64,000 nt of DNA from an uncultured Methylibium sp. (GTDB taxonomy: Bacteria > Pseudomonadota > Gammaproteobacteria > Burkholderiales > Burkholderiaceae_C). This document shows positions 1 through 64,000 of the stretch, piece by piece; position 1 is the first letter of the stretch; every line of letters begins with the position of its first letter. Position numbers and translations under genes: made by a program. The notes beneath the pieces were generated by a model. It was not told the origin of the DNA. It ran no database searches and worked only from the letters and a program-made list of their open reading frames with translations. Location of the stretch: positions 18,971 to 82,970 of the forward strand of contig NZ_CADEFR010000009.1 of NCBI RefSeq assembly GCF_902826655.1, in the 5' to 3' direction.

Positions 1-549
1 GCGCAGCGCATCGATCTCGTCGGCGACCAGCGCCTCGCGCGTCGCCGGCTCGGGCGCGACGAGGTCGGCCTTGGTCAACACGACGACCGGCTGCACGCCG
101 TGCTGCGCCAGCAGCAGGAAGCGTTCGAGCCGGCGCGGATTGAAGTCCGCGTCCAGGCCCATGACGAACAGTGCCGTGTCGACGTTGCTGACCACCGCGT
201 GGCGGCGGCCATCGGCATCGCGGCGCGCGACGTGGTTCAGCGGCTCGAGCCGCCGCTCGACCCACAGCCCGCCCTGCGAGTCGCGCGCGCACAGCAGCCA
301 GTCGCCGACCGCCAGCGCGGCGCCGGCCTCGGACAGCTCGCGCACCAGCCGCGGCAAGGCACGGCCGACGTGCTCGGCGTGGCCGTCGTGGAGTTTCAGG
401 GTCTCGCGGTGCACCTCGACCAGGCGCAGCAGCCACATGGCGCGCGGGGCCGGGTCAGGCTCCAGCGTGCCGAGCGCTGCATGCAGCGCCGGGGCGAGCG
501 CCAGGCTCCAGCCGATGGGGAGCAGGGGCTCGAAATCGATCTCGATCAT
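1..549 (-). CDS. rsgA: Ribosome small subunit-dependent GTPase A, N-terminal part (runs off the left edge)
   Basis: The reading frame opens with ATG at 549 and stays open to base 1 (183 codons), so only the N-terminal half is present. RsgA is a circularly permuted GTPase that helps late 30S subunit maturation. Visible features are the OB-fold region (residues about 55-110), the stretch VVSNVDTALFVMGLDADFNPRR that is typical of the family, and the G4-type base-recognition motif TKADL near residue 165. The G1 and G3 motifs and the zinc-binding C-terminus lie outside the window. A promoter and a short leader reading frame lie upstream on the same strand, with a gap of about 158 bases before this start. 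No strong ribosome binding site is seen, so a slightly different start is possible. Family assignment is confident. Confidence 0.88.
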   Translation of the reverse strand, partial: MIEIDFEPLLPIGWSLALAPALHAALGTLEPDPAPRAMWLLRLVEVHRETLKLHDGHAEHVGRALPRLVRELSEAGAALAVGDWLLCARDSQGGLWVERRLEPLNHVARRDADGRRHAVVSNVDTALFVMGLDADFNPRRLERFLLLAQHGVQPVVVLTKADLVAPEPATREALVADEIDALR

Positions 550-707
550 GATGGTTCGGACTCTCGGGCGTGATGACGCTTTCGCCGAAGCGAATGCGCA
601 GCAATCTGCCCGCGCAGCGCGCGCGGCAGGGCATCAGGTCAGGAGTCGGCCGCGGGCGGAGGCGCGCGGCGGGTCGAAGATCGAAGGGGACTTCGAGCGC
701 CCGGGCT

Positions 708-752
708 TCAGGCGGCAGCCGACGGGAGGACGGCAATGTCGGTCTGGCTCAT
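708..752 (-). CDS. Possible 14-residue leader peptide
   Basis: A tiny frame reads MSQTDIAVLPSAAA and stop. It is preceded by a good Shine-Dalgarno sequence (GGAG, seven bases before the ATG) and lies about 50 bases downstream of a good sigma-70-like promoter at 810-838. It contains no run of a single regulatory amino acid, so it is not an obvious attenuator, and it matches no RiPP precursor I recognise. An overlapping TTG-started frame runs on from here towards rsgA but has low-complexity composition. This could be a true leader peptide of the rsgA transcript, or a longer gene broken by a frameshift. Confidence 0.3.
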   Translation of the reverse strand: MSQTDIAVLPSAAA

Positions 753-809
753 GTCACGTCTCCTTGCGTCGGTTGAGGGGCGGCCCGGTCGGACCGCAGC
801 GAGGGCGCG

Positions 810-838
810 AGTGTCGCAGCGCCGGAGTGCCGCGTCAA
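810..838 (-). promoter_or_regulatory. Sigma-70-type promoter upstream of the leader frame and rsgA
   Basis: On the minus strand TTGACG (833-838) is separated by 17 bases from GACACT (810-815), an almost ideal -35 box with acceptable -10 and ideal spacing for a GC-rich betaproteobacterium. The predicted start point near 803 would give a transcript that carries the 14-codon frame and then rsgA. Confidence 0.5.
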
Positions 839-852
839 CGCGACCCGGCATG

Positions 853-887
853 AAAAAGGCCGCGCGGGGCCAGAGCCCGGCGCGGCC
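853..887 (-). terminator. Rho-independent terminator after the small exported protein gene
   Basis: Perfect 8-bp inverted repeat GGCCGCGC (858-865) and GCGCGGCC (880-887). It is followed on the minus strand by a run of five T (853-857). It lies about 50 bases past the stop codon at 936. Confidence 0.8.
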
Positions 888-935
888 GAACAGCGGGGGA
901 GTCTTGTAGCCCGCCGGTATGCAAGCGTTGCGCGA

Positions 936-1166
936 TCAGCAGCTGCGCGCTGCGGTCGCCGTGCAGGCGGCGGCCAGCTGCGTGTCGGCCGGCGCCGCCG
1001 CGCTGCGATGGGCGGTGACGACCACGCGCTCGAGCTGCACGACCTGCGCATGCGGCGACACGGTGCGATGCTGAGCCAGCGCGTCGACACCGACCAGCTG
1101 GCCGGCGGTCAGCGCGAGGGCGACGGCAGCGGCGGCGGCGTGGTGGGTGGAGAAGAGGCTGTTCAT
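936..1166 (-). CDS. Small exported protein of unknown function
   Basis: This 76-residue frame has ATG at 1166 and a good ribosome binding site (GGGAG, six bases upstream). The N-terminus is a signal peptide: a short polar start, an Ala/Val/Leu-rich core and a likely cleavage after ALAQ near residue 32. The mature part is only about 45 residues, with the stretch ERVVVTAHR and two Cys at the C-terminal end. The ERVVVTA motif resembles the segment near the start of mature TonB-dependent receptors, but no plug or barrel follows. A terminator at 853-887 closes the unit, so it is probably a single-gene transcript. I do not recognise a family with a known function. Confidence 0.6.
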   Translation of the reverse strand: MNSLFSTHHAAAAAVALALTAGQLVGVDALAQHRTVSPHAQVVQLERVVVTAHRSAAAPADTQLAAACTATAARSC

Positions 1167-1317
1167 GTCTGGCTCCCGTTCCAGAGACCCGGATCGGGCC
1201 TCGATGGAAAGCAGTATCGGCAGCGCCGGACCGGCACGCCACGCACATGCGATCAACGGGGCGGAGTGCGGGATGAACGGCGCTGCAGCGCGACGAACCG
1301 CAGCGCCGGCAGCGCCG

Positions 1318-1348
1318 AAAAGCCGACGGGGGCCTCGCGGCCCCCGTC
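1318..1348 (-). terminator. Rho-independent terminator after the HiPIP gene
   Basis: Perfect 10-bp inverted repeat GACGGGGGCC / GGCCCCCGTC with a four-base TCGC loop (1325-1348). It is followed on the minus strand by GGC and four T. It sits 25 bases past the HiPIP stop codon. Confidence 0.75.
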
Positions 1349-1372
1349 GAAACGCACCTGCGGGACCTCGGC

Positions 1373-1678
1373 TCAGGCCTTCTTGGCGTAGGCGCTGCAC
1401 CATCCTGCGGCAGCGACCTGCTTGCCCGTGAACAGCGGGCAGCCGCCCGCCGCATCGCCGGCCTTGCCCTGGAACAGCGCGCAGCTGCCGCAGTTCTGGC
1501 CGGCGGCGTAGTTCTTGAACTTGGCCTTGTCGGCCTTGGTGGCATCGTGGACATAGCCGAGTGCAGCGGCCTGGGCGTCCTTCTCGTCGACCCTGGCCTG
1601 GGCGTGCGCGCTGCGGGCGCCCAGCACGGCCAGGCCGGCGGCGGGAATCCATTGGATGAACTGGCGACGGGCTGTCAT
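1373..1678 (-). CDS. High-potential iron-sulfur protein (HiPIP), Tat-exported
   Basis: A 101-residue precursor. HiPIPs are small periplasmic electron carriers with one [4Fe-4S]3+/2+ cluster; in purple bacteria and relatives they donate electrons to photosynthetic or respiratory complexes. The N-terminus has a twin-arginine signal (TARRQFIQ, hydrophobic core, AHA-QA cleavage near residue 27), as expected for a cofactor loaded before export. The four cluster cysteines are C63, C66, C80 and C94, in the family pattern CxxC...C...C with GGCPLF and GWCSAY. The start at 1678 has AGGAGA eight bases upstream; a longer frame begins 11 codons earlier but lacks this. The gene appears monocistronic, with a terminator directly after it. 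Confidence 0.93.
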   Translation of the reverse strand: MTARRQFIQWIPAAGLAVLGARSAHAQARVDEKDAQAAALGYVHDATKADKAKFKNYAAGQNCGSCALFQGKAGDAAGGCPLFTGKQVAAAGWCSAYAKKA

Positions 1679-1795
1679 CGGGGTCTCCTGTGGAAGTGGG
1701 TGGCTGTACAACGCCGGGCCACGGCGGGCCGACGACCCATGATGCGTCGCGGCGCTGACAGTTCGCCCACGGCGCCGGATACCCGACCGCCGCGC

Positions 1796-2971
1796 TCAGC
1801 GTCGGCCGACGAAGGCGTCGCGCGCCCGCTTGCCGATGAAGGGGTGATCGGTGAAGAAGCCATCCATGCCGAGCTGCAGGAAGGCGCGCACCCAGGCGCC
1901 CATGTCGCCCAGTGACGCCGGATCGCTGCCGGCATCGAACTCGTCGGGCAGGAAGCCGTTCTCGGCACGGAAGGTGTAGGGGTGCACCAGCAGCCCGGCC
2001 GCGTGCGCGTCGGCGATCAGGGTCGTGGGCGTGCCGAGCCGCCCGCCGACCAGCGGCACGATCAGCGTCGAGGCCGGGCCGATGCCGTTGGCGTAGCCGG
2101 CCACCTCGGCCAGGCCGGCCGGGCGAGCCAGGTCGCCGTAGGTGCGCACGTCGCCGGCGACCACGAAGTCCCAGGGCCGCGCCGCCGCGCCGCCGTACAG
2201 CTGCACCAGCGGCACGCGCGTCATGCTGCGCAGCTTCTTCAGGTTCGCCGTCTCGAAGGACTGCACGAAGACCGGCGAGTCGGCGCGCTTGTAGCCGTAG
2301 CGGTCGAGCAGGCGCACCAGCGGCTCCTCGAGCGCCAGGCCGATGCCCTGGAAGTAGCTCGGATGCTTGGTCTCGGGGTAGACGCCGACCGGCTTCGCCT
2401 TGCGGGCCTTGACACCGTCGGCACGCGCTTCCTGGCGACGGCGCTCGTTGGCCCGCTCCACCAGCTGCAGCACCTCCTCGAAGGTCGGCACCTCGAACAT
2501 GTCGTTGAAGCGCGCGTTGGCCGGGCGCAGCGCCGGGATGCGCTCGCGCGCGCGCAGGGTCTTCAGCTCGGCCAGCGTGAAGTCCTCGGTGAACCAGCCG
2601 GTGATGGCGACGCCGTCGATCGACCGGGTGGTGCGGCGCGACGCGAACTCCGGGCGCTCGGCCACGTCGGTCGTGGCCTCGCGCAGGCTGCCGTCGGCAT
2701 TGAGGATCGCGATCGCGTTCTCGTGCCGCGCGACCAGCACGCCATCCTTGGTGCTGACGAGGTCGGGCTCGACGAAGTCGGCACCCTGCTCGATCGCCAG
2801 CCAGTAGGCGGCCAGCGTGTGCTCGGGCACGTAGCCGCTGGCGCCGCGGTGGCCGATGACCAGCGGTTCGGCCGTCGAGGGCGGCGGACCGGGACGGTGG
2901 CCCGCGGACACGGCGCAGGCGCTGCCGGCGGCCAGAAGCAGCGCGGCGGTGAGCAGGGAAGCGATTCGCAT
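1796..2971 (-). CDS. Exported glycerophosphodiester phosphodiesterase
   Basis: A 391-residue protein of the GDPD family, which hydrolyses glycerophosphodiesters to glycerol 3-phosphate and an alcohol using a divalent metal. It has an N-terminal signal peptide ending near residue 23, then the family signature VIGHRGASGYVPEHTLAAY with the catalytic His, and EPDLVSTKDGVLVARHE with metal ligands. The C-terminal GMDGFFTDHP closes the TIM barrel. Length fits periplasmic GlpQ-type enzymes. ATG at 2971 has GGAG nine bases upstream; the longer frame reaching 3112 is probably not used. A cysteine near the signal end is a poor lipobox, so a soluble periplasmic form is favoured. Confidence 0.9.
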   Translation of the reverse strand: MRIASLLTAALLLAAGSACAVSAGHRPGPPPSTAEPLVIGHRGASGYVPEHTLAAYWLAIEQGADFVEPDLVSTKDGVLVARHENAIAILNADGSLREATTDVAERPEFASRRTTRSIDGVAITGWFTEDFTLAELKTLRARERIPALRPANARFNDMFEVPTFEEVLQLVERANERRRQEARADGVKARKAKPVGVYPETKHPSYFQGIGLALEEPLVRLLDRYGYKRADSPVFVQSFETANLKKLRSMTRVPLVQLYGGAAARPWDFVVAGDVRTYGDLARPAGLAEVAGYANGIGPASTLIVPLVGGRLGTPTTLIADAHAAGLLVHPYTFRAENGFLPDEFDAGSDPASLGDMGAWVRAFLQLGMDGFFTDHPFIGKRARDAFVGRR

Positions 2972-3099
2972 GCAGAGACTCCAGGGGGTGGCGCAATGGA
3001 CGCGTACGCTAGGCGGGCGTCGTGACCCGCGCATGACGTTCCCGTGAAGCGCCGGCTGCGGCAACATCGCGACCATCCGTGATCTCCGAGGAAATGGCC

Positions 3100-3675
3100 A
3101 TGAGGATCGCACGCTGGCTGGTGCCGCTGCTGCTGCTGGGCCTGGCGGCCATGCCCCTGCGCGCGGCCGAGCGCAGCATCGACAAGCAGGTCGTCGTCAA
3201 CGCGACGCTGGACCAGCTGTGGGCGGCCTGGACCACGCGCGAGGGGATCGTCGGCTTCTTCGCCCCCGACGCGGTGATCGATGCGCGCGTCGGCGGCGCC
3301 TTCCACATCCACATCGACCCGGGCGCTCCGCCGGGCTCGAAGGGCGCCGACGACATGCGCTACATGGCCCTGCAGCCGAAGCGCATGCTGTCCTTCGACT
3401 GGAACGCGCCGCCCAGCCTGCCGGGCGTGCGGCAGCAGCGCAGCTTCGTCGTGCTGCGCTTCGAGGCGCTGGACGAGCGTCGCAGCCGGCTCACGCTCCA
3501 CCACACCGGCTGGGGCGACGGTGGCGAATGGGACCAGGCCTATGCCTACTTCGACCGCGCCTGGGGCCATGTCCTCGCCAACCTGCAGAAGCGCTTCGAC
3601 AGCGGCCCGGTCGACTGGACGGAGTGGCTGGCCATGCTGAAGAAGGCGCGCGAGGACGCCGCCAGAAAGCCCTGA
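3100..3675 (+). CDS. Exported SRPBCC (AHSA1-like) domain protein
   Basis: A 191-residue protein with a signal peptide (residues 1-22, ending LRAA) followed by one START/Bet v 1-like fold: IDKQVVVNATLDQLWAAWTT at the start, a central GGAFHIHIDPG strand, and a C-terminal helix containing WGHVLANLQKRF. Such proteins bind hydrophobic ligands in a deep cavity; the ligand here is unknown. The start at 3100 has GAGGAA six bases upstream, and earlier in-frame starts lack this. It ends 10 bases before selU on the same strand, so the two may be co-transcribed, but nothing links their functions. Confidence 0.75.
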   Translation: MRIARWLVPLLLLGLAAMPLRAAERSIDKQVVVNATLDQLWAAWTTREGIVGFFAPDAVIDARVGGAFHIHIDPGAPPGSKGADDMRYMALQPKRMLSFDWNAPPSLPGVRQQRSFVVLRFEALDERRSRLTLHHTGWGDGGEWDQAYAYFDRAWGHVLANLQKRFDSGPVDWTEWLAMLKKAREDAARKP

Positions 3676-3685
3676 GCCGCCCCGC

Positions 3686-4729
3686 ATGCACCCCCGCCCG
3701 ACCCGGGTCGACGACCTGCCCGCCTTCGACGCCGTCATCGACGTCCGCTCGCCGGCCGAGTTCGCGCTCGATCACATCCCCGGCGCGATCAACTGCCCGG
3801 TGCTCGACGACGAGGAGCGGCGCATCGTCGGCACGATCTACGTGCAGGTGTCGCCCTTCGAGGCACGCCGGATCGGCGGCGCGATGGTCGCGCGCAACAT
3901 CGCGCGCCACCTGGAGACGCAGTTCCGCGACCACCCGAAGACCTGGCGCCCGCTGCTGTACTGCTGGCGCGGCGGCATGCGCAGCGGCAGCTTCGTGACG
4001 TGGATGCGACTCGTCGGCTGGGATGCCCAGCAGCTGCAGGGTGGCTACAAGTCCTGGCGCGCCCACGTGATCGAGCGCATCGCGACGCTCGCACCACGCC
4101 TGCCGCTGCGCGTGCTGTGCGGGCCGACCGGCAGCGCCAAGACGCGCGTGCTGCAGGCCCTGGCCGAGCAGGGCGAACAGGTGCTGGACCTGGAGGCGCT
4201 GGCCGCGCACCGGGGCTCCGTCCTCGGCGCCCTGCCCGGCACCGAACAGCCGACGCAGAAGGCCTTCGAGACCCGGTTGGCGACCGCATTGGCCGGCTTC
4301 GACCTCGGGCGCACGGTCTGGGTCGAAGCCGAGAGCCGCAAGATCGGCCGCATCGGCCTGCCCGATGCCCTGCTGCTGAGGCTGCGCGACAGCCCGGCGG
4401 TCGAGATCGCCGCGACGCCTGCCGCACGCCTGGCCTACCTGCTGCGCGACTACGACTGGCTGGGTGACGACCCGCAGCGACTCGTCGACAAGCTCGGCCT
4501 GCTGAAGGGCCTGCAGGCCAACGAGACCCTGGCGCAGTGGCAGGACTGGGCCCGGGCGCGCGCCCTGCCGCCGCTGTTCGAGGCGCTGATGCGCGAGCAC
4601 TACGACCCGCTGTACGCCCGCTCGCAAGGCCAGCACTTCGCCCGCCTCGGCGCCGCGCCGCGCTTCGAGACGGACAACCTCTCGGAGGCCGGAGTCGCTG
4701 CGCTGGCGCGCCGGCTCGCGGCCGGCTGA
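3686..4729 (+). CDS. selU: tRNA 2-selenouridine synthase
   Basis: A 347-residue protein that converts 2-thiouridine at the wobble position of certain tRNAs to 2-selenouridine, via a geranylated intermediate, using selenophosphate. Residues 1-125 form a rhodanese domain with the essential Cys93 in YCWRGGMRSGS. Residues about 140-340 form a P-loop domain with Walker A GPTGSAKT (146-153). Domain order and length match SelU/MnmH. No selD lies in this window. The gene converges with the BLUF gene, leaving only nine bases between the stop codons and no visible terminator. Confidence 0.93.
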   Translation: MHPRPTRVDDLPAFDAVIDVRSPAEFALDHIPGAINCPVLDDEERRIVGTIYVQVSPFEARRIGGAMVARNIARHLETQFRDHPKTWRPLLYCWRGGMRSGSFVTWMRLVGWDAQQLQGGYKSWRAHVIERIATLAPRLPLRVLCGPTGSAKTRVLQALAEQGEQVLDLEALAAHRGSVLGALPGTEQPTQKAFETRLATALAGFDLGRTVWVEAESRKIGRIGLPDALLLRLRDSPAVEIAATPAARLAYLLRDYDWLGDDPQRLVDKLGLLKGLQANETLAQWQDWARARALPPLFEALMREHYDPLYARSQGQHFARLGAAPRFETDNLSEAGVAALARRLAAG

Positions 4730-4738
4730 TCGCCGTGC

Positions 4739-5137
4739 TCAGGGTTCCAGATCGACGAGCGGCAACTGGTCGAGCACGGCACGGACCGCCGCCGGACCGC
4801 GCAACGCGGCGAAGCGCGTGAGCTCCTGGCCGTCGTCCAGCAGCAGGTAGCCCATGCGCCAGCGCGCGAACAGGCGCTCGCCCTCCGACGGGCCGTGGTG
4901 CAGCACCTGCAGGGCCTCGTGGCGCGGGTCGCGCTTCAGACGTTCGATCAGGCCATCGATCTCGGCGAGCGAGCCCTCCACGTACTGGCACACGTGGGCC
5001 CCGTCGAACACCAGCACGCCGGTGATCCCGACGCGCGCATTGTTGCGGCGGGCCTGGACGGCGACCTCGGCGACCACCTCGAAGGGCTTCTCGCCCGCGA
5101 TGCGGCTGAGGTAGAGGAACTGAACAAGAGGCTCCAT
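4739..5137 (-). CDS. BLUF-domain blue-light sensor protein
   Basis: A 132-residue stand-alone BLUF protein. BLUF domains bind FAD and respond to blue light by rearranging the hydrogen bonds of a Tyr-Gln pair. The expected residues are visible: Tyr9 (FLYLSR), Asn32/Asn33 in RRNNARVGITG, Gln51 in HVCQYVEG, and the Trp93/Met95 pair in FARWRMGY. A short C-terminal tail of about 35 residues has no output domain, so it must act through a partner. The nearest candidate is the divergently transcribed Crp/Fnr regulator, which starts about 90 bases away; that link is inferred from position only. Confidence 0.92.
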   Translation of the reverse strand: MEPLVQFLYLSRIAGEKPFEVVAEVAVQARRNNARVGITGVLVFDGAHVCQYVEGSLAEIDGLIERLKRDPRHEALQVLHHGPSEGERLFARWRMGYLLLDDGQELTRFAALRGPAAVRAVLDQLPLVDLEP

Positions 5138-5200
5138 GCGGTCCGTGTGCGGTTTGATTTGCGACGGGCGAGACCTTAAGGGCCGCCCGGCGGCGCCACA

Positions 5201-5214
5201 ATGTCATTTCACAT
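5201..5214. promoter_or_regulatory. Possible operator between BLUF and Crp/Fnr genes
   Basis: A 14-base interrupted inverted repeat ATGT-N6-ACAT lies 14 bases before the preferred GTG start of the regulator, within the divergent intergenic region. It has the size of a Crp/Fnr half-site pair but is not the canonical FNR (TTGAT-N4-ATCAA) or CRP sequence. Its role is a guess. Confidence 0.2.
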
Positions 5215-5227
5215 AGCGAGGTCCCGC

Positions 5228-5974
5228 GTGCCGAAGCCCTGCCCCGCCTCCGTGCCCTGCGCCCACTGCCCGCTGCGCGCCCTGCCGGCGTTCGCGCCGA
5301 CCACCGAGCCCGAGCAGGTCTTCATCGAGCAGTTTCGCCAGGGCATGGTGCGCGCCGATCCCGGCGGCGAAGTCCTGCGCGAGCATGCGGCGAGCGACTC
5401 GCTCTACACGGTGTTCTCGGGCTGGGCCTTCCGCTTCAAGACCCTCAGCGACGGTCGGCGGCAGATCCTCAATTTCCTGCTGCCCGGCGACTTCATCGGC
5501 CTGCAGGAGCAGTTCGCCGACGGCGCGCCGCACGGCGTCGAGGCCCTGACCGAGGTGACCCTGTGCCGCTTCCCGAAGGACCGGCTGTGGTCGCTGTACC
5601 GCGAGTTCCCGAGCCTCGGCTACGACATCACCTGGCTGTCGGCGCGCGAGGAGAACATGACCGACGAGACGCTGCTGTCGGTCGGCCGCCGCAGCGCCAG
5701 CGAACGCATCGCCATGCTGCTGATCCACCTGTTCCGTCGCGCCGAGCGCGTCGGGCTGCGCGACGACCGCGGCGTCGTGTTCCCGGTCAGCCAGCAGCAT
5801 GTGGCCGACGCGCTGGGCCTGTCGCTGGTGCACACCAACAAGACCCTGCGCAAGCTGCACCGGCTGGGCCTGCACGAGATCGCCGACGGGCGACTGCGCC
5901 TGCTCAATCCGCGGGCGCTGCAGCGGCTGGCCGACTACGCCGAGCGGCCGATGCGCGCCATTCCCCTGCTCTGA
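5228..5974 (+). CDS. Crp/Fnr family transcriptional regulator
   Basis: A 248-residue regulator with a cyclic-nucleotide-binding-like fold (residues about 30-150, motif LPGDFIGLQEQF) and a C-terminal winged helix containing FPVSQQHVADALGLS followed by the recognition helix LVHTNKTLRKLHRLG. The N-terminus carries cysteines in PCPASVPCAHCPLRAL, and another Cys lies in VTLCRFPKDRLW, reminiscent of FNR cluster ligands but with different spacing. Iron-sulfur binding and oxygen sensing are possible but not proven. The GTG at 5228 is preferred because GAGG lies six bases upstream; an ATG at 5201 would add nine residues but has no binding site. The recognition helix lacks the E..SR of classical FNR, so the target site probably differs. 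Confidence 0.88.
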   Translation: MPKPCPASVPCAHCPLRALPAFAPTTEPEQVFIEQFRQGMVRADPGGEVLREHAASDSLYTVFSGWAFRFKTLSDGRRQILNFLLPGDFIGLQEQFADGAPHGVEALTEVTLCRFPKDRLWSLYREFPSLGYDITWLSAREENMTDETLLSVGRRSASERIAMLLIHLFRRAERVGLRDDRGVVFPVSQQHVADALGLSLVHTNKTLRKLHRLGLHEIADGRLRLLNPRALQRLADYAERPMRAIPLL

Positions 5975-5983
5975 ACCGCGGCC

Positions 5984-6460
5984 TCAGCCGCGGTGGATGG
6001 GGTCGACCCAGAGCACGGTCTCCGGCTTCTCGACCGGCTCGATGTCCAGGTTGACGGCCGTCGCCTCGCCGTCGCTGCGCACCAGCACGCATTCGAGCTT
6101 CTCGTCGCGGCTGGCATTGATCTCCTGGTGCGGCACGAAGGGCGGCACGTAGATGAAGTCGCCCGGGCCGGCTTCGGCGGTGAACTGCAGCTGCTCGCCC
6201 CAGCGCATGCGCGCATGGCCCTTGACGACGAAGATCACGCTCTCGAGCGGACCATGATGGTGGGCGCCGGTCTTCGCGTCGGGATGGATGTGCACGGTGC
6301 CGGCCCACAGCTTCTGCGCGCCGACACGCGCGAAGGTGATCGCGGCCTGGCGGTCCATGCCCGGCGTCTGCGCGGTGTTCGGATCGAGCTGGCCGGCCGG
6401 GATGACGCGCACGCCGTCGTGCTTCCAGCGGTCGTGCTCAGGGTCGTGCGTCGTGCTCAT
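5984..6460 (-). CDS. Cupin-domain protein
   Basis: A 158-residue single-cupin protein. The metal-binding motif 1 is visible as HPDAKTGAHHHGPLESVIFVVKG, and motif 2 as GDFIYVPPFVPHQEIN, so a bound metal is likely. Proteins of this type include small dioxygenases, isomerases and sugar-binding enzymes; the substrate cannot be read from sequence. The start at 6460 has GGAG upstream. It is convergent with the Crp/Fnr gene, and its stop lies nine bases from that gene's stop. Confidence 0.8.
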   Translation of the reverse strand: MSTTHDPEHDRWKHDGVRVIPAGQLDPNTAQTPGMDRQAAITFARVGAQKLWAGTVHIHPDAKTGAHHHGPLESVIFVVKGHARMRWGEQLQFTAEAGPGDFIYVPPFVPHQEINASRDEKLECVLVRSDGEATAVNLDIEPVEKPETVLWVDPIHRG

Positions 6461-6531
6461 TCGGGGCTCTCCGGTCTGTTGCGCGAGTGTCACGCATTCC
6501 CGGCTCGGCCTGCTTGCGCGCATCGATCGGC

Positions 6532-6707
6532 TACACTGCGACCCGTAGATATGCGCAAGACCGTGGTTCTTAGGTGTCTCGGTTCGATCCGGTCTTCGGT
6601 TCCGAAGGCCGTCTGGTTCGTCTCCCCCAGGTAGCGTTTCTTGAGTGTCTCTGCACGGGCATGGCATGTCGCCGCGCCTGCATCTTTGTTCGATCGATAG
6701 GAATGTT
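6532..6707 (+). promoter_or_regulatory. Long leader region of the cold-shock gene
   Basis: TACACT (6532-6537) is a plausible -10 box, although no convincing -35 is seen 16-18 bases upstream. If it is used, the leader is about 160 bases long and contains a GC-rich hairpin around 6590-6615 (GGTCTTCGGTTCCGAAGGCC). Long structured leaders that act as thermosensors are known for cspA-type genes; this one is inferred by analogy. Confidence 0.3.
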
Positions 6708-6917
6708 ATGAGCGTGCAAACCGGCACCGTGAAGTGGTTCAACGAAGCCAAGGGCTTTGGATTCATCGCCCAGGACGGCGGTGGCGCCGATGTCTTCGCG
6801 CATTTCCGCGACATCACCGGCACGGGCTTCAAGACCCTGCAGGAGAACCAGCGCGTCGAATTCGAGGTGAAGCAAGGCCAGAAGGGCCCGCAAGCCGCGA
6901 ACATCCGCCCGCTGTAA
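6708..6917 (+). CDS. Cold-shock protein, CspA family
   Basis: A 69-residue single cold-shock domain protein, the usual family length. It binds single-stranded nucleic acid and melts RNA structure. RNP1 (KGFGFIAQD) and RNP2-like (DVFAHFRDI) motifs are intact, and [12 protein letters not shown] is the family signature. ATG at 6708 is preceded by AGGA. A strong terminator follows 27 bases after the stop, so the gene stands alone. Specialisation (cold, stationary phase or constitutive) cannot be told from sequence. Confidence 0.95.
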
Positions 6918-6943
6918 TCCAGCGAGCGCTGAAGCGCCTGAAG

Positions 6944-6969
6944 AAACGCGGCCTCGGCCGCGTTTTTTT
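6944..6969 (+). terminator. Rho-independent terminator after the cold-shock gene
   Basis: 9-bp perfect stem AAACGCGGC / GCCGCGTTT with loop CTCG, followed by seven T. On the opposite strand the A-rich side also gives a short T-run, so it may work in both directions for the convergent methionine synthase gene. Confidence 0.88.
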
Positions 6970-6984
6970 GTGCCTGCGCGGACC

Positions 6985-8022
6985 TCAGGCGTAGCGCCGG
7001 CGCGCCAGCGCCGCCCCGGCCGCCAGGGCCTGCAGCTTCTTCAGCGCCACCTCGCGGTCCATCGGCGCCAGGCCGCAGTTGGTGCAGGGGAAGAGCCTCT
7101 CCTTGCGGACGAACTGCAGCGCGCGACCGATGGTATCGGCGACCTGCTCGGGCGTCTCGATCTCGGCGCTGGCGACATCGATCACGCCGACCAGCACGTC
7201 CTTGCCGTCCAGCAGCTTCATCAGGTCGGGCGGCACGTGCGAGTGGTAGCACTCGAGGCTCACCTGGTCGATCGAGCTCTTCGCGAGCGCCGGGAACACC
7301 TGCTCGTACTGGCGCCACTCGTCGCCGAGCGCGTTCTTCCAGTCGATGTTGGCCTGGATGCCGTAGCCGTAGCAGATGTGCACGGCGGTCGTGCAGGTGA
7401 GGCCCTGCGCCGCACGCTCCAGCGCCTTCACGCCCCAGTCGGCCGCCTCGGCCATGTAGACGTTGAAGGCCGGCTCGTCGAACTGGATGATGTCCACGCC
7501 GTCGGCCTGCAGCGCCAGCGCCTCCTGGTTCAGCAGTTCGGCGAACGCAAAGGCCATCTTCACGCGGTCGCCGTAGTGGCGGTCGGCCACCGTGTCGACG
7601 ATGGTCATCGGTCCCGGCAACGTGAACTTCAGCTTCTTCGTGGTGTGGGCCCGCGCGAAACGCGCCTCCATCGCATGCACCCGGCCTCGGAGCTTCAGCG
7701 GCGCGACCACCTGGGGCACCATCGCCTTGTAGCGGTCGTTGCGGATGCCCATCTCGACCTTGTGCTCGAAGTCGATGCCGTCGACCTTCTCGAGGAAGCC
7801 GTGCACGAAGTGCTGCCGCGCCTGCTCGCCGTCGCCGACGATGTCCAGGCCGGCATCCTCCTGGGCCTTGATCCACAACAGCGTCGCATCGCACTTGGCC
7901 TGGTCGAGCTCGGCGCCCTGCGCCTTCCATTGCGGCCACAGCTTGTTGGTCTCGGCCAGCCAGCCCGGCTTGGGCAGGCTGCCGGCCAGCGTCGTCGGGA
8001 ACAGCGGTCGATCCTGGGCCAT
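6985..8022 (-). CDS. Core-MetE-type methionine synthase (folate-independent, MesD-like)
   Basis: A 345-residue protein equivalent to the C-terminal catalytic half of MetE. Zinc and thiol-activation residues are in place: H215 and C217 (VHICYGYG), E257 (SLECYH) and C316 (CTNCGLAP). It lacks the N-terminal half that binds methyltetrahydrofolate in full-length MetE. The start TLAGSLPKPGWLAETNKLWPQWK and FNVYMAEAADWG resemble, from memory, the MesD group of short folate-independent methionine synthases. MesD normally works with a neighbouring DUF1852 protein (MesX), which is absent here. The methyl donor is therefore uncertain. The start codon faces a divergent SRPBCC gene across 115 bases. Confidence 0.8.
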   Translation of the reverse strand: MAQDRPLFPTTLAGSLPKPGWLAETNKLWPQWKAQGAELDQAKCDATLLWIKAQEDAGLDIVGDGEQARQHFVHGFLEKVDGIDFEHKVEMGIRNDRYKAMVPQVVAPLKLRGRVHAMEARFARAHTTKKLKFTLPGPMTIVDTVADRHYGDRVKMAFAFAELLNQEALALQADGVDIIQFDEPAFNVYMAEAADWGVKALERAAQGLTCTTAVHICYGYGIQANIDWKNALGDEWRQYEQVFPALAKSSIDQVSLECYHSHVPPDLMKLLDGKDVLVGVIDVASAEIETPEQVADTIGRALQFVRKERLFPCTNCGLAPMDREVALKKLQALAAGAALARRRYA

Positions 8023-8137
8023 CGTCGTCTCCTCGTGGTCGGGTGCCGGACGATTATCGATAGCCGCGATGGACAGTGCCGCTGGCCGGTCTTAGGCTTC
8101 CCGGCGAGCGGCGTGCCATGCCGCCGAGGAGCGCACG

Positions 8138-8674
8138 ATGCTGATCCGGGCCCTGAAGTGGCTGGTGGCGCTGATCCTGGCCCTGGTGCTGGTGATCGCC
8201 GTCGGCGGCATGCTGCTGTCGCCGAAGTTCCAGGTCACGCGCACGCAGCAGGTCAAGGCGCCACCCGACAAGGTCTACGCCCTCGTCGTTGCGCCGCGCG
8301 CGTGGGCTCAGTGGTCGGCATGGAACCGGCGCGACCCGGCGATGACCATCGCCTACAGCGGCCCGGACAGCGGCACCGGCGCCGCCTGGGACTGGAAGAG
8401 CACGAGCCAGGGCAACGGCGGCATGCGCCTCACCGCGGCCGAGCCGCCGCTGCGCGTCGCCTACGAGATCCGCTTCGAGGGCTTCAGCAGCGTGTCGACG
8501 GGCGAACTGCGCTTCAAGGCGGCAGGCGACGGCACCGAGGTGACCTGGCGCATGGACGGCGACATGGGCGGCAACCCGCTGTACCGCTGGTTCGCGCTGT
8601 TCTCCGACCAGATGATCGGCAAGGACTTCTCGGAAGGCCTGGCGAACCTCAAGGCCGTGGCCGAGCGGCCCTGA
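8138..8674 (+). CDS. Membrane-anchored SRPBCC (polyketide cyclase-like) protein
   Basis: A 178-residue protein. Residues 7-28 form one hydrophobic helix with no clear cleavage site, so it is probably anchored with the domain outside. The rest is a single START-like fold beginning QVTRTQQVKAPPDKVYALV, with WAQWSAWNRRDPAM and a C-terminal helix FSEGLANLKAVAER, as in the polyketide cyclase 2 branch. The ligand is unknown. ATG at 8138 has GAGGAG seven bases upstream. This is a second SRPBCC gene within 5 kb but is not closely similar to that at 3100. Confidence 0.72.
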   Translation: MLIRALKWLVALILALVLVIAVGGMLLSPKFQVTRTQQVKAPPDKVYALVVAPRAWAQWSAWNRRDPAMTIAYSGPDSGTGAAWDWKSTSQGNGGMRLTAAEPPLRVAYEIRFEGFSSVSTGELRFKAAGDGTEVTWRMDGDMGGNPLYRWFALFSDQMIGKDFSEGLANLKAVAERP

Positions 8675-8696
8675 TGGCCCGGCGCGCGGCGGCGCG

Positions 8697-9224
8697 TCAC
8701 TTGCCGCGCTGGATGGCGAAGTAGTCCGCCTCGTCGTAGGCGCGGTCGGCGCAGTCGGCCTGCCAGCCCTGCCGCACCTGGTTGCCGGCCTGCACGCGCG
8801 CATTGAAGGCCGGCAGCCGCGTGTTGTAGTCGGCGACGCGCTGGTCGCGCGCCCGTTCGCGTTCGGCGCGCTGGGCCAGCTTGGCGTTGAAGGCCGCGAT
8901 CGCCTCTTCCTTGGTGGTGTCGACCGCTGCGCGCTCGGCCTGCAGCGCCGTCGCTTCGCTCTCCAGCTCGGCATCAGCCCGCGCGATCGCCGCCTTGTCG
9001 GCATCCAGCGCGGCCTGCGCCTGCGCCGTTTCGGCGTCCTGTTCCTTCAGCGCCTTCTGCTTCGCGAGGCACTGGCGGAGCTGGTCGCGCGTCAGCAGCT
9101 TGCCGGTCGGCTTGCCGCTGCCCAGGCTCAGCGTGTTGCCCTTCTTCGGGGCCGGGTCGGCCGCCCCGGCCGCCGGCGGCAGCAGCAGCAGCGCCGCGGC
9201 GAGCAGCAGGTACTTCGTCGTCAT
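8697..9224 (-). CDS. Exported coiled-coil protein of unknown function
   Basis: A 175-residue protein with a signal peptide (MTTKYLLLAAALLLLPPAAGA, cleaved near residue 21). A linker GNTLSLGSGKPTGKLLTRDQLRQCL is followed by a long alanine- and glutamate-rich helix (residues about 55-140) with heptad-like spacing, typical of a coiled coil. The tail has two Cys (one in the linker, one in WQADCADRAY). ATG at 9224 has GAGGA upstream; the longer frame to 9389 has no such site. No family function is known to me. It converges with the SRPBCC gene. Confidence 0.65.
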   Translation of the reverse strand: MTTKYLLLAAALLLLPPAAGAADPAPKKGNTLSLGSGKPTGKLLTRDQLRQCLAKQKALKEQDAETAQAQAALDADKAAIARADAELESEATALQAERAAVDTTKEEAIAAFNAKLAQRAERERARDQRVADYNTRLPAFNARVQAGNQVRQGWQADCADRAYDEADYFAIQRGK

Positions 9225-9403
9225 CGTCGATCCTCGCGAGGTGCGCCGCGCCGTACGCGGCCAGGGTGCCCGGACGCCGCGGGTGGCGGCGAGGCGCGCA
9301 TGATGCCATCGGCCGACACCGCCTTGCCGCGCCGCGCCGGCCGGTGCTAGCCTCGCTCGCCTCGGTGCCGTTGCGGGGACTCCCACCACTCCAAGGAACC
9401 ACC

Positions 9404-9805
9404 ATGAGCTTCTTCCGTCAGTTCGGCCCCCTGCTCGGCCGCGCGCTGATCGCCCTGCTGTTCATCCCCGCCGGCATCGGCAAGATCGCGGGCTTCCAGG
9501 GCACGGCCGGCTACATCGCCTCGAAGGGGCTACCGTTGCCCGAGGTGGCGGCGGCCGGCACCATCGTCGTCGAGGTCGGCGTGGCGCTGGCGCTGCTGGT
9601 CGGCTTCAAGGCGCGCTGGGCCGCGTTGATCCTGGCGCTGTTCACCGTCGTCGCGGCCGTGCTGTTCCACAACTTCTGGGCCATGCCGGCCGACCAGCAG
9701 ATGGCGCAGCAGATCAACTTCTTCAAGAACCTCGCGATCGCCGGCGGCCTGCTGTTCGTCGTGGCCTACGGCGCCGGACCGAAGTCGCTCGACCGGGAGG
9801 GCTGA
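9404..9805 (+). CDS. DoxX family membrane protein
   Basis: A 133-residue protein with four predicted transmembrane helices and the family start LLGRALIALLFIPAGIGKIAGF and central GLPLPEVAAAGTIVVEVGVALALLVGF. DoxX-like proteins are small inner-membrane proteins; in some bacteria they associate with oxidoreductases, but the biochemical role of most is unknown. The start has AAGGAACC just upstream. It ends 35 bases before the chromate-type transporter genes, on the same strand. Confidence 0.85.
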   Translation: MSFFRQFGPLLGRALIALLFIPAGIGKIAGFQGTAGYIASKGLPLPEVAAAGTIVVEVGVALALLVGFKARWAALILALFTVVAAVLFHNFWAMPADQQMAQQINFFKNLAIAGGLLFVVAYGAGPKSLDREG

Positions 9806-9840
9806 CCCGGCATCCGGCATGCGGCGACTACCATCGCCGC

Positions 9841-10434
9841 ATGACCGACGACGACGCGGCGCCGCTGGCGCGCCCGGCCTCCTGCACCGAGCTGTTCACG
9901 GCCTTCACCGCCCTGGCGCTGCAGGGTTTCGGCGGCGTGCTGGCGGTCGCCCAGCGCGTGCTGTGCGAAGACCGGCGCTGGCTGAGCAAGGCCGAGTTCC
10001 TCGAGATGCTGGCGCTGGCGCAGGTGCTGCCCGGGCCCAACGTCTGCAACCTGTCGCTGATGGTCGGTGACCGCTGGTTCGGCACGCGCGGTGCCTTCGC
10101 CGCGCTCGCCGGGATGATGGCCGTGCCCCTGCTGATCGTCCTGGCCGCGATCGCGCTGTACGCACAGTTCGCCAGTCACCCGCTGGTCGCCGGGGCGCTG
10201 CGCGGCATGGGCGCCGTGGCGGCCGGGATGATCGTCGGCACGGCTGTCAAGCTGGCCGGCCCGCTGCGCGCCAGCCCGCTCGGACTGCCGGTTGTCGCCT
10301 TGCTGGGCGGCGCCTGCTTCGCGGCGGTCGCGCTGCTGCGCTGGCCGCTGGTGTGGGTGCTGCTGGGGCTCGGCCTGCTGGCCTGCGGGCTGGCGTGGCG
10401 GCGCCTGGCGCCGTCGGCGGAGCGCGGCGCATGA
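9841..10434 (+). CDS. Chromate transporter family protein, first half-size subunit
   Basis: A 197-residue short-chain CHR protein. The family exports chromate or transports related oxyanions, and either one long protein or two half-size proteins form the transporter. The signature is visible: FTALALQGFGGVLAVAQRVL, then FLEMLALAQVLPGPNVCNLSLMVG. About five to six hydrophobic segments follow. The second subunit gene starts 58 bases downstream. Whether chromate is the real substrate is not shown by sequence. Confidence 0.88.
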   Translation: MTDDDAAPLARPASCTELFTAFTALALQGFGGVLAVAQRVLCEDRRWLSKAEFLEMLALAQVLPGPNVCNLSLMVGDRWFGTRGAFAALAGMMAVPLLIVLAAIALYAQFASHPLVAGALRGMGAVAAGMIVGTAVKLAGPLRASPLGLPVVALLGGACFAAVALLRWPLVWVLLGLGLLACGLAWRRLAPSAERGA

Positions 10435-10492
10435 GCGCGCCGGGCCGCTCTCGAGCGCGAATCCCGGAGCGCTCTGCGCGGAGGGTCGACCC

Positions 10493-11026
10493 ATGAGCGG
10501 CCCAGAGGCGTCGACGCTGCTGTCGCTGTTCGGCCACTTCCTGCTGCTGTCGCTGCTGTCGATCGGCGGCGCCATCACGGTGGCGCCGGACATGCACCGC
10601 TGGATGGTGGCCGAGCAGCACATGCTGACCGATCCGCAGTTCGCGTCGGCCATCGCGATCGCGCAGGCCGCCCCCGGCCCCAACGTGCTGTTCGTGCCCC
10701 TGCTCGGCTTTCAGGCCGCGGGGCTCGCCGGGGCGGTGGCGACGCTCGTCGGCATCATGCTGCCCTCGGCGACCCTGGCGCTGCTGGCGACCCGCTGGGG
10801 CCACGCGCGCCAGGACTGGCGCGCGGTGCGAGCCTTCAAGACCGGCATGGCACCGATCACGCTGGCGCTGATCGCCGCGACCGGTTGGCTGCTCGCCGCC
10901 CCGTGGGGCGAATGGCGTCCCTTGCTGCTGACCGCCGCCGCGGCGCTGCTGGTCTGGCGCACCCGGCTGCACCTGCTGTGGCTGATCGGCGCCGGCGCCG
11001 CGCTGGGCATGGCGGGCTGGGTGTGA
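10493..11026 (+). CDS. Chromate transporter family protein, second half-size subunit
   Basis: A 177-residue partner of the preceding gene. It shows the equivalent CHR motifs LFGHFLLLSLLSIGGAITVAPDMHRWMV and AIAIAQAAPGPNVLFVPLLGF, then about four more membrane segments. ATG at 10493 has GGAGGG eight bases upstream; an in-frame start 67 codons earlier overlaps the previous gene and is not used. The two short proteins probably insert with opposite topology and act together, as described for paired short CHR proteins. Confidence 0.88.
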   Translation: MSGPEASTLLSLFGHFLLLSLLSIGGAITVAPDMHRWMVAEQHMLTDPQFASAIAIAQAAPGPNVLFVPLLGFQAAGLAGAVATLVGIMLPSATLALLATRWGHARQDWRAVRAFKTGMAPITLALIAATGWLLAAPWGEWRPLLLTAAAALLVWRTRLHLLWLIGAGAALGMAGWV

Positions 11027-11033
11027 GAGCCGC

Positions 11034-11312
11034 ATGACGACCGTCGTCCACAACGCCGCGGCCTCGCGCTTCGAGGCGCTGGTCGACGGACTGCAGTGCG
11101 TCGCCGACTACGAGCTGCGGCGCGGCGTGATGGTGATGCATCACACCTACGTGCCTGCCGCGCTGCGCGACCGGGGCCTGGCGGCCGCGCTGGTGCGCGA
11201 AGCTTTCGCGTACGCGGCTTCGCAGGGACTCAGGATCCGGCCGCAATGCTCGTACGTGTCGAGCTACGTGCGCCGCCACCCGGAGACCCGGGACCTGATT
11301 GCGTCGGTTTGA
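11034..11312 (+). CDS. Small GNAT-type N-acetyltransferase
   Basis: A 92-residue protein of the short YjdJ-like GNAT group, made of little more than the acetyl-CoA binding core. The pyrophosphate-binding region is RDRGLAAALVREAFAYAASQGL; it is preceded by VMVMHHTYVPAAL and followed by IRPQCSYVSSYVRRHPE, a conserved end of this subfamily with a reactive-looking Cys. The acceptor substrate is unknown. It begins eight bases after the chromate transporter gene stop, so it is likely the last gene of that transcript. The 251 bases after it hold no gene that I can see. Confidence 0.82.
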   Translation: MTTVVHNAAASRFEALVDGLQCVADYELRRGVMVMHHTYVPAALRDRGLAAALVREAFAYAASQGLRIRPQCSYVSSYVRRHPETRDLIASV

Positions 11313-11524
11313 AACCGGCCCTGTCACCGAGCAATCCGACCGGAATGAGGGGGCGGGACCCCCCGTTCGCGGCATAGCCGCGCGATCATCCGTGCCGAGA
11401 ATGCAAAGCGTCGAGGCCCCGCTGCCCCGCCCCCCAGGCGACGGCGACGGAGCGCAGACGACGGGTCGAGCTTCCGGGCCCTGGGCTCCCTGCGGGGAGT
11501 CCACCAACAGGAGCACCAATCGAG

Positions 11525-11554
11525 GCCCCTGCCCCCGTCACCGGCGGCAGGGGC
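11525..11554 (-). terminator. Possible terminator hairpin after the CNNM/CBS gene
   Basis: Perfect 9-bp inverted repeat GCCCCTGCC / GGCAGGGGC with a 12-base loop, ten bases past the stop codon at 11564. No T-run follows on the minus strand, so factor-independent termination is uncertain. Confidence 0.35.
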
Positions 11555-11563
11555 TTCCCACAT

Positions 11564-12865
11564 TCAGGCCCCGGTCTCGCCGGGCAGGCGCGTCACCATC
11601 ACCTGGTCGATCTTGTGGTTGTCGACGTCGAGCACCTCGAAGCGGTGCCCGGCGACGCTGACGCAGTCGGTGCGGCGCGGGATGCGCCGCAGCATCACCA
11701 TCAGGAAGCCCGCCAGCGTGTCGTACTGGCCCTGGTGCGGCAGTTCGTCCAGTTCCAGCGCGCGCAGCACGTCGGGGATCGGCGTCAGGCCGTCGATCAG
11801 CCAGGAGTTCTGGTCGCGCCGGACGATCTGCTCCTCGGCCCAGGGCGAGACCAGGTCGCCCATCACCGTGCTCATCACGTCGTTGAGCGTGATCACGCCG
11901 ACCACCAGGCTGTACTCGTTCATGATGACCGCGAAGTCGTCGTGCGCGGTACGGAACTGCTCGATCACCTCCGACAGCGTGAGCCGGTCCGGGATCACCA
12001 GCACCTTGTGCAGCACGCCCTCGGCGTCGAGCTCGATCGACTGCTGGTTCAGCACGCGGATCAGCAGGTCCTTCGCGTCGACGTAGCCCAGCACGTGGTC
12101 GATGTCGCCGTCGCAGACCAGGTAGGTGGAGTGCGGGTTCGAGGTGATGCGCGCGCGGATCAGCTCCGGCGGGTCGTCGCGCAGGAAGTGCACGATGCGG
12201 TCGCGCGCGGTCATCGCGCTCTCGACCGTGCGCGTGTCGAGCTCGAAGACGTTGGCGATCAGCTGCTGCTCCTCGTGCGCCAGCAGCCCGCCGGCGGCGC
12301 CGGCCTCCGCCATCGCCAGGATGTCGGCGTGCGTGACGCGGTCGTCGCGCGTCGTCTTGATGCCGAACAGCGCGAACAGCGCGTCGGCCGCCTTGTCGAA
12401 GACCCAGACCACCGGCTTGAGCAGACCCGTCAGTGCGCGCATCGGCCCGATCAGCTGGAGCGCCACCGCTTCCGGATTGCTGAGCCCCAGCCGCTTGGGG
12501 AAGAGATCGGCGAACAGGATGAACACCGCCGTGATGGCCAGGAAGGACAGCAGGAAACCGGCGGTCTGCGCGGTCTCGGGCGCCATCACCGCGCCGAGCC
12601 AGCGCGTCAGCGTCGGCGTCAGCGCGCCTTCGCCGACGATGCCGCCGAGGATCGCCACCGCGTTCAGCCCGATCTGCACCACCGTCACGTAGTGGCCCGG
12701 CTGCTCCTGCACGGCCAGCACCTGCAGCGCGCGCCCATCGCCGTCGTCGGCCATCTGCCGCAGCCGCTGGCGTCGCGCCGCCGCCAGCGACAGCTCGGCC
12801 ATCGAGAAGAAGGCGCTGGCGCCGATCAGGGCGACGATGACGATGAGGCTGGTGCCGGCGTCCAT
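11564..12865 (-). CDS. CNNM/CorC-type hemolysin family membrane protein
   Basis: A 433-residue protein with the classic order: DUF21 transmembrane domain (residues 1-190, start DAGTSLIVIVALIGASAFFSMAELSLAAARRQRL), a pair of CBS domains (about 205-330, containing NPHSTYLVCDGDIDHVLGYVDAKD), and a C-terminal CorC/HlyC domain (about 345-430). Family members are implicated in magnesium or other cation efflux, although many are annotated as hemolysins. ATG at 12865 gives the usual family N-terminus. An ATG ten codons upstream (12895) has a better ribosome binding site (GGAAG) and is an alternative. It is divergent from the molybdopterin-domain gene. Confidence 0.88.
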   Translation of the reverse strand: MDAGTSLIVIVALIGASAFFSMAELSLAAARRQRLRQMADDGDGRALQVLAVQEQPGHYVTVVQIGLNAVAILGGIVGEGALTPTLTRWLGAVMAPETAQTAGFLLSFLAITAVFILFADLFPKRLGLSNPEAVALQLIGPMRALTGLLKPVVWVFDKAADALFALFGIKTTRDDRVTHADILAMAEAGAAGGLLAHEEQQLIANVFELDTRTVESAMTARDRIVHFLRDDPPELIRARITSNPHSTYLVCDGDIDHVLGYVDAKDLLIRVLNQQSIELDAEGVLHKVLVIPDRLTLSEVIEQFRTAHDDFAVIMNEYSLVVGVITLNDVMSTVMGDLVSPWAEEQIVRRDQNSWLIDGLTPIPDVLRALELDELPHQGQYDTLAGFLMVMLRRIPRRTDCVSVAGHRFEVLDVDNHKIDQVMVTRLPGETGA

Positions 12866-12920
12866 GCTGCCGGGCAGTGTAGCCAGCGGTAGCATCGTCG
12901 CGAGCTTCCGGAGCTGCCCG

Positions 12921-13454
12921 ATGCGCCTGTGCCCCCGCCCCTTCGTCCCGCTGCTGCTGGCGCTGCTGACTGCCGGCACGATCGCCTGCCCGAGCGACCC
13001 GTCGCCGCGCGAGGCGGGCGTCCTGCTGTCGGCCCAGGTCAGCGATGCCGCACCCCTGGCGCTGCGGCGCGCCGACCTCGAGTCGCTGCCGCCGCAGAGC
13101 GTCAGCAGCAAGCGCGTGATCGAGCGCAACGGCGCGCGCGACGAGCAGACGCTGGTCTACGGCGGCTGGCTGCTGCGCGACGTGCTGGCGCGCGCCGGCT
13201 TCGGCGATGGCCAGCGCGGCGCGCGCACCTGGGTGGTCGAGGCGGTCGCGACCGACGGCTACCGGGCCGTGTTCTCGTGGGGCGAGCTCTACAACAGCGC
13301 GCTCGGCGACCAGGTCTACGTGATCGGCTCGCAGGACGGCAAGCCGCTCGATGCGGTCGCCGGCCCGCTGTCGCTGCGCTCGCTGGCCGACCTGCGCCCC
13401 GGAGCCCGCCACGTGCGCAACCTGTGCGCGCTGCAGGTGCGGCCGCTGCGCTGA
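12921..13454 (+). CDS. Exported molybdopterin-dependent oxidoreductase-like protein
   Basis: A 177-residue protein with a signal peptide ending near residue 22. The mature part matches the oxidoreductase molybdopterin-binding fold of sulfite oxidase type in shortened form: RADLESLPPQSVSSKRVIERNG, TLVYGGWLLRDVLARAGF, and VEAVATDGYRAVFSWGELYN. The usual cofactor Cys of full sulfite oxidases is not evident in the core, so cofactor binding is doubtful. ATG at 12921 has GGAG seven bases upstream. It is followed within nine bases by the PPC-domain gene, with which it is probably co-transcribed. Confidence 0.7.
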   Translation: MRLCPRPFVPLLLALLTAGTIACPSDPSPREAGVLLSAQVSDAAPLALRRADLESLPPQSVSSKRVIERNGARDEQTLVYGGWLLRDVLARAGFGDGQRGARTWVVEAVATDGYRAVFSWGELYNSALGDQVYVIGSQDGKPLDAVAGPLSLRSLADLRPGARHVRNLCALQVRPLR

Positions 13455-13463
13455 TCGCCGCCG

Positions 13464-13868
13464 ATGCCGACCCCGATGCGCCTCGCGCTCCGCCTCGAAC
13501 CCGGCACCGACCTGCGGCTCGGCCTGGAAGCGCTGGCGCGCGATCGCGGCTGGCCGGCGGCTTTCGTCGTCGCCGGCATCGGCAGCCTGCGCGTCACGGC
13601 CCTGCGCCTGGCCGACGCCGCCGAGCCGACCTGGCTGCACGGGCCGGTCGAGCTGCTGACGCTCGCGGGCTCGCTGTCGCCGGACGGCGCCCACCTGCAC
13701 GCCAGCGTGGCCGACGCGCAGGGACGCGTGACCGGTGGCCACGTCGCGGCCGGCTGCGAAGTGCGCACGACCGTGGAACTGCTGGTCGAGCTGCTCGAGC
13801 AGCAGGCCTTCACGCGGGCCTTCGATGCGCAGACCGGCTACGCCGAGCTGAAGATCGACGCGCGCTGA
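13464..13868 (+). CDS. PPC (DUF296) domain protein
   Basis: A 134-residue protein consisting of one PPC/DUF296 domain. The conserved region GSLSPDGAHLHASVADAQGRVTGGHVAAG contains the histidines that bind a metal in structures of bacterial members. The domain is fused to AT-hooks in plants and stands alone in bacteria, usually as a trimer, with unknown function; DNA binding is not established for such stand-alone forms. It lies nine bases after the molybdopterin-domain gene and converges with the alpha/beta hydrolase gene. Confidence 0.85.
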   Translation: MPTPMRLALRLEPGTDLRLGLEALARDRGWPAAFVVAGIGSLRVTALRLADAAEPTWLHGPVELLTLAGSLSPDGAHLHASVADAQGRVTGGHVAAGCEVRTTVELLVELLEQQAFTRAFDAQTGYAELKIDAR

Positions 13869-13874
13869 GGCGGC

Positions 13875-14699
13875 TCAGCCGCGCCCGCCGACAAAGGCCG
13901 CGAGGGCGGCATCGAAGGCCTGGGGCTCGTCCAGGTTGGGCAGATGCCCGGCGCCGTCCAAGACGAGCGGCTGCGCGCCGGCGATCGCCGCGACGAGCGC
14001 CGCGCAGCGCTCCTGCAGATGAGGAAAGTCGAGCGTGCCCCAGGCGACCAGCGTCGGCTGGCGCAGGCGATCGAGCCGCTCCCAGGCCGGCGGCGGATCG
14101 AGCGCGCGGCCCACGTCGCCGGCACGCAGCGCGATGCCGTTCATCGAGAGGAAGAGTTCGCGGGCCGGCCCCTGCACGCGACCCGCCTCGCCGGACACGC
14201 CGTCGAGCCAGAGGCGGGCCTCGACCTCGTTGAGGCGATCCGCATCGCCGCTCGCCTCGGCCGCTTCGCAGGCATCGACCAGCTGCCGGATCGCCGGCGC
14301 GAAGGCCTCGGGCTCAGGCGCGCCGCTGACCGCCGGCGCCACCAGCACCAGGCCGAGCACGCGGCGCGGCTGCGCCAGCGCAGCGTCGAGCGCGATGCGC
14401 CCGCCCTGCGAGCAGCCGACGAGCACCGCACTGCGCAGGCCCGCCGCGTCCATCGCGGCCCACAGGTCATCGACCTGGGCATAGGTCTGGGCCTGCGCGA
14501 CGCGGGTCTCGCCGAAGCCGCGGCGGTCGTAGGCCAGCACCGGGTGGGCCGGCGCAAAGCTCGCCAGCTGCGCCTGCCACATGCGCCGGTCGGCCACGCC
14601 GGCATGCAGGAAGACCAGCGGCACGCCGCTGGCGCCGGGTCGCGACTCGTGCTCGGCGACCAGGGTCGCCGCGGCGCGCCGGACCTCGAGCCGCGCCAC
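13875..14699 (-). CDS. Alpha/beta hydrolase
   Basis: A 274-residue alpha/beta hydrolase fold protein. The oxyanion region is VFLHAGVADRRMW, the nucleophile elbow is GCSQGG (Ser near residue 95), the acid is in WGTLDFPHLQER, and the catalytic His is in LDGAGHLPNLDEP. Substrate is unknown; candidates are esters or thioesters, given its neighbour. The GTG start at 14699 directly follows the TGA of the acyl-CoA synthetase with no bases between, so the two genes are translationally coupled. It may hydrolyse a product or by-product of that enzyme, which is inference from position. Confidence 0.85.
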   Translation of the reverse strand: MARLEVRRAAATLVAEHESRPGASGVPLVFLHAGVADRRMWQAQLASFAPAHPVLAYDRRGFGETRVAQAQTYAQVDDLWAAMDAAGLRSAVLVGCSQGGRIALDAALAQPRRVLGLVLVAPAVSGAPEPEAFAPAIRQLVDACEAAEASGDADRLNEVEARLWLDGVSGEAGRVQGPARELFLSMNGIALRAGDVGRALDPPPAWERLDRLRQPTLVAWGTLDFPHLQERCAALVAAIAGAQPLVLDGAGHLPNLDEPQAFDAALAAFVGGRG

Positions 14700-16499
14700 T
14701 CAGCCGCCCCGGGTCGGCGCGCGCGTCTTGGCGTCCTCGCGCTCCTGCAGCACGCGCCACAGCACCTTGCCGGCGCCGGACTTGGGCAGCGCGTCGACGA
14801 ACTCCACGTCGCGCGGGTACTTGTACGCGGCCATCTGCTCGCGCGCCCACTCGACGATCTGCTCGGCGGTCACGTCCTGGCGGTCGTGGCGCTTGACGAT
14901 CACCGCCTTGACCGACTCGCCGCGGTAGGCATCGTGGGTCGCGATGATGCAGGCCTCCTGCACCGCCGGATGCTTGTAGAGCATCAGCTCGACCTCGGCG
15001 GGCCAGACCTTGAAGCCGCTGGCGTTGATCATCCGCTTGAGCCGGTCGGTCAGGAAGAAGTAGCCTTCCTCGTCCATGCGGCCCAGGTCGCCGGTGCGGA
15101 AGAAGAGCTTGTCGTCGCCCTTGATCTTCACGAAGGCCGCGGCCGTGGCCTCCGGGTGGCGCCAGTAGCCCTTGAAGACCATCGGGCCGTGGGTGACGAT
15201 CTCGCCGGTCTCGCCGGGCAGCAGCTCCTCCAGCGTGTCCGGATTGACGACGCGCGAGTCGACGCCGTAGATCGGGATGCCCAGGCACTGCAGCTTGGCG
15301 CGCTCGGGCGGGTTGCCATGGCTGGGCGCGGCGGTCTCGGTCAGGCCGTAGCCTTCGGCGAAGGTCAGGCCGAACTCGTCCAGCAGGCGCTGCGCCACCG
15401 CGTGCGGCATCGCCGCGCCGCCGCCGCTGATGTAGCGCAGGCTCGAGAGGTCGAAGGCCTTGTAGTTCGGGCTGCCGAACAGGTCGATGATCATCGTCGG
15501 GATGCAGGTCCAGTGCGTCACGCGATGCCGCGAGATCAGCGTGCCGGCCAGCTCGCGGTCCCAGCGCGGCATCAGCACGACCGTGCCGCCCAGGTAGACC
15601 GAGCCCAGCACCGAATACATCATCCCGGTGACGTGGAACAGCGGCACCACGCCCAGCGACACCGACTCGGGGCCGCCGTAGCCCCACTGCCCGCCGCCGA
15701 CGGCGTTGCTCATCAGCGTGCGGTGGGTGTGCATGCAGCCCTTGGGCAGGCCGGTGGTGCCGGACGTGTAGGGCAGCAGCGCCAGGTCGTCGGGCTGCGC
15801 GGTGTGCGGTCCGGGGGCATGACCGGCCGCGATCGCATCGGGCCAGCGCGTGACCGGCAGGTCGGGCGACACGCTGGTCGGCAGGGGCGGGTCGGCGCGC
15901 AGCCACTGGTCCATCGCCGGCGCCACCGACAGGCCCTCGGGATAGCGATCCGGCAGGGCGTCGGCATAGCGCGTCACCAGCAGGTGCTGCAGGCGCTGCG
16001 CCGGCGGCAGCGCGGCATCGGCGGTGGCGACGTTGACGGCCAGGTCCGCGCTGGCAACGACCACCCGCGTCTGCGGATCGGTGATGTAGTGACCGACCTC
16101 GTCGGCCTTGTTCATCGGGTTGACCGGTACGACGACGGCGTCGGCGCGCAGGATCGCGTAGTACGCCACGATGTACTGCGGACAGTTCTGCAGGTACAGC
16201 GCCACGCGCTCGCCGGCCTTCACGCCGGCCACCCGCTGCAGCCAGCCGGCCAGCGCCTCGGCCTGGCGCTGCAGTTCGCGGTAGCTCAGCGTGCGGCCGA
16301 GGAACACGTAGGCGGCCTTGTCCGGATAGCGCCGCGCCGTCACCTCCAGGTTGAACCACAGGGTCGTGTCGGGGATCACCAGTTCGCGCGGCAGGCGTGC
16401 CGGCCAGACCTTGAGATGCGGCCGGTCGGCGGGCACGGGGCTCGTGGGGCTCGTGGGGCTCGGGGGGCTCGGGGGGCTGACGGGACTCACAGGGCTCAC
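14700..16499 (-). CDS. Long-chain fatty-acid-CoA ligase family protein
   Basis: A 599-residue AMP-forming ligase that activates a carboxylic acid with ATP and joins it to CoA. Visible motifs are the AMP-binding loop LLPYTSGTTGLPKG, the region FAEGYGLTETAA, the hinge TGDLGRMDEEGYFFLTDR, and the catalytic Lys near the C-terminus in LPKSGAGKVLWR. Chain length preference is not clear. The preferred GTG start at 16499 (GGAG nine bases upstream) lies inside a 9-bp tandem repeat that encodes Ser-Pro-X units, giving a disordered N-terminus of about 25 residues before the conserved part. It is coupled to the downstream hydrolase gene. Confidence 0.88.
   Translation of the reverse strand: MSPVSPVSPPSPPSPTSPTSPVPADRPHLKVWPARLPRELVIPDTTLWFNLEVTARRYPDKAAYVFLGRTLSYRELQRQAEALAGWLQRVAGVKAGERVALYLQNCPQYIVAYYAILRADAVVVPVNPMNKADEVGHYITDPQTRVVVASADLAVNVATADAALPPAQRLQHLLVTRYADALPDRYPEGLSVAPAMDQWLRADPPLPTSVSPDLPVTRWPDAIAAGHAPGPHTAQPDDLALLPYTSGTTGLPKGCMHTHRTLMSNAVGGGQWGYGGPESVSLGVVPLFHVTGMMYSVLGSVYLGGTVVLMPRWDRELAGTLISRHRVTHWTCIPTMIIDLFGSPNYKAFDLSSLRYISGGGAAMPHAVAQRLLDEFGLTFAEGYGLTETAAPSHGNPPERAKLQCLGIPIYGVDSRVVNPDTLEELLPGETGEIVTHGPMVFKGYWRHPEATAAAFVKIKGDDKLFFRTGDLGRMDEEGYFFLTDRLKRMINASGFKVWPAEVELMLYKHPAVQEACIIATHDAYRGESVKAVIVKRHDRQDVTAEQIVEWAREQMAAYKYPRDVEFVDALPKSGAGKVLWRVLQEREDAKTRAPTRGG
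16437..16499 (-). repeat. Seven 9-bp tandem units spanning the acyl-CoA ligase start codon
   Basis: Seven 9-base units (16437-45, 46-54, 55-63, 64-72, 73-81, 82-90 and 91-99) with plus-strand consensus GGGGCTCgn. On the minus strand they encode V/T/P-S-P repeats. The first base of the likely GTG start is the last base of the array, and the next unit offers another in-frame GTG. Changes in copy number would keep the reading frame. Confidence 0.85.
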
Positions 16500-16628
16500 G
16501 GGCAAGGTCTCCAGCGGCGGTCGAGCCCGGCACCTTACGCCTCGCGCCGATGCTTGGGCAGTGGGGCTCGGCCCGAGGGAACGTCGCCTAGGCGACAGCG
16601 CCCGGCCCGCCCTGGGCGCGCGTATTGC

Positions 16629-17165
16629 ATGCCACCGGCCACCATGCTGCCCCCGCCCAGCCCCCGTCGCCGCGCGGCGCCGACCATCCTCGACATCGAG
16701 GCGTCGGGCTTCGGCCGCGGCAGCTATCCGATCGAGATCGGCTTCGTGCTGCCCGACGGCAAGGGCTGGTGCACGCTGGTCCGGCCCGAGCCGGACTGGC
16801 AGCACTGGGACGCCGCTGCCGAGGCGCTGCACCACATCCCGCGCGAGCTGGCGCTGCAGCACGGGCGCAGCGCGCGCGAGGTGGCGGCCACGCTGAACGA
16901 GCGGCTGCGCGGGCAGATCGTCTACTGCGACGGCTGGGCCCACGACTACGCCTGGCTGGCCCGGCTGTTCGACGCGGCCGACATGACGCCGGCGTTCCGT
17001 CTCGACCACCTGCGCAGCCTGCTCGACGACGACGCGGCGCAGCGCCTGCCGGGCGCCAGGCAGCAGGCGGTGGCCGAGGCCGGTCCGCAGCAGCGTCATC
17101 GCGCCAGCACCGACGCGCGCCTGCTGCAGCAGGCCGTGCTGCGCCTGCAGGCCCGCGTCGACTAG
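16629..17165 (+). CDS. 3'-5' exonuclease-like protein (RNase H fold)
   Basis: A 178-residue protein with the first exonuclease motif ILDIEASGFGRGSYPIEIGFV, which contains the Asp-Glu metal ligands. The second-region Asp lies in YCDGWAHDYAWLARLF, and a C-terminal His-Asp pair is in QQRHRASTDARLL. This order fits DnaQ/RNase T-type DEDD enzymes of small size. The substrate (DNA or RNA) is unknown. ATG at 16629 gives a basic, Pro-rich start; an ATG five codons later is equally possible. It is divergent from the acyl-CoA ligase gene. Confidence 0.75.
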   Translation: MPPATMLPPPSPRRRAAPTILDIEASGFGRGSYPIEIGFVLPDGKGWCTLVRPEPDWQHWDAAAEALHHIPRELALQHGRSAREVAATLNERLRGQIVYCDGWAHDYAWLARLFDAADMTPAFRLDHLRSLLDDDAAQRLPGARQQAVAEAGPQQRHRASTDARLLQQAVLRLQARVD

Positions 17166-17226
17166 CGCCGGGGCGGCGGCGCGCGGCTATGCTGCGCGCT
17201 TTTCCACTTCCAGAAGGCGCAGCACC

Positions 17227-17577
17227 ATGCAAACCACCGCTTCCGGCCTGCAGTACGAAGACACGACCGTCGGCAGCGGCGCCACCGCGCAGGCCGGCCA
17301 GGACGTGCGCGTGCACTACACCGGCTGGCTCTACAACGACGGCGTCGCCGGCAAGAAGTTCGACTCCAGCAAGGACCGCGGCGACCCCTTCGAGTTCTCG
17401 CTCGGCGCCGGCATGGTGATCCGCGGCTGGGACGAGGGCGTGGCCGGCATGCAGGTCGGCGGCACGCGCCGGCTGGTGATCCCCGCGGCCCTGGGCTACG
17501 GGGCCCGCGGCGCCGGCGGCGTGATCCCGCCCAACGCGACGCTGCTGTTCGAGGTCGACCTGCTGGCGGTCGGCTGA
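17227..17577 (+). CDS. FKBP-type peptidyl-prolyl cis-trans isomerase
   Basis: A 116-residue single FKBP domain that speeds proline isomerisation in folding proteins. Core residues are present: VRVHYTGWLYNDGVAGKKFDSSKDRGDPFEFSLGAGMVIRGWDEGV, GYGARG, and VIPPNATLLFEVDLL. There is no signal peptide, so it is cytoplasmic. The start has AAGG upstream. It is the usual length for single-domain bacterial FKBPs of this group. Confidence 0.95.
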   Translation: MQTTASGLQYEDTTVGSGATAQAGQDVRVHYTGWLYNDGVAGKKFDSSKDRGDPFEFSLGAGMVIRGWDEGVAGMQVGGTRRLVIPAALGYGARGAGGVIPPNATLLFEVDLLAVG

Positions 17578-17657
17578 ATCGTCGGCTGAAGAATCCGCGG
17601 CGGCCGCCGATAACGAGGCGCAACCCTGCGCCGCGGCTGCGGCGCGCCTGACGTTCG

Positions 17658-20279
17658 ATGGTCACCGCCGCCCCTTCCACCGCCGCGCCGCGTCGCCGGC
17701 CGCTCCCGCTGCACAGCGCCCTGCTGGCGGTGGCGGCGCTGTTGCTGCTCGCGCTCGGCGTGGCGACGCGGATCACGCTGCAGGAAGCCCACCGCGACGA
17801 GATGCAGCGCGCCCTGCGCGACGCCGACCGCAGCGCCCAGAAGCTCGCCGTGCGCGTCCGCGAGGTGCTGCACTCGGTCGACCAGACCACGCTGCTGGTC
17901 AAGGCGCTGCAGGAGACCGGCAACCCGATGGACCTGACGGACCTGCGCCATGCCGGCCTGCTGGCCTTCGAGGTGACCCACTCGGTCTTCGTGGCGGACC
18001 GCCGCGGCATGGTGACCGACAGCAGTTCCATCGACGTGCCGCTCAACATCGCCGACGACGAGGATTTCAAGCGCCATCTGCGCTACAACGACCTCGGCCT
18101 GACGATCGGCCTGCCGCAGCCGCATCCCTTGACGCAGGGCTGGATGATGCCGGCGATGCGCGGCCTGACGCGCGACGGCAGCGACTTCGACGGCGTCGTC
18201 GTCACGCTGATCGACCCCGCCGCGCTGACGCGCGGCTTCCACGTCAGCGAGGCGCCAGGCACCGCGATCAGCGTGCTCGGTCTCGACAACCTGGTGCGCT
18301 CGCGGCTGCTCGACGGCCAGCAGACCTACGGCGGCAGGATCGACGCCACGCGGCTGCAGGCGCTGGCGCTGCGGATGCGCGAGACGCTGACGGCCACCGT
18401 CAGCCCGGTCGACCTGCAGCGGCGCTTCGTGGCCACCGCACCGGTCGACGGCCACCCGCTGCTGGCCGTGATCGCGATCGCCGCGGATCCGGTGATCGCC
18501 GCCTACGAGGCGACACGCGCCAAGCTGCTGGCCGGCGCGGCGTCGATCGCGCTGCTGATCCTGGCCGCCGCAGGCGGGCTGTGGAAGCAGGCACGGCGCC
18601 TCGACGCGACCCGCGAGGTCGAGCGCAACGCGAAGGCGCTGTACGCGGCGACGCTGGACGGCAGCCTCGACGCCTTCTGGCTGCTGCGCGCCGAGCGCGG
18701 CGCCGACGGCGCGATCGAGGACTTCACCGTCACCGATGCCAACCGCCGTGCCGCATCGGTGCTGGCGATGGAGCGCAACGCGATGATCGGCCGGCGCGCC
18801 TGCGAGCTGGTCCCGTCGATGCGCAGCGACGGCCTGATGGAGCTGCTGCGCAAGGTCATGGCGCAGCAGCGCCCGATCGACGTCGAGGCGCTGGGCGTGA
18901 CGGCCGAGGTGCACGATCGCTGGCTGCACTACCAGGTCGTGCCGGTCGGCGACGGCGTGGCGCTGATCATGCGCGACATCACCGATCGCAAGCTGGCCGA
19001 GCAGCGCCTGGCCGAGCGCGAGAGCTTCTTCCGCACCCTGCTCGACATGCTGCCGCTGGCGGTCTACGCCAAGAGCGTGCGGCCGGCGACGCGCGGCCGC
19101 TTCATGTACTGGAACCGCGCCGCCGAGCGGACCTTCCACGCCCCGGCAGAACGCGTGATCGGGCAGCGAGCCCAGGACTTCCTGCCGGCCGACGTCGCCG
19201 CACGCAGCGACGCCCATGTCGAGGCCCTGCTGGCCCAGCCGCGCCTGACGCACTACCCCGAGCTGGTCTACGACGGCCCCGACGGTCGCCGCTACCTCGA
19301 CGTCAGCAAGGCGCCGGTGCTGGGCACCGACGGCGAGATCGACCACATCCTGGTCGTGGCCGACGACGTGACCGCGCGCCGCGCCGATGCCGAACGGCTG
19401 CGCCTGACCTCGCGGGTCGTCGAGGAGACCGGCGATGCGATCGTGCTGAGCGACCGCGACGACCGCATCATCCAGGTCAACGCCGCCTTCCTGGCGATGA
19501 CCGGCCAGCCGCTCGACGGCCTGATCGGCCGCTGGGCCGGCGACGCCGGCCTGCCGGCCCTGAGCGATGCCGACCTGCCTGGCGTGGAGTCCTCGCTGCG
19601 CGAGCATCGCCGCTGGACCGGCGAGAGCCGCCAGCAGCGGCGCGACGGCAGCCGCTTCGACATCTGGCTCAACGTCATCGCGATCGCCGACGAGCGCGGC
19701 GTGGTCACCCACCATGCGCGCCTGTTCGCCGACATCACCGTCTTCAAGGACCAGAAGCAGCAGCTGGCCGACCTGGCGCGGCGCGACGCGCTGACCGGCC
19801 TGCCCAACCGCCGTCACTTCGAGGAGGAGCTCGAGGCGGCCACCGCACGCGCGCGCCGCTCGGGCCAGCCGCTGGCGCTGGTCTACCTCGATCTGGACGG
19901 CTTCAAGCACGTCAACGACACGCTCGGCCACGAGGCCGGCGACCTGCTGCTGATCGAGGTGGCGCGCCGTCTCAAGGCCCAGGTGCGCGGCACCGACCTG
20001 GTGGCGCGACTCGGCGGCGACGAGTTCACCGTGCTGCTCGAGAACGCCGGCGGCGCCGACGACCGGCTGCAGCAGTGCGAGCGTCTGGTCCAGGCGCTGT
20101 CGCTGCCGCATGCCCTGGGCGGACGCCAGGTCGTGTCGACGCCCAGCCTCGGCATCGCGGTCTACGCGCCGGGCGAGACCGTCGAGAACCTGCGCCGCCG
20201 CGCCGACGTCGCCATGTACGAGGCCAAGCGCGCCGGCAAGGCCTGCGTGCGGGTCGCCCCCGAGGCTGCAAGCGGCTGA
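17658..20279 (+). CDS. Membrane diguanylate cyclase with periplasmic sensor and PAS domains
   Basis: An 873-residue protein. TM1 lies at about residues 22-42 and a periplasmic Cache-like sensor region at about 43-285, with TM2 at about 288-308. Then come about three PAS-type regions (roughly 325-440, 455-575 and 580-690) and a C-terminal GGDEF domain. The active-site GGDEF is intact at residues 786-790, and an inhibitory-site RxxD (R777-D780) precedes it at the standard distance, so it probably makes c-di-GMP with product feedback. No EAL domain follows. The sensed ligand is unknown. Possible haem or flavin binding by the PAS domains cannot be judged. Confidence 0.92.
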   Translation: MVTAAPSTAAPRRRPLPLHSALLAVAALLLLALGVATRITLQEAHRDEMQRALRDADRSAQKLAVRVREVLHSVDQTTLLVKALQETGNPMDLTDLRHAGLLAFEVTHSVFVADRRGMVTDSSSIDVPLNIADDEDFKRHLRYNDLGLTIGLPQPHPLTQGWMMPAMRGLTRDGSDFDGVVVTLIDPAALTRGFHVSEAPGTAISVLGLDNLVRSRLLDGQQTYGGRIDATRLQALALRMRETLTATVSPVDLQRRFVATAPVDGHPLLAVIAIAADPVIAAYEATRAKLLAGAASIALLILAAAGGLWKQARRLDATREVERNAKALYAATLDGSLDAFWLLRAERGADGAIEDFTVTDANRRAASVLAMERNAMIGRRACELVPSMRSDGLMELLRKVMAQQRPIDVEALGVTAEVHDRWLHYQVVPVGDGVALIMRDITDRKLAEQRLAERESFFRTLLDMLPLAVYAKSVRPATRGRFMYWNRAAERTFHAPAERVIGQRAQDFLPADVAARSDAHVEALLAQPRLTHYPELVYDGPDGRRYLDVSKAPVLGTDGEIDHILVVADDVTARRADAERLRLTSRVVEETGDAIVLSDRDDRIIQVNAAFLAMTGQPLDGLIGRWAGDAGLPALSDADLPGVESSLREHRRWTGESRQQRRDGSRFDIWLNVIAIADERGVVTHHARLFADITVFKDQKQQLADLARRDALTGLPNRRHFEEELEAATARARRSGQPLALVYLDLDGFKHVNDTLGHEAGDLLLIEVARRLKAQVRGTDLVARLGGDEFTVLLENAGGADDRLQQCERLVQALSLPHALGGRQVVSTPSLGIAVYAPGETVENLRRRADVAMYEAKRAGKACVRVAPEAASG

Positions 20280-20339
20280 AACACCGCGGTGCCGCGCGCG
20301 GCCAGCGGCGAGAATGCGGCGGACCCGACGCCCCCGCCG

Positions 20340-21704
20340 ATGCCTCCCGCCCTGCGCCACACCCTGCTGAGCACCCGCGACCTGCTGGTCACCGCCGGGC
20401 CCTTCGTGCTGCTGGCCGCCCTGCTGCTGGGGCTGGCGTACTGGGCCCTGGATCCGACGCCGCCGAAGAAGGTGGTGCTGGCGACCGGCCCGGCCAACGG
20501 CGCCTACGCCGAGTTCGGCCAGCGCTACCAGGCCCAGCTCAGGAAGTTCGGCATCCAGGTCGAGCTGCGCGGCACCGAAGGCTCGTCCGAGAACCTGCGG
20601 CTGCTCGAGGACGCCGACTCGGGCGTCGACTTCGCCTTCGTCCAGGGCGGCGCGGGCCGGCTGCGCAGCGGCGAGGACGAGGCGCCGCCCGACCTGGTCT
20701 CGCTGGGCAGCCTGTTCTACGAGCCGCTGTGGATCTTCTACCGCGAGGCCAGCGCGCAGCAGCGCCTGAAGCGCGAGCGCGTCGACAAGCTGTCCGAGCT
20801 GAAGGGCTGGCGCGTCAACATCGGTGCCAAGGGCAGCGGCATCACCAACCTGATGAAGCGCGTGCTGTCGGCGAGCGGCCTCGAGCCCGAGGACATCGTC
20901 GCCGAGCGCATGAGCCAGACGCCCGCGGTGATGGCCTTGCTGGACGGCAGCATCGATGCGCTCGCGCTGGTCTCGGCGCCGGAGGCCCCGATGGTGCAGC
21001 TGCTGCTGCAGACGCCGGGCATCCGCCTGCTGGACTTCGCGCAGGCCGAGGCCTACACGCGCCGGCTGCCGATGCTGGCGGCCGTGCGGTTGCCGCGCGG
21101 CGTCGTCAAGCTCGACGCCGACCTGCCGCCGCAGGACATCGACCTGGTGGCGCCGACCGCGATGCTGGTCGCGAAGCCCACGTCGCATCCGGCACTGCAG
21201 CGCCTGTTCGTGCAGGCCGCGAACACCATCCACAGCGAGGCCGGCTGGTTCCAGACGCGGCGCGAGTTCCCGAACCGGCGCGCCACCGAGCTGCCGATGG
21301 CCAAGGAAGCGGACCGATTCTTCGACACCGGCCCGCCCTTCCTGCAGCGCTACCTGCCGTTCTGGCTGGCCAATCTGATCGACCGCATGTGGGTGGTGCT
21401 GGCGTCGATCATCGTCGTGCTGCTGCCGCTGTCGCGCGTGCTGCCGCCGCTGTACGAGCTGCGCATCCGCTCGCGCGTGTTCCGCTGGTACGCGAAGCTG
21501 CGGCAGATCGAGGAGAGCCTGGCCGGGCAGACCGAAGGGGCCCAGCCGCTGATGGAGCAGCTGGACCAGCTCGACGCCCGCGTCAAGCAGCTGCAGGTGC
21601 CGCTGTCGCACGCCGACGAGCTGTATGCGCTGCGCAGCCACATCGACCTGGTGCGCAAGAAGCTGCGCGCGCTGGGGGCACAGACCCCGGGCGCGGCCGC
21701 CTGA
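20340..21704 (+). CDS. TAXI-family TRAP-type solute-binding protein with C-terminal membrane segment
   Basis: A 454-residue protein. After an N-terminal membrane helix (about residues 15-37), the family core reads VVLATGPANGAYAEFGQRYQ, GTEGSSENLRLL, VNIGAKGSGITNL and so on, as in TAXI-type TRAP binding proteins. Unusually, it continues with a second membrane helix (about residues 345-368, WVVLASIIVVLLPLSRVL) and an alpha-helical cytoplasmic tail. No TRAP permease gene is adjacent, so it may act as a sensor or work with a distant permease. ATG at 20340 is preferred to GTG at 20289; neither has a clear binding site. Confidence 0.85.
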   Translation: MPPALRHTLLSTRDLLVTAGPFVLLAALLLGLAYWALDPTPPKKVVLATGPANGAYAEFGQRYQAQLRKFGIQVELRGTEGSSENLRLLEDADSGVDFAFVQGGAGRLRSGEDEAPPDLVSLGSLFYEPLWIFYREASAQQRLKRERVDKLSELKGWRVNIGAKGSGITNLMKRVLSASGLEPEDIVAERMSQTPAVMALLDGSIDALALVSAPEAPMVQLLLQTPGIRLLDFAQAEAYTRRLPMLAAVRLPRGVVKLDADLPPQDIDLVAPTAMLVAKPTSHPALQRLFVQAANTIHSEAGWFQTRREFPNRRATELPMAKEADRFFDTGPPFLQRYLPFWLANLIDRMWVVLASIIVVLLPLSRVLPPLYELRIRSRVFRWYAKLRQIEESLAGQTEGAQPLMEQLDQLDARVKQLQVPLSHADELYALRSHIDLVRKKLRALGAQTPGAAA

Positions 21705-21767
21705 GCGGCGGCAACGAACCTGCCTTTCCTATTCGCGCGGGCACGGCGTGCCACAGTCCGCATCACC

Positions 21768-23120
21768 ATGAGCCACGCTCCCGACTCCCCTGTCCGTCCC
21801 CGCGTCGTCATCATCGGCTGCGGCTTCGGCGGCATCGAGGCGGTGCGCGCCCTGGCCCGGGCCGAGGTCGAGATCACGCTGATCGACCGCACCAACCACC
21901 ACCTGTTCCAGCCGCTGCTCTACCAGGTGGCCACGGCCAACCTGTCGGCGCCGGCGATCTCGGGGCCGATCCGCCACATCCTGCGCAAGGAGATGCAGCG
22001 CGGCCGGCTGACGATCCTGCTCGGCGAAGTCACGGCCATCGACACCGCGGCCCGCAGCGTCGAGCTCGACGGCGGCAAGGAGCGCATCCCCTACGACCAC
22101 CTGATCGTCGCCGCCGGCGCGACGCACAGCTACTTCGGCAACGACCAGTGGGCCCAGCACGCGCCGGGCCTCAAGACCCTGGCCGATGCCTTCACGATCC
22201 GCCGCCGCGTGCTGATGGCCTTCGAGCGCGCCGAGCGCAAGCACGACGAGGCCCAGCGCATGAAGTGCCTGACGTTCGCGGTCGTCGGCGCCGGCCCGAC
22301 CGGCGTCGAGATGGCCGGCCAGCTGGCCGAGATCGCCCACCACACGCTGCCCGACGAGTACCGCCGCATCGACTCGCGCCGCGCGCGCGTCCTGCTGATC
22401 GAGGGCGGGCCGCGCGTGCTGTCGGCCTTCACCGAGGAGATGTCGGGTCGGGCGAAGGCGCAACTCGACATGCTCGGCGTCGAAGTCCTGACGAACGCCA
22501 GGGTGACGGGCATCGACGCCGAAGGCCTGGACTACGACAGCCCCGACGGCCCGCGCCGCATCGACAGCCAGACCATCGTCTGGGCCGCCGGCGTGGCAGC
22601 CTCGCCGCTGGGACGGTCGCTGGCCGGCAGCAGCGGCTGCGAGACCGACCGCGCCGGCCGCGTCGTCGTGCAGGCCGACCTGACGATTCCCGGCCATCCG
22701 GAGATCTCGGTGGTCGGCGACCTCGCCGCGGCGAAGAGCCATCCGAAGAAGGGCGAGCCGACGCCGGTGCCCGGCGTCAGCCCGGCCGCCAAGCAGATGG
22801 GCCGCCAGGCCGCACAGAACCTCCTGCGCCGCCTGCGCGGCGAGCCGACGCTGCCGTTCCGCTACCTCGACTACGGTGCGCTCGCCACCATCGGCCGTCG
22901 TGCCGCGATCGCCTCGGTCGACGTGCCGGTGCTCGGCACGGTCAAGTTCAGCGGCGCCTTCGCCTGGCTGTTCTGGCTGTTCGTGCACATCTACTTCCTG
23001 ATCGGCTTCCGCAACCGCCTGGTGGTGCTGAGCGACTGGGCCTGGGCCTACTTCAGCTTCGAACGCCAGGCCCGGGTGGTGGCCGACCCCGAGGTGCCGC
23101 CGGCCAAGACCGTGGCTTGA
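21768..23120 (+). CDS. Type II NADH dehydrogenase-like FAD oxidoreductase
   Basis: A 450-residue flavoprotein of the NDH-2 family, which passes electrons from NADH to quinone without pumping protons. The FAD-binding motif is VVIIGCGFGGIEAV, the NAD-binding motif VVGAGPTGVEMAGQL, and the second FAD contact region is EISVVGDLAAAKS. The C-terminal hydrophobic helix (about residues 385-410, FAWLFWLFVHIYFLIGFRNRL) is the membrane-association region seen in many members. Length is normal. It may provide redox balance without energy coupling. Confidence 0.92.
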   Translation: MSHAPDSPVRPRVVIIGCGFGGIEAVRALARAEVEITLIDRTNHHLFQPLLYQVATANLSAPAISGPIRHILRKEMQRGRLTILLGEVTAIDTAARSVELDGGKERIPYDHLIVAAGATHSYFGNDQWAQHAPGLKTLADAFTIRRRVLMAFERAERKHDEAQRMKCLTFAVVGAGPTGVEMAGQLAEIAHHTLPDEYRRIDSRRARVLLIEGGPRVLSAFTEEMSGRAKAQLDMLGVEVLTNARVTGIDAEGLDYDSPDGPRRIDSQTIVWAAGVAASPLGRSLAGSSGCETDRAGRVVVQADLTIPGHPEISVVGDLAAAKSHPKKGEPTPVPGVSPAAKQMGRQAAQNLLRRLRGEPTLPFRYLDYGALATIGRRAAIASVDVPVLGTVKFSGAFAWLFWLFVHIYFLIGFRNRLVVLSDWAWAYFSFERQARVVADPEVPPAKTVA

Positions 23121-23146
23121 GCGCCGCGGCGTCGACTTCCTAGAAT
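23117..23146 (+). promoter_or_regulatory. Promoter for the aminopeptidase P gene
   Basis: TTGAGC (23117-23122, overlapping the previous stop codon) and TAGAAT (23141-23146) are separated by 18 bases. The ATG lies 61 bases after the -10 box. Confidence 0.5.
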
Positions 23147-23207
23147 CGGGCCATCGCACGGCGCCGCCGACCCGGCAGCGTCGCGTCCCTCCCGACCCAG
23201 GAAGCCG

Positions 23208-25025
23208 ATGGACACCCGCACCCACCCCGCCCGCCTGCGGCTCGAGCAGCTGCGCACCCGCATGGCCGCGAACGGCTTCGACGCCGTGCTGCTGCCGTCC
23301 AGCGACCCGCACCTGTCGGAGTACCTGCCCGGCCACTGGCAGGGCCGCGAATGGTTCTCGGGCTTCACCGGCTCGATGGGCACGCTGGTCGTGCTGGCCG
23401 ATCGCGCCGCCCTGTTCGCCGACAGCCGCTACTGGGTCCAGGCCGAGGCCGAGCTCACCGGCAGCAGCGTCGAGCTCGTGAAGATCGCGACCGGCAGTTC
23501 GGCCGCGCATGTCGACTGGCTGGTCGCGCAGCTGAAGCCCGGGCAGACGCTCGCGGTCGACGGCGCGGTGCTGGGCCTGGCGGCGGCGCAGTCGCTGCGC
23601 GCCGCGCTGGCGACAGCCGGCATCGCGCTGCGCACCGACACCGACCCGCTGGCCGGCGCCTGGCCCGAGCGGCCGACCCTGCCGACGGCCGGCGTCTACG
23701 AGCACCGCGCGCCCGAGGCACCGACCTCCCGCGCCGACAAGCTGTCACTGTTGCGGACGGCCATGGCGCAGCACGGCGCGAGCCACCACCTGGTCTCGAC
23801 GCTCGACGACATCGCCTGGCTCTTCAACCTGCGCGGCGCGGACGTCGACTACAACCCGGTGTTCCTGGCACACGCGATCGTCGCGCCGGGCGGCGTGCAG
23901 CTCTTCGTCGGCGACGGCAAGATCGACGCGGCACTGGCCGCGACGCTGGCCGCCGACGGCGTGCAGTTGCGGCCCTACGACGCGGCCCGCGCGACGCTCG
24001 GCGCGCTGCCCGCCGACGCGACGCTGCTGATCGACCCGCGACGCGTCACCCTCGGCCTGCGCGAGGCGGTGGCGGTCGGCGTGCGCATCGTCGAGTCGAT
24101 CAACCCGTCGACGCTGGCCAAGAGCCGCAAGACCGCCGCCGAAGCCGGCTTCATCCGCGAAGCCATGGCGCGCGACGGCGCCGCGATGTGCGCCTTCTAC
24201 GCCTGGTTCGAGCAGGCGCTCGGCCGCGAGACGATCACCGAGCTGACGATCGCCGAGCGCCTGAGCGCGGAACGCCAGAAGCAGCCCGGCTACGTCAGCC
24301 TGAGCTTCCCGGTGATCGCCGGCTTCAATGCCAACGGTGCGATGCCGCACTACCGCGCCACGCCGGACTCGCACGCCATCGTCTCCCGCCCCGACGGAGT
24401 CGCGGCCGACGGCCTGCTGCTGATCGACTCCGGCGCGCAGTACCTCGGCGGCACCACCGACATCACGCGCGTGTGGCCGATCGGCACGCCGAGCGCCGCC
24501 ATGAAGCGCGACGTCACGCTGGTGCTCAAGGGCACGATCGCGCTGTCGCGCGCGCGCTTTCCGCGCGGCACGCCCAGCCCCATGCTGGACGCGCTGGCGC
24601 GCGCGCCGCTGTGGGCCGAGAGCCTGGAGTTCGGTCACGGCACCGGCCACGGCGTCGGCTACTTCCTCAACGTGCACGAAGGCCCGCAGTCCATCAGCAA
24701 GGCCGTGCCCGCGCCCGAGATGGCGATGGAAGCCGGCATGGTCACCAGCATCGAACCGGGCCTGTACCGGCCGGGCCGCTGGGGCGTGCGGATCGAGAAC
24801 CTGGTGATGAACGTCGCCGCGCCGGCCGACGAGTTCGGCGACTTCCTCGAGTTCGAGACCCTGAGCCTGTGCCCGATCGACACCCGCTGCATCGACCGCA
24901 GCCTGCTGCGCGAGGACGAGATCGCCTGGCTGAACGGCTACCACGCACGGGTGCGCGAGCGACTGGCGCCGCTGACGCACGGCAGCGCCCGAGCGTGGCT
25001 GGAGGCCCGCACCGAGGCCTTGTAG
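23208..25025 (+). CDS. Xaa-Pro aminopeptidase (M24 family, aminopeptidase P type)
   Basis: A 605-residue metallopeptidase that removes an N-terminal residue before proline. Two creatinase-like N-terminal domains come first (residues 1-300), then the M24 catalytic domain with metal ligands in LLIDSGAQYLGGTTDITR, FGHGTGHGVGYFLNVHEGP, SIEPG and IENLV. A C-terminal M24C extension follows. The three-domain form and length match the eukaryote-like long aminopeptidase P rather than the shorter PepP of E. coli. Start at 23208 has AGGAAG upstream. No signal peptide, so cytoplasmic. Confidence 0.93.
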   Translation: MDTRTHPARLRLEQLRTRMAANGFDAVLLPSSDPHLSEYLPGHWQGREWFSGFTGSMGTLVVLADRAALFADSRYWVQAEAELTGSSVELVKIATGSSAAHVDWLVAQLKPGQTLAVDGAVLGLAAAQSLRAALATAGIALRTDTDPLAGAWPERPTLPTAGVYEHRAPEAPTSRADKLSLLRTAMAQHGASHHLVSTLDDIAWLFNLRGADVDYNPVFLAHAIVAPGGVQLFVGDGKIDAALAATLAADGVQLRPYDAARATLGALPADATLLIDPRRVTLGLREAVAVGVRIVESINPSTLAKSRKTAAEAGFIREAMARDGAAMCAFYAWFEQALGRETITELTIAERLSAERQKQPGYVSLSFPVIAGFNANGAMPHYRATPDSHAIVSRPDGVAADGLLLIDSGAQYLGGTTDITRVWPIGTPSAAMKRDVTLVLKGTIALSRARFPRGTPSPMLDALARAPLWAESLEFGHGTGHGVGYFLNVHEGPQSISKAVPAPEMAMEAGMVTSIEPGLYRPGRWGVRIENLVMNVAAPADEFGDFLEFETLSLCPIDTRCIDRSLLREDEIAWLNGYHARVRERLAPLTHGSARAWLEARTEAL

Positions 25026-25120
25026 CGCGCCAACCGTCAGCGATCCGGGGTGGTTCCACCACTCCGGCGCGCGGCAATCCGGGTTACAACGGAAGCGACG
25101 CCTGCCGGGCGCGCCTCGCC

Positions 25121-27293
25121 ATGACACCGCTGCGATTGCCGACCAGCCACCCTCTCGCCGCCATCGGTGGGGGGGTCCTGTGCGTCGGCGCACTGGTCTA
25201 CGGCGTGCTCGCGTGGAACGCGGTGCGCGCCGAGCAGATCGCCCGCATGCAGACCGTGCTGGAGATCGCGCAGAAAGCCACCAACAGCTACTTCGTCGAG
25301 CTCGAGGCGTCCATCGAAGGACTGGGCGACGCGCTGCAGGCCGGCCCCGGCCTCGAGGACATGCCCCGCGCGTCGACCCTGATCCGGCGCTTTCGCGACC
25401 TGCACCCCACCTTCACGGCGATCAACCTGCTGGACGTCGACGGCCGGATCGTCGCTGCGGCGGTTTCGCCGGATCGCGCGATGCTGCCGCGCGTGACGCG
25501 CGTGCGCGGGCCATCGTGGGTCGAGTTCCTCGAGAGCCTGACGCCGCAGACCAAGTTCGACCTCGGGCGACCCCTGCGTGCGACCGTCGCGCCCGGCTGG
25601 TTCGTCCCGATGCGCCACGTCCTGCGCGGCGCGGACGGCCGGCCGGTCGCCTTCATCTCGGCCACGCTGCCGGCCGACGTGCTGCAGCGCTTCTGGAGCG
25701 ACGCGCCGGTGGTCGCCCATTCGTCGCTGGGCATGATCCGCGACGACGGCTACCTCATCAGCCTGTTCCCGGCGCCGCCCCAGTCGACGCAGGACAGCAT
25801 CTACGGCAGTCCGCGCACGGGGGTCGTGCCGCGCGGCGGCAGCGGAGCCTCGCGCAGCGGCTACGCGCAGCGGCTACGCGCAGGGCGAGTCGTCGATCCT
25901 CGGCCTGGCGGGCGGCTATGCCTTCCAGCGGCTGGAGAACTACCCGCTGACGATGTTCGTCGCCACGCCGCTCTCGGTCTACTGGCAGGGCTGGTGGGCT
26001 GCCGTGCGGGTGCCCTTCCTGCTGCTCGCCCTGCTGGCGGTCGCCGGCGCGACCGCCCAGCGCGTGCTGCGCACCCGCCAGCTCGCGCTCGAAGCCGAGC
26101 GCCGCCGCGCCGAGGCCGCCATGGTCGAGAAGCGTCTGGCCGAGCATGCGAACCGCACCAAGACCGAGTTCATGGCGCGGATGAGCCACGAGCTGCGCAC
26201 GCCGCTGAGCGCCATCCTCGGCTTCACGCAGATCCTGCAGCGCGACACGCCCGGCACGCTGGTCCCGGCGCAGCAGCGCGAGCTGGAGCACGTGCTGCAC
26301 GCGGGTCATCACCTGCTGTCGCTGATCGACGACCTGCTGGACCTGTCCCGCGTCGAGGCGGGCACGCTGCGCCTCGACCTGACCGAGGTCGATGCCGCCG
26401 ACGTCGTGCGCGATGCGATGCGGCAGATGGCGGCGCAGGCCGAGGCGCGTCGAATCTCCATCGAGCTCGAGGTCCCGGCGCAAGCCCTGCCCGCGGTGCA
26501 CGCCGACCGCACGCGCCTGCGGCAGGTGGTGCTGAACCTGCTGTCGAACGCGGTCAAGTACAACCGCCCGGGCGGCCGCGTCACGCTCACCCTGAGCGCC
26601 GGCGACGGCATGCTGCACCTGCGGGTCACCGACACCGGACCGGGACTGACGCCGCAGCAGGTCGAACAGCTGTTCCAGCCCTTCAACCGGCTGGGCCGTG
26701 AAGGCGGCGACATCCCGGGCACCGGCATCGGCCTGATCATCACGCGCAGCCTCGTCGAGCTGATGGCCGGGCGGCTCGAGGTGGTGAGCGCGCCGGGCGT
26801 CGGCACCGACTTCCACGTCGAACTGCCGCTGTCGCCGTCGCGCGAGGCCGCGGGCGAGCATTCCGGCGGCCCGGAGCCGGCTCCCCAGGCCGCGGCACCT
26901 CCCGGCGCCGGCGCGGTGATCTACATCGACGACGAGGAGACCAATCGCATCCTGATGCAAGCCTACCTCGCGGCCCGCCCCGCCGTCCGTCTGCAGTCGA
27001 CCGGCTCGGGGCACGAGGGCATCGCGATGGCGCGCGCAGCGCCGCCGGACCTGCTGCTCATCGACATGATGATGCCGGGCATGAGCGGGCTCGACGTTCT
27101 GGCCGCGGTGCGGGCCGACGAGACGCTGCGCGGCCTGCCCTGCATCGCGATCTCGGCCAACGCCATGCCCGAGGAGATCGACGCAGCGATGCGGGCGGGA
27201 TTCGACGGCTACCTGGTCAAGCCGCTCGCGGTCGACATGCTGCTGCGCGAGATCGATCGACGGCTCTGTCCGGCAGCGCAAGGCACGCGCTAG
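25121..27293 (+). pseudogene. Hybrid sensor histidine kinase, frameshifted by a 13-bp tandem duplication
   Basis: Two frames together encode one hybrid kinase. The 5' frame (ATG at 25121) holds TM1 (residues about 11-31) and a PDC/Cache-like periplasmic sensor. The 3' frame (first ATG at 25953) holds TM2, the phosphoacceptor box ARMSHELRTPLSAILGF, ATPase boxes NLLSNAVKYNRP, DTGPGLTP and GTGIGLI, and a receiver domain with YIDDEETN and LLIDMMMPGMSGLD. The frames are separated by a perfect 13-bp duplication at 25852-25877. Removing one copy rejoins them as GASRSGYAQGESSILGLAGGYAF without a gap, giving a 719-residue protein. As sequenced, the 5' frame ends at 26701 (526 residues, no kinase). The ORF from 25953 could give a sensor-less kinase. 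A sequencing or assembly error is not excluded. Confidence 0.85.
25852..25883 (+). repeat. 13-bp tandem duplication that breaks the histidine kinase frame
   Basis: The unit GCGCAGCGGCTAC occurs at 25852-25864 and again at 25865-25877, followed by the first six bases of a third copy. Since 13 is not a multiple of three, the extra copy shifts the frame by one base. Confidence 0.95.
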
Positions 27294-27308
27294 CCCGCCG
27301 GGGAGACT

Positions 27309-28121
27309 TCACTCCTCGTCGCCGCCCAGCACCGAACCGAGCAGGCCACCCGCGCCGAAGCCGCCGAGCACCGAGCCCTCCTCGCGCGAACCGCCACGCT
27401 GCGGCGCGGCAGCGAACACGCGGCTCGCCAGGCGCGAGAACGGCAGGCTCTGCAGCCACACCGTGCCGGGTCCGGTCAGCCTGGCGAAGAACAGGCCCTC
27501 GCCGCCGAACAGCGCGGTCTTGATCTTGCCGACGTACTGGATGTCGAAGGCGGTGTGCTGCGTGTAGGCCACCACGCAGCCGGTATCGACCATCAGGGTC
27601 TGGCCGGGCTGCAGCTCGCGCTTGAGGATGCTGCCGCCGGCGTGCACGAAGGCGAGACCGTCGCCGTCGAGCTTCTGCATGATGAAGCCCTCGCCGCCGA
27701 AGAAGCCGACACCGAGCTTGCGCTGGAACGCGATGCCCAGGCTCACGCCGCGCGCCGCGCACAGGAAGGCGTCCTTCTGGCAGATCAGCGTGCCGCCCAG
27801 CGCCTTGAGGTCCATCGCGAGGATCTTGCCCGGATAGGGCGCCGCGAAGGCGACGCGCTGCTTGGCGGCAGCGTTGTTGGTGTAGACCGTCGTGAACAGC
27901 GACTCGCCGGTGATCAGCCGCTTGCCGGCACCCAGGAGCTTGCCGAAGATGCCGCCCTGCTGCGCCGAGGCGTCGCCGAACACCGTGTCCATGCCGATGC
28001 CGGCGTCCATGAACATCATGCTGCCGGCCTCGCCGATCGCCGCTTCGCCGGGGTCGAGCTCGACCTCGACGAACTGCATCTCCGCGCCCTTGATCTCGTA
28101 GTCGACCACGTCCATTGCCAT
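27309..28121 (-). CDS. AIM24/TIGR00266 family protein
   Basis: A 270-residue protein of the AIM24 (TIGR00266) family, a beta-rich fold of unknown biochemical role found in bacteria and mitochondria. Typical features are [26 protein letters not shown], repeated glycine-rich strands [27 protein letters not shown], and a C-terminal Gly-rich tail ([19 protein letters not shown]). Start 28121 is preferred because GGAG lies six bases upstream; an in-frame ATG at 28133 lies four codons earlier. It converges with the histidine kinase and is divergent from a diguanylate cyclase gene. Confidence 0.88.
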
Positions 28122-28241
28122 CTCGATCTCCATCAGTGCGATAGCGCACGTTTGCCAGCGCGGCATGGTAACGAAGCGTCGTGACGTAGTTCTGCGCGGC
28201 GCGGCGTTCTTCGACAATCGCTGTTGGCCTCACCCACCTTT

Positions 28242-28255
28242 GGGGGGATCCCCCC
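28242..28255. repeat. 14-bp perfect palindrome between divergent genes
   Basis: GGGGGGATCCCCCC is a perfect palindrome in the 174-base region between the AIM24-family gene and the diguanylate cyclase. It could be a protein-binding site or a cruciform/hairpin. No use is known. Confidence 0.4.
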
Positions 28256-28295
28256 GAAGATCGGCCCCGGAGAATCGAGTCGACCTCCAGACGCC

Positions 28296-29534
28296 ATGCC
28301 GGACTCCCCCGCCTCCTTCGCCCTGCACCTGCCCACGCTGATGCTCATGTCGGTCGTGGTCATGAGCGCGGCCGCGGCCATCATGACCATCTTCGGCATC
28401 AGCCAGCGCGTCTACCGCGGCTACTGGTGGTGGACCGGCGCGATGTGGCTGGCCGCGGCCGGCGCGGTGCTGCACGCGGTGCGCGGCGTCTGGCCCGAGG
28501 CCGTGGTGCCGGGCATCTTCCTGGTGCTGGTGTGGCCGATGCTGATCGTTACCGGCGTGCGGCGCTTCTTCGCACGCGACCGATTGTTCTCCAGCCCGGC
28601 CATCGACGCGACCGCGTTCGCGCTCTGTTATGCGGCCTGGCTGGCCTGCTGGGTCGGCGACATGCCGCAGCTGGTGCGCTCGACGGCGTTCAGCCTGTCC
28701 TCGCTGCTGCTCTACCTGTACGCGGCCGTCTTCCTCTACCGGATCGAGGAACGCCGGCGCAGCCCGGCCCTCAAGCTGCTGGTGCTGCTGATGATCGCGA
28801 TGGCCGCCGTGCCGCTGCTGCGCGTGGTGGCGCTGGTCGGCATGGCCGGCGCCGGCGACCTGCCGGCGCGTCCGCTGGTGGCGGCCGGCGTGGTGCTGCC
28901 GCTGCTGATCGGCATGCTGTTCACCGTCTACCTGTGCCTCGTGCTGACGCACGAGCGCACGGTGCGCGACCTGCGCGAGACGCAGCGCCAGCTGCGCGTG
29001 CTGGCCGACATCGACATGCTGACGCAGGTGCCGAACCGTCGTCACTTCGAGGAGCTGGCCACCGCGATCGTCGGCCGCAGCGGGGCCCCCTCGGCCGTGC
29101 TGGTGCTGTTCGACATCGACCACTTCAAGCGCATCAACGACACGCTCGGGCACGCCGTCGGCGACGAGGCGCTGCGACTGGTCGCACGCTGCACGCGCGA
29201 GACGCTGCGCACCCGCGACGTGATGGGGCGCGTCGGCGGCGACGAGTTCATGCTGCTGTTGCCCGGCGCGAGCGTCGACGACGCGCTGCTGGTGGCCGAG
29301 CGCATCACGCGCCGGCTCGATGCGCAGCGCAGCAACCTGCCCCTGCCGCTGAGCCTGAGCTTCGGTGTCGTGCAGATCGAACCCAGCGAAGCGCTCGAGT
29401 CGGCCCAGCACCGCGCCGACCAGGCGCTCTACGAGGCCAAGCGCCAGGGCCGCCGCCGCGCCGTGCCGGCCGCGTTGCGCGGGCCGGACACGGTGTTCGG
29501 CGAGAGCCGCTCCCTGGGTTTCGAGCCGCAGTGA
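28296..29534 (+). CDS. Membrane diguanylate cyclase
   Basis: A 412-residue protein. The first 215 residues form about six or seven hydrophobic helices with no recognised sensor signature. A short coiled-coil linker (THERTVRDLRETQRQLRVLADID) leads to the GGDEF domain. The active site GGDEF is intact at residues 314-318, and the RTRD sequence five residues before it fits the inhibitory I-site, so it probably makes c-di-GMP with feedback. ATG at 28296 is chosen because earlier in-frame codons run through the palindrome; no clear ribosome binding site is seen. It is the second c-di-GMP synthase in 12 kb. Confidence 0.9.
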   Translation: MPDSPASFALHLPTLMLMSVVVMSAAAAIMTIFGISQRVYRGYWWWTGAMWLAAAGAVLHAVRGVWPEAVVPGIFLVLVWPMLIVTGVRRFFARDRLFSSPAIDATAFALCYAAWLACWVGDMPQLVRSTAFSLSSLLLYLYAAVFLYRIEERRRSPALKLLVLLMIAMAAVPLLRVVALVGMAGAGDLPARPLVAAGVVLPLLIGMLFTVYLCLVLTHERTVRDLRETQRQLRVLADIDMLTQVPNRRHFEELATAIVGRSGAPSAVLVLFDIDHFKRINDTLGHAVGDEALRLVARCTRETLRTRDVMGRVGGDEFMLLLPGASVDDALLVAERITRRLDAQRSNLPLPLSLSFGVVQIEPSEALESAQHRADQALYEAKRQGRRRAVPAALRGPDTVFGESRSLGFEPQ

Positions 29535-29547
29535 CGGCGCGGCGGTT

Positions 29548-30366
29548 CTAGGGCTCGGCGAAGCCCTGGCGCCGCAGGATCGCCTGGCCCTCGGCGCCCA
29601 GCAGCAGATCGAGGAAGCGCTGCGCCCGGGCGCCCGACGCGCCCAACCGCACCACCCCGTAGTCGGCCGCCACGTTCACGTCGTCCGGCAGGTCGTGCAG
29701 CTGCAGCCCCGGAACCTCCTGCCGCGCCTGCAAGGCATTGGTGCAGTAGGTGACGAAGACGTCGGCCTGACCGCCTTCCAGCAGCGCGCCGTACACGCTG
29801 CGCCCGGTGGGCGGGGGCGGCGAGCCCGGCCCGCCCGTCAGCTGCAGCGCCTTGCGGTCCAGCGTCTCGTAGGCCCCGGCGTAGGGACCGCCTCGCGCCG
29901 CGAGCTTGCGGAACATCTCCCAAGTGTAGTCGCCCGACGGATCGGCCTTGGGCGTGGAGGTGCCGACACGCACGGCCGGGTCGAGCAGCCGCCCCAGCAG
30001 GTTGTCGGTCGTGACCCGGGCCTCGGGGCGGGCCAGCAGGCACAGGCGATTGCGTGCAAAGCGCTGCACCGCGCCCGCCTTGCCGGCATCGGCCAGGGCC
30101 TGCGGGTGCTGCATGTTGGCGGACGCGAACAGGTCCGCCTCCTCGCCGGCCACCAGCCGGTCCTTGAGCAGGCCCGACGCGCCGAACACGAAGCGGACCT
30201 TGCCGACCTCGGGCAGGGCCTCGTAGCGCCGGCCGACTTCGGTCAGCGCGGCGCGCAGGCTGCCGGCAGCGTAGACGACGAGCTCGGCCGGTTGCGCCGC
30301 CGCCCCGCCCGCGAGCCCCACGCCCATCGCCATCGCCAGCGCACGTGCGAGGTCGCCGCGCCTCAC
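29548..30366 (-). CDS. ModA-like substrate-binding protein, second binding protein of the tup operon
   Basis: A 272-residue periplasmic binding protein. A signal peptide (ending AAAQP near residue 25) is followed by ELVVYAAGSLRAALTEVGRRYE, FGASGLLKDRLVAGEEADLFASANMQHP and a C-terminal domain with LLGAEGQAILRRQGF, as in molybdate-binding ModA-type proteins. The GTG start at 30366 overlaps the tupA stop (GTGA), so the two are translationally coupled. This is unusual: one permease (TupB) and one ATPase (TupC) are followed by two different binding proteins. Its ligand might be molybdate or another oxyanion or anion. Confidence 0.82.
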   Translation of the reverse strand: MRRGDLARALAMAMGVGLAGGAAAQPAELVVYAAGSLRAALTEVGRRYEALPEVGKVRFVFGASGLLKDRLVAGEEADLFASANMQHPQALADAGKAGAVQRFARNRLCLLARPEARVTTDNLLGRLLDPAVRVGTSTPKADPSGDYTWEMFRKLAARGGPYAGAYETLDRKALQLTGGPGSPPPPTGRSVYGALLEGGQADVFVTYCTNALQARQEVPGLQLHDLPDDVNVAADYGVVRLGASGARAQRFLDLLLGAEGQAILRRQGFAEP

Positions 30367-31199
30367 TTCGTGCCCGCGTTCGGGAAGAACAGCTGTTGAC
30401 CGCCGATCTGGTAGCTCGCGATCGTCGCCTGGCCTTCGGCGGAGACGACCCAGTCGGCGAAGGCCTGCGCCAGCGCGGTCTTCGTGTGCGGATGCTTGGC
30501 CGGATTGGCGACGATCACGCCGTACTGGTTGAACAGCCGCTGGTCGCCTTCGACCAGGATGGCCAGGTCGCCGCGGTTCTTGAACGACAGCCAGGTGCCG
30601 CGATCGGCCAGCGCGTAGGCATTGCTCGACGCCGCGATGTTGAGCGCCGGCCCCATGCCGCAGCCGCACTCCTGGTAGGCGGCGTATCCGGCCTTGGGCG
30701 ACTCGATGCCGGCGGCCTTCCAGTAGCGCAGCTCGGCCGCGTGGGTGCCGCTCTTGTCGCCGCGCGAGACGAAGGCGCTGCCGCCCTTGGCCAGCTTGCC
30801 GAGTGCCGCGACGATGTCGGTGCCCTTCACCGCAGCCGGATCGGCCTTGGGTCCGACCAGCACGAAGTCGTTGTACATGACCGGCTGGCGCTTGAGGCCG
30901 TAGCCGTCGGCGACGAACTTCTCCTCGGCCGCCTGGTCGTGGACGAACAGCACGTCGGCATCGCCGCGCCGCCCCATGTCCAGCGCCTGCCCGGTCCCCA
31001 GCGCGACCACCTTCACGTCGATGCCGCTGGCCTTCTTGAAGGCCGGCAGCAGGTGTGCGAACAGGCCGGACTGCTCGGTGGAGGTGGTCGACGCCATGAC
31101 GATGTTCCTGTCCTGCGCCCAGCTTGCCCCCGACAGCGCCAGACCCGTCAGCGCCGCACCCATGACGCGCCACACCGCGCGCCTGTTCTCGTTCACCAT
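30363..31199 (-). CDS. tupA: Tungstate-binding protein TupA
   Basis: A 278-residue periplasmic binding protein with a signal peptide ending SWA-QD near residue 29. The TupA signature is clear: MASTTSTEQSGLFAHLLPAFKKASGI, VALGTGQALDMGRRGDADVLFVHD, and SRGDKSGTHAAELRYWK, which line the oxyanion site of high-affinity tungstate transporters. It is the third gene of tupB-tupC-tupA and its start overlaps the tupC stop by seven bases. Tungstate uptake serves tungsten enzymes such as some formate dehydrogenases and aldehyde oxidoreductases, none of which lie in the window. Confidence 0.9.
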   Translation of the reverse strand: MVNENRRAVWRVMGAALTGLALSGASWAQDRNIVMASTTSTEQSGLFAHLLPAFKKASGIDVKVVALGTGQALDMGRRGDADVLFVHDQAAEEKFVADGYGLKRQPVMYNDFVLVGPKADPAAVKGTDIVAALGKLAKGGSAFVSRGDKSGTHAAELRYWKAAGIESPKAGYAAYQECGCGMGPALNIAASSNAYALADRGTWLSFKNRGDLAILVEGDQRLFNQYGVIVANPAKHPHTKTALAQAFADWVVSAEGQATIASYQIGGQQLFFPNAGTK

Positions 31200-31906
31200 G
31201 GCAACTCTCCCTTGAGAAACAACTTGGCTTCGGGCGGCAGCACCGCCCCGTCGAAGAACTGGGTGGCCGGCACGTCGGCCAGCACACGCCCCTGCTCCAG
31301 ATAGACCACGCGCTGCGCCAGGCGCTTGACCTGGCCGAGGTTGTGCGATGCGATCAGCAGCGCGAGCCCCTGGTCGGCGAACTCGCCGAGCAGGTGCTCG
31401 ACCTCGCGCTTGGCGCTGGGGTCGAGGCTCGCGGTCGGCTCGTCGAGCAGCAGGACGTCGGGCTGCAGCGCCCAGGCCCGCGCCAGAGCCAGCCGCTGCT
31501 GCTGGCCGCCCGAGAGAGCGCGCGCGGGCCGCTGGGCCTGATCGGCCAGCCCGACACGCTGGAGGGCCTCGACACTGCGCGTCCGGGCCGCGTCACCGCG
31601 CACGCCCGCCAGCCACAGGGCCAGCTTCACGTTGCCCAGGACCGAGAGCCTCAGCAGGAAGGGCCGCTGGAACAGCATCGCGATGCGCAACGGCCGACCG
31701 TCGACGCCCGTTGCCTGGCGCCGCTCGCCGCTGGTCGGCGGCAGCAGGCCGTGCAGCACGCGCAGCAGCGTGCTCTTGCCCGATCCGTTGGCACCGATGA
31801 AGGCCACTCGCTCGCCGGCCTGTATGCGCAGGTTGACCGAGCGCAGCGCGTCGAGCGTGCCGTAGCGCAAGCCGACCGCGTCGAGCGAAATCAAGGGCTC
31901 AGCCAT
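31193..31906 (-). CDS. tupC: Tungstate ABC transporter ATP-binding protein
   Basis: A 237-residue ABC ATPase. Walker A is GANGSGKST, the Q-loop is in LFQRPFLLRLSV, the ABC signature is LSGGQQQRLALARA, Walker B is DVLLLDEPTASLD, and the switch His is in LIASHNLGQ. ATG at 31906 has GGGAGG eight bases upstream. Overlaps with tupB (eight bases) and tupA (seven bases) show tight translational coupling. Confidence 0.9.
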   Translation of the reverse strand: MAEPLISLDAVGLRYGTLDALRSVNLRIQAGERVAFIGANGSGKSTLLRVLHGLLPPTSGERRQATGVDGRPLRIAMLFQRPFLLRLSVLGNVKLALWLAGVRGDAARTRSVEALQRVGLADQAQRPARALSGGQQQRLALARAWALQPDVLLLDEPTASLDPSAKREVEHLLGEFADQGLALLIASHNLGQVKRLAQRVVYLEQGRVLADVPATQFFDGAVLPPEAKLFLKGELPW

Positions 31907-32660
31907 TGGCCGCCCCTCCCGCCACCGGCACGGCGTCGGTCGCCGGGCCACTCGAACCGCCCGGGTGGTGGGTCGCCCACCAGCGCACCAGCGCGATCAG
32001 CACGTTGAGCAGCAACACCACGCCCAGCAGCACCATGCCCAGCGCCAGCGCCAGCGGCAGGTCGCCCTTGCTGGTCTCGAGCGCGATGGCCGTGGTCATG
32101 ACGCGGGTGTGGCCGTCGATGTTGCCGCCGACGATCATCACCGCGCCGACTTCGGAGATGGCCCGGCCGAAGGCCGCCAGCAGCACCGTCAGCAGCGCCA
32201 GGCGCTCGTCCCACAACAGCAGCAGCCCGGCGGTCCAGCGGCTCGCGCCGAGGGACGTGAGCTGCTCACCGTTCTGCTTCCAGCTGTCGGCGATCGCCTC
32301 GCGCGTCAGGGCGGCCACGACCGGCACCACCAGCACCGTCTGCGCGATCACCATCGCGCCCGGCGTGAAAAGCAGCCCCCAGGACCCGAGCGGACCCGAT
32401 CGCGACAGCAGCAGGTAGACCACCAGTCCGACCACCACCGAGGGCAGCGCGAGCAGCGTGTTCAGGACCACCAGCACGCTGCGCCGCCCGGGAAAGCGGG
32501 CCACGGCGAGCGCGGCCCCGCCGGCCAGGCCCAGGCCCGCCGCCAGCAGGCAGGCCGTGCCGCTGACTCCGAGAGACAGGCCGACCACCCGCAGCAATTG
32601 CGCATCGGCGTGCAGGATCAGCAACCAGGCCGTGCGCAGACTCTCGACAAAGGCATCCAT
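31899..32660 (-). CDS. tupB: Tungstate ABC transporter permease
   Basis: A 253-residue inner-membrane permease with five to six helices. The EAA-type cytoplasmic loop that docks with the ATPase is seen in SLGASRWTAGLLLLWDERLALLTVLLAAFGRAISEVGAVMIVGGN, a region well kept in TupB proteins. It is the first gene of the uptake operon. The start codon at 32660 faces the regulator gene across about 100 bases. No strong ribosome binding site precedes it. Confidence 0.88.
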   Translation of the reverse strand: MDAFVESLRTAWLLILHADAQLLRVVGLSLGVSGTACLLAAGLGLAGGAALAVARFPGRRSVLVVLNTLLALPSVVVGLVVYLLLSRSGPLGSWGLLFTPGAMVIAQTVLVVPVVAALTREAIADSWKQNGEQLTSLGASRWTAGLLLLWDERLALLTVLLAAFGRAISEVGAVMIVGGNIDGHTRVMTTAIALETSKGDLPLALALGMVLLGVVLLLNVLIALVRWWATHHPGGSSGPATDAVPVAGGAANG

Positions 32661-32747
32661 TCCGGGGACTCGACTTGCGGACTTCGCGCTCACGCCTTTG
32701 CGGCACACTGCGACGCCCGCGATGCTATGGAGACCCCCGAGCGCCGG

Positions 32748-32771
32748 CGATATGAACAAGCATGCATAGCG
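32748..32771. promoter_or_regulatory. Possible ModE-like operator over the regulator start codon
   Basis: CGATATG (32748-32754) and CATAGCG (32765-32771) form an imperfect inverted repeat with a 10-base centre. This resembles the ModE operator pattern CGnTATA...TATAnCG. It covers the ATG at 32762, so binding would block the regulator's own translation start region and could also control the divergent tupB promoter. Confidence 0.45.
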
Positions 32772-33928
32772 ACGACTCCCACCGACCCCTGCCCCTGCGC
32801 GGCCGCGCCGCGCACCGCGTCCAGCTGACCTACAGCCTGGGCGACGACGGCAGCCAGCAGCCGGTCCACCACCCCTTGCTGGCCTTGCTGGACGCGCTGC
32901 ACGGCGGCGGCTCGGTGCTGGCGGCGTCGAAGGCGCTGGGCCTGTCCTACCGCCACGTATGGGGCGAACTGAAGCGCTGGGAGACCACCCTGGGCCGCTC
33001 ACTGATCGTCTGGAACAAGGGGCAGCGCGCGCTGCTGACCCCTTTCGGCGAGAAGCTGCTGTGGGCCGAACGACGCGCCCAGGCCCGGCTGGCTCCGCAG
33101 ATCGAGGCGCTGCGGATGGAGCTGGAGCGCGCCTTTGCCGACGCCTTCGACGACCGCGTCGATGTGCTCTCGGTCTGCGCCAGCCACGACCAGGCGCTGC
33201 CGCTGCTGCGCGAGCTGGCGCTCGCCGAGCAACTGCACCTGGACATCGAGTTCGCCGGCAGCCTGGACGCCTTGCGTGCGCTGGATGCCGGCCGCTGCCT
33301 GCTCGCGGGCTTTCATGTGCTGGACGGTGTCGCCAGTCGCTCGGTCAGCGCCCGGGCCTACCGGGCCCGTCTGCGGCCGGGCCATCACAAGCTGATCGGG
33401 TTCGCGCAGCGCGCCCAGGGCCTGATGGTGGCGGCGGGGAATCCGCTCGGCCTCGCCGCGCTGGCCGACTTCGTACGGCCCGGCCTGCGCCGGGTCGGCC
33501 GGCCCGAGGGCACCGGCACGCGAGTCCTGCTCGAGGAGCTGGCGCAGCGCGACGGCCTGGACCTCGGCGCCGACTATGCGTTGATCGAACCGTCGCACGT
33601 CGCCGCCGCCCAGGCGGTTGCCAGCGGCGCCGCCGACGTGGCCTTCGGCCTCGAGGCCGCGGCGCGCAGCGCCGGCCTGGACTTCGTGCCACTGGCCCAC
33701 GAGCGCTACTTCCTCGTGACGCTGAAGAGCAGCCTCGATCTGCCCGCCGTGCAGCGGCTGGTCGCGCTGCTCGGATCGACCGCCTGGGCACAGACGCTGT
33801 CGGCGCTGCCCGGCTACCGGGCGACCGAGCCCGGGGCGGTGCTGGCGCTGACCAAGGTGCTGCCGTGGTGGAACTATCGCAACGAGCGCCCTGGCGCAGG
33901 CATCGTCGCTCGAAGGAGATCGGCATGA
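32762..33928 (+). CDS. ModE-like regulator with periplasmic-binding-protein-type sensor domain
   Basis: A 388-residue one-component regulator. Residues about 35-115 form a ModE/LysR-type winged helix (HPLLALLDALHGGGSVLAASKALGLSYRHVWGELKRWE). Instead of the molybdate-binding Mop domains of ModE, it carries a C-terminal domain (about 130-370) of the periplasmic-binding-protein type, with HVLDGVASRSVSARAYRARLRPGHHKLIGF and GRPEGTGTRVLLEEL. Such a fold is expected to sense an oxyanion directly. It is divergent from the tup operon, which it probably controls. The ATG has no ribosome binding site; the transcript may be leaderless. It overlaps the next gene by four bases (ATGA). Confidence 0.85.
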   Translation: MHSDDSHRPLPLRGRAAHRVQLTYSLGDDGSQQPVHHPLLALLDALHGGGSVLAASKALGLSYRHVWGELKRWETTLGRSLIVWNKGQRALLTPFGEKLLWAERRAQARLAPQIEALRMELERAFADAFDDRVDVLSVCASHDQALPLLRELALAEQLHLDIEFAGSLDALRALDAGRCLLAGFHVLDGVASRSVSARAYRARLRPGHHKLIGFAQRAQGLMVAAGNPLGLAALADFVRPGLRRVGRPEGTGTRVLLEELAQRDGLDLGADYALIEPSHVAAAQAVASGAADVAFGLEAAARSAGLDFVPLAHERYFLVTLKSSLDLPAVQRLVALLGSTAWAQTLSALPGYRATEPGAVLALTKVLPWWNYRNERPGAGIVARRRSA

Positions 33929-34689
33929 AGTGGTTGCGCTTCCGGCACGCGGACCGGGTGGGCTTCGGGACCCTGGACGAGGGGCACGTGCGCATCCACG
34001 AGGGCGACCTGTTCGCTACGCCGCGCGACACCGGCGAACGACTGCCCGTGTCCGACGTCGAGTGGCTGACGCCTTGCAGCCCCGGCAAGATGATCGGCCT
34101 GTGGAACAACTTCCAGGCGCTGGCCGAGAAGAACGGCTGGGCACGACCCGCCGAGCCGCTGTACTTCCTCAAGGCGTCCAGCAGCTTCGCCGCACACGGC
34201 GCCACGATCCGCGCGCCGGCCGGCGACGTGGGGCGCATCGCCTATGAAGGCGAACTCGCCGTCGTGATCGGCCGCACGGCACGCGCCGTGTCGATCGACG
34301 CCGCGGCGTCGCATGTCTTCGGCTACACCTGCGCCAACGACGTGACGGCCATGGAGCTGATCGGCCGCGACCCGAGCTTCCCGCAATGGGCGCGCGCCAA
34401 GAGCTTCGACGGGTTCGGCGTCTTCGGTCCGGTGATCGAGACCGACTTCGACTTCGCGCGGGCGACGCTGCGCACGCGAGTCGGCGGCCGCGAGCGGCAG
34501 AACTACGCGCTGTCGGACATGGTCTTCTCGCCGGCCGAGCTGGTGTCGCGCCTCTCGCAGGACATGACGCTCGAGCCCGGCGACGTGATCCTGTGCGGCA
34601 CCTCGCTCGGCGTGATGCCGATGAAAGCCGGCAGCCAGGTCGAGGTCGAGATCGACGGCATCGGCGTGCTGAGCAACCTCTACGGCTGA
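33925..34689 (+). CDS. Fumarylacetoacetase-family hydrolase/isomerase
   Basis: A 254-residue FAH-fold protein. Metal ligands are visible in IAYEGELAVVIGR (two Glu) and GYTCANDVTA (Asp), and the C-terminal core reads DVILCGTSLGVMPMKAGSQVEVEIDGIGVLSN. Family members include fumarylpyruvate hydrolase, oxaloacetate decarboxylase/tautomerase and HpcE-type isomerases; the exact reaction is not clear. The start overlaps the regulator stop by four bases and has AAGGAG seven bases upstream. Coupling of a metal-oxyanion regulator to such an enzyme is odd and may be accidental or point to a linked pathway. Confidence 0.88.
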   Translation: MKWLRFRHADRVGFGTLDEGHVRIHEGDLFATPRDTGERLPVSDVEWLTPCSPGKMIGLWNNFQALAEKNGWARPAEPLYFLKASSSFAAHGATIRAPAGDVGRIAYEGELAVVIGRTARAVSIDAAASHVFGYTCANDVTAMELIGRDPSFPQWARAKSFDGFGVFGPVIETDFDFARATLRTRVGGRERQNYALSDMVFSPAELVSRLSQDMTLEPGDVILCGTSLGVMPMKAGSQVEVEIDGIGVLSNLYG

Positions 34690-34846
34690 GCGCTGATTCG
34701 AACCTAGGGGGCCGAACGAGAGGAAGCGGAGCTCGGCGGCTCCCTCATCCGGGCCGGTGATCGTCCCCCCTACGGACGATTGGTTCCTGCGACCCAGCCA
34801 CTACCCTGCATGGTCATGGAGCGCGATGCTCCGGGAGTTCCTGACC

Positions 34847-35860
34847 ATGCGACTCGATGCCCTGCTGCTGTCCGCGACGCTCGCCCTGCTCGGGTCGTCG
34901 GCGCCGGTCGCGGCGAACCCGTCCCCTGCGCCGGTCGTCACCATCGTGGACGGCGAAGCCCAGGTCATCCGCGAGTCCTCGCGCTTCACCGCGGTCGAAG
35001 GCCTGCGACTCGAGGCCGAGGACATCGTGCATACGGCCGACGGCACGCGCGTCGTGCGCATCGAGTTCAGCGACGGCTCGGCCGTCGACCTCGGGCCGGC
35101 CACTCGCCTGCAGTTGCAGCCGCGGCTCGCGGCCGAGAGCGGCACCGATCGCCCGTCGCGCCTGTATGCGCTGAGCGGCTGGTTCAAGCTCACGGGCTCC
35201 GGCCTCGGCCTGGCATCCCCGCGTCTCGACGCGACCGACGTCAGCGGCTCCGTGGTGCTGCGCATCGCCGACGACGCGGTCCTGGCCTTCGTCGAGTCCG
35301 GTGGCCTGCGCCTGGTCGAACGGGCTGCGACGCGGCCGCCTCTGACGCACGCGCTGAAGGACGGCGAGGCCTACGTCCGCCAGGGTGACGACGCCGGCAC
35401 GCTGACGCCGAGACCCGGCGCGGCGATGCTCAAGGCGATGCCCCGCGCATTCACCGACTCGCTGCCGATGCGCGCTTCGCGGTTCCAGGACAGGCTTGTC
35501 GCGCCGCCTGCACCCACCGAGATCGCCTATGTCGATGTCGCGCCATGGATCCATGGCGAACGCGCACTGCGCTACGGCTTCGTCCAGCGCTGGCGCGGCA
35601 AGGCCCGCGAGCCGCAGTTCCGCAGCGCGCTGCTGGCCGAGCTCGCCATGCACCCCGAGTGGGACCGCACGCTGTTCCCCGAGAAGTACGCACCGCCCAA
35701 GCCGCGTCCGGTGGCCCGGGCGACGACGACGCCGGCGGCGGCTCCTCAGGTCGCGACCACGCTGCGCGCACCGCTGTTCGCCCCGGAGCTGCTGCCGCTG
35801 ACCAGCGCCGCAACGCCGGACCGCAGCCCGCGTGTGCCGTCGCTGCCGCGCCTGCCCTGA
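34847..35860 (+). CDS. Exported FecR-domain protein
   Basis: A 337-residue protein with a signal peptide (residues 1-23, ending VAAN). It contains one FecR domain (about residues 30-190) with VTIVDGEAQVIRESSRFTAVEGLRLEAEDIVHT, FSDGSAVDLGPATRLQL and the beta-rich part of the fold. The C-terminal third has a Pro/Ala-rich tail with EWDRTLFPEKYAPPKPRP. FecR domains usually transmit a signal at the membrane, but no sigma factor lies here; instead the next two genes are a haem-type sensor and a Ser/Thr kinase, 30 and 59 bases apart. A three-gene signalling operon is likely. ATG at 34847 has GGGAG nine bases upstream. Confidence 0.8.
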   Translation: MRLDALLLSATLALLGSSAPVAANPSPAPVVTIVDGEAQVIRESSRFTAVEGLRLEAEDIVHTADGTRVVRIEFSDGSAVDLGPATRLQLQPRLAAESGTDRPSRLYALSGWFKLTGSGLGLASPRLDATDVSGSVVLRIADDAVLAFVESGGLRLVERAATRPPLTHALKDGEAYVRQGDDAGTLTPRPGAAMLKAMPRAFTDSLPMRASRFQDRLVAPPAPTEIAYVDVAPWIHGERALRYGFVQRWRGKAREPQFRSALLAELAMHPEWDRTLFPEKYAPPKPRPVARATTTPAAAPQVATTLRAPLFAPELLPLTSAATPDRSPRVPSLPRLP

Positions 35861-35889
35861 ATCCAGCGCTCCGGCGCGAAGGAAGCCTC

Positions 35890-36765
35890 ATGAAGCTGCT
35901 GCTCAAGTTCAACCTGGTCTTCATCACCGTGTTCCTGCTCGGCCTCGGCGCCACCGGCTTCGTCACGCGCGAGCTGCTGCAGCGCAACGCGCAGGAAGAA
36001 GTGCTGCAGCACGCGCGCTTCATGATGGAGAAGGCGCTGGCCGTGCGCTCCTACACGTCGACCCAGGTGGCCCCGCTGCTCGAGACGCAGATGAAGTACA
36101 GCTTCCTGCCGCAGTCGGTGCCGGCCTTCTCGGCCACCGAGGTGCTGGCCAAGGTGCAGAAGAACTACCCCGAGTACAGCTACAAGGAAGCCACGCTGAA
36201 TCCGACCAATCCCCGCGACCGCGCGGTGGAGTGGGAGGTCGACGTGATCTCGGAGTTCAGGAAGTCGACGACGACGAAGGAGTTCGTCGGCCAGCGCGAC
36301 ACGCCGGCCGGCCGGTCGCTCTACATCGCCCGCCCGATCCGCATTGCCGACGGCGCCTGCCTGCGCTGCCACAGCACGGTCGACGCCGCGCCCAAGACCC
36401 TGGTCGAGAAGTACGGGCCGGCCAACGGCTTCGGCTGGCATGTCGACGAGATCGTCGGCGCCCAGCTCGTGTCGGTGCCGATGGCCGTCCCGCTGCAGCG
36501 CGCAGAGCGCGCCTGGGGCGTCTTCATGGCGCTGCTGAGCGCGGTCTTCGTCGTCATCGCACTGGCGCTGAACGGCATGCTGTGGTGGATGGTCATCCGC
36601 CCGGTGACACGACTCTCGGCCGTGGCCGACCGCGTCAGCCGCGGCGACCCGTCGGCGCCGGCCCTGGTGCCGGCCAGCCGCGACGAGATCGGCGTGCTGG
36701 TCCAGTCCTTCGCCCGCATGCGCAAGAGCCTGGTGCAGGCGATGAAGATGCTCGAGACCGCATGA
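35890..36765 (+). CDS. Membrane sensor with DUF3365 (c-haem) and HAMP domains
   Basis: A 291-residue protein. TM1 spans about residues 5-27, a periplasmic DUF3365/Tll0287-like domain spans about 28-205, TM2 about 212-235 and a HAMP linker about 236-288. The periplasmic domain contains CLRCH, a CxxCH site for covalent haem c, within RPIRIADGACLRCHS. The protein ends with the HAMP, so it has no output domain of its own and must signal through another protein. The adjacent kinase gene is the obvious candidate. Redox, nitric oxide or other gas sensing is plausible but not shown. The start has AAGGAAG upstream. Confidence 0.85.
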   Translation: MKLLLKFNLVFITVFLLGLGATGFVTRELLQRNAQEEVLQHARFMMEKALAVRSYTSTQVAPLLETQMKYSFLPQSVPAFSATEVLAKVQKNYPEYSYKEATLNPTNPRDRAVEWEVDVISEFRKSTTTKEFVGQRDTPAGRSLYIARPIRIADGACLRCHSTVDAAPKTLVEKYGPANGFGWHVDEIVGAQLVSVPMAVPLQRAERAWGVFMALLSAVFVVIALALNGMLWWMVIRPVTRLSAVADRVSRGDPSAPALVPASRDEIGVLVQSFARMRKSLVQAMKMLETA

Positions 36766-36823
36766 ACACGACCTCGTCCGCCGACCGGTCGCGCCTGTCC
36801 ACGCGCGCCACCTGGGGCCCGTC

Positions 36824-38344
36824 GTGAACGCCCGCGCCGACCTGCTGGAATCCGCGCCGCCGGGCCAGGAGCATCCGGCCCGCCTCGGCAAGTACGTCCT
36901 GACCGGCGTGCTCGGCGAGGGCGCGATGGGCACGGTCTACAAGGGGGTCGATCCGGTGATCCACCGCGCCGTCGCGGTCAAGGCGATCCGGCGCCACCTG
37001 TTCGACGTCCAGTCCGGCAGCATCTCGGCGGCGCAGCGCTTCCGCAACGAGGCCCAGGCGGCCGGGCGCCTGTCGCACCCCGGCATCGTCTCCGTCTACG
37101 AGTACGGCGAGGAAGCCGGCACCGCCTACATCGCGATGGAGTACGCACAGGGCTGCTCGCTCGGCCAGTACCTGGCGCTGCCGCTGCGCCTGCCGGAAGC
37201 TGACGTGTTGAGTCTGATGGTGCAGCTCCTCGAGGCCCTGCACTACGCGCACGAGCAGGGCGTGTGGCACCGCGATGTCAAGCCGGCCAACCTGATCATC
37301 ACGTCGGAGGGGCGGCTCAAGGTCACGGACTTCGGTATCGCCCGCATCGAGTCGAACGCGCTGACCCAGTTGCAGCACACGCTGCTGCTCATCGGCTCGC
37401 CCGGCTACATCGCGCCGGAGCGCTACACCGGCGAGGCGCCCGATCAGCGCGTCGACCTGTTCTCCTGCGGCGTGCTGCTCTACCAGATGCTGACCGGCGT
37501 CCCGCCCTTCGCCGGCACCGACTCCGAGGTCATGTACCAGGTGCTGCAGCACGAGCCGACCGCACCGTCCAAGGTCGAAGGCACGCTGCCGACCGAAGCC
37601 TGCTACGACGACGTGGTCGCGCGCGCCCTGGCCAAGCGGCCCGTCGATCGGTTTGCGAGCGCCCTCGAGTTCCGGGACGCGCTGCTGTCGCTGGCCTCGC
37701 GGCCGGTGAACCGCCGGCTGTCGACGGCGCTGATCCGGGGCATCGAAGCGGTCACCGATGCGCGCGCCACCACGCCGGTCGGGCCGCGGCTGCCGATGCA
37801 GTCGCAGCCGCAGCCGCGGGTCGACAGCCTGCCGGCCGCCGTACCGAAACCCCCACAGGCCACCGGCCCGGCCTGGGAGGCCACGCAGCTCAAGGCGATC
37901 GAGATCCTGCTCGCCGAACACCTGGGACCGCTGGCACGCGTGCTGGTGCAGCGCCAGGCCGCCGTGACGCCCGCTGGCGATGTTGCCGCCCTGACCGAGA
38001 CGCTGGCCGCGGCGGCACTGGCGGCGGACGATCGCAAGCTCTTCCTCGCCGCCGCCGCGCGACTGCGGCCGGGCGCGGTCGTCGCGGCGCCACCGCCGCT
38101 GCGTGCGGCACCGCCGACGCTGGTGCTCGAAGTTGCCGGCGCACAAGCCCTGCAACCAGCGACGCTGGAGGCCGCCCAGGCCCTGCTGGCGGCGCACATC
38201 GGCCCGATTGCCCGGCTGATGGTCAAGAACGCACTGTCCGTCGCCGGTGACCGCGACAACTTCTTCAAGGTGCTGGCCGACCTGGCGGCCGACTGCATCG
38301 ACCGACAGCGTCTGCTCGACGAACTGGCGCGTCTGCCCCGTTGA
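36824..38344 (+). CDS. Cytoplasmic Ser/Thr protein kinase with duplicated C-terminal domain
   Basis: A 506-residue kinase. Gly-rich loop LGEGAMGTVYKG (30-41), ATP-binding Lys53 (AVAVKAI), catalytic loop HRDVKPAN (149-156), DFG (169-171), and APER at the activation end are all intact. It has no membrane helix. The C-terminal part contains two similar helical units (residues about 355-413 and 447-503, each with LLAxHxGPxARxxV). I read these as a duplicated regulatory or docking domain. GTG at 36824 is the start. It is the last gene of the FecR/haem-sensor/kinase unit, and substrates are unknown. Confidence 0.9.
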   Translation: MNARADLLESAPPGQEHPARLGKYVLTGVLGEGAMGTVYKGVDPVIHRAVAVKAIRRHLFDVQSGSISAAQRFRNEAQAAGRLSHPGIVSVYEYGEEAGTAYIAMEYAQGCSLGQYLALPLRLPEADVLSLMVQLLEALHYAHEQGVWHRDVKPANLIITSEGRLKVTDFGIARIESNALTQLQHTLLLIGSPGYIAPERYTGEAPDQRVDLFSCGVLLYQMLTGVPPFAGTDSEVMYQVLQHEPTAPSKVEGTLPTEACYDDVVARALAKRPVDRFASALEFRDALLSLASRPVNRRLSTALIRGIEAVTDARATTPVGPRLPMQSQPQPRVDSLPAAVPKPPQATGPAWEATQLKAIEILLAEHLGPLARVLVQRQAAVTPAGDVAALTETLAAAALAADDRKLFLAAAARLRPGAVVAAPPPLRAAPPTLVLEVAGAQALQPATLEAAQALLAAHIGPIARLMVKNALSVAGDRDNFFKVLADLAADCIDRQRLLDELARLPR

Positions 38345-38480
38345 TCGCCGCGTGCACTTCGGGACTCGCACCGTGCCAGGCTTCTCGCTTCCTGCCCCTC
38401 CACCCCCGAAGCACGGCATGGAAGCGCCCCGCTGCAACGCCTAGCTTTCAGACATGCAGCACCGCGATCGGAATCCCGCC

Positions 38481-38699
38481 ATGAACACCGCCACGACGCC
38501 CCAGCCCCGCCCGCGTTACGAACTGAGGTTCCGCTCGCTGTTCGACGACGGCCGGGCCTACGCCTTTCCCTGCGACGCCGCCGGCCACGTGGACATGGAC
38601 GGCCTCAGCGAGCGGGCACGCCACAATTACCTGTACGCACGCACGGTGATCGGCCGCGAGGTCGCGATGCCCGCGGTGCAGCCGAGCGCGACGCACTGA
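38481..38699 (+). CDS. Small conserved-looking protein of unknown function
   Basis: A 73-residue protein (NTATTPQPRPRYELRFRSLFDDGRAYAFPCDAAGHVDMDGLSERARHNYLYARTVIGRE). It is not exported. The middle, with FPCDAAGHVDMDGLSERARHNYLYAR, looks like a small folded domain of the type found next to transport or metabolic genes in Burkholderiales. I do not know a function. The start has GGAA upstream. It converges with the PanE-type gene. Confidence 0.65.
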   Translation: MNTATTPQPRPRYELRFRSLFDDGRAYAFPCDAAGHVDMDGLSERARHNYLYARTVIGREVAMPAVQPSATH

Positions 38700-38717
38700 G
38701 ACGCCGCGCTCGCCGCG

Positions 38718-39728
38718 TCAGCCCAGCGCTTGCACGGCGAGCCGGCCCTTCGCGTCGCCGAGCGTCTTGCCCAGCAGGCTGGTCGCCGCGTAGATCGCGT
38801 CGATCGTCGGCGTCGGCGTCGCGGTGATGCGAGCCAGCTCGACGACGCTGCCGACCAGCGCCTGCAGCTCCAGCGCCCGACCCGCTTCCACGTCCTGCAG
38901 CATCGAGGTCTTGTGCGCGCCGACCGCCTCGGCGCCCGCGATGCGCTGGTCGAGCGAGACCTTGAACTGCACGCCGAGCTTCTCGCCCACCGCCTGGGCC
39001 TCGCGCATCATGCTGGCCGCGAGCTCGCGCGACAGCGGGTAGCGACAGATGTCTTCCAGCGTCGCGTGCGTCAGCGCGCTGATGGGATTGAAGCTCAGGT
39101 TGCCCCACAGCTTGACCCAGATCTCGCCCCGGATGTCCTTGCTGACCGGACTCTTGAAACCGGCCTTGATCATGGCCTGCGACAGCGCCTCGATGCGCGG
39201 GCTGCGCGTACCGTCGGGCTCGCCGAGGGTGAAACGGTTGCCCTCGATGAGTTTCACGACGCCGGGCGCCACCAGCTCGGCCGCCGGGTACACCACGCTG
39301 CCGATCACGCGCTCGGGCTCGATGTGGGCCGCGATCGCGCCGTCCGGGTCGACGCTGGACAGCGCCCGGCCTTCGTACGGCCCGGCCAGCTTGTGGAAGT
39401 ACCACCACGGCACGCCGTTGATCATGGTCACGACCACGGTCTGCGGGCCGAAGAGGTCGCGCAACTCGGGCAGCAGGTCGCGCACCTGATGCGCCTTGAC
39501 CGTCAGCAGCACCGCATCCTGCGGCCCGGCCTCGGCCATGCGCTGCACGGCCTTGGCGGTCGGTGCGTGCTGCTCGCTGCCGTCCTCGAGCATCAGGCGA
39601 AAGCCGTTGGCCTGGATCGCCGCCAGATTCCTGTTGCGCGCGATGAAGGTCACGTCCTCGCCGGCGATCGCCAGCTTCGCGCCCAGGTAGCCGCCGATCG
39701 CGCCGGCCCCGACGACGGCGATCTTCAT
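38718..39728 (-). CDS. 2-dehydropantoate 2-reductase family protein (ApbA/PanE)
   Basis: A 336-residue NADP-dependent oxidoreductase. The dinucleotide site is VVGAGAIGGYLGAKLA. The catalytic Lys and the conserved region KLWGNLSFNPISALTHATLEDI fit the PanE/ApbA family. PanE makes pantoate for coenzyme A, but many paralogues reduce other 2-oxoacids. It overlaps tctA by four bases (ATGA), so this copy may act on a keto acid brought in by the tct transporter. Length is normal for the longer variant of the family. Confidence 0.85.
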   Translation of the reverse strand: MKIAVVGAGAIGGYLGAKLAIAGEDVTFIARNRNLAAIQANGFRLMLEDGSEQHAPTAKAVQRMAEAGPQDAVLLTVKAHQVRDLLPELRDLFGPQTVVVTMINGVPWWYFHKLAGPYEGRALSSVDPDGAIAAHIEPERVIGSVVYPAAELVAPGVVKLIEGNRFTLGEPDGTRSPRIEALSQAMIKAGFKSPVSKDIRGEIWVKLWGNLSFNPISALTHATLEDICRYPLSRELAASMMREAQAVGEKLGVQFKVSLDQRIAGAEAVGAHKTSMLQDVEAGRALELQALVGSVVELARITATPTPTIDAIYAATSLLGKTLGDAKGRLAVQALG

Positions 39729-41239
39729 GCCGCGCTCGCGCCTTGCTCGCGGTTCTTGGCCCGCGCCTTCAGGGCACCCCACAGCGGCCACAGCAGCAGC
39801 AGGATCGCCAGCGAGGCGATGCCGCCGACCAGCGCGTTGGACCAGAAGATCGACAGGCTGCCCTCGGACAGCAGCATCGCCTGCCGGAAGCTGGACTCCG
39901 CGCCCTTGCCCAGCACCAGCGCCAGCACCAGCGGCGCCAGCGGGTACTTGAGCTTCTTGAAGAGATAGCCGAAGACGCCGAAGACCAGCATCATCACCAC
40001 GTCGAACATCGAGTTGTTGACCGTGTACGCGCCGATCGCGCACACCACGATGATGACCGGCGCGATGATGGAGAACGGGATCCGCAGGATCGCGGCCCAC
40101 CACGGCACCGTGGTCAGCACGACGATCAGGCCGACGATGTTACCGAGGTACATCGACGCGATCAGGCCCCAGACGAAGTCCTTCTGCTCGACGAAGAGCA
40201 TCGGCCCCGGCTGCAGGCCCCAGATCAGCAGGCCACCCAGCAGCACGGCGGCGGTCGGCGAACCCGGCACGCCGAGCGTGAGCATCGGCAGCAGCGCCGA
40301 CGTGCCGGCGGCGTGCGCCGCGGTCTCGGGGGCGACCACGCCCTCGATCTCGCCCTTGCCGAAGCCCTGCGGGTTCTTCGACATGCGCTGCGCGACGCCG
40401 TAGCTCATGAAGGACGCCGGCGTCGCGCCGCCCGGCGTGATGCCCATCCAGCAGCCGATCGCGGTGGAGCGCAGGAAGGTCTTCCAGTGGCGCCACAGGC
40501 CGGCCCAGGTCTGGAACACCACCGTCGGGCTGATCTTCGCGCTCTTGCCCTTGAACGCCAGGCCCTCCTCCATCGTCAGCAGGATCTCGCCGATGCCGAA
40601 CAGGCCGATCACCGCGATCAGGAAGTCGAAGCCCTTGAGCAGTTCGGTGCTGCCGAAGGTCATGCGCAGCTGGCCGGTGACGTTGTCCAGACCGACGCAG
40701 GCGAGCGCAAAGCCCAGCATCATCGATGCGATCACCTTCGCCGCCGGCTCCTTGCTCATGCCGACGAAGCTGCAGAAGGTCAGCAGGTAGACCGCGAAGA
40801 ACTCCGCCGGCCCGAACTTCAGCGCGAACTTCGCCAGCAGCGGCGCCAGGAAGGTGATGACGATGACGGCGATCAGTGCGCCGACGAAGCTCGAGGTGAA
40901 GGCGGCCGTCAGGGCCTGCGCCGCCTTGCCCTGCTGCGCCATCGGATAGCCGTCGAAGGTGGTCGCCACGCTCCACGGTTCGCCGGGGATGTTGAACAGG
41001 ATCGACGTGATCGCCCCGCCGAACAGCGCCCCCCAGTAGATGCAGCTCAGCATGATGATCGCCGAGGTGGGATCCATGCTGAAGGTCAGCGGCAGCAGGA
41101 TCGCGATGCCGTTGGCGCCGCCCAGGCCGGGCAGCACACCGATCAGCACGCCCAGCGTGATGCCGATCAGCATGAACAGCATGTTCTTGGCCGTCAGGGC
41201 GACGGCGAAGCCATGCATCAGGTTGTTGATCTCTTCCAT
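39725..41239 (-). CDS. tctA: Tripartite tricarboxylate transporter, large permease subunit
   Basis: A 504-residue membrane protein with about 11-12 helices. The family motif GVLPGLGGANGIAILLPLTF and the second copy ITPGGATPASFMSYGVAQR, with PGSPTAAVLLGGLL, match TctA. It uses the proton gradient together with TctB and the TctC binding protein. Order here is tctC-tctB-tctA-panE-like on the minus strand. The substrate (citrate or another carboxylate) cannot be deduced from sequence. Confidence 0.92.
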   Translation of the reverse strand: MEEINNLMHGFAVALTAKNMLFMLIGITLGVLIGVLPGLGGANGIAILLPLTFSMDPTSAIIMLSCIYWGALFGGAITSILFNIPGEPWSVATTFDGYPMAQQGKAAQALTAAFTSSFVGALIAVIVITFLAPLLAKFALKFGPAEFFAVYLLTFCSFVGMSKEPAAKVIASMMLGFALACVGLDNVTGQLRMTFGSTELLKGFDFLIAVIGLFGIGEILLTMEEGLAFKGKSAKISPTVVFQTWAGLWRHWKTFLRSTAIGCWMGITPGGATPASFMSYGVAQRMSKNPQGFGKGEIEGVVAPETAAHAAGTSALLPMLTLGVPGSPTAAVLLGGLLIWGLQPGPMLFVEQKDFVWGLIASMYLGNIVGLIVVLTTVPWWAAILRIPFSIIAPVIIVVCAIGAYTVNNSMFDVVMMLVFGVFGYLFKKLKYPLAPLVLALVLGKGAESSFRQAMLLSEGSLSIFWSNALVGGIASLAILLLLWPLWGALKARAKNREQGASAA

Positions 41240-41241
41240 GC

Positions 41242-41742
41242 TCAGAGCCCGATCAGCCGCTCGAGGGGACCCTTGGGCAGGGGCACCAGGAACCAGCGCT
41301 CGAAGACCACGAAGAAGACCAGCGGAACGCCGACCGCCACCGCCGCCGACAAGGGCCAGCCGAACTTGCCGTGCCGGCGCATGAAGTAGCCGATCAAGGC
41401 AAACGACGCGACGTAGATGCCCAGCAGCCAGATCGCGCCGACGTAGATCGTCATCGGCAGCAGCATCGCCATCACCAGCGCGATCTGCTCGCGCTCGGCG
41501 AATACCGGGCTCGTCTTCTTCCAGGCGATCAGTGCCTTGATCAGCACCCAGCCGCTGGAGCCGGCCAGCATCAGGCCGATGTAGAAGGGAAAGTAGCCCG
41601 AGCGCGGCCCGTCGTCGGCCCAGCCGATGCCCACACGCAGGCTGTCGGCGATCACCAGCGCGGCCAGCGCCAGCAGGAAGGCGGCCACGGCCACCTCGGG
41701 CCAGCGCGTCCCCACGCCACGGTCTGAAGAATCTGAGTTCAT
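41242..41742 (-). CDS. tctB: Tripartite tricarboxylate transporter, small permease subunit
   Basis: A 166-residue protein with four hydrophobic helices, including WPEVAVAAFLLALAALVIADSLRVGIGWADDGPRSGYFPFYIG, which is typical of TctB. It stabilises TctA in the membrane. ATG at 41742 is chosen; there is only a weak binding site (GAGCGGAT). The tctA start follows its stop by two bases. A dispersed repeat lies in the gap upstream. Confidence 0.88.
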   Translation of the reverse strand: MNSDSSDRGVGTRWPEVAVAAFLLALAALVIADSLRVGIGWADDGPRSGYFPFYIGLMLAGSSGWVLIKALIAWKKTSPVFAEREQIALVMAMLLPMTIYVGAIWLLGIYVASFALIGYFMRRHGKFGWPLSAAVAVGVPLVFFVVFERWFLVPLPKGPLERLIGL

Positions 41743-41780
41743 AGGTATCCGCTCAACGGTGCCAACGATGGCGCATCGAC

Positions 41781-41860
41781 CCGGCAGTCGCCGCGGATCC
41801 GGCGCCGCCGGTCCGCCATCGGCGCGCCCCGGCAAGGGAGCGCCGACGGCGCAACGGGGG
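41781..41860 (-). repeat. Dispersed intergenic hairpin element, copy 1
   Basis: An 80-base GC-rich element between tctC and tctB. It aligns with a second copy at 57479-57557, sharing the start CCCCCGTTGC and the block around GGATCCGCGG. The first stem is GCGCC-GTC-GGCGC here and GCGGC-TTC-GCCGC in the other copy, so base changes keep pairing. A second stem is CCGGC-GGC-GCCGG. Confidence 0.75.
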
Positions 41861-41866
41861 TGATCG

Positions 41867-42877
41867 TCACTGGGCCAGGAAACCCGCTTCCTTCATCAGG
41901 ACGCGGTGCATCTGCTCGTTGCGGCCCAGCCAGTTGAAGTACTCCTCGCCCGTCATGAAGGTCTGGTTGAAGGCACCTTTCTCCATGAAGTCCTTCCACT
42001 CGGGCAGCGCGCGGACCTTCTTGAACAGGTCGATGTAGAAGTCGACCTGGTCCTGGGACACGCCCGGGGCCATGAAGATGCCCCGCAGCATCACGTAGTC
42101 GACCGGCAGGCCGGCCGAGCTGCAGGTCGGCAGATCGGCCCAGGACTGGGTCGCCGTCAGCTTGGTCTTGTACGGCATCGGCTGCTTGTCGAACACGCAC
42201 AGCGCGCGCAGCTTGCCGGCCCGCCAGTGGCTCTCGGCCTCGATCGGGTTGTTGACGGTCGAGTTCACGTGGCCGCCGACCAGCTGGACCGCGACATCGC
42301 CGCCGCCCTTGAAGGGCACGTAGGTGATCTTCTTGCCTGCGGCCTTCTCGACCAGCACGGTGATGATCTGGTCTTCCTGCTTCGATCCGGTGCCCGCCAT
42401 CTTGAAGCTGCGGTCCCCGCCGGCCTTGACGGCCTGGACGTAGTCCTTCGCGGTCTTGTAGGGCGAATCGGCGTTGACCCACAGCACGAACTGGTCGAGC
42501 GCGAGCATCGCGACCGGCGTCATGTCGCGCCAGTTGAACGGCACGCCCGTCGCGAGCGGCGTCGTGAACAGGTTCGACAGCGTGATGACGATCTTGTGCG
42601 GGTTGCCCTTGTCGCCCTTGACGTCGAGGAAGCCCTCGGCGCCGGCGCCGCCCGACTTGTTCACCACGACGATCGGCTGCTTGGCCAGGTTGTTCTTGGC
42701 GACCACGCCCTGGATGAAGCGCGCCATCTGGTCGGCACCGCCGCCGGTGCCCGCCGGCACGACGAACTCGATCGGCTTGCTCGGCTCCCAGGCGCCGGCG
42801 GCCGGGGCGAACAACGCGGCGCAAGCAGCCGCTGCAGCGGCCAGGCCGCGCCAGGGTTTGAACGGAGTAGCTGCCAC
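41867..42877 (-). CDS. tctC: Tripartite tricarboxylate transporter solute-binding protein (Bug family)
   Basis: A 336-residue periplasmic binding protein with signal peptide (residues 1-27, ending AAGA). The family core reads IEFVVPAGTGGGADQMARFIQG, VVVNKSGGAGAEGF, VPFKGGGDVAVQLVGGHVN and MLRGIFMAPGVSQDQVDFYIDL. GTG at 42877 has GGAG eight bases upstream; the ATG nearby belongs to a different frame. Bug proteins bind carboxylates in a Venus-flytrap site. It is the first transporter gene after the CoA ligase, with a gap of 47 bases. Confidence 0.9.
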   Translation of the reverse strand: MAATPFKPWRGLAAAAAACAALFAPAAGAWEPSKPIEFVVPAGTGGGADQMARFIQGVVAKNNLAKQPIVVVNKSGGAGAEGFLDVKGDKGNPHKIVITLSNLFTTPLATGVPFNWRDMTPVAMLALDQFVLWVNADSPYKTAKDYVQAVKAGGDRSFKMAGTGSKQEDQIITVLVEKAAGKKITYVPFKGGGDVAVQLVGGHVNSTVNNPIEAESHWRAGKLRALCVFDKQPMPYKTKLTATQSWADLPTCSSAGLPVDYVMLRGIFMAPGVSQDQVDFYIDLFKKVRALPEWKDFMEKGAFNQTFMTGEEYFNWLGRNEQMHRVLMKEAGFLAQ

Positions 42878-42924
42878 GTCATCGTCTCCTTCGTTGTGAA
42901 CTGCCTTGAGGATGGAAAGCGTGT

Positions 42925-44448
42925 TCAGGCGAGGCCGAGCTTGGCCGCCAGCCCGATGCGCTGGAGCTTGCCGGTCGCTCCCTTGGGAATCTCGTCCATG
43001 AACAGGATCTTCTTGGGCACCTTGTAGTCCGCGGCGCGCCTGGCGACGAAGTCCTGGATCTCGCGCTCGGTGGCGCTGGCGCCGTCCTTCAGCACGACCA
43101 CGGCAGCGACTTCCTCGCCGAGCTTGGCGTGCGGCATGCCGAACACCACGCACTGCCCGACCGCCGGATGGTCCATCAGGATCTCGTCGACCTCGCGCGG
43201 GCTGATCTTCTCGCCGCCGCGGTTGATGATCTCCTTCAGGCGCCCGGTCAGGCTGAGGTAGCCGTCGGCGTCCTTCGACCCCTGGTCGCCGGTGCGGAAC
43301 CAGCCGTTGCGGAAGCCTTCGGCGTTGGCCTTCTCGTTGTTCTCGTAGCCGGCGGTCACGTTGAGGCCGCGAATCACGATCTCGCCGATCTCGCCGGCCG
43401 GGAGGATGGCCCCGTCGTCGCCCATGATCTCGACCTCGGGGCCTGCCGGCAGGCCGACCGCGCCGGGCTTGCGCGCCTTCGGGGGCAGCGGGTTGCTGGC
43501 CATCTGGTGGGTCGCCTCGGTCATGCCGTAGGCTTCGATCAGCGGCGCCTTGAAGACCTCTTCCAGCTCGCGGATGACCTGAGTCGGCATCGACGACGAG
43601 GACGAACGCAGGAAACGCAGCGGATGGCGCGCGATCACGTCCATGTTGCCCTTGGCGCGCTGCAGGATGGCCTGGTGCATCGTCGGCACGGCCGTGTACC
43701 AGGTGGGCTTGGCCTCGTCCATCCAGGCGAAGAACTTCAGCGCGTTGAAGCCGGGGGTGCAGAACACCTGCGAGCCGGCCGAGATCGGTGCCAGCACGCC
43801 GGCGATCAGCCCGTGGATGTGGAACAGCGGCATGATGTTCAAGCCGATGTCGCTCGGCGTGAACTGCAGCGTCGTGCGGATGTTGGCCGCCGACGCGAAC
43901 AGGTTGCCGACCGACAGCGGCACGATCTTCGGCCGTGAGGTCGTGCCCGAGGTGTGCAGCACCATGCCGACGTCGGCCGGCTCGCCGTAGCCGCCCTGGA
44001 CCGCCGGCGCCACCGCCGACGCCTTGCGCGGGACGAGACGGAAGCTGCCGGCCGGCGCCCCGGCCGGCACCACCAGGTCGGCGATGCGCACGCCCAGCTT
44101 GGCGGCCACCTCGATCGCCGGCGAGCTGCTGTCCTGCTCGACGATCAGCAGCTTGGCGTTCAGGTCCGAGAGATAGAACTCGAACTCGTCGGCGCGGTAG
44201 GCCGGGTTCAGCGGCGCGCTCGTCGTACCGGACGCGCAGGCCAGGTAGCAGGTCGCCATCTCCGGCCCGTTGGCCAGCACGATGCCGACGCGGTCGTTGC
44301 GGCCCACACCCAGCGCATTCAGCGTGGACAGCGTCTCGTCAACCAGCGTGCGCAGGCCGGCATAGCTCAGCGGCGCGCGGCCGGGGGCGGAAATGGCTGT
44401 GGCACCGTCGGCGCCTTGGGAGAGCAGTTGCTTCAGCGTGGCTTGCAT
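42925..44448 (-). CDS. Acyl-CoA ligase, resembles oxalate-CoA ligase (AAE3/Pcs60 type)
   Basis: A 507-residue AMP-forming ligase. AMP-binding loop MVLHTSGTTSRPKIVPLS, IEAYGMTEATHQMASNPLPP, TGDQGSKDADGYLSLTGRLKEIINRGGEKISPREVDEIL and C-terminal Lys in IPKGATGKLQRIGLA are in place. The stretch MTEATHQMASNPLPP resembles the AAE3/Pcs60 group, whose members use oxalate. This is similarity by memory and the true substrate may be another small acid. It lies 47 bases before tctC on the same strand, so transport plus activation of one acid is a plausible unit. Confidence 0.82.
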   Translation of the reverse strand: MQATLKQLLSQGADGATAISAPGRAPLSYAGLRTLVDETLSTLNALGVGRNDRVGIVLANGPEMATCYLACASGTTSAPLNPAYRADEFEFYLSDLNAKLLIVEQDSSSPAIEVAAKLGVRIADLVVPAGAPAGSFRLVPRKASAVAPAVQGGYGEPADVGMVLHTSGTTSRPKIVPLSVGNLFASAANIRTTLQFTPSDIGLNIMPLFHIHGLIAGVLAPISAGSQVFCTPGFNALKFFAWMDEAKPTWYTAVPTMHQAILQRAKGNMDVIARHPLRFLRSSSSSMPTQVIRELEEVFKAPLIEAYGMTEATHQMASNPLPPKARKPGAVGLPAGPEVEIMGDDGAILPAGEIGEIVIRGLNVTAGYENNEKANAEGFRNGWFRTGDQGSKDADGYLSLTGRLKEIINRGGEKISPREVDEILMDHPAVGQCVVFGMPHAKLGEEVAAVVVLKDGASATEREIQDFVARRAADYKVPKKILFMDEIPKGATGKLQRIGLAAKLGLA

Positions 44449-44663
44449 CGGTGCGGAAGGCGAGAGAAACCGGGGGCTTGCGGCCGGGGCCGCGCGAGCC
44501 GCGTAGCGTACCAGTCCGGGCCCCGGCGGCGGAGGTCGAGCGCGCGGTTATACCGTCCGCTCACGCAGGCCATCGGATGCCGATTGCCGAAACCGCCCCC
44601 CTGCCGACGGGGGTCGCCGGCCGACGCCACAATCGCGCCACGCAGCAGCCCGGGAGTTCCGCG

Positions 44664-44951
44664 ATGACCCAGCCCCTGGACGTTTCCGCCTTCGATGCCG
44701 CCGCCCTCGCCCAGGGCTACGAGCAGGTGCTCGACCGCGTGTGGGCGCCCCTCACCGTGGTCGAGACCCACACCCATCCCTTCGCCGCGAAGGCGATCGT
44801 GACCCAGGGCGAGATGTGGCTCACCGTCGGCGATGAAACTCGCCACCTGCTCCCAGGCGACGGTTTCGAGCTGGCGCGCGAGGTGCCGCACTCGGAGCGC
44901 TACGGCCTGGAAGGCGCGACCTACCGGGTCGCGCGGCGCGCCGGCAGCTGA
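44664..44951 (+). CDS. Small single-domain cupin
   Basis: A 95-residue cupin with VVETHTHPFAAKAIVTQGEMWLTVGDE (motif 1) and LLPGDGFELAREVPHSERYG (motif 2). Most of the metal-binding histidines are visible. This short type often acts as a regulatory or sensor subunit; no ligand can be assigned. The start has GGGAG upstream. It is divergent from the CoA ligase gene and faces tmRNA across a terminator. Confidence 0.75.
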   Translation: MTQPLDVSAFDAAALAQGYEQVLDRVWAPLTVVETHTHPFAAKAIVTQGEMWLTVGDETRHLLPGDGFELAREVPHSERYGLEGATYRVARRAGS

Positions 44952-44965
44952 AGCGACGGCGGCAA

Positions 44966-45000
44966 GAAAAAGGCCCGGATCCTCGTCGGAGCCGGGCCTT
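44966..45000 (-). terminator. Terminator of the tmRNA gene
   Basis: 9-bp perfect stem AAGGCCCGG / CCGGGCCTT (44970-44978 and 44992-45000) followed on the minus strand by a T-run (CCTTTTTCTTG). It lies just past the 3' end of ssrA. Confidence 0.85.
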
Positions 45001-45006
45001 CGTGTC

Positions 45007-45379
45007 TGGTGGAGCCGGGGGGAATCGAACCCCCGTCCGCAAGCCATCACCGGGTAGATCTACATGCTTAGCTGCCTGATTTGAGTCTCATGACGCCGTC
45101 GCGCAGGAGCACGCTACGGACGCCACCAGTCACCTAGATCTCGCTGAACGCCAAGTAACCCGACGAGCAGCCAGCCGATGTGAATGACGTCTCAGCCTTC
45201 TGCCTTGCGGCTTGGGCCCGGCCCATCGGCCTGCCGTTGAGACGCTCACCGGTGTTTAAGCGGCGAGGGCGAAACGTTCGTCGTTCGCAGTTGGTTTGTT
45301 TCAGCTGGATTTACGAGCTCACTGATGCTCGGCATGCACCACTCCAGATCCGCACCCACGTCGAAACCAGGTCGGCCCC
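45007..45379 (-). ncRNA. ssrA: Transfer-messenger RNA (one-piece)
   Basis: A 373-base gene. Its 5' end begins GGGGCCGACC and its 3' end is GGCTCCACCA with an encoded CCA, so the two ends form the alanine acceptor arm. The T-arm sequence GGTTCGATTCCCCCC is near the 3' end. The resume codon GCG is at 45286-45288 and the tag frame (45256-45288) reads ANDERFALAA then TAA. tmRNA rescues stalled ribosomes, tagging the nascent chain for degradation. The tag matches those of Burkholderiales. Confidence 0.97.
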
Positions 45380-45389
45380 AGAACTGTGG

Positions 45390-45421
45390 ATTGTAGGTGG
45401 CGCCGTCGGTGCGGGTTTCAA
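45390..45421 (-). promoter_or_regulatory. Possible promoter of ssrA
   Basis: TACAAT (45390-45395) lies 11 bases before the tmRNA 5' end on the minus strand. TTGAAA (45416-45421) is upstream with a long 20-base spacer, so the -35 contact is uncertain. Confidence 0.4.
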
Positions 45422-45435
45422 GTCGGGCCGGCGGC

Positions 45436-48400
45436 TCACTTGAGCGCGAACCCGACGCGCGCGCTGCCGCCCTTGTCCTCGATGCCCTCGGCTCCCAGCC
45501 GCGAGGCCGTCAGCAGCACGCGCTCGGGCGGCACCTTGGCGGCGAGGTAGGCCTTGACGCGGTCGCCGCGCTGATCGGCCAGGGCGCGCAGCGGGCCCTC
45601 GCCGACCGGTGCACTCTTGAGCAGCAAGGCCTCCATCTCCGCCGGCGGCAGGCTCTTCGCAAAGCCGACGAGGTTGCGCGGCTTCTCCTTCAGGTCGGCG
45701 GCCTTGTACGCGGCCTCGAGCCAGCGGCTGCGTTCGGCCGGCTCGATCTTCACGCTGTCGGGCAGCTCGCCGGTGGACCTGGCCTTGGCGACGCGCATCA
45801 GGCGGTCCAGGTGCTGGGCGCGCAGCGCCGCCTCGTCGACGGCCGGATCGGCGCGGCCCGTCGCCTCGAGCTTCAGGGCCGGACGATCGTTCAGCGCCTT
45901 GGCCAGCGTGTCCAGGCGCTGCCGGCTGGCGTCGCCGAGGTCGCTGGAGCCGGCGGCGAACTCGACATAGCCCAGCTCCTGCCCGCCACCGCCGAAGGCG
46001 CTGGCCAGCAGCGAGAACGGCGCGGTGATGGCCTTGGTGATCAGGTTGACGATGACCCGCACGATGATCCCGCCGATCGAGAACTTGGGATCGTCCAGGC
46101 TGCCGCTGATCGGCAGGTCGATGTCGATCACGCCGTTGCGGTCCTTCAGCAGCGACACCGCCAGCAGCACCGGCAGCTTGAGCGCGCTGGGGCTGTCGAC
46201 CTTGTCGCCGAAGGTCAGTTGGTCGAGGTAGAGGTTGTTCTCGGCTTCGAGCTTGCCGTTCTCGATCTTGTAGCGGACCTTCACCGAGAGCGTGCCCTTC
46301 TCGATGCCGTAGCCGGCGTAGCGACCCGAGTAGGCGGTGAGCCGCGTGATGTCGATGCCGCGCGCGCTGGCGGTGATGTCGGTGGCCAGGCGCGGGCCCA
46401 GCGGATGCATGCTGCCGCCGATCTCCAGCGGCGCGCTGCCGTCGACCTTGCCGGAGATCTTGACGGTCGCCGGTTGCGGGTCGTTCCAGGCCAGCGCCGA
46501 GACTTCGCCGCCGATGTCGGTGAGCTTGGCCGAGTAGTTGGGGCGGATGAAGTTGTCGGTGAAGTCGACGACGCCGCCGGCTAGGCGGATGGCCCGCCAG
46601 CGCAGCTGCGGCGGCGGCGCAGCGGGTGCCGGCCCCGAGGCCGCGGGGTCGGGAGCCGATGCCGCGGCCTGGGTCGGCGGTGGTGATGGTGACGGTGATG
46701 GCGACGAAGCCGGCGCCTGACCCGCGCCGCCGGCCTCGGGCGTGGTCAGCGAGCGCGGGCCTTCCTCGCCGGCGCGCTTGGCGATGTCCAGCAGGTTGAG
46801 CCGGCCGTCGGCGTTGACGATGACGCGGCCGTAGAAGTCGTCCAGCGTCACCTCGCCCAGGTCCGCCTCGAGGCCCGACGGCTGCCAGCCCAGGTCGGCC
46901 GCGTCGAGCTGCAGGCCCTTGAAGCGCAGGAACTCGGCCTGGTTCAGCTGGTCCAGTGCGCGCACCTCGTTGAGCGCGACGCGCCCGCGCCAGCGCACCG
47001 CCGACACCGCGTCGCGCGCCGTGCCTTCGAGGCGCAGCTCACCGGCGGCGCTGGCCTTGGCCGAGACGAGCGAGAGGTTCACGCGCGGCTCCAGGTAGGG
47101 CTGCAGCATGCGCAGGTCCAGCGCGCTCACGTCGAGGCGGCTGCGCAGCGCCAGGGGCTGCGGCCGCAGCGTTCCGCCGGCCTTGATGCGGCCGCCATTC
47201 AGCACCTGGGTCGCGAGCTCGAAGCTCAGGGTCTGCGCCAGATCGCTGTCGAGCTTGCGCAGGCTCAGGTCGGTGCGGGCGACCCCGAAAGCCGCCGGCG
47301 GCGTGACGCTGCGGTCGCTGAACGACAGCGCACAGCCGCCGCAACGCAGCTCGCCGATCTGCCAGCGAGGTGGCGGACCGCCGTCACCCGCGGCCGCCGG
47401 TGCCTCGCTCCGGGGCGCTGCCGGAGGCGCCCAGGCGATCGCGCCGCGCTCGTCGCGCGTCGCCTTGAGGTTGAGGCCTTCGAGCGTCAGGCTGGCCAGC
47501 TGCGCGACGATCGGCTCACCGCGACGCCCCTGGACCTGGAGGCCCGCCACCGCGAGCTGCGGCAGCACCAGCCGGTCGGCGGCGGCCTTGCCGCGATCGA
47601 CCTTGCTGCCGGCAGGTTGCAGCTGCAGCCCGGTCAGCTGCAAGGCGGCGTCGCTGATGGCCCAGCCGTGGGCGCCGATGTCGGCCTCGGCCCGGGCCGA
47701 CACGCTCGCGTCGATCAGCTGGACCGGCAGCAGCGACTGCCAAGGCGCGAGCCACGGCAGGGGCTTGAGGTTCGCGGCATCGACCTTGAGTCGCGCATCC
47801 TGCGTGCCGGGCACGAGCTGCCCATCGACCTGCAGCCTGGCACCGTGCGCATCGGCCAGGGCCAGCGCGAGCGTGGCCGGCGGTGCGTCGACGGCGCCGT
47901 CGAGCCCCGTCAAGCCAACGGTGATCGGCGACACGAGCTGGCCCTGCGGCCACGCCGGATCGCGCAGCGACACCTGCCCCTCGGCGAGGTCGACCTGGCC
48001 GACGCGCCATTGCCAGGCCTTGGGCGCCGCTTCGGCGGCCGTGCGTGGCGCCGAGGCCGCGCTGGCCGCTGCGACCGGCGCCGACAGTGCCAGCCGGTCC
48101 GTCCCGGAAGCCGGCGGCTTCGCGAGCAGCCGCGGCAGGTCGATCTCGACCTTCGGCGCCTGCAGTTGCAGCGTCGCGGCCGTGACGCTCCGCTCCAGGG
48201 GCTGCAGGTCCAGGCCCTGCACGGCGAGGCGGTCCAGCGCGAGCGCGATGCCTTGGTCCGGCAGGCGCACCTGCAGTTGCGAGAGGCCCAGGTCGCCGCT
48301 GATCCGCAGGCGCGGCGGCGCCGGCGACGGGAGCTGCTCGAAGGCGATGTTCAGGGTGAGATCGAGCTGCCCGCCGCCGACATCGACCGGCAGCCGCTGC

Positions 48401-49158
48401 GACAGCAGCGGCGCCAGCGCGCCGACCCAGCGCGGCACGTCGATCTGCTGCCAGTCCACGGCGATGGTCGATCGCTGCCCCTCGTGGAAAGGCTGGGCCT
48501 TGCCCTGGACGTGCAGCCGGCTGCCATTGACCACGGCGTCGACCAGCGGCTCGACGTCGATCGCCACCTGCGAAGGCAGGTTGGACACGAACGGCACGCC
48601 GACGCGCAGGCTCTCGATACGGTGCTCCGTGCTCGTCACCCGGTCGGCCAGCTGGATGAGGCCGTCCTCGACGCGGATGTTGTAGACCGCAAAGCGCGCG
48701 GGCTCGTCGTCGCCCTTCGGCTGCGCCGGTCGGCGTGCCAGCGCCTCCAGCATCGGCGTCACGTTGTAGCGGTCGGTGGCCAGTCGCTCGAGTCTGATCT
48801 GCGGCTCGCGCACGAGCACGCGTTCCAGCACCGGCGCCAGGCGCCACAGCGAGGCCGTCGACACGTCGGCGCGCAGCTCGGCGACGCGCAGCCAGGGCGC
48901 GTCGGCCGGCCCGAGCTGCAGGTCCAGCACGCCGGCCTCGAGCTTCCACGGCGCGATCTCGATGCGACCCAGCTTCAGCGGCGCGCCGAGCGCCTCGCTG
49001 GCGGCCGCCTCGATGCGCGGCTGAAGAAAACGCGGCAGCCACCAGCCGCCGACCACGGTCCACAGGAGCGCCATTCCGACCAGCACCGCCAGCGAGCGGC
49101 GCAGCCAGCGCGGCACGGCAGCGGCCGGCGCGGCGAGGCGGGAAGCAAGGGACTGCAT
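45436..49158 (-). CDS. Large DUF748-domain envelope protein
   Basis: A 1240-residue protein with one N-terminal membrane helix (about residues 22-45, SLAVLVGMALLWTVVGGWWLPRFL) and a large periplasmic part rich in AsmA-like beta strands, with DUF748-type regions and the motif LNLLDIAKRA. A low-complexity linker (SPSPSPSPP) lies near residue 815. The C-terminal part (about 1065-1150) reads LGYVEFAAGSSDLGDASRQRLDTLAKALNDRP, similar to an OmpA-like peptidoglycan-binding segment. AsmA-like proteins are thought to move lipid between membranes; this one is of unknown function. It starts at 49158, 50 bases after the gph stop on the same strand. Confidence 0.82.
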   Translation of the reverse strand: MQSLASRLAAPAAAVPRWLRRSLAVLVGMALLWTVVGGWWLPRFLQPRIEAAASEALGAPLKLGRIEIAPWKLEAGVLDLQLGPADAPWLRVAELRADVSTASLWRLAPVLERVLVREPQIRLERLATDRYNVTPMLEALARRPAQPKGDDEPARFAVYNIRVEDGLIQLADRVTSTEHRIESLRVGVPFVSNLPSQVAIDVEPLVDAVVNGSRLHVQGKAQPFHEGQRSTIAVDWQQIDVPRWVGALAPLLSQRLPVDVGGGQLDLTLNIAFEQLPSPAPPRLRISGDLGLSQLQVRLPDQGIALALDRLAVQGLDLQPLERSVTAATLQLQAPKVEIDLPRLLAKPPASGTDRLALSAPVAAASAASAPRTAAEAAPKAWQWRVGQVDLAEGQVSLRDPAWPQGQLVSPITVGLTGLDGAVDAPPATLALALADAHGARLQVDGQLVPGTQDARLKVDAANLKPLPWLAPWQSLLPVQLIDASVSARAEADIGAHGWAISDAALQLTGLQLQPAGSKVDRGKAAADRLVLPQLAVAGLQVQGRRGEPIVAQLASLTLEGLNLKATRDERGAIAWAPPAAPRSEAPAAAGDGGPPPRWQIGELRCGGCALSFSDRSVTPPAAFGVARTDLSLRKLDSDLAQTLSFELATQVLNGGRIKAGGTLRPQPLALRSRLDVSALDLRMLQPYLEPRVNLSLVSAKASAAGELRLEGTARDAVSAVRWRGRVALNEVRALDQLNQAEFLRFKGLQLDAADLGWQPSGLEADLGEVTLDDFYGRVIVNADGRLNLLDIAKRAGEEGPRSLTTPEAGGAGQAPASSPSPSPSPPPTQAAASAPDPAASGPAPAAPPPQLRWRAIRLAGGVVDFTDNFIRPNYSAKLTDIGGEVSALAWNDPQPATVKISGKVDGSAPLEIGGSMHPLGPRLATDITASARGIDITRLTAYSGRYAGYGIEKGTLSVKVRYKIENGKLEAENNLYLDQLTFGDKVDSPSALKLPVLLAVSLLKDRNGVIDIDLPISGSLDDPKFSIGGIIVRVIVNLITKAITAPFSLLASAFGGGGQELGYVEFAAGSSDLGDASRQRLDTLAKALNDRPALKLEATGRADPAVDEAALRAQHLDRLMRVAKARSTGELPDSVKIEPAERSRWLEAAYKAADLKEKPRNLVGFAKSLPPAEMEALLLKSAPVGEGPLRALADQRGDRVKAYLAAKVPPERVLLTASRLGAEGIEDKGGSARVGFALK

Positions 49159-49208
49159 GGGGCGAGGCCTCGGACTCGGCGCAGTGTGCGTGAGCGCCGC
49201 CGCGCCGG

Positions 49209-49898
49209 TCAACGCCCGGCGGCGTCGAGCAGCGGCAGCAGGTCCAGCGGCGTCGCGATCACGGCGTCGGGCCGCCAGGCCGCGAGATCCGGGCTCTCGC
49301 CGAGGTACCCATAGGCTGCGGCGATGCCGGGCATGCCGGCGGCGCGGGCCGCCTCGATGTCGCGCAGGTCGTCGCCGACGTAGACCGCCTCGCCGGGTGC
49401 GATGCCGAGCCGGGCACAGGCCTCGAGCAGCGGCGCCGGATGCGGCTTGGCATGCGGCGTCGTGTCGCCGGCGATCACGACCGATGCGCCTTCGGCCAGG
49501 CCCAGGCCCGCCACCACCGGGCCGGTGAAGCGCTGCGCCTTGTTGGTCACCACGCCCCAGCGCAGTCCGCGCGCCTGCAATGCCGCCAGGCACTCGGCGA
49601 CGCCGTCGAACAGCCGCGAATCGCGGTCGAGCGCGGACTCGTACTCGGCCAGGAACTCGTCGCGCAGCGCGTCGTAGCCGTCATCGCCGGGCCGGATCGA
49701 GAAGCCGACGCCGAGCATGCCGCGCGCGCCGGACGATGCGACCGGCCGCAGGAGCTCGATCGGCAGCGCGTCGAGGCCGCGCCGCTCGCGCAGCCGGTTG
49801 ACCGCACCGCCCAGGTCCGGGGCCGTGTCGGCCAGGGTGCCATCGAGATCGAACAGCACGGCGCGCACCGCAAAACGCGACGTCATCGGCCGCGTCAT
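49209..49898 (-). CDS. gph: HAD-superfamily phosphatase (phosphoglycolate phosphatase or MurNAc-6-phosphate phosphatase type)
   Basis: A 229-residue HAD phosphatase. Motif I is [12 protein letters not shown] (nucleophile Asp), motif II is VVTNKAQRF, and motif IV is [17 protein letters not shown]. Most genes of this kind are named gph (2-phosphoglycolate removal). However, in Pseudomonas the gene beside ubiG encodes MupP, which dephosphorylates MurNAc 6-phosphate in cell-wall recycling, and this gene overlaps ubiG by four bases (ATGA). The two roles cannot be separated from sequence alone. Confidence 0.85.
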
Positions 49899-50611
49899 GG
49901 TCGGCGACACGCGAACAGGTAGTTCACGCTGGTGTCGTCGTTGAGCCAGTAGCGGCGCGTCAGCGGGTTGTATTGCATGCCGCGCGTCGCCGTCAGCTCG
50001 AGCCCGGCGTCGCGACACCAGCGCGCCAGCTCGCTCGGGCGGATGAAGCGTTCGTACTCGTGGGTCCCGCGTGGCAGCAGGTTCAGCACGTACTCGGCAC
50101 CGACGATCGCGAACAGGAAGGACTTGGGGTTGCGGTTCAGCGTCGAGAAGAACACGTGCCCCCCGGGCCGGACCAGCGTCGCGCAGGCGCGGACGATGGA
50201 CGATGGATCGGGAACGTGCTCGAGCATCTCCATGCAGGTCACGACGTCGAAGGCATCCGGCTCCTCGGCCGCCAGCGCCTCGGCGGCCACCTCGCGATAG
50301 CGGACCGACGGCGTGCCAGCTTCGAGCGCATGCAGCTGGGCGACCTTCAGCGGCTTGGTGGCCAGGTCGATGCCCAGCACGTCGGCCCCGCGACGCGACA
50401 TCGCATCGGCCAGGATGCCGCCACCGCAGCCGACATCCAGCGCGCGCTTGCCCTGCAGGCCACCGGCCAGCCGCACGATCCACTCGAGCCGCAGCGGGTT
50501 GATCTGGTGCAGCGGGCGGAACTCGCTCTCGGGGTCCCACCAGCGGTGAGCCAGTTCGCTGAACTTGGCGAGTTCCTGCGGGTCGACGTTGGCGTGGGTC
50601 GCGGTGCTCAT
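49895..50611 (-). CDS. ubiG: Ubiquinone biosynthesis O-methyltransferase
   Basis: A 238-residue SAM-dependent methyltransferase that performs both O-methylations of ubiquinone synthesis. Methyltransferase motifs are [27 protein letters not shown] and [11 protein letters not shown], and the N-terminal [29 protein letters not shown] is the UbiG signature. ATG at 50611 is used; the longer frame adds 14 residues without a binding site. It overlaps gph and follows ompA, an arrangement common in Burkholderiales. Confidence 0.95.
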
Positions 50612-50649
50612 GCAGGCATGGTAGCGGCGGCGCGATCGCTCGCGCACAG

Positions 50650-50677
50650 GCAAAAAAGAACCCCGCCGCAGCGGGGT
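50650..50677 (-). terminator. Terminator of ompA
   Basis: 9-bp perfect stem GAACCCCGC / GCGGGGTTC with loop CGCA, followed on the minus strand by six T. It lies 23 bases past the ompA stop and separates ompA from ubiG. Confidence 0.9.
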
Positions 50678-50700
50678 TCTCGTTTCAAGCGACCGTCAGA

Positions 50701-51363
50701 TCACTTGCGGGTCCGCGTACCCACCACCTCGATCTCGGTGCGGCGGTTCTTGGACTTGCCTTCCTTGGTCTTGTTGTCGGCGACCGGCTGCTTCTCGCCC
50801 TTGCCTTCGGTGTAGATGCGGTTCTTCTCGATGCCCTTGGACACCAGATAGTCCTTGACGGCTTCGGAACGACGCACCGACAGCTTCTGGTTGTAGGCGT
50901 CGGAGCCATCCGAGTCGGTGTGGCCGACGGCGATGATGACTTCGAGGTTCATGCCACCCATCTTGCTGACCAGGTCGTCGAGCTTGGCCTTGGCTTCGGG
51001 CTTCAGCACGGCCTTGTCGACGTCGAAGAACGCATCGGCGGCGTAGGTCACCTTCTCGCTGACCGGGGCCGGCGGAACGACCGGGGCGGGCGCGGGGGCC
51101 GGAGCCGGGGCCGGAGCGGGAGCCGCAGCCGGAGCGGGGGCCGGAGCCGGGGGCGGAGCCTTCTTTGGGGCACCGTCGCAGCGCTCGTCGGCGGTCGCCG
51201 GGGTCCAGAAGTTGTCGCGCCAGCAGAGCTCGTTGGTGCCGTTCTTCCAGACGTTGCCGTCGACGTTGCGCCAGTTGTCGTTGTTCTGCGCAAACGCGCT
51301 GGAGGCGGAGGCAGCAAGCGCGATAGTCGCGAAGAGCGTTGCCACCTTGTTCAACTTATTCAT
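50701..51363 (-). CDS. OmpA-family outer-membrane/peptidoglycan-linking protein
   Basis: A 220-residue protein with signal peptide (residues 1-25, ending AFA). A short mature N-terminus (NWRNVDGNVWKNGTNELCWRDNFWTPATADERCDG) has two Cys. A flexible linker of Ala-Pro repeats (about residues 69-95) follows, then the OmpA C-terminal domain with FFDVDKAVLKPEAKAKLDDLV, GHTDSDGSDAYNQKLSVRRSEAVKDYL and NRRTEIEVVG. It binds peptidoglycan and probably tethers the outer membrane. No eight-stranded barrel is present. A strong binding site (AGGAG) supports the start. The gene has its own terminator. Confidence 0.92.
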   Translation of the reverse strand: MNKLNKVATLFATIALAASASSAFAQNNDNWRNVDGNVWKNGTNELCWRDNFWTPATADERCDGAPKKAPPPAPAPAPAAAPAPAPAPAPAPAPVVPPAPVSEKVTYAADAFFDVDKAVLKPEAKAKLDDLVSKMGGMNLEVIIAVGHTDSDGSDAYNQKLSVRRSEAVKDYLVSKGIEKNRIYTEGKGEKQPVADNKTKEGKSKNRRTEIEVVGTRTRK

Positions 51364-51664
51364 GATTCTCCTCTCGGGTAGGCCGCATTGTCGCGGCAGA
51401 CGTCCATACCAAAAGCATGCGTAACCACCGAGCTCTCGATGGGCAGAGAGCCTCTGAACCGACAAATCATTGTGCCATACGAGGCATGACGGACAAGGTC
51501 TGACCGGCCCGCGCCACAAGGCCCGGGGCCGATGTTGCGCTGCTGCTACAGCGCCCGGCACTTAGAATCCGGGTCTTCCCGCTGCCCCTTGCGACCGGCC
51601 CGACGCGACGTCCGCCGGGCCCAAGCCCCGCGGACCCACACCGCGGTGACCACTCCGAGTTCGC
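51364..51664. promoter_or_regulatory. Divergent ompA-gyrA intergenic region
   Basis: About 300 bases with no gene. For gyrA, TAGAAT (51563-51568) is a good -10 box with only a weak -35 (CTGCTG) at 17 bases; the leader would be about 90 bases. A matching ompA promoter should lie in the right half of the first 150 bases, but I see no clear boxes. Nothing else stands out. Confidence 0.4.
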
Positions 51665-54300
<2,636 letters not shown>

Positions 54301-54304
<4 letters not shown>

Positions 54305-54351
54305 AGCCGGCTCCGGCAGCGAGGCCGCGCCGCCGCGCCGTCCTTCCGTGA
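54301..54351 (+). CDS. Possible 16-codon bridging cistron between gyrA and serC
   Basis: The frame reads [16 protein letters not shown] and stop. Its ATG overlaps the gyrA TGA (ATGA) and its TGA overlaps the serC GTG start (GTGA). serC has no Shine-Dalgarno sequence in front of it, so ribosomes finishing gyrA could reach serC through this frame. It may be purely mechanical, or an artefact of the short gap. Confidence 0.3.
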
Positions 54352-55460
54352 GCCGCGCCTACAACTTCGGCGCCGGACCGGCCGCCTTGCCGGAGCCCGT
54401 CCTGGCCCAGGCCGCGGCCGAGATGCTCGACTGGCGTGGCAGCGGCATGGGCGTCATGGAGATGAGCCACCGCGGCCGCGAGTTCGGCGAGATCTTCTCC
54501 GTCGCCGAATCGAGGCTGCGCGAGCTGCTGGCCGTGCCCGCGACGTTCAAGCTCCTCTTCATGCAGGGCGGCGCGATCGCCGAGAACGCGATCGTCCCGA
54601 TGAACCTCGTCGACCTCCGGCCGGGCCACGTGACCGAGCACGTGATCACCGGCCTGTGGTCGATCAAGACACACCAGGAGGCGCGGCGCTACGGCGAGGC
54701 GCGCATCGTCGCCAGCAACGCGGTGGAAGGCCCGGGCAATCACACGACGCTGCCGGTGGCGGCGACCTGGCGGCTCGGCGCGGACGCGAGCTACGTGCAC
54801 GTCTGCAGCAACGAGACGATCAACGGCGTGGAGATGCACGAGCTGCCGGACCTGCGTGCGCTCGGCAGCGAGGCGCCGCTGGTGGTCGACTGCTCCTCGC
54901 ACATTGCGTCGCGGTCGATCGACTGGTCGCGCATCGGCCTGGCCTACGCCGGCGCGCAGAAGAACATCGGCCCCTCCGGCCTGACGCTGGTGTTCGTCCG
55001 CGAAGACCTGCTGGGCCACGCGCTGCCGATCTGCCCGAGCGCCTTCGACTACGCGACGGTCGCGGCCAACGGCTCGATGTTCAACACGCCGCCGACCTGG
55101 TCGATCTACGTGGCCGGTCTGGTGTTCGAGTGGATCGCGGCCCAGGGCGGCGTGGCGGCGCTCGAGCGCCGCAACGTCGAGAAGGCCGCGCTCCTGTACG
55201 GAGCCATCGATGGCAGCGACGGCTTCTACGCCAACCGCGTGGCGGCCGGCTGCCGATCGCGGATGAACGTCCCCTTCTTCCTTCGCGACGAGGCGCTCCA
55301 GGCGCCCTTCCTCGCCGGCGCCGCCGAGCGCGGCCTGCTCCAGCTGAAGGGGCACAAGAGCGTCGGCGGCCTGCGGGCCTCGATCTACAACGCGATGCCG
55401 CTCGAGGGCGTGCAGGCGCTCGTGGCCTACATGCGAGAATTTGCCGGACGCCATGGCTGA
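54348..55460 (+). CDS. serC: 3-phosphoserine/phosphohydroxythreonine aminotransferase
   Basis: A 370-residue PLP enzyme that makes phosphoserine from 3-phosphohydroxypyruvate and also serves pyridoxal phosphate synthesis. Typical sequence: [35 protein letters not shown], and the PLP-lysine in [19 protein letters not shown] at 54348 gives the normal N-terminus; no binding site precedes it. The stop lies inside the start region of pheA (overlap of eight bases). Confidence 0.95.
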
Positions 55461-56571
55461 CTCCGCTGCCTCCAGACCCGCCGTCGATCCCGCCCTGCTC
55501 GGCCTGCGCCAGCAGATCGACGCGGTCGATCGCGAGCTGCTGGCGCTGCTGAACCGCCGCGCCTCGCTGGCCCTGGAGGTCGGCACGATCAAGAAGCGCG
55601 AGGGCTCGGTCGTCTTCCGTCCCGAACGCGAGGCCCAGGTGATCGACGGCATGAAGGCCGCGAACCCGGGGCCGCTGCAAGCCGACAGCGTCGCGCCGAT
55701 CTGGCGCGAGATCATGTCGGCCTGCCGCGCCCTCGAGACGCCGACGCGCGTCGCCTACCTCGGCCCGGCCGGCACCTTCAGCGAGCTGGCGGCGCTGGGC
55801 TACTTCGGCAGTTCCATCGTGCGCGTGCCCTGCGCCAGCATCGACGAGGTGTTCCGCACCACGACCGCCGGCGCGGCCGACTTCGGGGTGGTGCCGGTCG
55901 AGAACTCGACCGAGGGCGTCGTGGCGCGCTCGCTCGATCTGCTGCTGACCACGCCGCTGTTCCTGATCGGCGAAACCAGCCTGTTCGTACGCCACAACCT
56001 GCTGCGCCTGGAGAACTCGCTCGCCGGCATCCAGGCGATCTGCGCTCACCCGCAGGCGCTGGCGCAATGCCACGGCTGGCTCAGCTACCACCTGCCGGAC
56101 GTCGAGCGCCGCCCGGTGTCCAGCAATGCCGAGGGCGCTCGCCTGGCCTCGCTGGACGCCGGCCTCGCCGCCGTGGCCAGCGAGCGTGCCGGCAGCGAGT
56201 TCGGCCTGCACGTCGTCGCACCGGCGATCCAGGACGATCCGCACAACCGCACGCGCTTCGCCATCGTGACCCACCCCGAGCGCCATCCGGCGCCCAAGGC
56301 CTCGGGCCACGACTGCACGAGCCTGGTCGTGTCGGTCAACAACCGGCCGGGCGCGGTGCACGACATGCTGGTGCCGCTCAAGGAGCATGGCGTGTCGATG
56401 ACGCGCTTCGAGTCGCGCCCCGCCCGCAGCGCCGACCAGTGGGAGTACTACTTCTACGTCGACCTGCAGGGCCATCCCGACCAACCGCAGGTCGCGGCGG
56501 CGATGGCGGGCCTGCGCGCGGTGTGCTCCTTCTTCAAGGTGCTGGGCACCTATCCGCTCGACGCGCATTGA
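55453..56571 (+). CDS. pheA: Bifunctional chorismate mutase/prephenate dehydratase (P-protein)
   Basis: A 372-residue protein. Residues about 15-95 form the AroQ-type chorismate mutase ([30 protein letters not shown]). Residues about 105-275 form prephenate dehydratase ([31 protein letters not shown]). The last part is an ACT domain ([17 protein letters not shown], with ESRPAR) for feedback by phenylalanine. It overlaps serC by eight bases. Order and length match family members. Confidence 0.96.
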
Positions 56572-56600
56572 GCGCGCACTGAAGCCAGGAAGCCCGCCCC

Positions 56601-57473
56601 ATGTTCAACCAGCTTGGCGTGATCGGTTGCGGCCTCATGGGCGGCTCGTTCGCGCTGGCGCTCAAGCGCGCCGGGCTGGTCAAGAAAGTGGTGGGCTACA
56701 GCAAGTCGCCGTCCACCACCGAGAAGGCCAAGCGGCTCGGCGTGATCGACATCGCCGCCGAGTCGGCGCTGCTGGCCGTGTCGGGCTCCGACCTCGTGCT
56801 GCTGGCGGTGCCGGTCGCGGCGACCGAGGCCTCACTCAAGGCGATCCGCCACCTGGTCGAGCCCGGCCTGATGATCATGGACGTCGGCTCGACCAAGCGC
56901 GACGTGGTCGACGCCGCGCGTCGCGTGCTCAAGGACAAGGTCAGCTGCTTCGTGCCGGCCCACCCGATCACCGGCAAGGAAACCGCCGGCATCGATCACG
57001 CCGACGCCCAGCTCTACGCCGGCCGCCAGGTGATCCTGACGCCGCTGGCGCAGACCCGGCCCGAGCTGGTGCAGAAGGCCACCGACGTCTGGGCCGCGAT
57101 CGGCTCGCAGGTGCTCAAGATGAGCCCGGAGAACCACGACGCCGCCTTCGCCGCCGTGAGTCATCTGCCGCACCTGCTGGCCTTCGCCTACTTCTCGTCG
57201 GTGGCCAAGCAACCGGCCGGCAAGGACTTCCTGTCGCTGGCCGGCCCGGGCTTCCGCGACTTCACCCGCATCGCCGCCAGCGACCCGGTGATGTGGCGCG
57301 ACGTGCTGATGAGCAATCGCGAAGAGATCCTCAAGCAGTCGCAGCGCTTCCGCCACACGCTCGACGCGCTCGAGCACGTGATGAAGCTCGGCAACCACGA
57401 GGCGCTCGAGGACCTGATCCGCAGCGCCTCCGAGATGCGCGCCGGCTGGCAGATGAGCACGCCAAGGAAATGA
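56601..57473 (+). CDS. tyrA: Prephenate dehydrogenase
   Basis: A 290-residue enzyme for the tyrosine branch. NAD site [20 protein letters not shown], conserved D/S/K in [12 protein letters not shown], active-site region [21 protein letters not shown], and the C-terminal dimer region are intact. There is no ACT domain. The start has AGGA upstream. It is followed by a dispersed repeat and aroA/cmk. Confidence 0.94.
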
Positions 57474-57478
57474 CGACT

Positions 57479-57557
57479 CCCCCGTTGCGGCTTCGCCGCT
57501 CCCCCCAGGGGGCGCCGCTGGCGGACCGGCGGAGCCGGATCCGCGGCGGTTGCCGGT
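57479..57557 (+). repeat. Dispersed intergenic hairpin element, copy 2
   Basis: This 79-base copy lies between tyrA and aroA/cmk, starting six bases after the tyrA stop. It aligns with the copy at 41781-41860. It contains stems GCGGC-TTC-GCCGC and CCGGC-GGA-GCCGG. In the other copy the first stem differs in sequence on both sides but still pairs. Confidence 0.75.
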
Positions 57558-57603
57558 CCTAGAGCGCCTCTTCGCTGCGCCTGTCAGCGCTGCGCGCAAG
57601 CTT

Positions 57604-59610
57604 GTGAGCCGCCCCGAATTCCTCGACATCCCGCCGCTGGTCGGCACCGCCGGCACGGTCCGGCTGCCGGGCTCGAAGAGCATCTCCAACCGCGTGCTGT
57701 TGCTGGCCGGCCTGTGCGCCGGCACGACGCGCGTGCACGACCTGCTGGACTCCGACGACACGCAGGTGATGCTGGAAGCGCTGCGTGCGCTCGGCTGCGG
57801 CATCGCACGCGACGGCGACGGGCTCAGCGTCACCGGCCTCGGCGGTCGGCTGGTCGTGCGCGAAGCCCGACTCTTCCTCGGCAACGCCGGCACCGCGATG
57901 CGGCCGCTGGCCGCCGCGCTGGCGCTGCTGTCGGCCACGCAGGGCGGACGCTTCGAGCTGTCCGGCGTGCCGCGCATGCACGAGCGCCCGATCGGCGACC
58001 TGGTCGATGCGCTGCGTCCGCTGGGCTGCCGCATCGACTGCCTGGGCCAGGAGGGCTATCCGCCGCTGCGCATCGACGGCGGCCGGCTCGCGCTCGACGC
58101 GCCGATCCGCGTCCGCGGCGATGTCTCCAGCCAGTTCCTGACCGCGCTGCTGATGGCTTTGCCGCTGGTCGCGCAGGACCGCGAGCTGATCATCGACGTC
58201 GAGGGCGAGCTGATCTCCAGGCCCTACATCGAGATCACGCTGGCGCTGCTGGCGCGCTTCGGCATCGCGGTGCGGCGCGACGGCTGGCAACGCTTCACCA
58301 TCCCGCGCGGCGCGGCCTACCGCTCGCCCGGCGAGATCCATGTCGAGGGCGACGCCTCCTCGGCCTCCTATTTCATCGCCGCCGGCGCGATCGCCGCCAC
58401 CGGCGAGGCCTTGCGCATCGAGGGGGTCGGCAGCGCCTCGATCCAGGGCGACATCCGCTTCGTCGAGGCGGCGCGCGCGATGGGCGCCGATGTGCGCGAA
58501 GAGGCCAACGCCCTGATCGTGCAACGCGGCGCCTGGCCGCTGCGCGCGATCACGCTGGACTGCAACCACATCCCGGACGCCGCGATGACGCTGGCCGTGA
58601 TGGCGCTGTACGCCGACGGCCCTTCGCGGCTCACCAACATCGCCAGCTGGCGCGTCAAGGAGACCGACCGCATCGCCGCGATGGCCACCGAGCTCCGCAA
58701 GGTCGGCGCCACCGTGGTCGAGGGCGCGGACTTCATCGAGGTGGCTCCGCCCGCGCGCTGGCGGCCGGCCGCGATCCACACCTACGACGACCACCGCATG
58801 GCGATGTGCGCCTCGCTGGCCGCTTTCAACCCGCTGGCCGGGGGCAGAGAGCCAGTGCGGATCCTCGATCCGCGCTGCGTCGGCAAGACCTTCCCCGGCT
58901 ACTTCGATGCGCTGTTCGGCGTCGCGCAGGCCGCGCCCTCGAGCATTCCGGTCCTGACGGTCGACGGCCCGACCGCGTCCGGCAAGGGCACGCTGGGCAG
59001 CGCACTGGCAGACCGGCTCGGCTACTACCACCTCGACTCCGGCGCGCTCTACCGCGCCACGGCCGTCGCGGCGCTGCGCGCCGGCCTGGCGCCGGACGAC
59101 GAGGCCGGGACCGCCGCCCTCGCTCGATGCTTGCCGCTGCGGTTCGAGAGTCAGCGTGCGCTGCTCGCCGGCGAGGACGTGACGGACACCCTGCGGCTCG
59201 AGGACGTCGGCAACCGCGCGTCGCAGATCGCCGCCCTGCCCGCGGTGCGCCAGACCCTGGTCGAGTTGCAGCTGGGCTTTCGCCAGCTGCCGGGCCTGGT
59301 CGCCGACGGCCGCGACATGGGCACGGTGATCTTCCCGGATGCCGCGCTCAAGGTGTTTCTCACGGCCAGCGCCGAAACCCGCGCGGAGCGCAGGCATAAG
59401 CAGTTGATTTCAAAGGGAATTCCGGCTAGCATCCAGGCCCTCTGTGCAGACCTCGAAGCGCGTGACGCGCGCGACCAGAATCGCAGCATCGCTCCCTTGA
59501 AGCCTGCCGCAGAGGCCCGGTTGCTCGACAACTCGGCGCTCTCGATCGAAGCCTCGGTCGAGCAGGTGCTGGATTGGTGGGAATCGGTGCAGCCTTTCGG
59601 CGCGAGCTGA
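57604..59610 (+). CDS. aroA-cmk: Fused 3-phosphoshikimate 1-carboxyvinyltransferase / cytidylate kinase
   Basis: A 668-residue fusion. Residues 1-440 are EPSP synthase ([35 protein letters not shown]), and residues about 449-668 are cytidylate kinase ([14 protein letters not shown]-loop near residue 454, [12 protein letters not shown]). The two activities belong to chorismate synthesis and pyrimidine nucleotide supply; the fusion occurs in parts of Burkholderiales. GTG at 57604 gives the normal N-terminus [15 protein letters not shown] 54 bases upstream lies at the end of the dispersed repeat and would add residues without homology. Confidence 0.95.
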
Positions 59611-59640
59611 GCGGCAAATCAGGTCCGACGCTTCCCCTCA

Positions 59641-59728
59641 GTGCCGCAGGCACGCCGAGGTGTCGGGGGTCTCAACTTCACCGCCACGCGAGTGGCAAGC
59701 GCCGGTCCGCCGGCATCAGGAAAACCCA
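59641..59728 (+). promoter_or_regulatory. Hairpin-rich rpsA leader
   Basis: Short perfect stems follow each other before the start: GTGCC-GCA-GGCAC (59641-59653), CCGA-GGTG-TCGG (59655-59666), GCCAC-GCGA-GTGGC (59683-59696) and GCCGG-TCCG-CCGGC (59701-59714), then AGGA (59718-59721). In E. coli, rpsA is autoregulated through a leader with several small hairpins; this may be an analogue. Confidence 0.45.
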
Positions 59729-61447
59729 ATGAGTCAAACCGCAGCTGCCTCTTCGGAAGGCATGCAGGGCATGGAGTCCTTCGCCGCCCTGTTCGAGGAG
59801 TCGCTCAAGCGCTCCGACATGCGCGCCGGCGAGGTCATCACCGCCGAAGTGGTCCGCATCGAGCACAACTTCGTCGTCGTCAACGCCGGGCTGAAGAGCG
59901 AAGCCTACGTGCCGATCGACGAGTTCAAGAACGACACCGGCGGCCTCGAGGTCCAGGTCGGCGACTTCGTCTCCGTCGCGATCGACGCCATCGAGAACGG
60001 CTACGGCGACACCATCCTGTCGCGCGACAAGGCCAAGCGCCTCGCGTCGTGGATGTCGCTCGAGACCTCGCTCGAATCCGGCGACTTCGTCACCGGCACC
60101 GTCAACGGCAAGGTCAAGGGTGGCCTCACGGTCCTGGTCAACGGCATCCGTGCCTTCCTGCCCGGCTCGCTGCTCGACACGCGCCCGGTCAAGGACATGG
60201 CGCCGTTCGAAGGCAAGACCATGGAGTTCAAGGTCATCAAGCTCGACCGCAAGCGCAACAACGTCGTGCTGTCGCGCCGCGCCGTCGTCGAGGCTTCGAT
60301 GGGCGAGGAGCGCGCCAAGCTGCTGGGCACGCTGCGCGAAGGCGCCTTCGTCAACGGCGTGGTCAAGAACATCACCGAGTACGGTGCGTTCGTGGACCTG
60401 GGCGGCATCGACGGCCTGCTGCACATCACCGACATGGCCTGGCGCCGCGTGCGCCACCCGAGCGAGGTGGTCACGGTCGGCCAGGAACTGACGGCCAAGG
60501 TGCTGAAGTTCGACGCCGAGAAGAACCGCGTCTCGCTGGGCCTCAAGCAGATGGGCGACGACCCGTGGGTCGGTGTCTCGCGCCGCTACCCGACCGGCAC
60601 GCGCCTGTTCGGCAAGGTCACCAACATCGCCGACTACGGCGCCTTCGTCGAGATCGAGCCGGGCATCGAAGGCCTGGTGCACGTCTCGGAGATGGACTGG
60701 ACCAACAAGAACATCGCGCCGAGCAAGCTCGTCACGCTGGGCGAGGAGGTCGAGGTCATGGTGCTCGAGATCGACGAGGACAAGCGTCGCATCTCGCTGG
60801 GCATGAAGCAGTGCAAGGCCAACCCCTGGGACGAATTCGCGCAGAACCACAAGCGCGGCGACAAGCTCAAGGGCCCCGTCAAGTCGATCACCGACTTCGG
60901 CGTGTTCGTCGGTCTGGCCGCCGGCATCGACGGCCTGGTGCACCTGTCCGACCTGTCCTGGCACGAGGCCGGCGAGACCGCCGTGCGCAACTACAAGAAG
61001 GGCCAGGAAGTCGAGGCCATCGTGCTGGCGATCGACGTGGAACGCGAGCGCATCTCGCTGGGCATCAAGCAGCTCGACGGCGACCCGTTCGCGACCTACA
61101 CGACGCTCAACGATCGCGGCGCGACGGTCACCGGCAAGGTCAAGACGGTCGACCCGCGCGGCGCCGAGATCCAGCTGTCCGACGACGTGACCGGCTACCT
61201 GCGCGCCAGCGAGATCTCTCGCGACCGCGTCGAGGACGCCCGCAACGTGCTGAAGGAAGGCGACGAGGTCACGGCGCTGATCATCAACGTGGATCGCAAG
61301 ACGCGTTCGATCCAGTTGTCGATCAAGGCCAAGGACAACGTCGACAACCAGGAAGCGATGCAGCGCCTGCAGCAGTCGTCCGAGCGCGAGAACGCCGGCA
61401 CGACCAGCCTGGGCGCGCTGCTCAAGGCCAAGCTCGACAAGAACTGA
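59729..61447 (+). CDS. rpsA: 30S ribosomal protein S1
   Basis: A 572-residue protein with six S1 domains. The two N-terminal domains bind the ribosome; the later ones bind mRNA (repeated blocks such as [34 protein letters not shown] and [10 protein letters not shown]). ATG at 59729 has AGGA eight bases upstream. The protein is essential for starting translation on most mRNAs with weak or no Shine-Dalgarno sequences. It is followed by a hairpin and ihfB, as in most Proteobacteria. Confidence 0.97.
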
Positions 61448-61459
61448 TGACGGCATGAT

Positions 61460-61490
61460 CCGGGGCGGCGATGCCGCCCCGGCTTTCTTC
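61460..61490 (+). terminator. Terminator or attenuator between rpsA and ihfB
   Basis: 10-bp perfect stem CCGGGGCGGC / GCCGCCCCGG (61460-61482) with loop GAT, followed by CTTTCTTC. It lies 12 bases past the rpsA stop. Readthrough would lower ihfB expression relative to rpsA. Confidence 0.75.
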
Positions 61491-61498
61491 GACCCGCC

Positions 61499-61828
61499 AT
61501 GACCCGTTCCGATCTCGTCGCCCTGCTCGGTGAGCGCTTCAGCCAGCTGACGCATCGCGACACCGAGTTCGCCGTCAAGACCATCCTCGACGCGATGAGT
61601 GACGCGCTCGCGCGCGGCCACCGCATCGAGATCCGCGGCTTCGGCAGTTTCTCGATCAACCGGCGTCCGCCGCGCATGGGGCGCAATCCGCGCTCGGGCG
61701 AGCAGGTCGCGATCCCCGAGAAGCTGGTGCCTCACTTCAAGCCGGGCAAGGCCCTGCGCGAAGCCGTCGACGCCCGCACCGCCGCCCTCGAAGCCGGCAC
61801 CCAGCCGCCCGCCGCGGGCGACGCCTGA
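61499..61828 (+). CDS. ihfB: Integration host factor subunit beta
   Basis: A 109-residue DNA-bending protein that pairs with IhfA. Signature [69 protein letters not shown] matches the HU/IHF family, with the DNA-binding arms and Pro of the minor-groove tip (RNPRSG). The C-terminal tail is a little longer than usual and rich in Ala and Pro. Confidence 0.96.
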
Positions 61829-61879
61829 CCCCTGCGGCGCACCGCCGCCATCCCGCACGTCGAGGCACGGCCGGCCGCC

Positions 61880-61885
61880 TAGAAT
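61880..61885 (+). promoter_or_regulatory. -10 box next to the lapA start codon
   Basis: TAGAAT ends eight bases before the lapA ATG at 61894, so a transcript would start at or within two bases of the ATG. No clear -35 box is seen. Confidence 0.35.
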
Positions 61886-61893
61886 CGCCGGCG

Positions 61894-62217
61894 ATGCGTG
61901 CCCTCACCTGGCTCCTGCGAGTCCTCATCTTCGTCGCGCTGTTCGCCTTTGCGCTGAACAACCAGCACGATGCGGCGCTGAAGGGCTTCTTCGGCCAGGA
62001 GTGGCGGGCCCCGATGGTGTTCATCGTGCTGGGCGCCTTCGGCATCGGCTGCGCGCTCGGCATCCTCGCGATGCTGCCCAGCTGGTGGAAGCACAAGCGC
62101 GGCGCGCAGCAGCAGCGCAGCGCCCGCCCCGACACCGCCACGACGATGCTCGACGTCGACGCCGCGCGCGAGGCCGACCCCGCCATCCCGGAGCATCCGC
62201 CGCGCGATGGACTTTGA
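61894..62217 (+). CDS. lapA: LapA family protein (DUF1049)
   Basis: A 107-residue membrane protein with two hydrophobic helices (about residues 6-24 and 40-63), the family start TWLLRVLIFVALFAFALNNQHDAALKGF, and a charged C-terminal tail. LapA works with LapB in controlling LPS amount by regulating degradation of LpxC. It overlaps lapB by 11 bases. There is no ribosome binding site, and a -10 box sits very close, so the message may be leaderless. Confidence 0.9.
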   Translation: MRALTWLLRVLIFVALFAFALNNQHDAALKGFFGQEWRAPMVFIVLGAFGIGCALGILAMLPSWWKHKRGAQQQRSARPDTATTMLDVDAAREADPAIPEHPPRDGL

Positions 62218-63376
62218 CCTGCAGACGACGCTGCCGCTGGCCCTGCTCGGGCTGATGGTGGCCTTCGCGCTCGGCTGGCTGGCGTCGCGCTTCGACGTGC
62301 GGCAGTGGAAGCGCGAGCAGCAGGAGTCGCCCAAGGCCTACTACAAGGGACTGAACCTGCTGCTCAACGAACAGCAGGACAAGGCCATCGACGCCTTCAT
62401 CGAGGCGGTGCAGCACGACCCCGGCACCTCGGACCTGCACTTCGCGCTGGGCAACCTGTTCCGGCGCCGCGGCGAGTACGAGCGCGCCGTGCGCGTGCAC
62501 CAGCACCTGCTGGGTCGCGGCGACCTGTCGGCGACCGAACGCGAACGCGCCCAGCACGCGCTGGCGCAGGACTACGTCAAGGCCGGGCTGTTCGACCGCG
62601 CCGAGGCGGCCTTCCGCGCGCTCGAGGGCAGCAGCTTCGCCACCGATGCGAGGCTCGAGCTGCTGACGCTGCACGAACGCTCGCGCGACTGGCATGCCGC
62701 CATCGACACGGCCCGCAAGCTCGAGGCCGCCGGTGCCGGCTCCTTTGCCGGCCGCATCGCCCACTACGGCTGCGAGATCGCGCTCGAGGCCGACGCCCTG
62801 CGGCGCCCCGACGAGGCCGCCGAGGCCCTGCGCAAGGCCCGCGAGGCCGCCCCGCAGGCGCCGCGGCCGCGCGTCATCGCCGGCCAGCGCCACGCCCAGG
62901 CGGGCCGGCACCGCGAGGCGCTGGCCGTCTGGGACGAACTGCTGGCCGCCCAGCCGGCCGCCTTCGCCCTGATCGCGCAGGACTACGCGGCCAGCGCGCT
63001 GGCCTGCCACGACGAGCCGGCCGCGCGCGCGCAGCTGCAGACCGCCTACGAGCGCCTGCCCAGCCTCGACCTCGTGCAGGCGCTGCTGAAGCTCGATCCG
63101 GATGCCGCGGCGCGCCACGCACGCCTGCGCCAGCACCTGCAGGACCACGCCTCGCTGTCCGGTGCCGCGGCCCTCTTGAAGGAGCAGCTGGCCCAGGGCG
63201 TGCTGCCGGCGGCCGTCGACGCCGAGCAGTTGCAGCGGCTGGCGACCGCGGCGGCCCGGCCCCAGCAGCGCTATCGTTGCGCTGCGTGCGGCTTCGAGGC
63301 CCAGAACTACTTCTGGCAATGCCCGGGCTGCCACACCTGGGACAGCTACCCGCCGACGCGACTGGAGGACCAGTGA
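62207..63376 (+). CDS. lapB: Lipopolysaccharide assembly protein LapB
   Basis: A 389-residue protein: a single N-terminal anchor (about residues 6-25), a row of TPR repeats from about residue 40 to 340, and a C-terminal rubredoxin-like zinc site CAACGFEAQ...CPGCHTW. LapB helps FtsH degrade LpxC and so sets LPS synthesis. It overlaps lapA and is followed directly by the heptose kinase gene, which is also part of LPS synthesis. Confidence 0.95.
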   Translation: MDFDLQTTLPLALLGLMVAFALGWLASRFDVRQWKREQQESPKAYYKGLNLLLNEQQDKAIDAFIEAVQHDPGTSDLHFALGNLFRRRGEYERAVRVHQHLLGRGDLSATERERAQHALAQDYVKAGLFDRAEAAFRALEGSSFATDARLELLTLHERSRDWHAAIDTARKLEAAGAGSFAGRIAHYGCEIALEADALRRPDEAAEALRKAREAAPQAPRPRVIAGQRHAQAGRHREALAVWDELLAAQPAAFALIAQDYAASALACHDEPAARAQLQTAYERLPSLDLVQALLKLDPDAAARHARLRQHLQDHASLSGAAALLKEQLAQGVLPAAVDAEQLQRLATAAARPQQRYRCAACGFEAQNYFWQCPGCHTWDSYPPTRLEDQ

Positions 63377-64000
63377 CCGATCCGCGACTCAGCAAGCAAG
63401 GCATCGCCGCGGCGCGCGTGCTGGTGGTCGGCGACGCGATGCTCGACCGCTACTGGTTCGGTGCGGTGGACCGCATCTCGCCCGAGGCGCCGGTGCCGGT
63501 GGTGCGCTTCAGCCGCGAGGAGGAGTGCCTCGGCGGCGCCGGCAACGTCGCCGTCAATGTGCGCGCGCTCGGCGCCCGGACCACGCTGCTCACCGTGGTC
63601 GGCGACGACGAGCCGGCGCGCAAGATCCGCGCGCTGCTCGAGCGCGACGGCATCGCCACGCTGCTGGGCAGCGACCCGCAGCTCTTCACCATCGTCAAGC
63701 TGCGCGTCATCGGGCGGTCGCAGCAGCTGATCCGCGTCGACTTCGAGAACCAGCCCGACCACGAGGTCCTGTCGGCGATGCTCGCCGACTTCGAGCGTGC
63801 GCTGCCCGACCAGGACGCGCTGCTGTTCTCCGACTATGGCAAGGGCGGGCTGACGCACATCCCGCGCATGATCGAGCTGGCGCGCCAGGCCGGCCGGCCG
63901 GTGCTGGTCGACCCCAAGGGCAGCTCCTGGCAGCGCTATGCCGGTGCCGACGTGATCACGCCCAACCGCGCCGAGCTGGCGCAGGTCATCGGCGCGTGGA
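63373..64000 (+). CDS. rfaE1: D-glycero-beta-D-manno-heptose-7-phosphate kinase (partial, runs off the right edge)
   Basis: Only the first 209 codons are present. This sugar kinase of the PfkB/ribokinase family phosphorylates heptose 7-phosphate at position 1 for the LPS core. Visible features are VLVVGDAMLDRYWFG, RISPEAPVPVVRF, the ribokinase-type GGAGNVAVN motif, and FSDYGKGGLTHIPRMIELA. The active-site Asp region is outside the window. The GTG start overlaps the lapB stop (GTGA) and has GGAGG upstream. Whether a fused adenylyltransferase domain (HldE form) follows cannot be seen. Confidence 0.93.
   Translation, partial: MTDPRLSKQGIAAARVLVVGDAMLDRYWFGAVDRISPEAPVPVVRFSREEECLGGAGNVAVNVRALGARTTLLTVVGDDEPARKIRALLERDGIATLLGSDPQLFTIVKLRVIGRSQQLIRVDFENQPDHEVLSAMLADFERALPDQDALLFSDYGKGGLTHIPRMIELARQAGRPVLVDPKGSSWQRYAGADVITPNRAELAQVIGAW

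What the first reader, a model, noticed from the sequence alone, without database searches (positions are those of the whole stretch)
25852..25883. 13-bp perfect tandem duplication splits a hybrid histidine kinase
GCGCAGCGGCTAC occurs twice in a row, followed by a partial third copy. The sensor half and the kinase/receiver half lie in different frames. Deleting one unit rejoins the frames exactly, with sensible protein sequence on both sides, so this is a recent event and not decay. Because the unit is tandem, slippage could restore the gene, making it an on/off switch for a two-component system. As written, the cell makes a sensor without a kinase, or a sensor-less kinase from an internal start. 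An assembly error is the main alternative.
Basis: seen in the sequence. Interest (0 to 1): 0.75.

Follow-up and report, generated by a model that had tools for sequence, protein, structure and literature searches.

The report
Sensor kinase gene broken by duplication
A short stretch of DNA copied twice in a row has thrown the two halves of a bacterial sensor gene out of register; this is an ordinary kind of gene-breaking mutation, and nothing found here shows that it works as a reversible switch.

Summary
A perfect 13-bp tandem repeat (25851-25883; two full units plus 7 bp) lies inside a hybrid histidine kinase gene (25121-27293) and separates the sensor frame from the kinase/receiver frame. 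Its 20 matching positions were reached in none of 40 simulated windows. Codon usage alone places the frame change at 25862-25876, inside the repeat. The 23 homologues aligned read straight through in one frame. The genus is Methylibium. The gene is accessory: in three of four informative congeners the flanking genes' matches lie only about 30-150 bp apart, and the fourth carries other genes there.

Best reading: one replication-slippage event between two 7-bp repeats already present made a frameshifted, probably null, allele. Reversal is possible in principle. The on/off switch is not supported: two units only, no second allele, no orthologue found, no such repeat near the junction in 55 homologue loci. 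An assembly error cannot be excluded without reads. Caveat: the stretch just before the repeat fits the family poorly, so the one-unit form may not be exactly ancestral. Reversible duplications and phase-variable sensor kinases are both known already.

The parts
25121..25864 (+). Sensor half: TM helix plus most of a periplasmic dCache-type sensor domain (248 codons)
   Evidence: P0001; dCache_1 at E up to 1 in 8 of 8 members of alignment A2, best E 1.5e-11, for this protein itself only E 0.0024 and below Pfam's cut-off; no Pfam family at E 0.001; 3lif_A E 9.3e-11 with the profile; hydrophobic segment around residues 12-30
25851..25883 (+). Exact 13-bp tandem: two units plus 7 bp (CGCGCAG)
25862..25876 (+). 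Most likely interval of the reading-frame change by codon usage
25881..27293 (+). Kinase half: end of the sensor domain, TM2, HisKA, HATPase_c, receiver domain (470 codons and stop)
   Evidence: hydrophobic segment around residues 40-59
25865..26701 (+). Out-of-frame tail that the sensor frame would be translated into, to its first stop (26699-26701)
   Evidence: negative codon score in every block after the repeat
25953..27293 (+). Possible sensor-less kinase (446 aa) from the first internal ATG of the kinase frame; Shine-Dalgarno-like GGAG about 15 nt upstream, weak
23208..25025 (+). Upstream neighbour: M24-family (aminopeptidase P type) metallopeptidase gene, matched in all five congeners
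   Evidence: Peptidase_M24 E 1.3e-46
27309..28217 (-). Downstream neighbour: TIGR00266/AIM24 family gene, matched next to the peptidase gene in four congeners
   Evidence: TIGR00266 above cut-off, AIM24 E 1.3e-72

Best explanation
An accessory hybrid sensor histidine kinase gene of a Methylibium species carries a frameshift made by one slipped-strand event. The one-unit sequence would hold two 7-bp copies of CGCGCAG, 13 bp apart; mispairing of one with the other duplicates 13 bp, which is four codons plus one base. Translation from the normal start then leaves the frame within the last part of the periplasmic sensor domain and runs into about 278 nonsense residues, so no full-length receptor-kinase is made. 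The allele is most likely a simple loss of function, recent because nothing else in the gene looks damaged. Reversal by slippage is possible in principle, as for any short tandem duplication, but nothing shows that it happens or has been selected. Shown: the repeat, the frames, the localisation of the frame change, continuity in homologues, the accessory position. Inferred: slippage as the cause, loss of function, recency.
For: Exact repeat far beyond chance. Codon change-point inside the repeat. The 23 homologues aligned, which I chose from the 55 homologue loci held, run through this junction in one frame. On a profile of these 23 the sensor frame as it stands scores 223 bits and the reading with one unit left out 310 bits. 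No further frame break in either half. The kinase is missing at this place in PM1, G001 and G004 and other genes stand there in G002, so relatives live without it. A second probable frameshift in the 464 kb held of this genome (L088 near 7155) shows that such lesions are not unique here.
Against: No reads and no second strain. The stretch before the repeat fits the family poorly: 18 residues from RTG to SS in the one-unit reading, exactly 20 in 21 of 23 homologues and 19 in two, and their ALxxxL...FP pattern is missing. A reading that puts the lesion a little upstream scores nearly the same on the profile (309.1 against 310.2 bits), although codon usage disfavours it by about 15 natural-log units. 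A frameshift-tolerant alignment also put the change upstream, at 25836, though with a scoring that favoured this.
Confidence: 0.68

Rival explanations
1. Assembly or sequencing artefact: the chromosome carries one unit and an intact kinase.
For: The assembly has 142 contigs and 100-N gaps elsewhere (two in L080); everything else in the gene looks intact; the site is GC-rich.
Against: No N in the window. The 33-bp array is shorter than a usual short read, and collapse is likelier than exact expansion (general knowledge). The site folds no better than shuffled sequence (z 0.57), so it is no special hairpin. The same frameshift detector gave 2 clear cases in 464 kb of this genome and 1 in 400 kb of the finished PM1 genome, so the assembly is not generally full of indels.
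Confidence: 0.17
2. Phase-variation switch: copy number flips between one unit (ON) and two units (OFF), giving a heritable mixed population in kinase activity.
For: Reversible duplications inside pneumococcal capsule genes and homopolymer switching of the sensor kinase gene bvgS are known (PMC4243769 and PMC1891110, passages read). A two-unit tandem with 20 bp of homology can revert in principle.
Against: Only two units; no second allele; no orthologue found in the genomes sampled; no such repeat near the junction in 55 homologue loci. [quoted passage not shown] the same passages report partial phenotypic reversion, and reversion of some variants in the insect.
Confidence: 0.08
3. The frame break lies just upstream and the 13-bp tandem is an innocent or older feature of a variable stretch.
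For: Poor family match and unusual length of about 25826-25860 in the sensor frame; the alternative reading scores 309.1 against 310.2 bits; one search put the change at 25836; the codon signal there is weak in all three frames.
Against: The codon change-point prefers the repeat by about 15 natural-log units; a perfect 13-bp tandem of just the phase that explains the frame change would then be coincidence. The upstream reading is 22 residues, as far from 20 as the one-unit reading.
Confidence: 0.07

Closest known systems
Spontaneous sequence duplications in pneumococcal capsule genes (Waite et al. 2001 and 2003, seen only as cited in PMC4243769)
   Same: Sequence duplication inside an open reading frame that inactivates the gene
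   Different: There it is described as reversible; here reversion is untested, and the gene is a sensor kinase of a bacterium of a genus I know as environmental
bvgS of Bordetella pertussis (PMC1891110, passages)
   Same: Sensor kinase gene truncated by a frameshift at a repeat
   Different: Homopolymer C6/C7 with described phase switching; here a single 13-bp duplication without a second allele
S. aureus agr phase variants (PMC6686034, passages)
   Same: One reversible variant carried a duplication plus inversion in agrC, a sensor kinase gene (kinase role recalled)
   Different: Different kind of rearrangement; reversion was measured there
lrp tandem duplications in Xenorhabdus nematophila (PMC6786866, passages)
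   Same: Small tandem duplications arising spontaneously in a regulator gene
   Different: 26-116 bp, found among variants from prolonged culture

Membership tests
Hybrid sensor histidine kinase | HisKA, HATPase_c and a receiver domain in one frame | tested here: met
   E 3.3e-19, 1.9e-29, 2.2e-21, all above the gathering score
Hybrid sensor histidine kinase | Periplasmic dCache sensor between two TM helices in the same frame as the kinase | tested here: not met
   TM1 and sensor are in one frame, TM2 and kinase in another; the dCache match of this protein itself is weak, E 0.0024. As it stands the gene is a broken member
Slippage-made tandem duplication | Exact adjacent copies with a short repeat that could have seeded them | tested here: met
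   13-bp unit twice plus the 7-bp CGCGCAG; the event itself is inferred
Phase-variable gene | Both alleles seen in one lineage or population | not testable with these tools
   One genome, no reads; no kinase at this place in 4 of 4 informative congeners
Phase-variable gene | High-rate reversible copy-number change | not testable with these tools
   Needs culture or a reporter
Phase-variable gene | Unstable repeat kept at the same place in related genes (supportive, not strictly defining) | tested here: not met
   55 homologue loci, 193 kb: two exact 10-11 bp tandems (L047, L120), both about 1 kb or more from the junction

The most novel reading that the evidence does not exclude
A two-copy 13-bp tandem acts as a reversible on/off switch for an orphan dCache hybrid kinase in a free-living Methylibium, so that clonal populations hold a minority of cells able to sense the signal.
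Probability: 0.07. Interest if true: 0.45.

Novelty: new member of a known kind. Interest (0 to 1): 0.14.

Why it matters
As a plain frameshift it matters little beyond annotation: the gene should be recorded as disrupted, not as a separate sensor and kinase. If reads showed both alleles, it would be a further case of duplication-based switching of a signalling gene, in a genus not known to me as pathogenic.

Tried and rejected
Chance repeat: rejected (0 of 40 simulations; shuffles). Old decay: no second frame break seen in either half. Special hairpin at the site: not seen (z 0.57, 139 of 200 shuffles fold at least as well). Programmed frameshifting: considered only, not tested. A generally indel-rich assembly: not supported. 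That detector gave 12 raw candidates in 464 kb of G000 and 9 in 400 kb of PM1; I kept those whose first stop lay more than 100 nt past the change point (2 and 1), a cut chosen after seeing the list. Its first version was swamped by antisense frames (268 hits in the PM1 sample) and was dropped; only its gene profile is used.

A frameshift-tolerant profile alignment preferred a frame change at 25836, but its scoring charged a 1-nt step less than a 13-nt step, so I do not use it to choose; searches replaced it. The census was inflated by N runs and was redone without them. The structure prediction of the sensor half alone was too poor to use (mean pLDDT 40.8). Orthologue searches with the sensor: 149 genomes of relatives, 399 of the family, 399 of the order, 369 of the class, own genome included each time, overlapping sets, E limits 1e-3, 1e-10, 1e-20 and 1e-30; best match outside the own genome 38% identity (G222). 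A scan of genome contigs confirmed no relative. DNA against plasmids gave only matches covering up to 2% of the query in the 20 of 24 records listed. Paper searches; one search returned none; no title or abstract beginning listed describes a 13-bp duplication switch in a hybrid kinase, but the listings were capped and only passages of five papers were read.

Full report
What is there. The window comes from a 4.22-Mb draft genome of 142 contigs. One of its five congeners (G003) has a 599,444-base second replicon, and the 4,001 bases of it that I searched match plasmid NC_008826.1 of Methylibium petroleiphilum PM1, of the same length, over their whole extent at 100%, so the genus is Methylibium. 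At 25851-25883 there is an exact period-13 repeat, two full units and 7 bp, with 20 matching positions. It is the only exact tandem with a unit of 9-60 bp in the window whose unit is not a multiple of three. In 400 kb sampled from the same genome there are two such repeats (10 and 11 bp, match runs of 11), and in 400 kb of PM1 five (10-11 bp, match runs up to 14); none of 40 simulated windows reached 20.

The gene. An ATG at 25121 opens a frame with one hydrophobic helix and a periplasmic domain (P0001). A profile of it with seven homologues finds the sensor chain 3lif_A (E 9.3e-11), and all eight members show dCache_1 in Pfam at E up to 1, best 1.5e-11, though this protein by itself only at E 0.0024. 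The kinase frame, open from 25737 to 27293, encodes the end of the sensor domain, a second hydrophobic helix, HisKA, HATPase_c and a receiver domain. Blocks of 30 codons score highest in the sensor frame up to the repeat and in the kinase frame after it, with one weak block at 26831, in the stretch between HATPase_c and receiver; the training set of this profile included the gene itself. With the gene left out of training, the frame change by codon usage lies at 25862-25876.

Homologues. In 23 homologues (26-38% identity over the sensor), chosen from 55 loci held, the two halves are continuous in one frame. Against a profile of these, the sensor frame as it stands scores 223 bits and the reading without one unit 310. 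Two things limit this. The open frames overlap by some 960 nt, so rejoining alone proves little. And the stretch between RTG and the repeat lacks the family's ALxxxL...FP pattern: it gives 18 residues from RTG to SS in the one-unit reading, where 21 of 23 homologues have exactly 20 and two have 19. A lesion slightly upstream would score almost as well on the profile (309 bits, and 22 residues), but codon usage disfavours it by about 15 natural-log units. I therefore accept the duplication as the likeliest lesion and leave the ancestral sequence of 25826-25860 open.

Context. The upstream neighbour is an M24-family metallopeptidase gene, the downstream one a TIGR00266/AIM24 family gene. Their matches in PM1, G001 and G004 lie about 50, 30 and 150 bp apart, with no room for a kinase; in G002 a short-chain dehydrogenase gene and a cupin gene lie between them; in G005 the match ends at a contig end. 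No congener has a close relative of the sensor (best congener match E 4.7e-6, 23%). The kinase is thus an accessory gene at a place that takes up different genes. Among the frames listed around it I saw no separate receiver or phosphotransfer gene directly beside it (by eye); a GGDEF gene lies beyond the downstream neighbour at 28224-29534.

How it most likely arose and what it does. With one unit the sequence contains CGCGCAG twice, 13 bp apart. Slippage between these gives exactly the observed array, and the 7-bp tail is that second seed, not a decayed third unit. The predicted product is 526 aa, the last 278 or so out of frame. A sensor-less kinase from ATG 25953 is possible but its ribosome-binding site is weak. 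Loss of function is the simplest outcome. This mechanism is inferred, not shown.

Switch or not. Precedents exist for reversible duplications (pneumococcal capsule, passages in PMC4243769), for phase-variable sensor kinase genes (bvgS, passages in PMC1891110; agrC, passages in PMC6686034) and for copy-number variation of promoter tandem repeats (PMC12817950, passages). Small duplications in a regulator gene also arise as spontaneous mutations described as not reversible, although partial phenotypic reversion was seen (lrp in Xenorhabdus, PMC6786866, passages). Nothing here separates this allele from such a mutation: two units only, one genome, no orthologue found, no such repeat near the junction in the homologues. 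The assembly-error alternative needs reads; the frameshift rate of this assembly looks normal by the detector used.

Verdict. Real observation, ordinary kind of lesion, switch unproven.

Noticed in passing
L088:7100-7210 (G000 contig C3): A second probable frameshift in this genome: a protein gene whose codon signal moves to another frame near 7155 in a GC-rich stretch.
   Followed up: partly
25025-27309, and L076:2230-3370 in G002: The interval between the M24 peptidase and TIGR00266 genes holds a kinase here, a short-chain dehydrogenase and a cupin gene in G002, and only about 30-150 bp in PM1, G001 and G004: a place of repeated gene gain or loss.
   Followed up: partly
25826-25860: No reading frame of this stretch looks well coded, its length departs from an otherwise fixed 20 residues, and the third frame reads SLAQRLRA, similar to ALVEHLRA of a homologue; possibly coincidence of GC-rich sequence.
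   Followed up: partly
28224-29534: A diguanylate cyclase-type GGDEF gene close to the broken kinase; no functional link was tested.
   Followed up: no
16437-16478: 9-bp GGGGCTCGT/GGGGCTCGG tandem, about 4.7 copies.
   Followed up: no
51081-51160: Imperfect 6/12-bp GCCGGA-type array of about 80 bp.
   Followed up: no
L113:13290-13904 (PM1): Long 6-bp and 12-bp arrays (TGCTCC and relatives) in the PM1 control sample.
   Followed up: no
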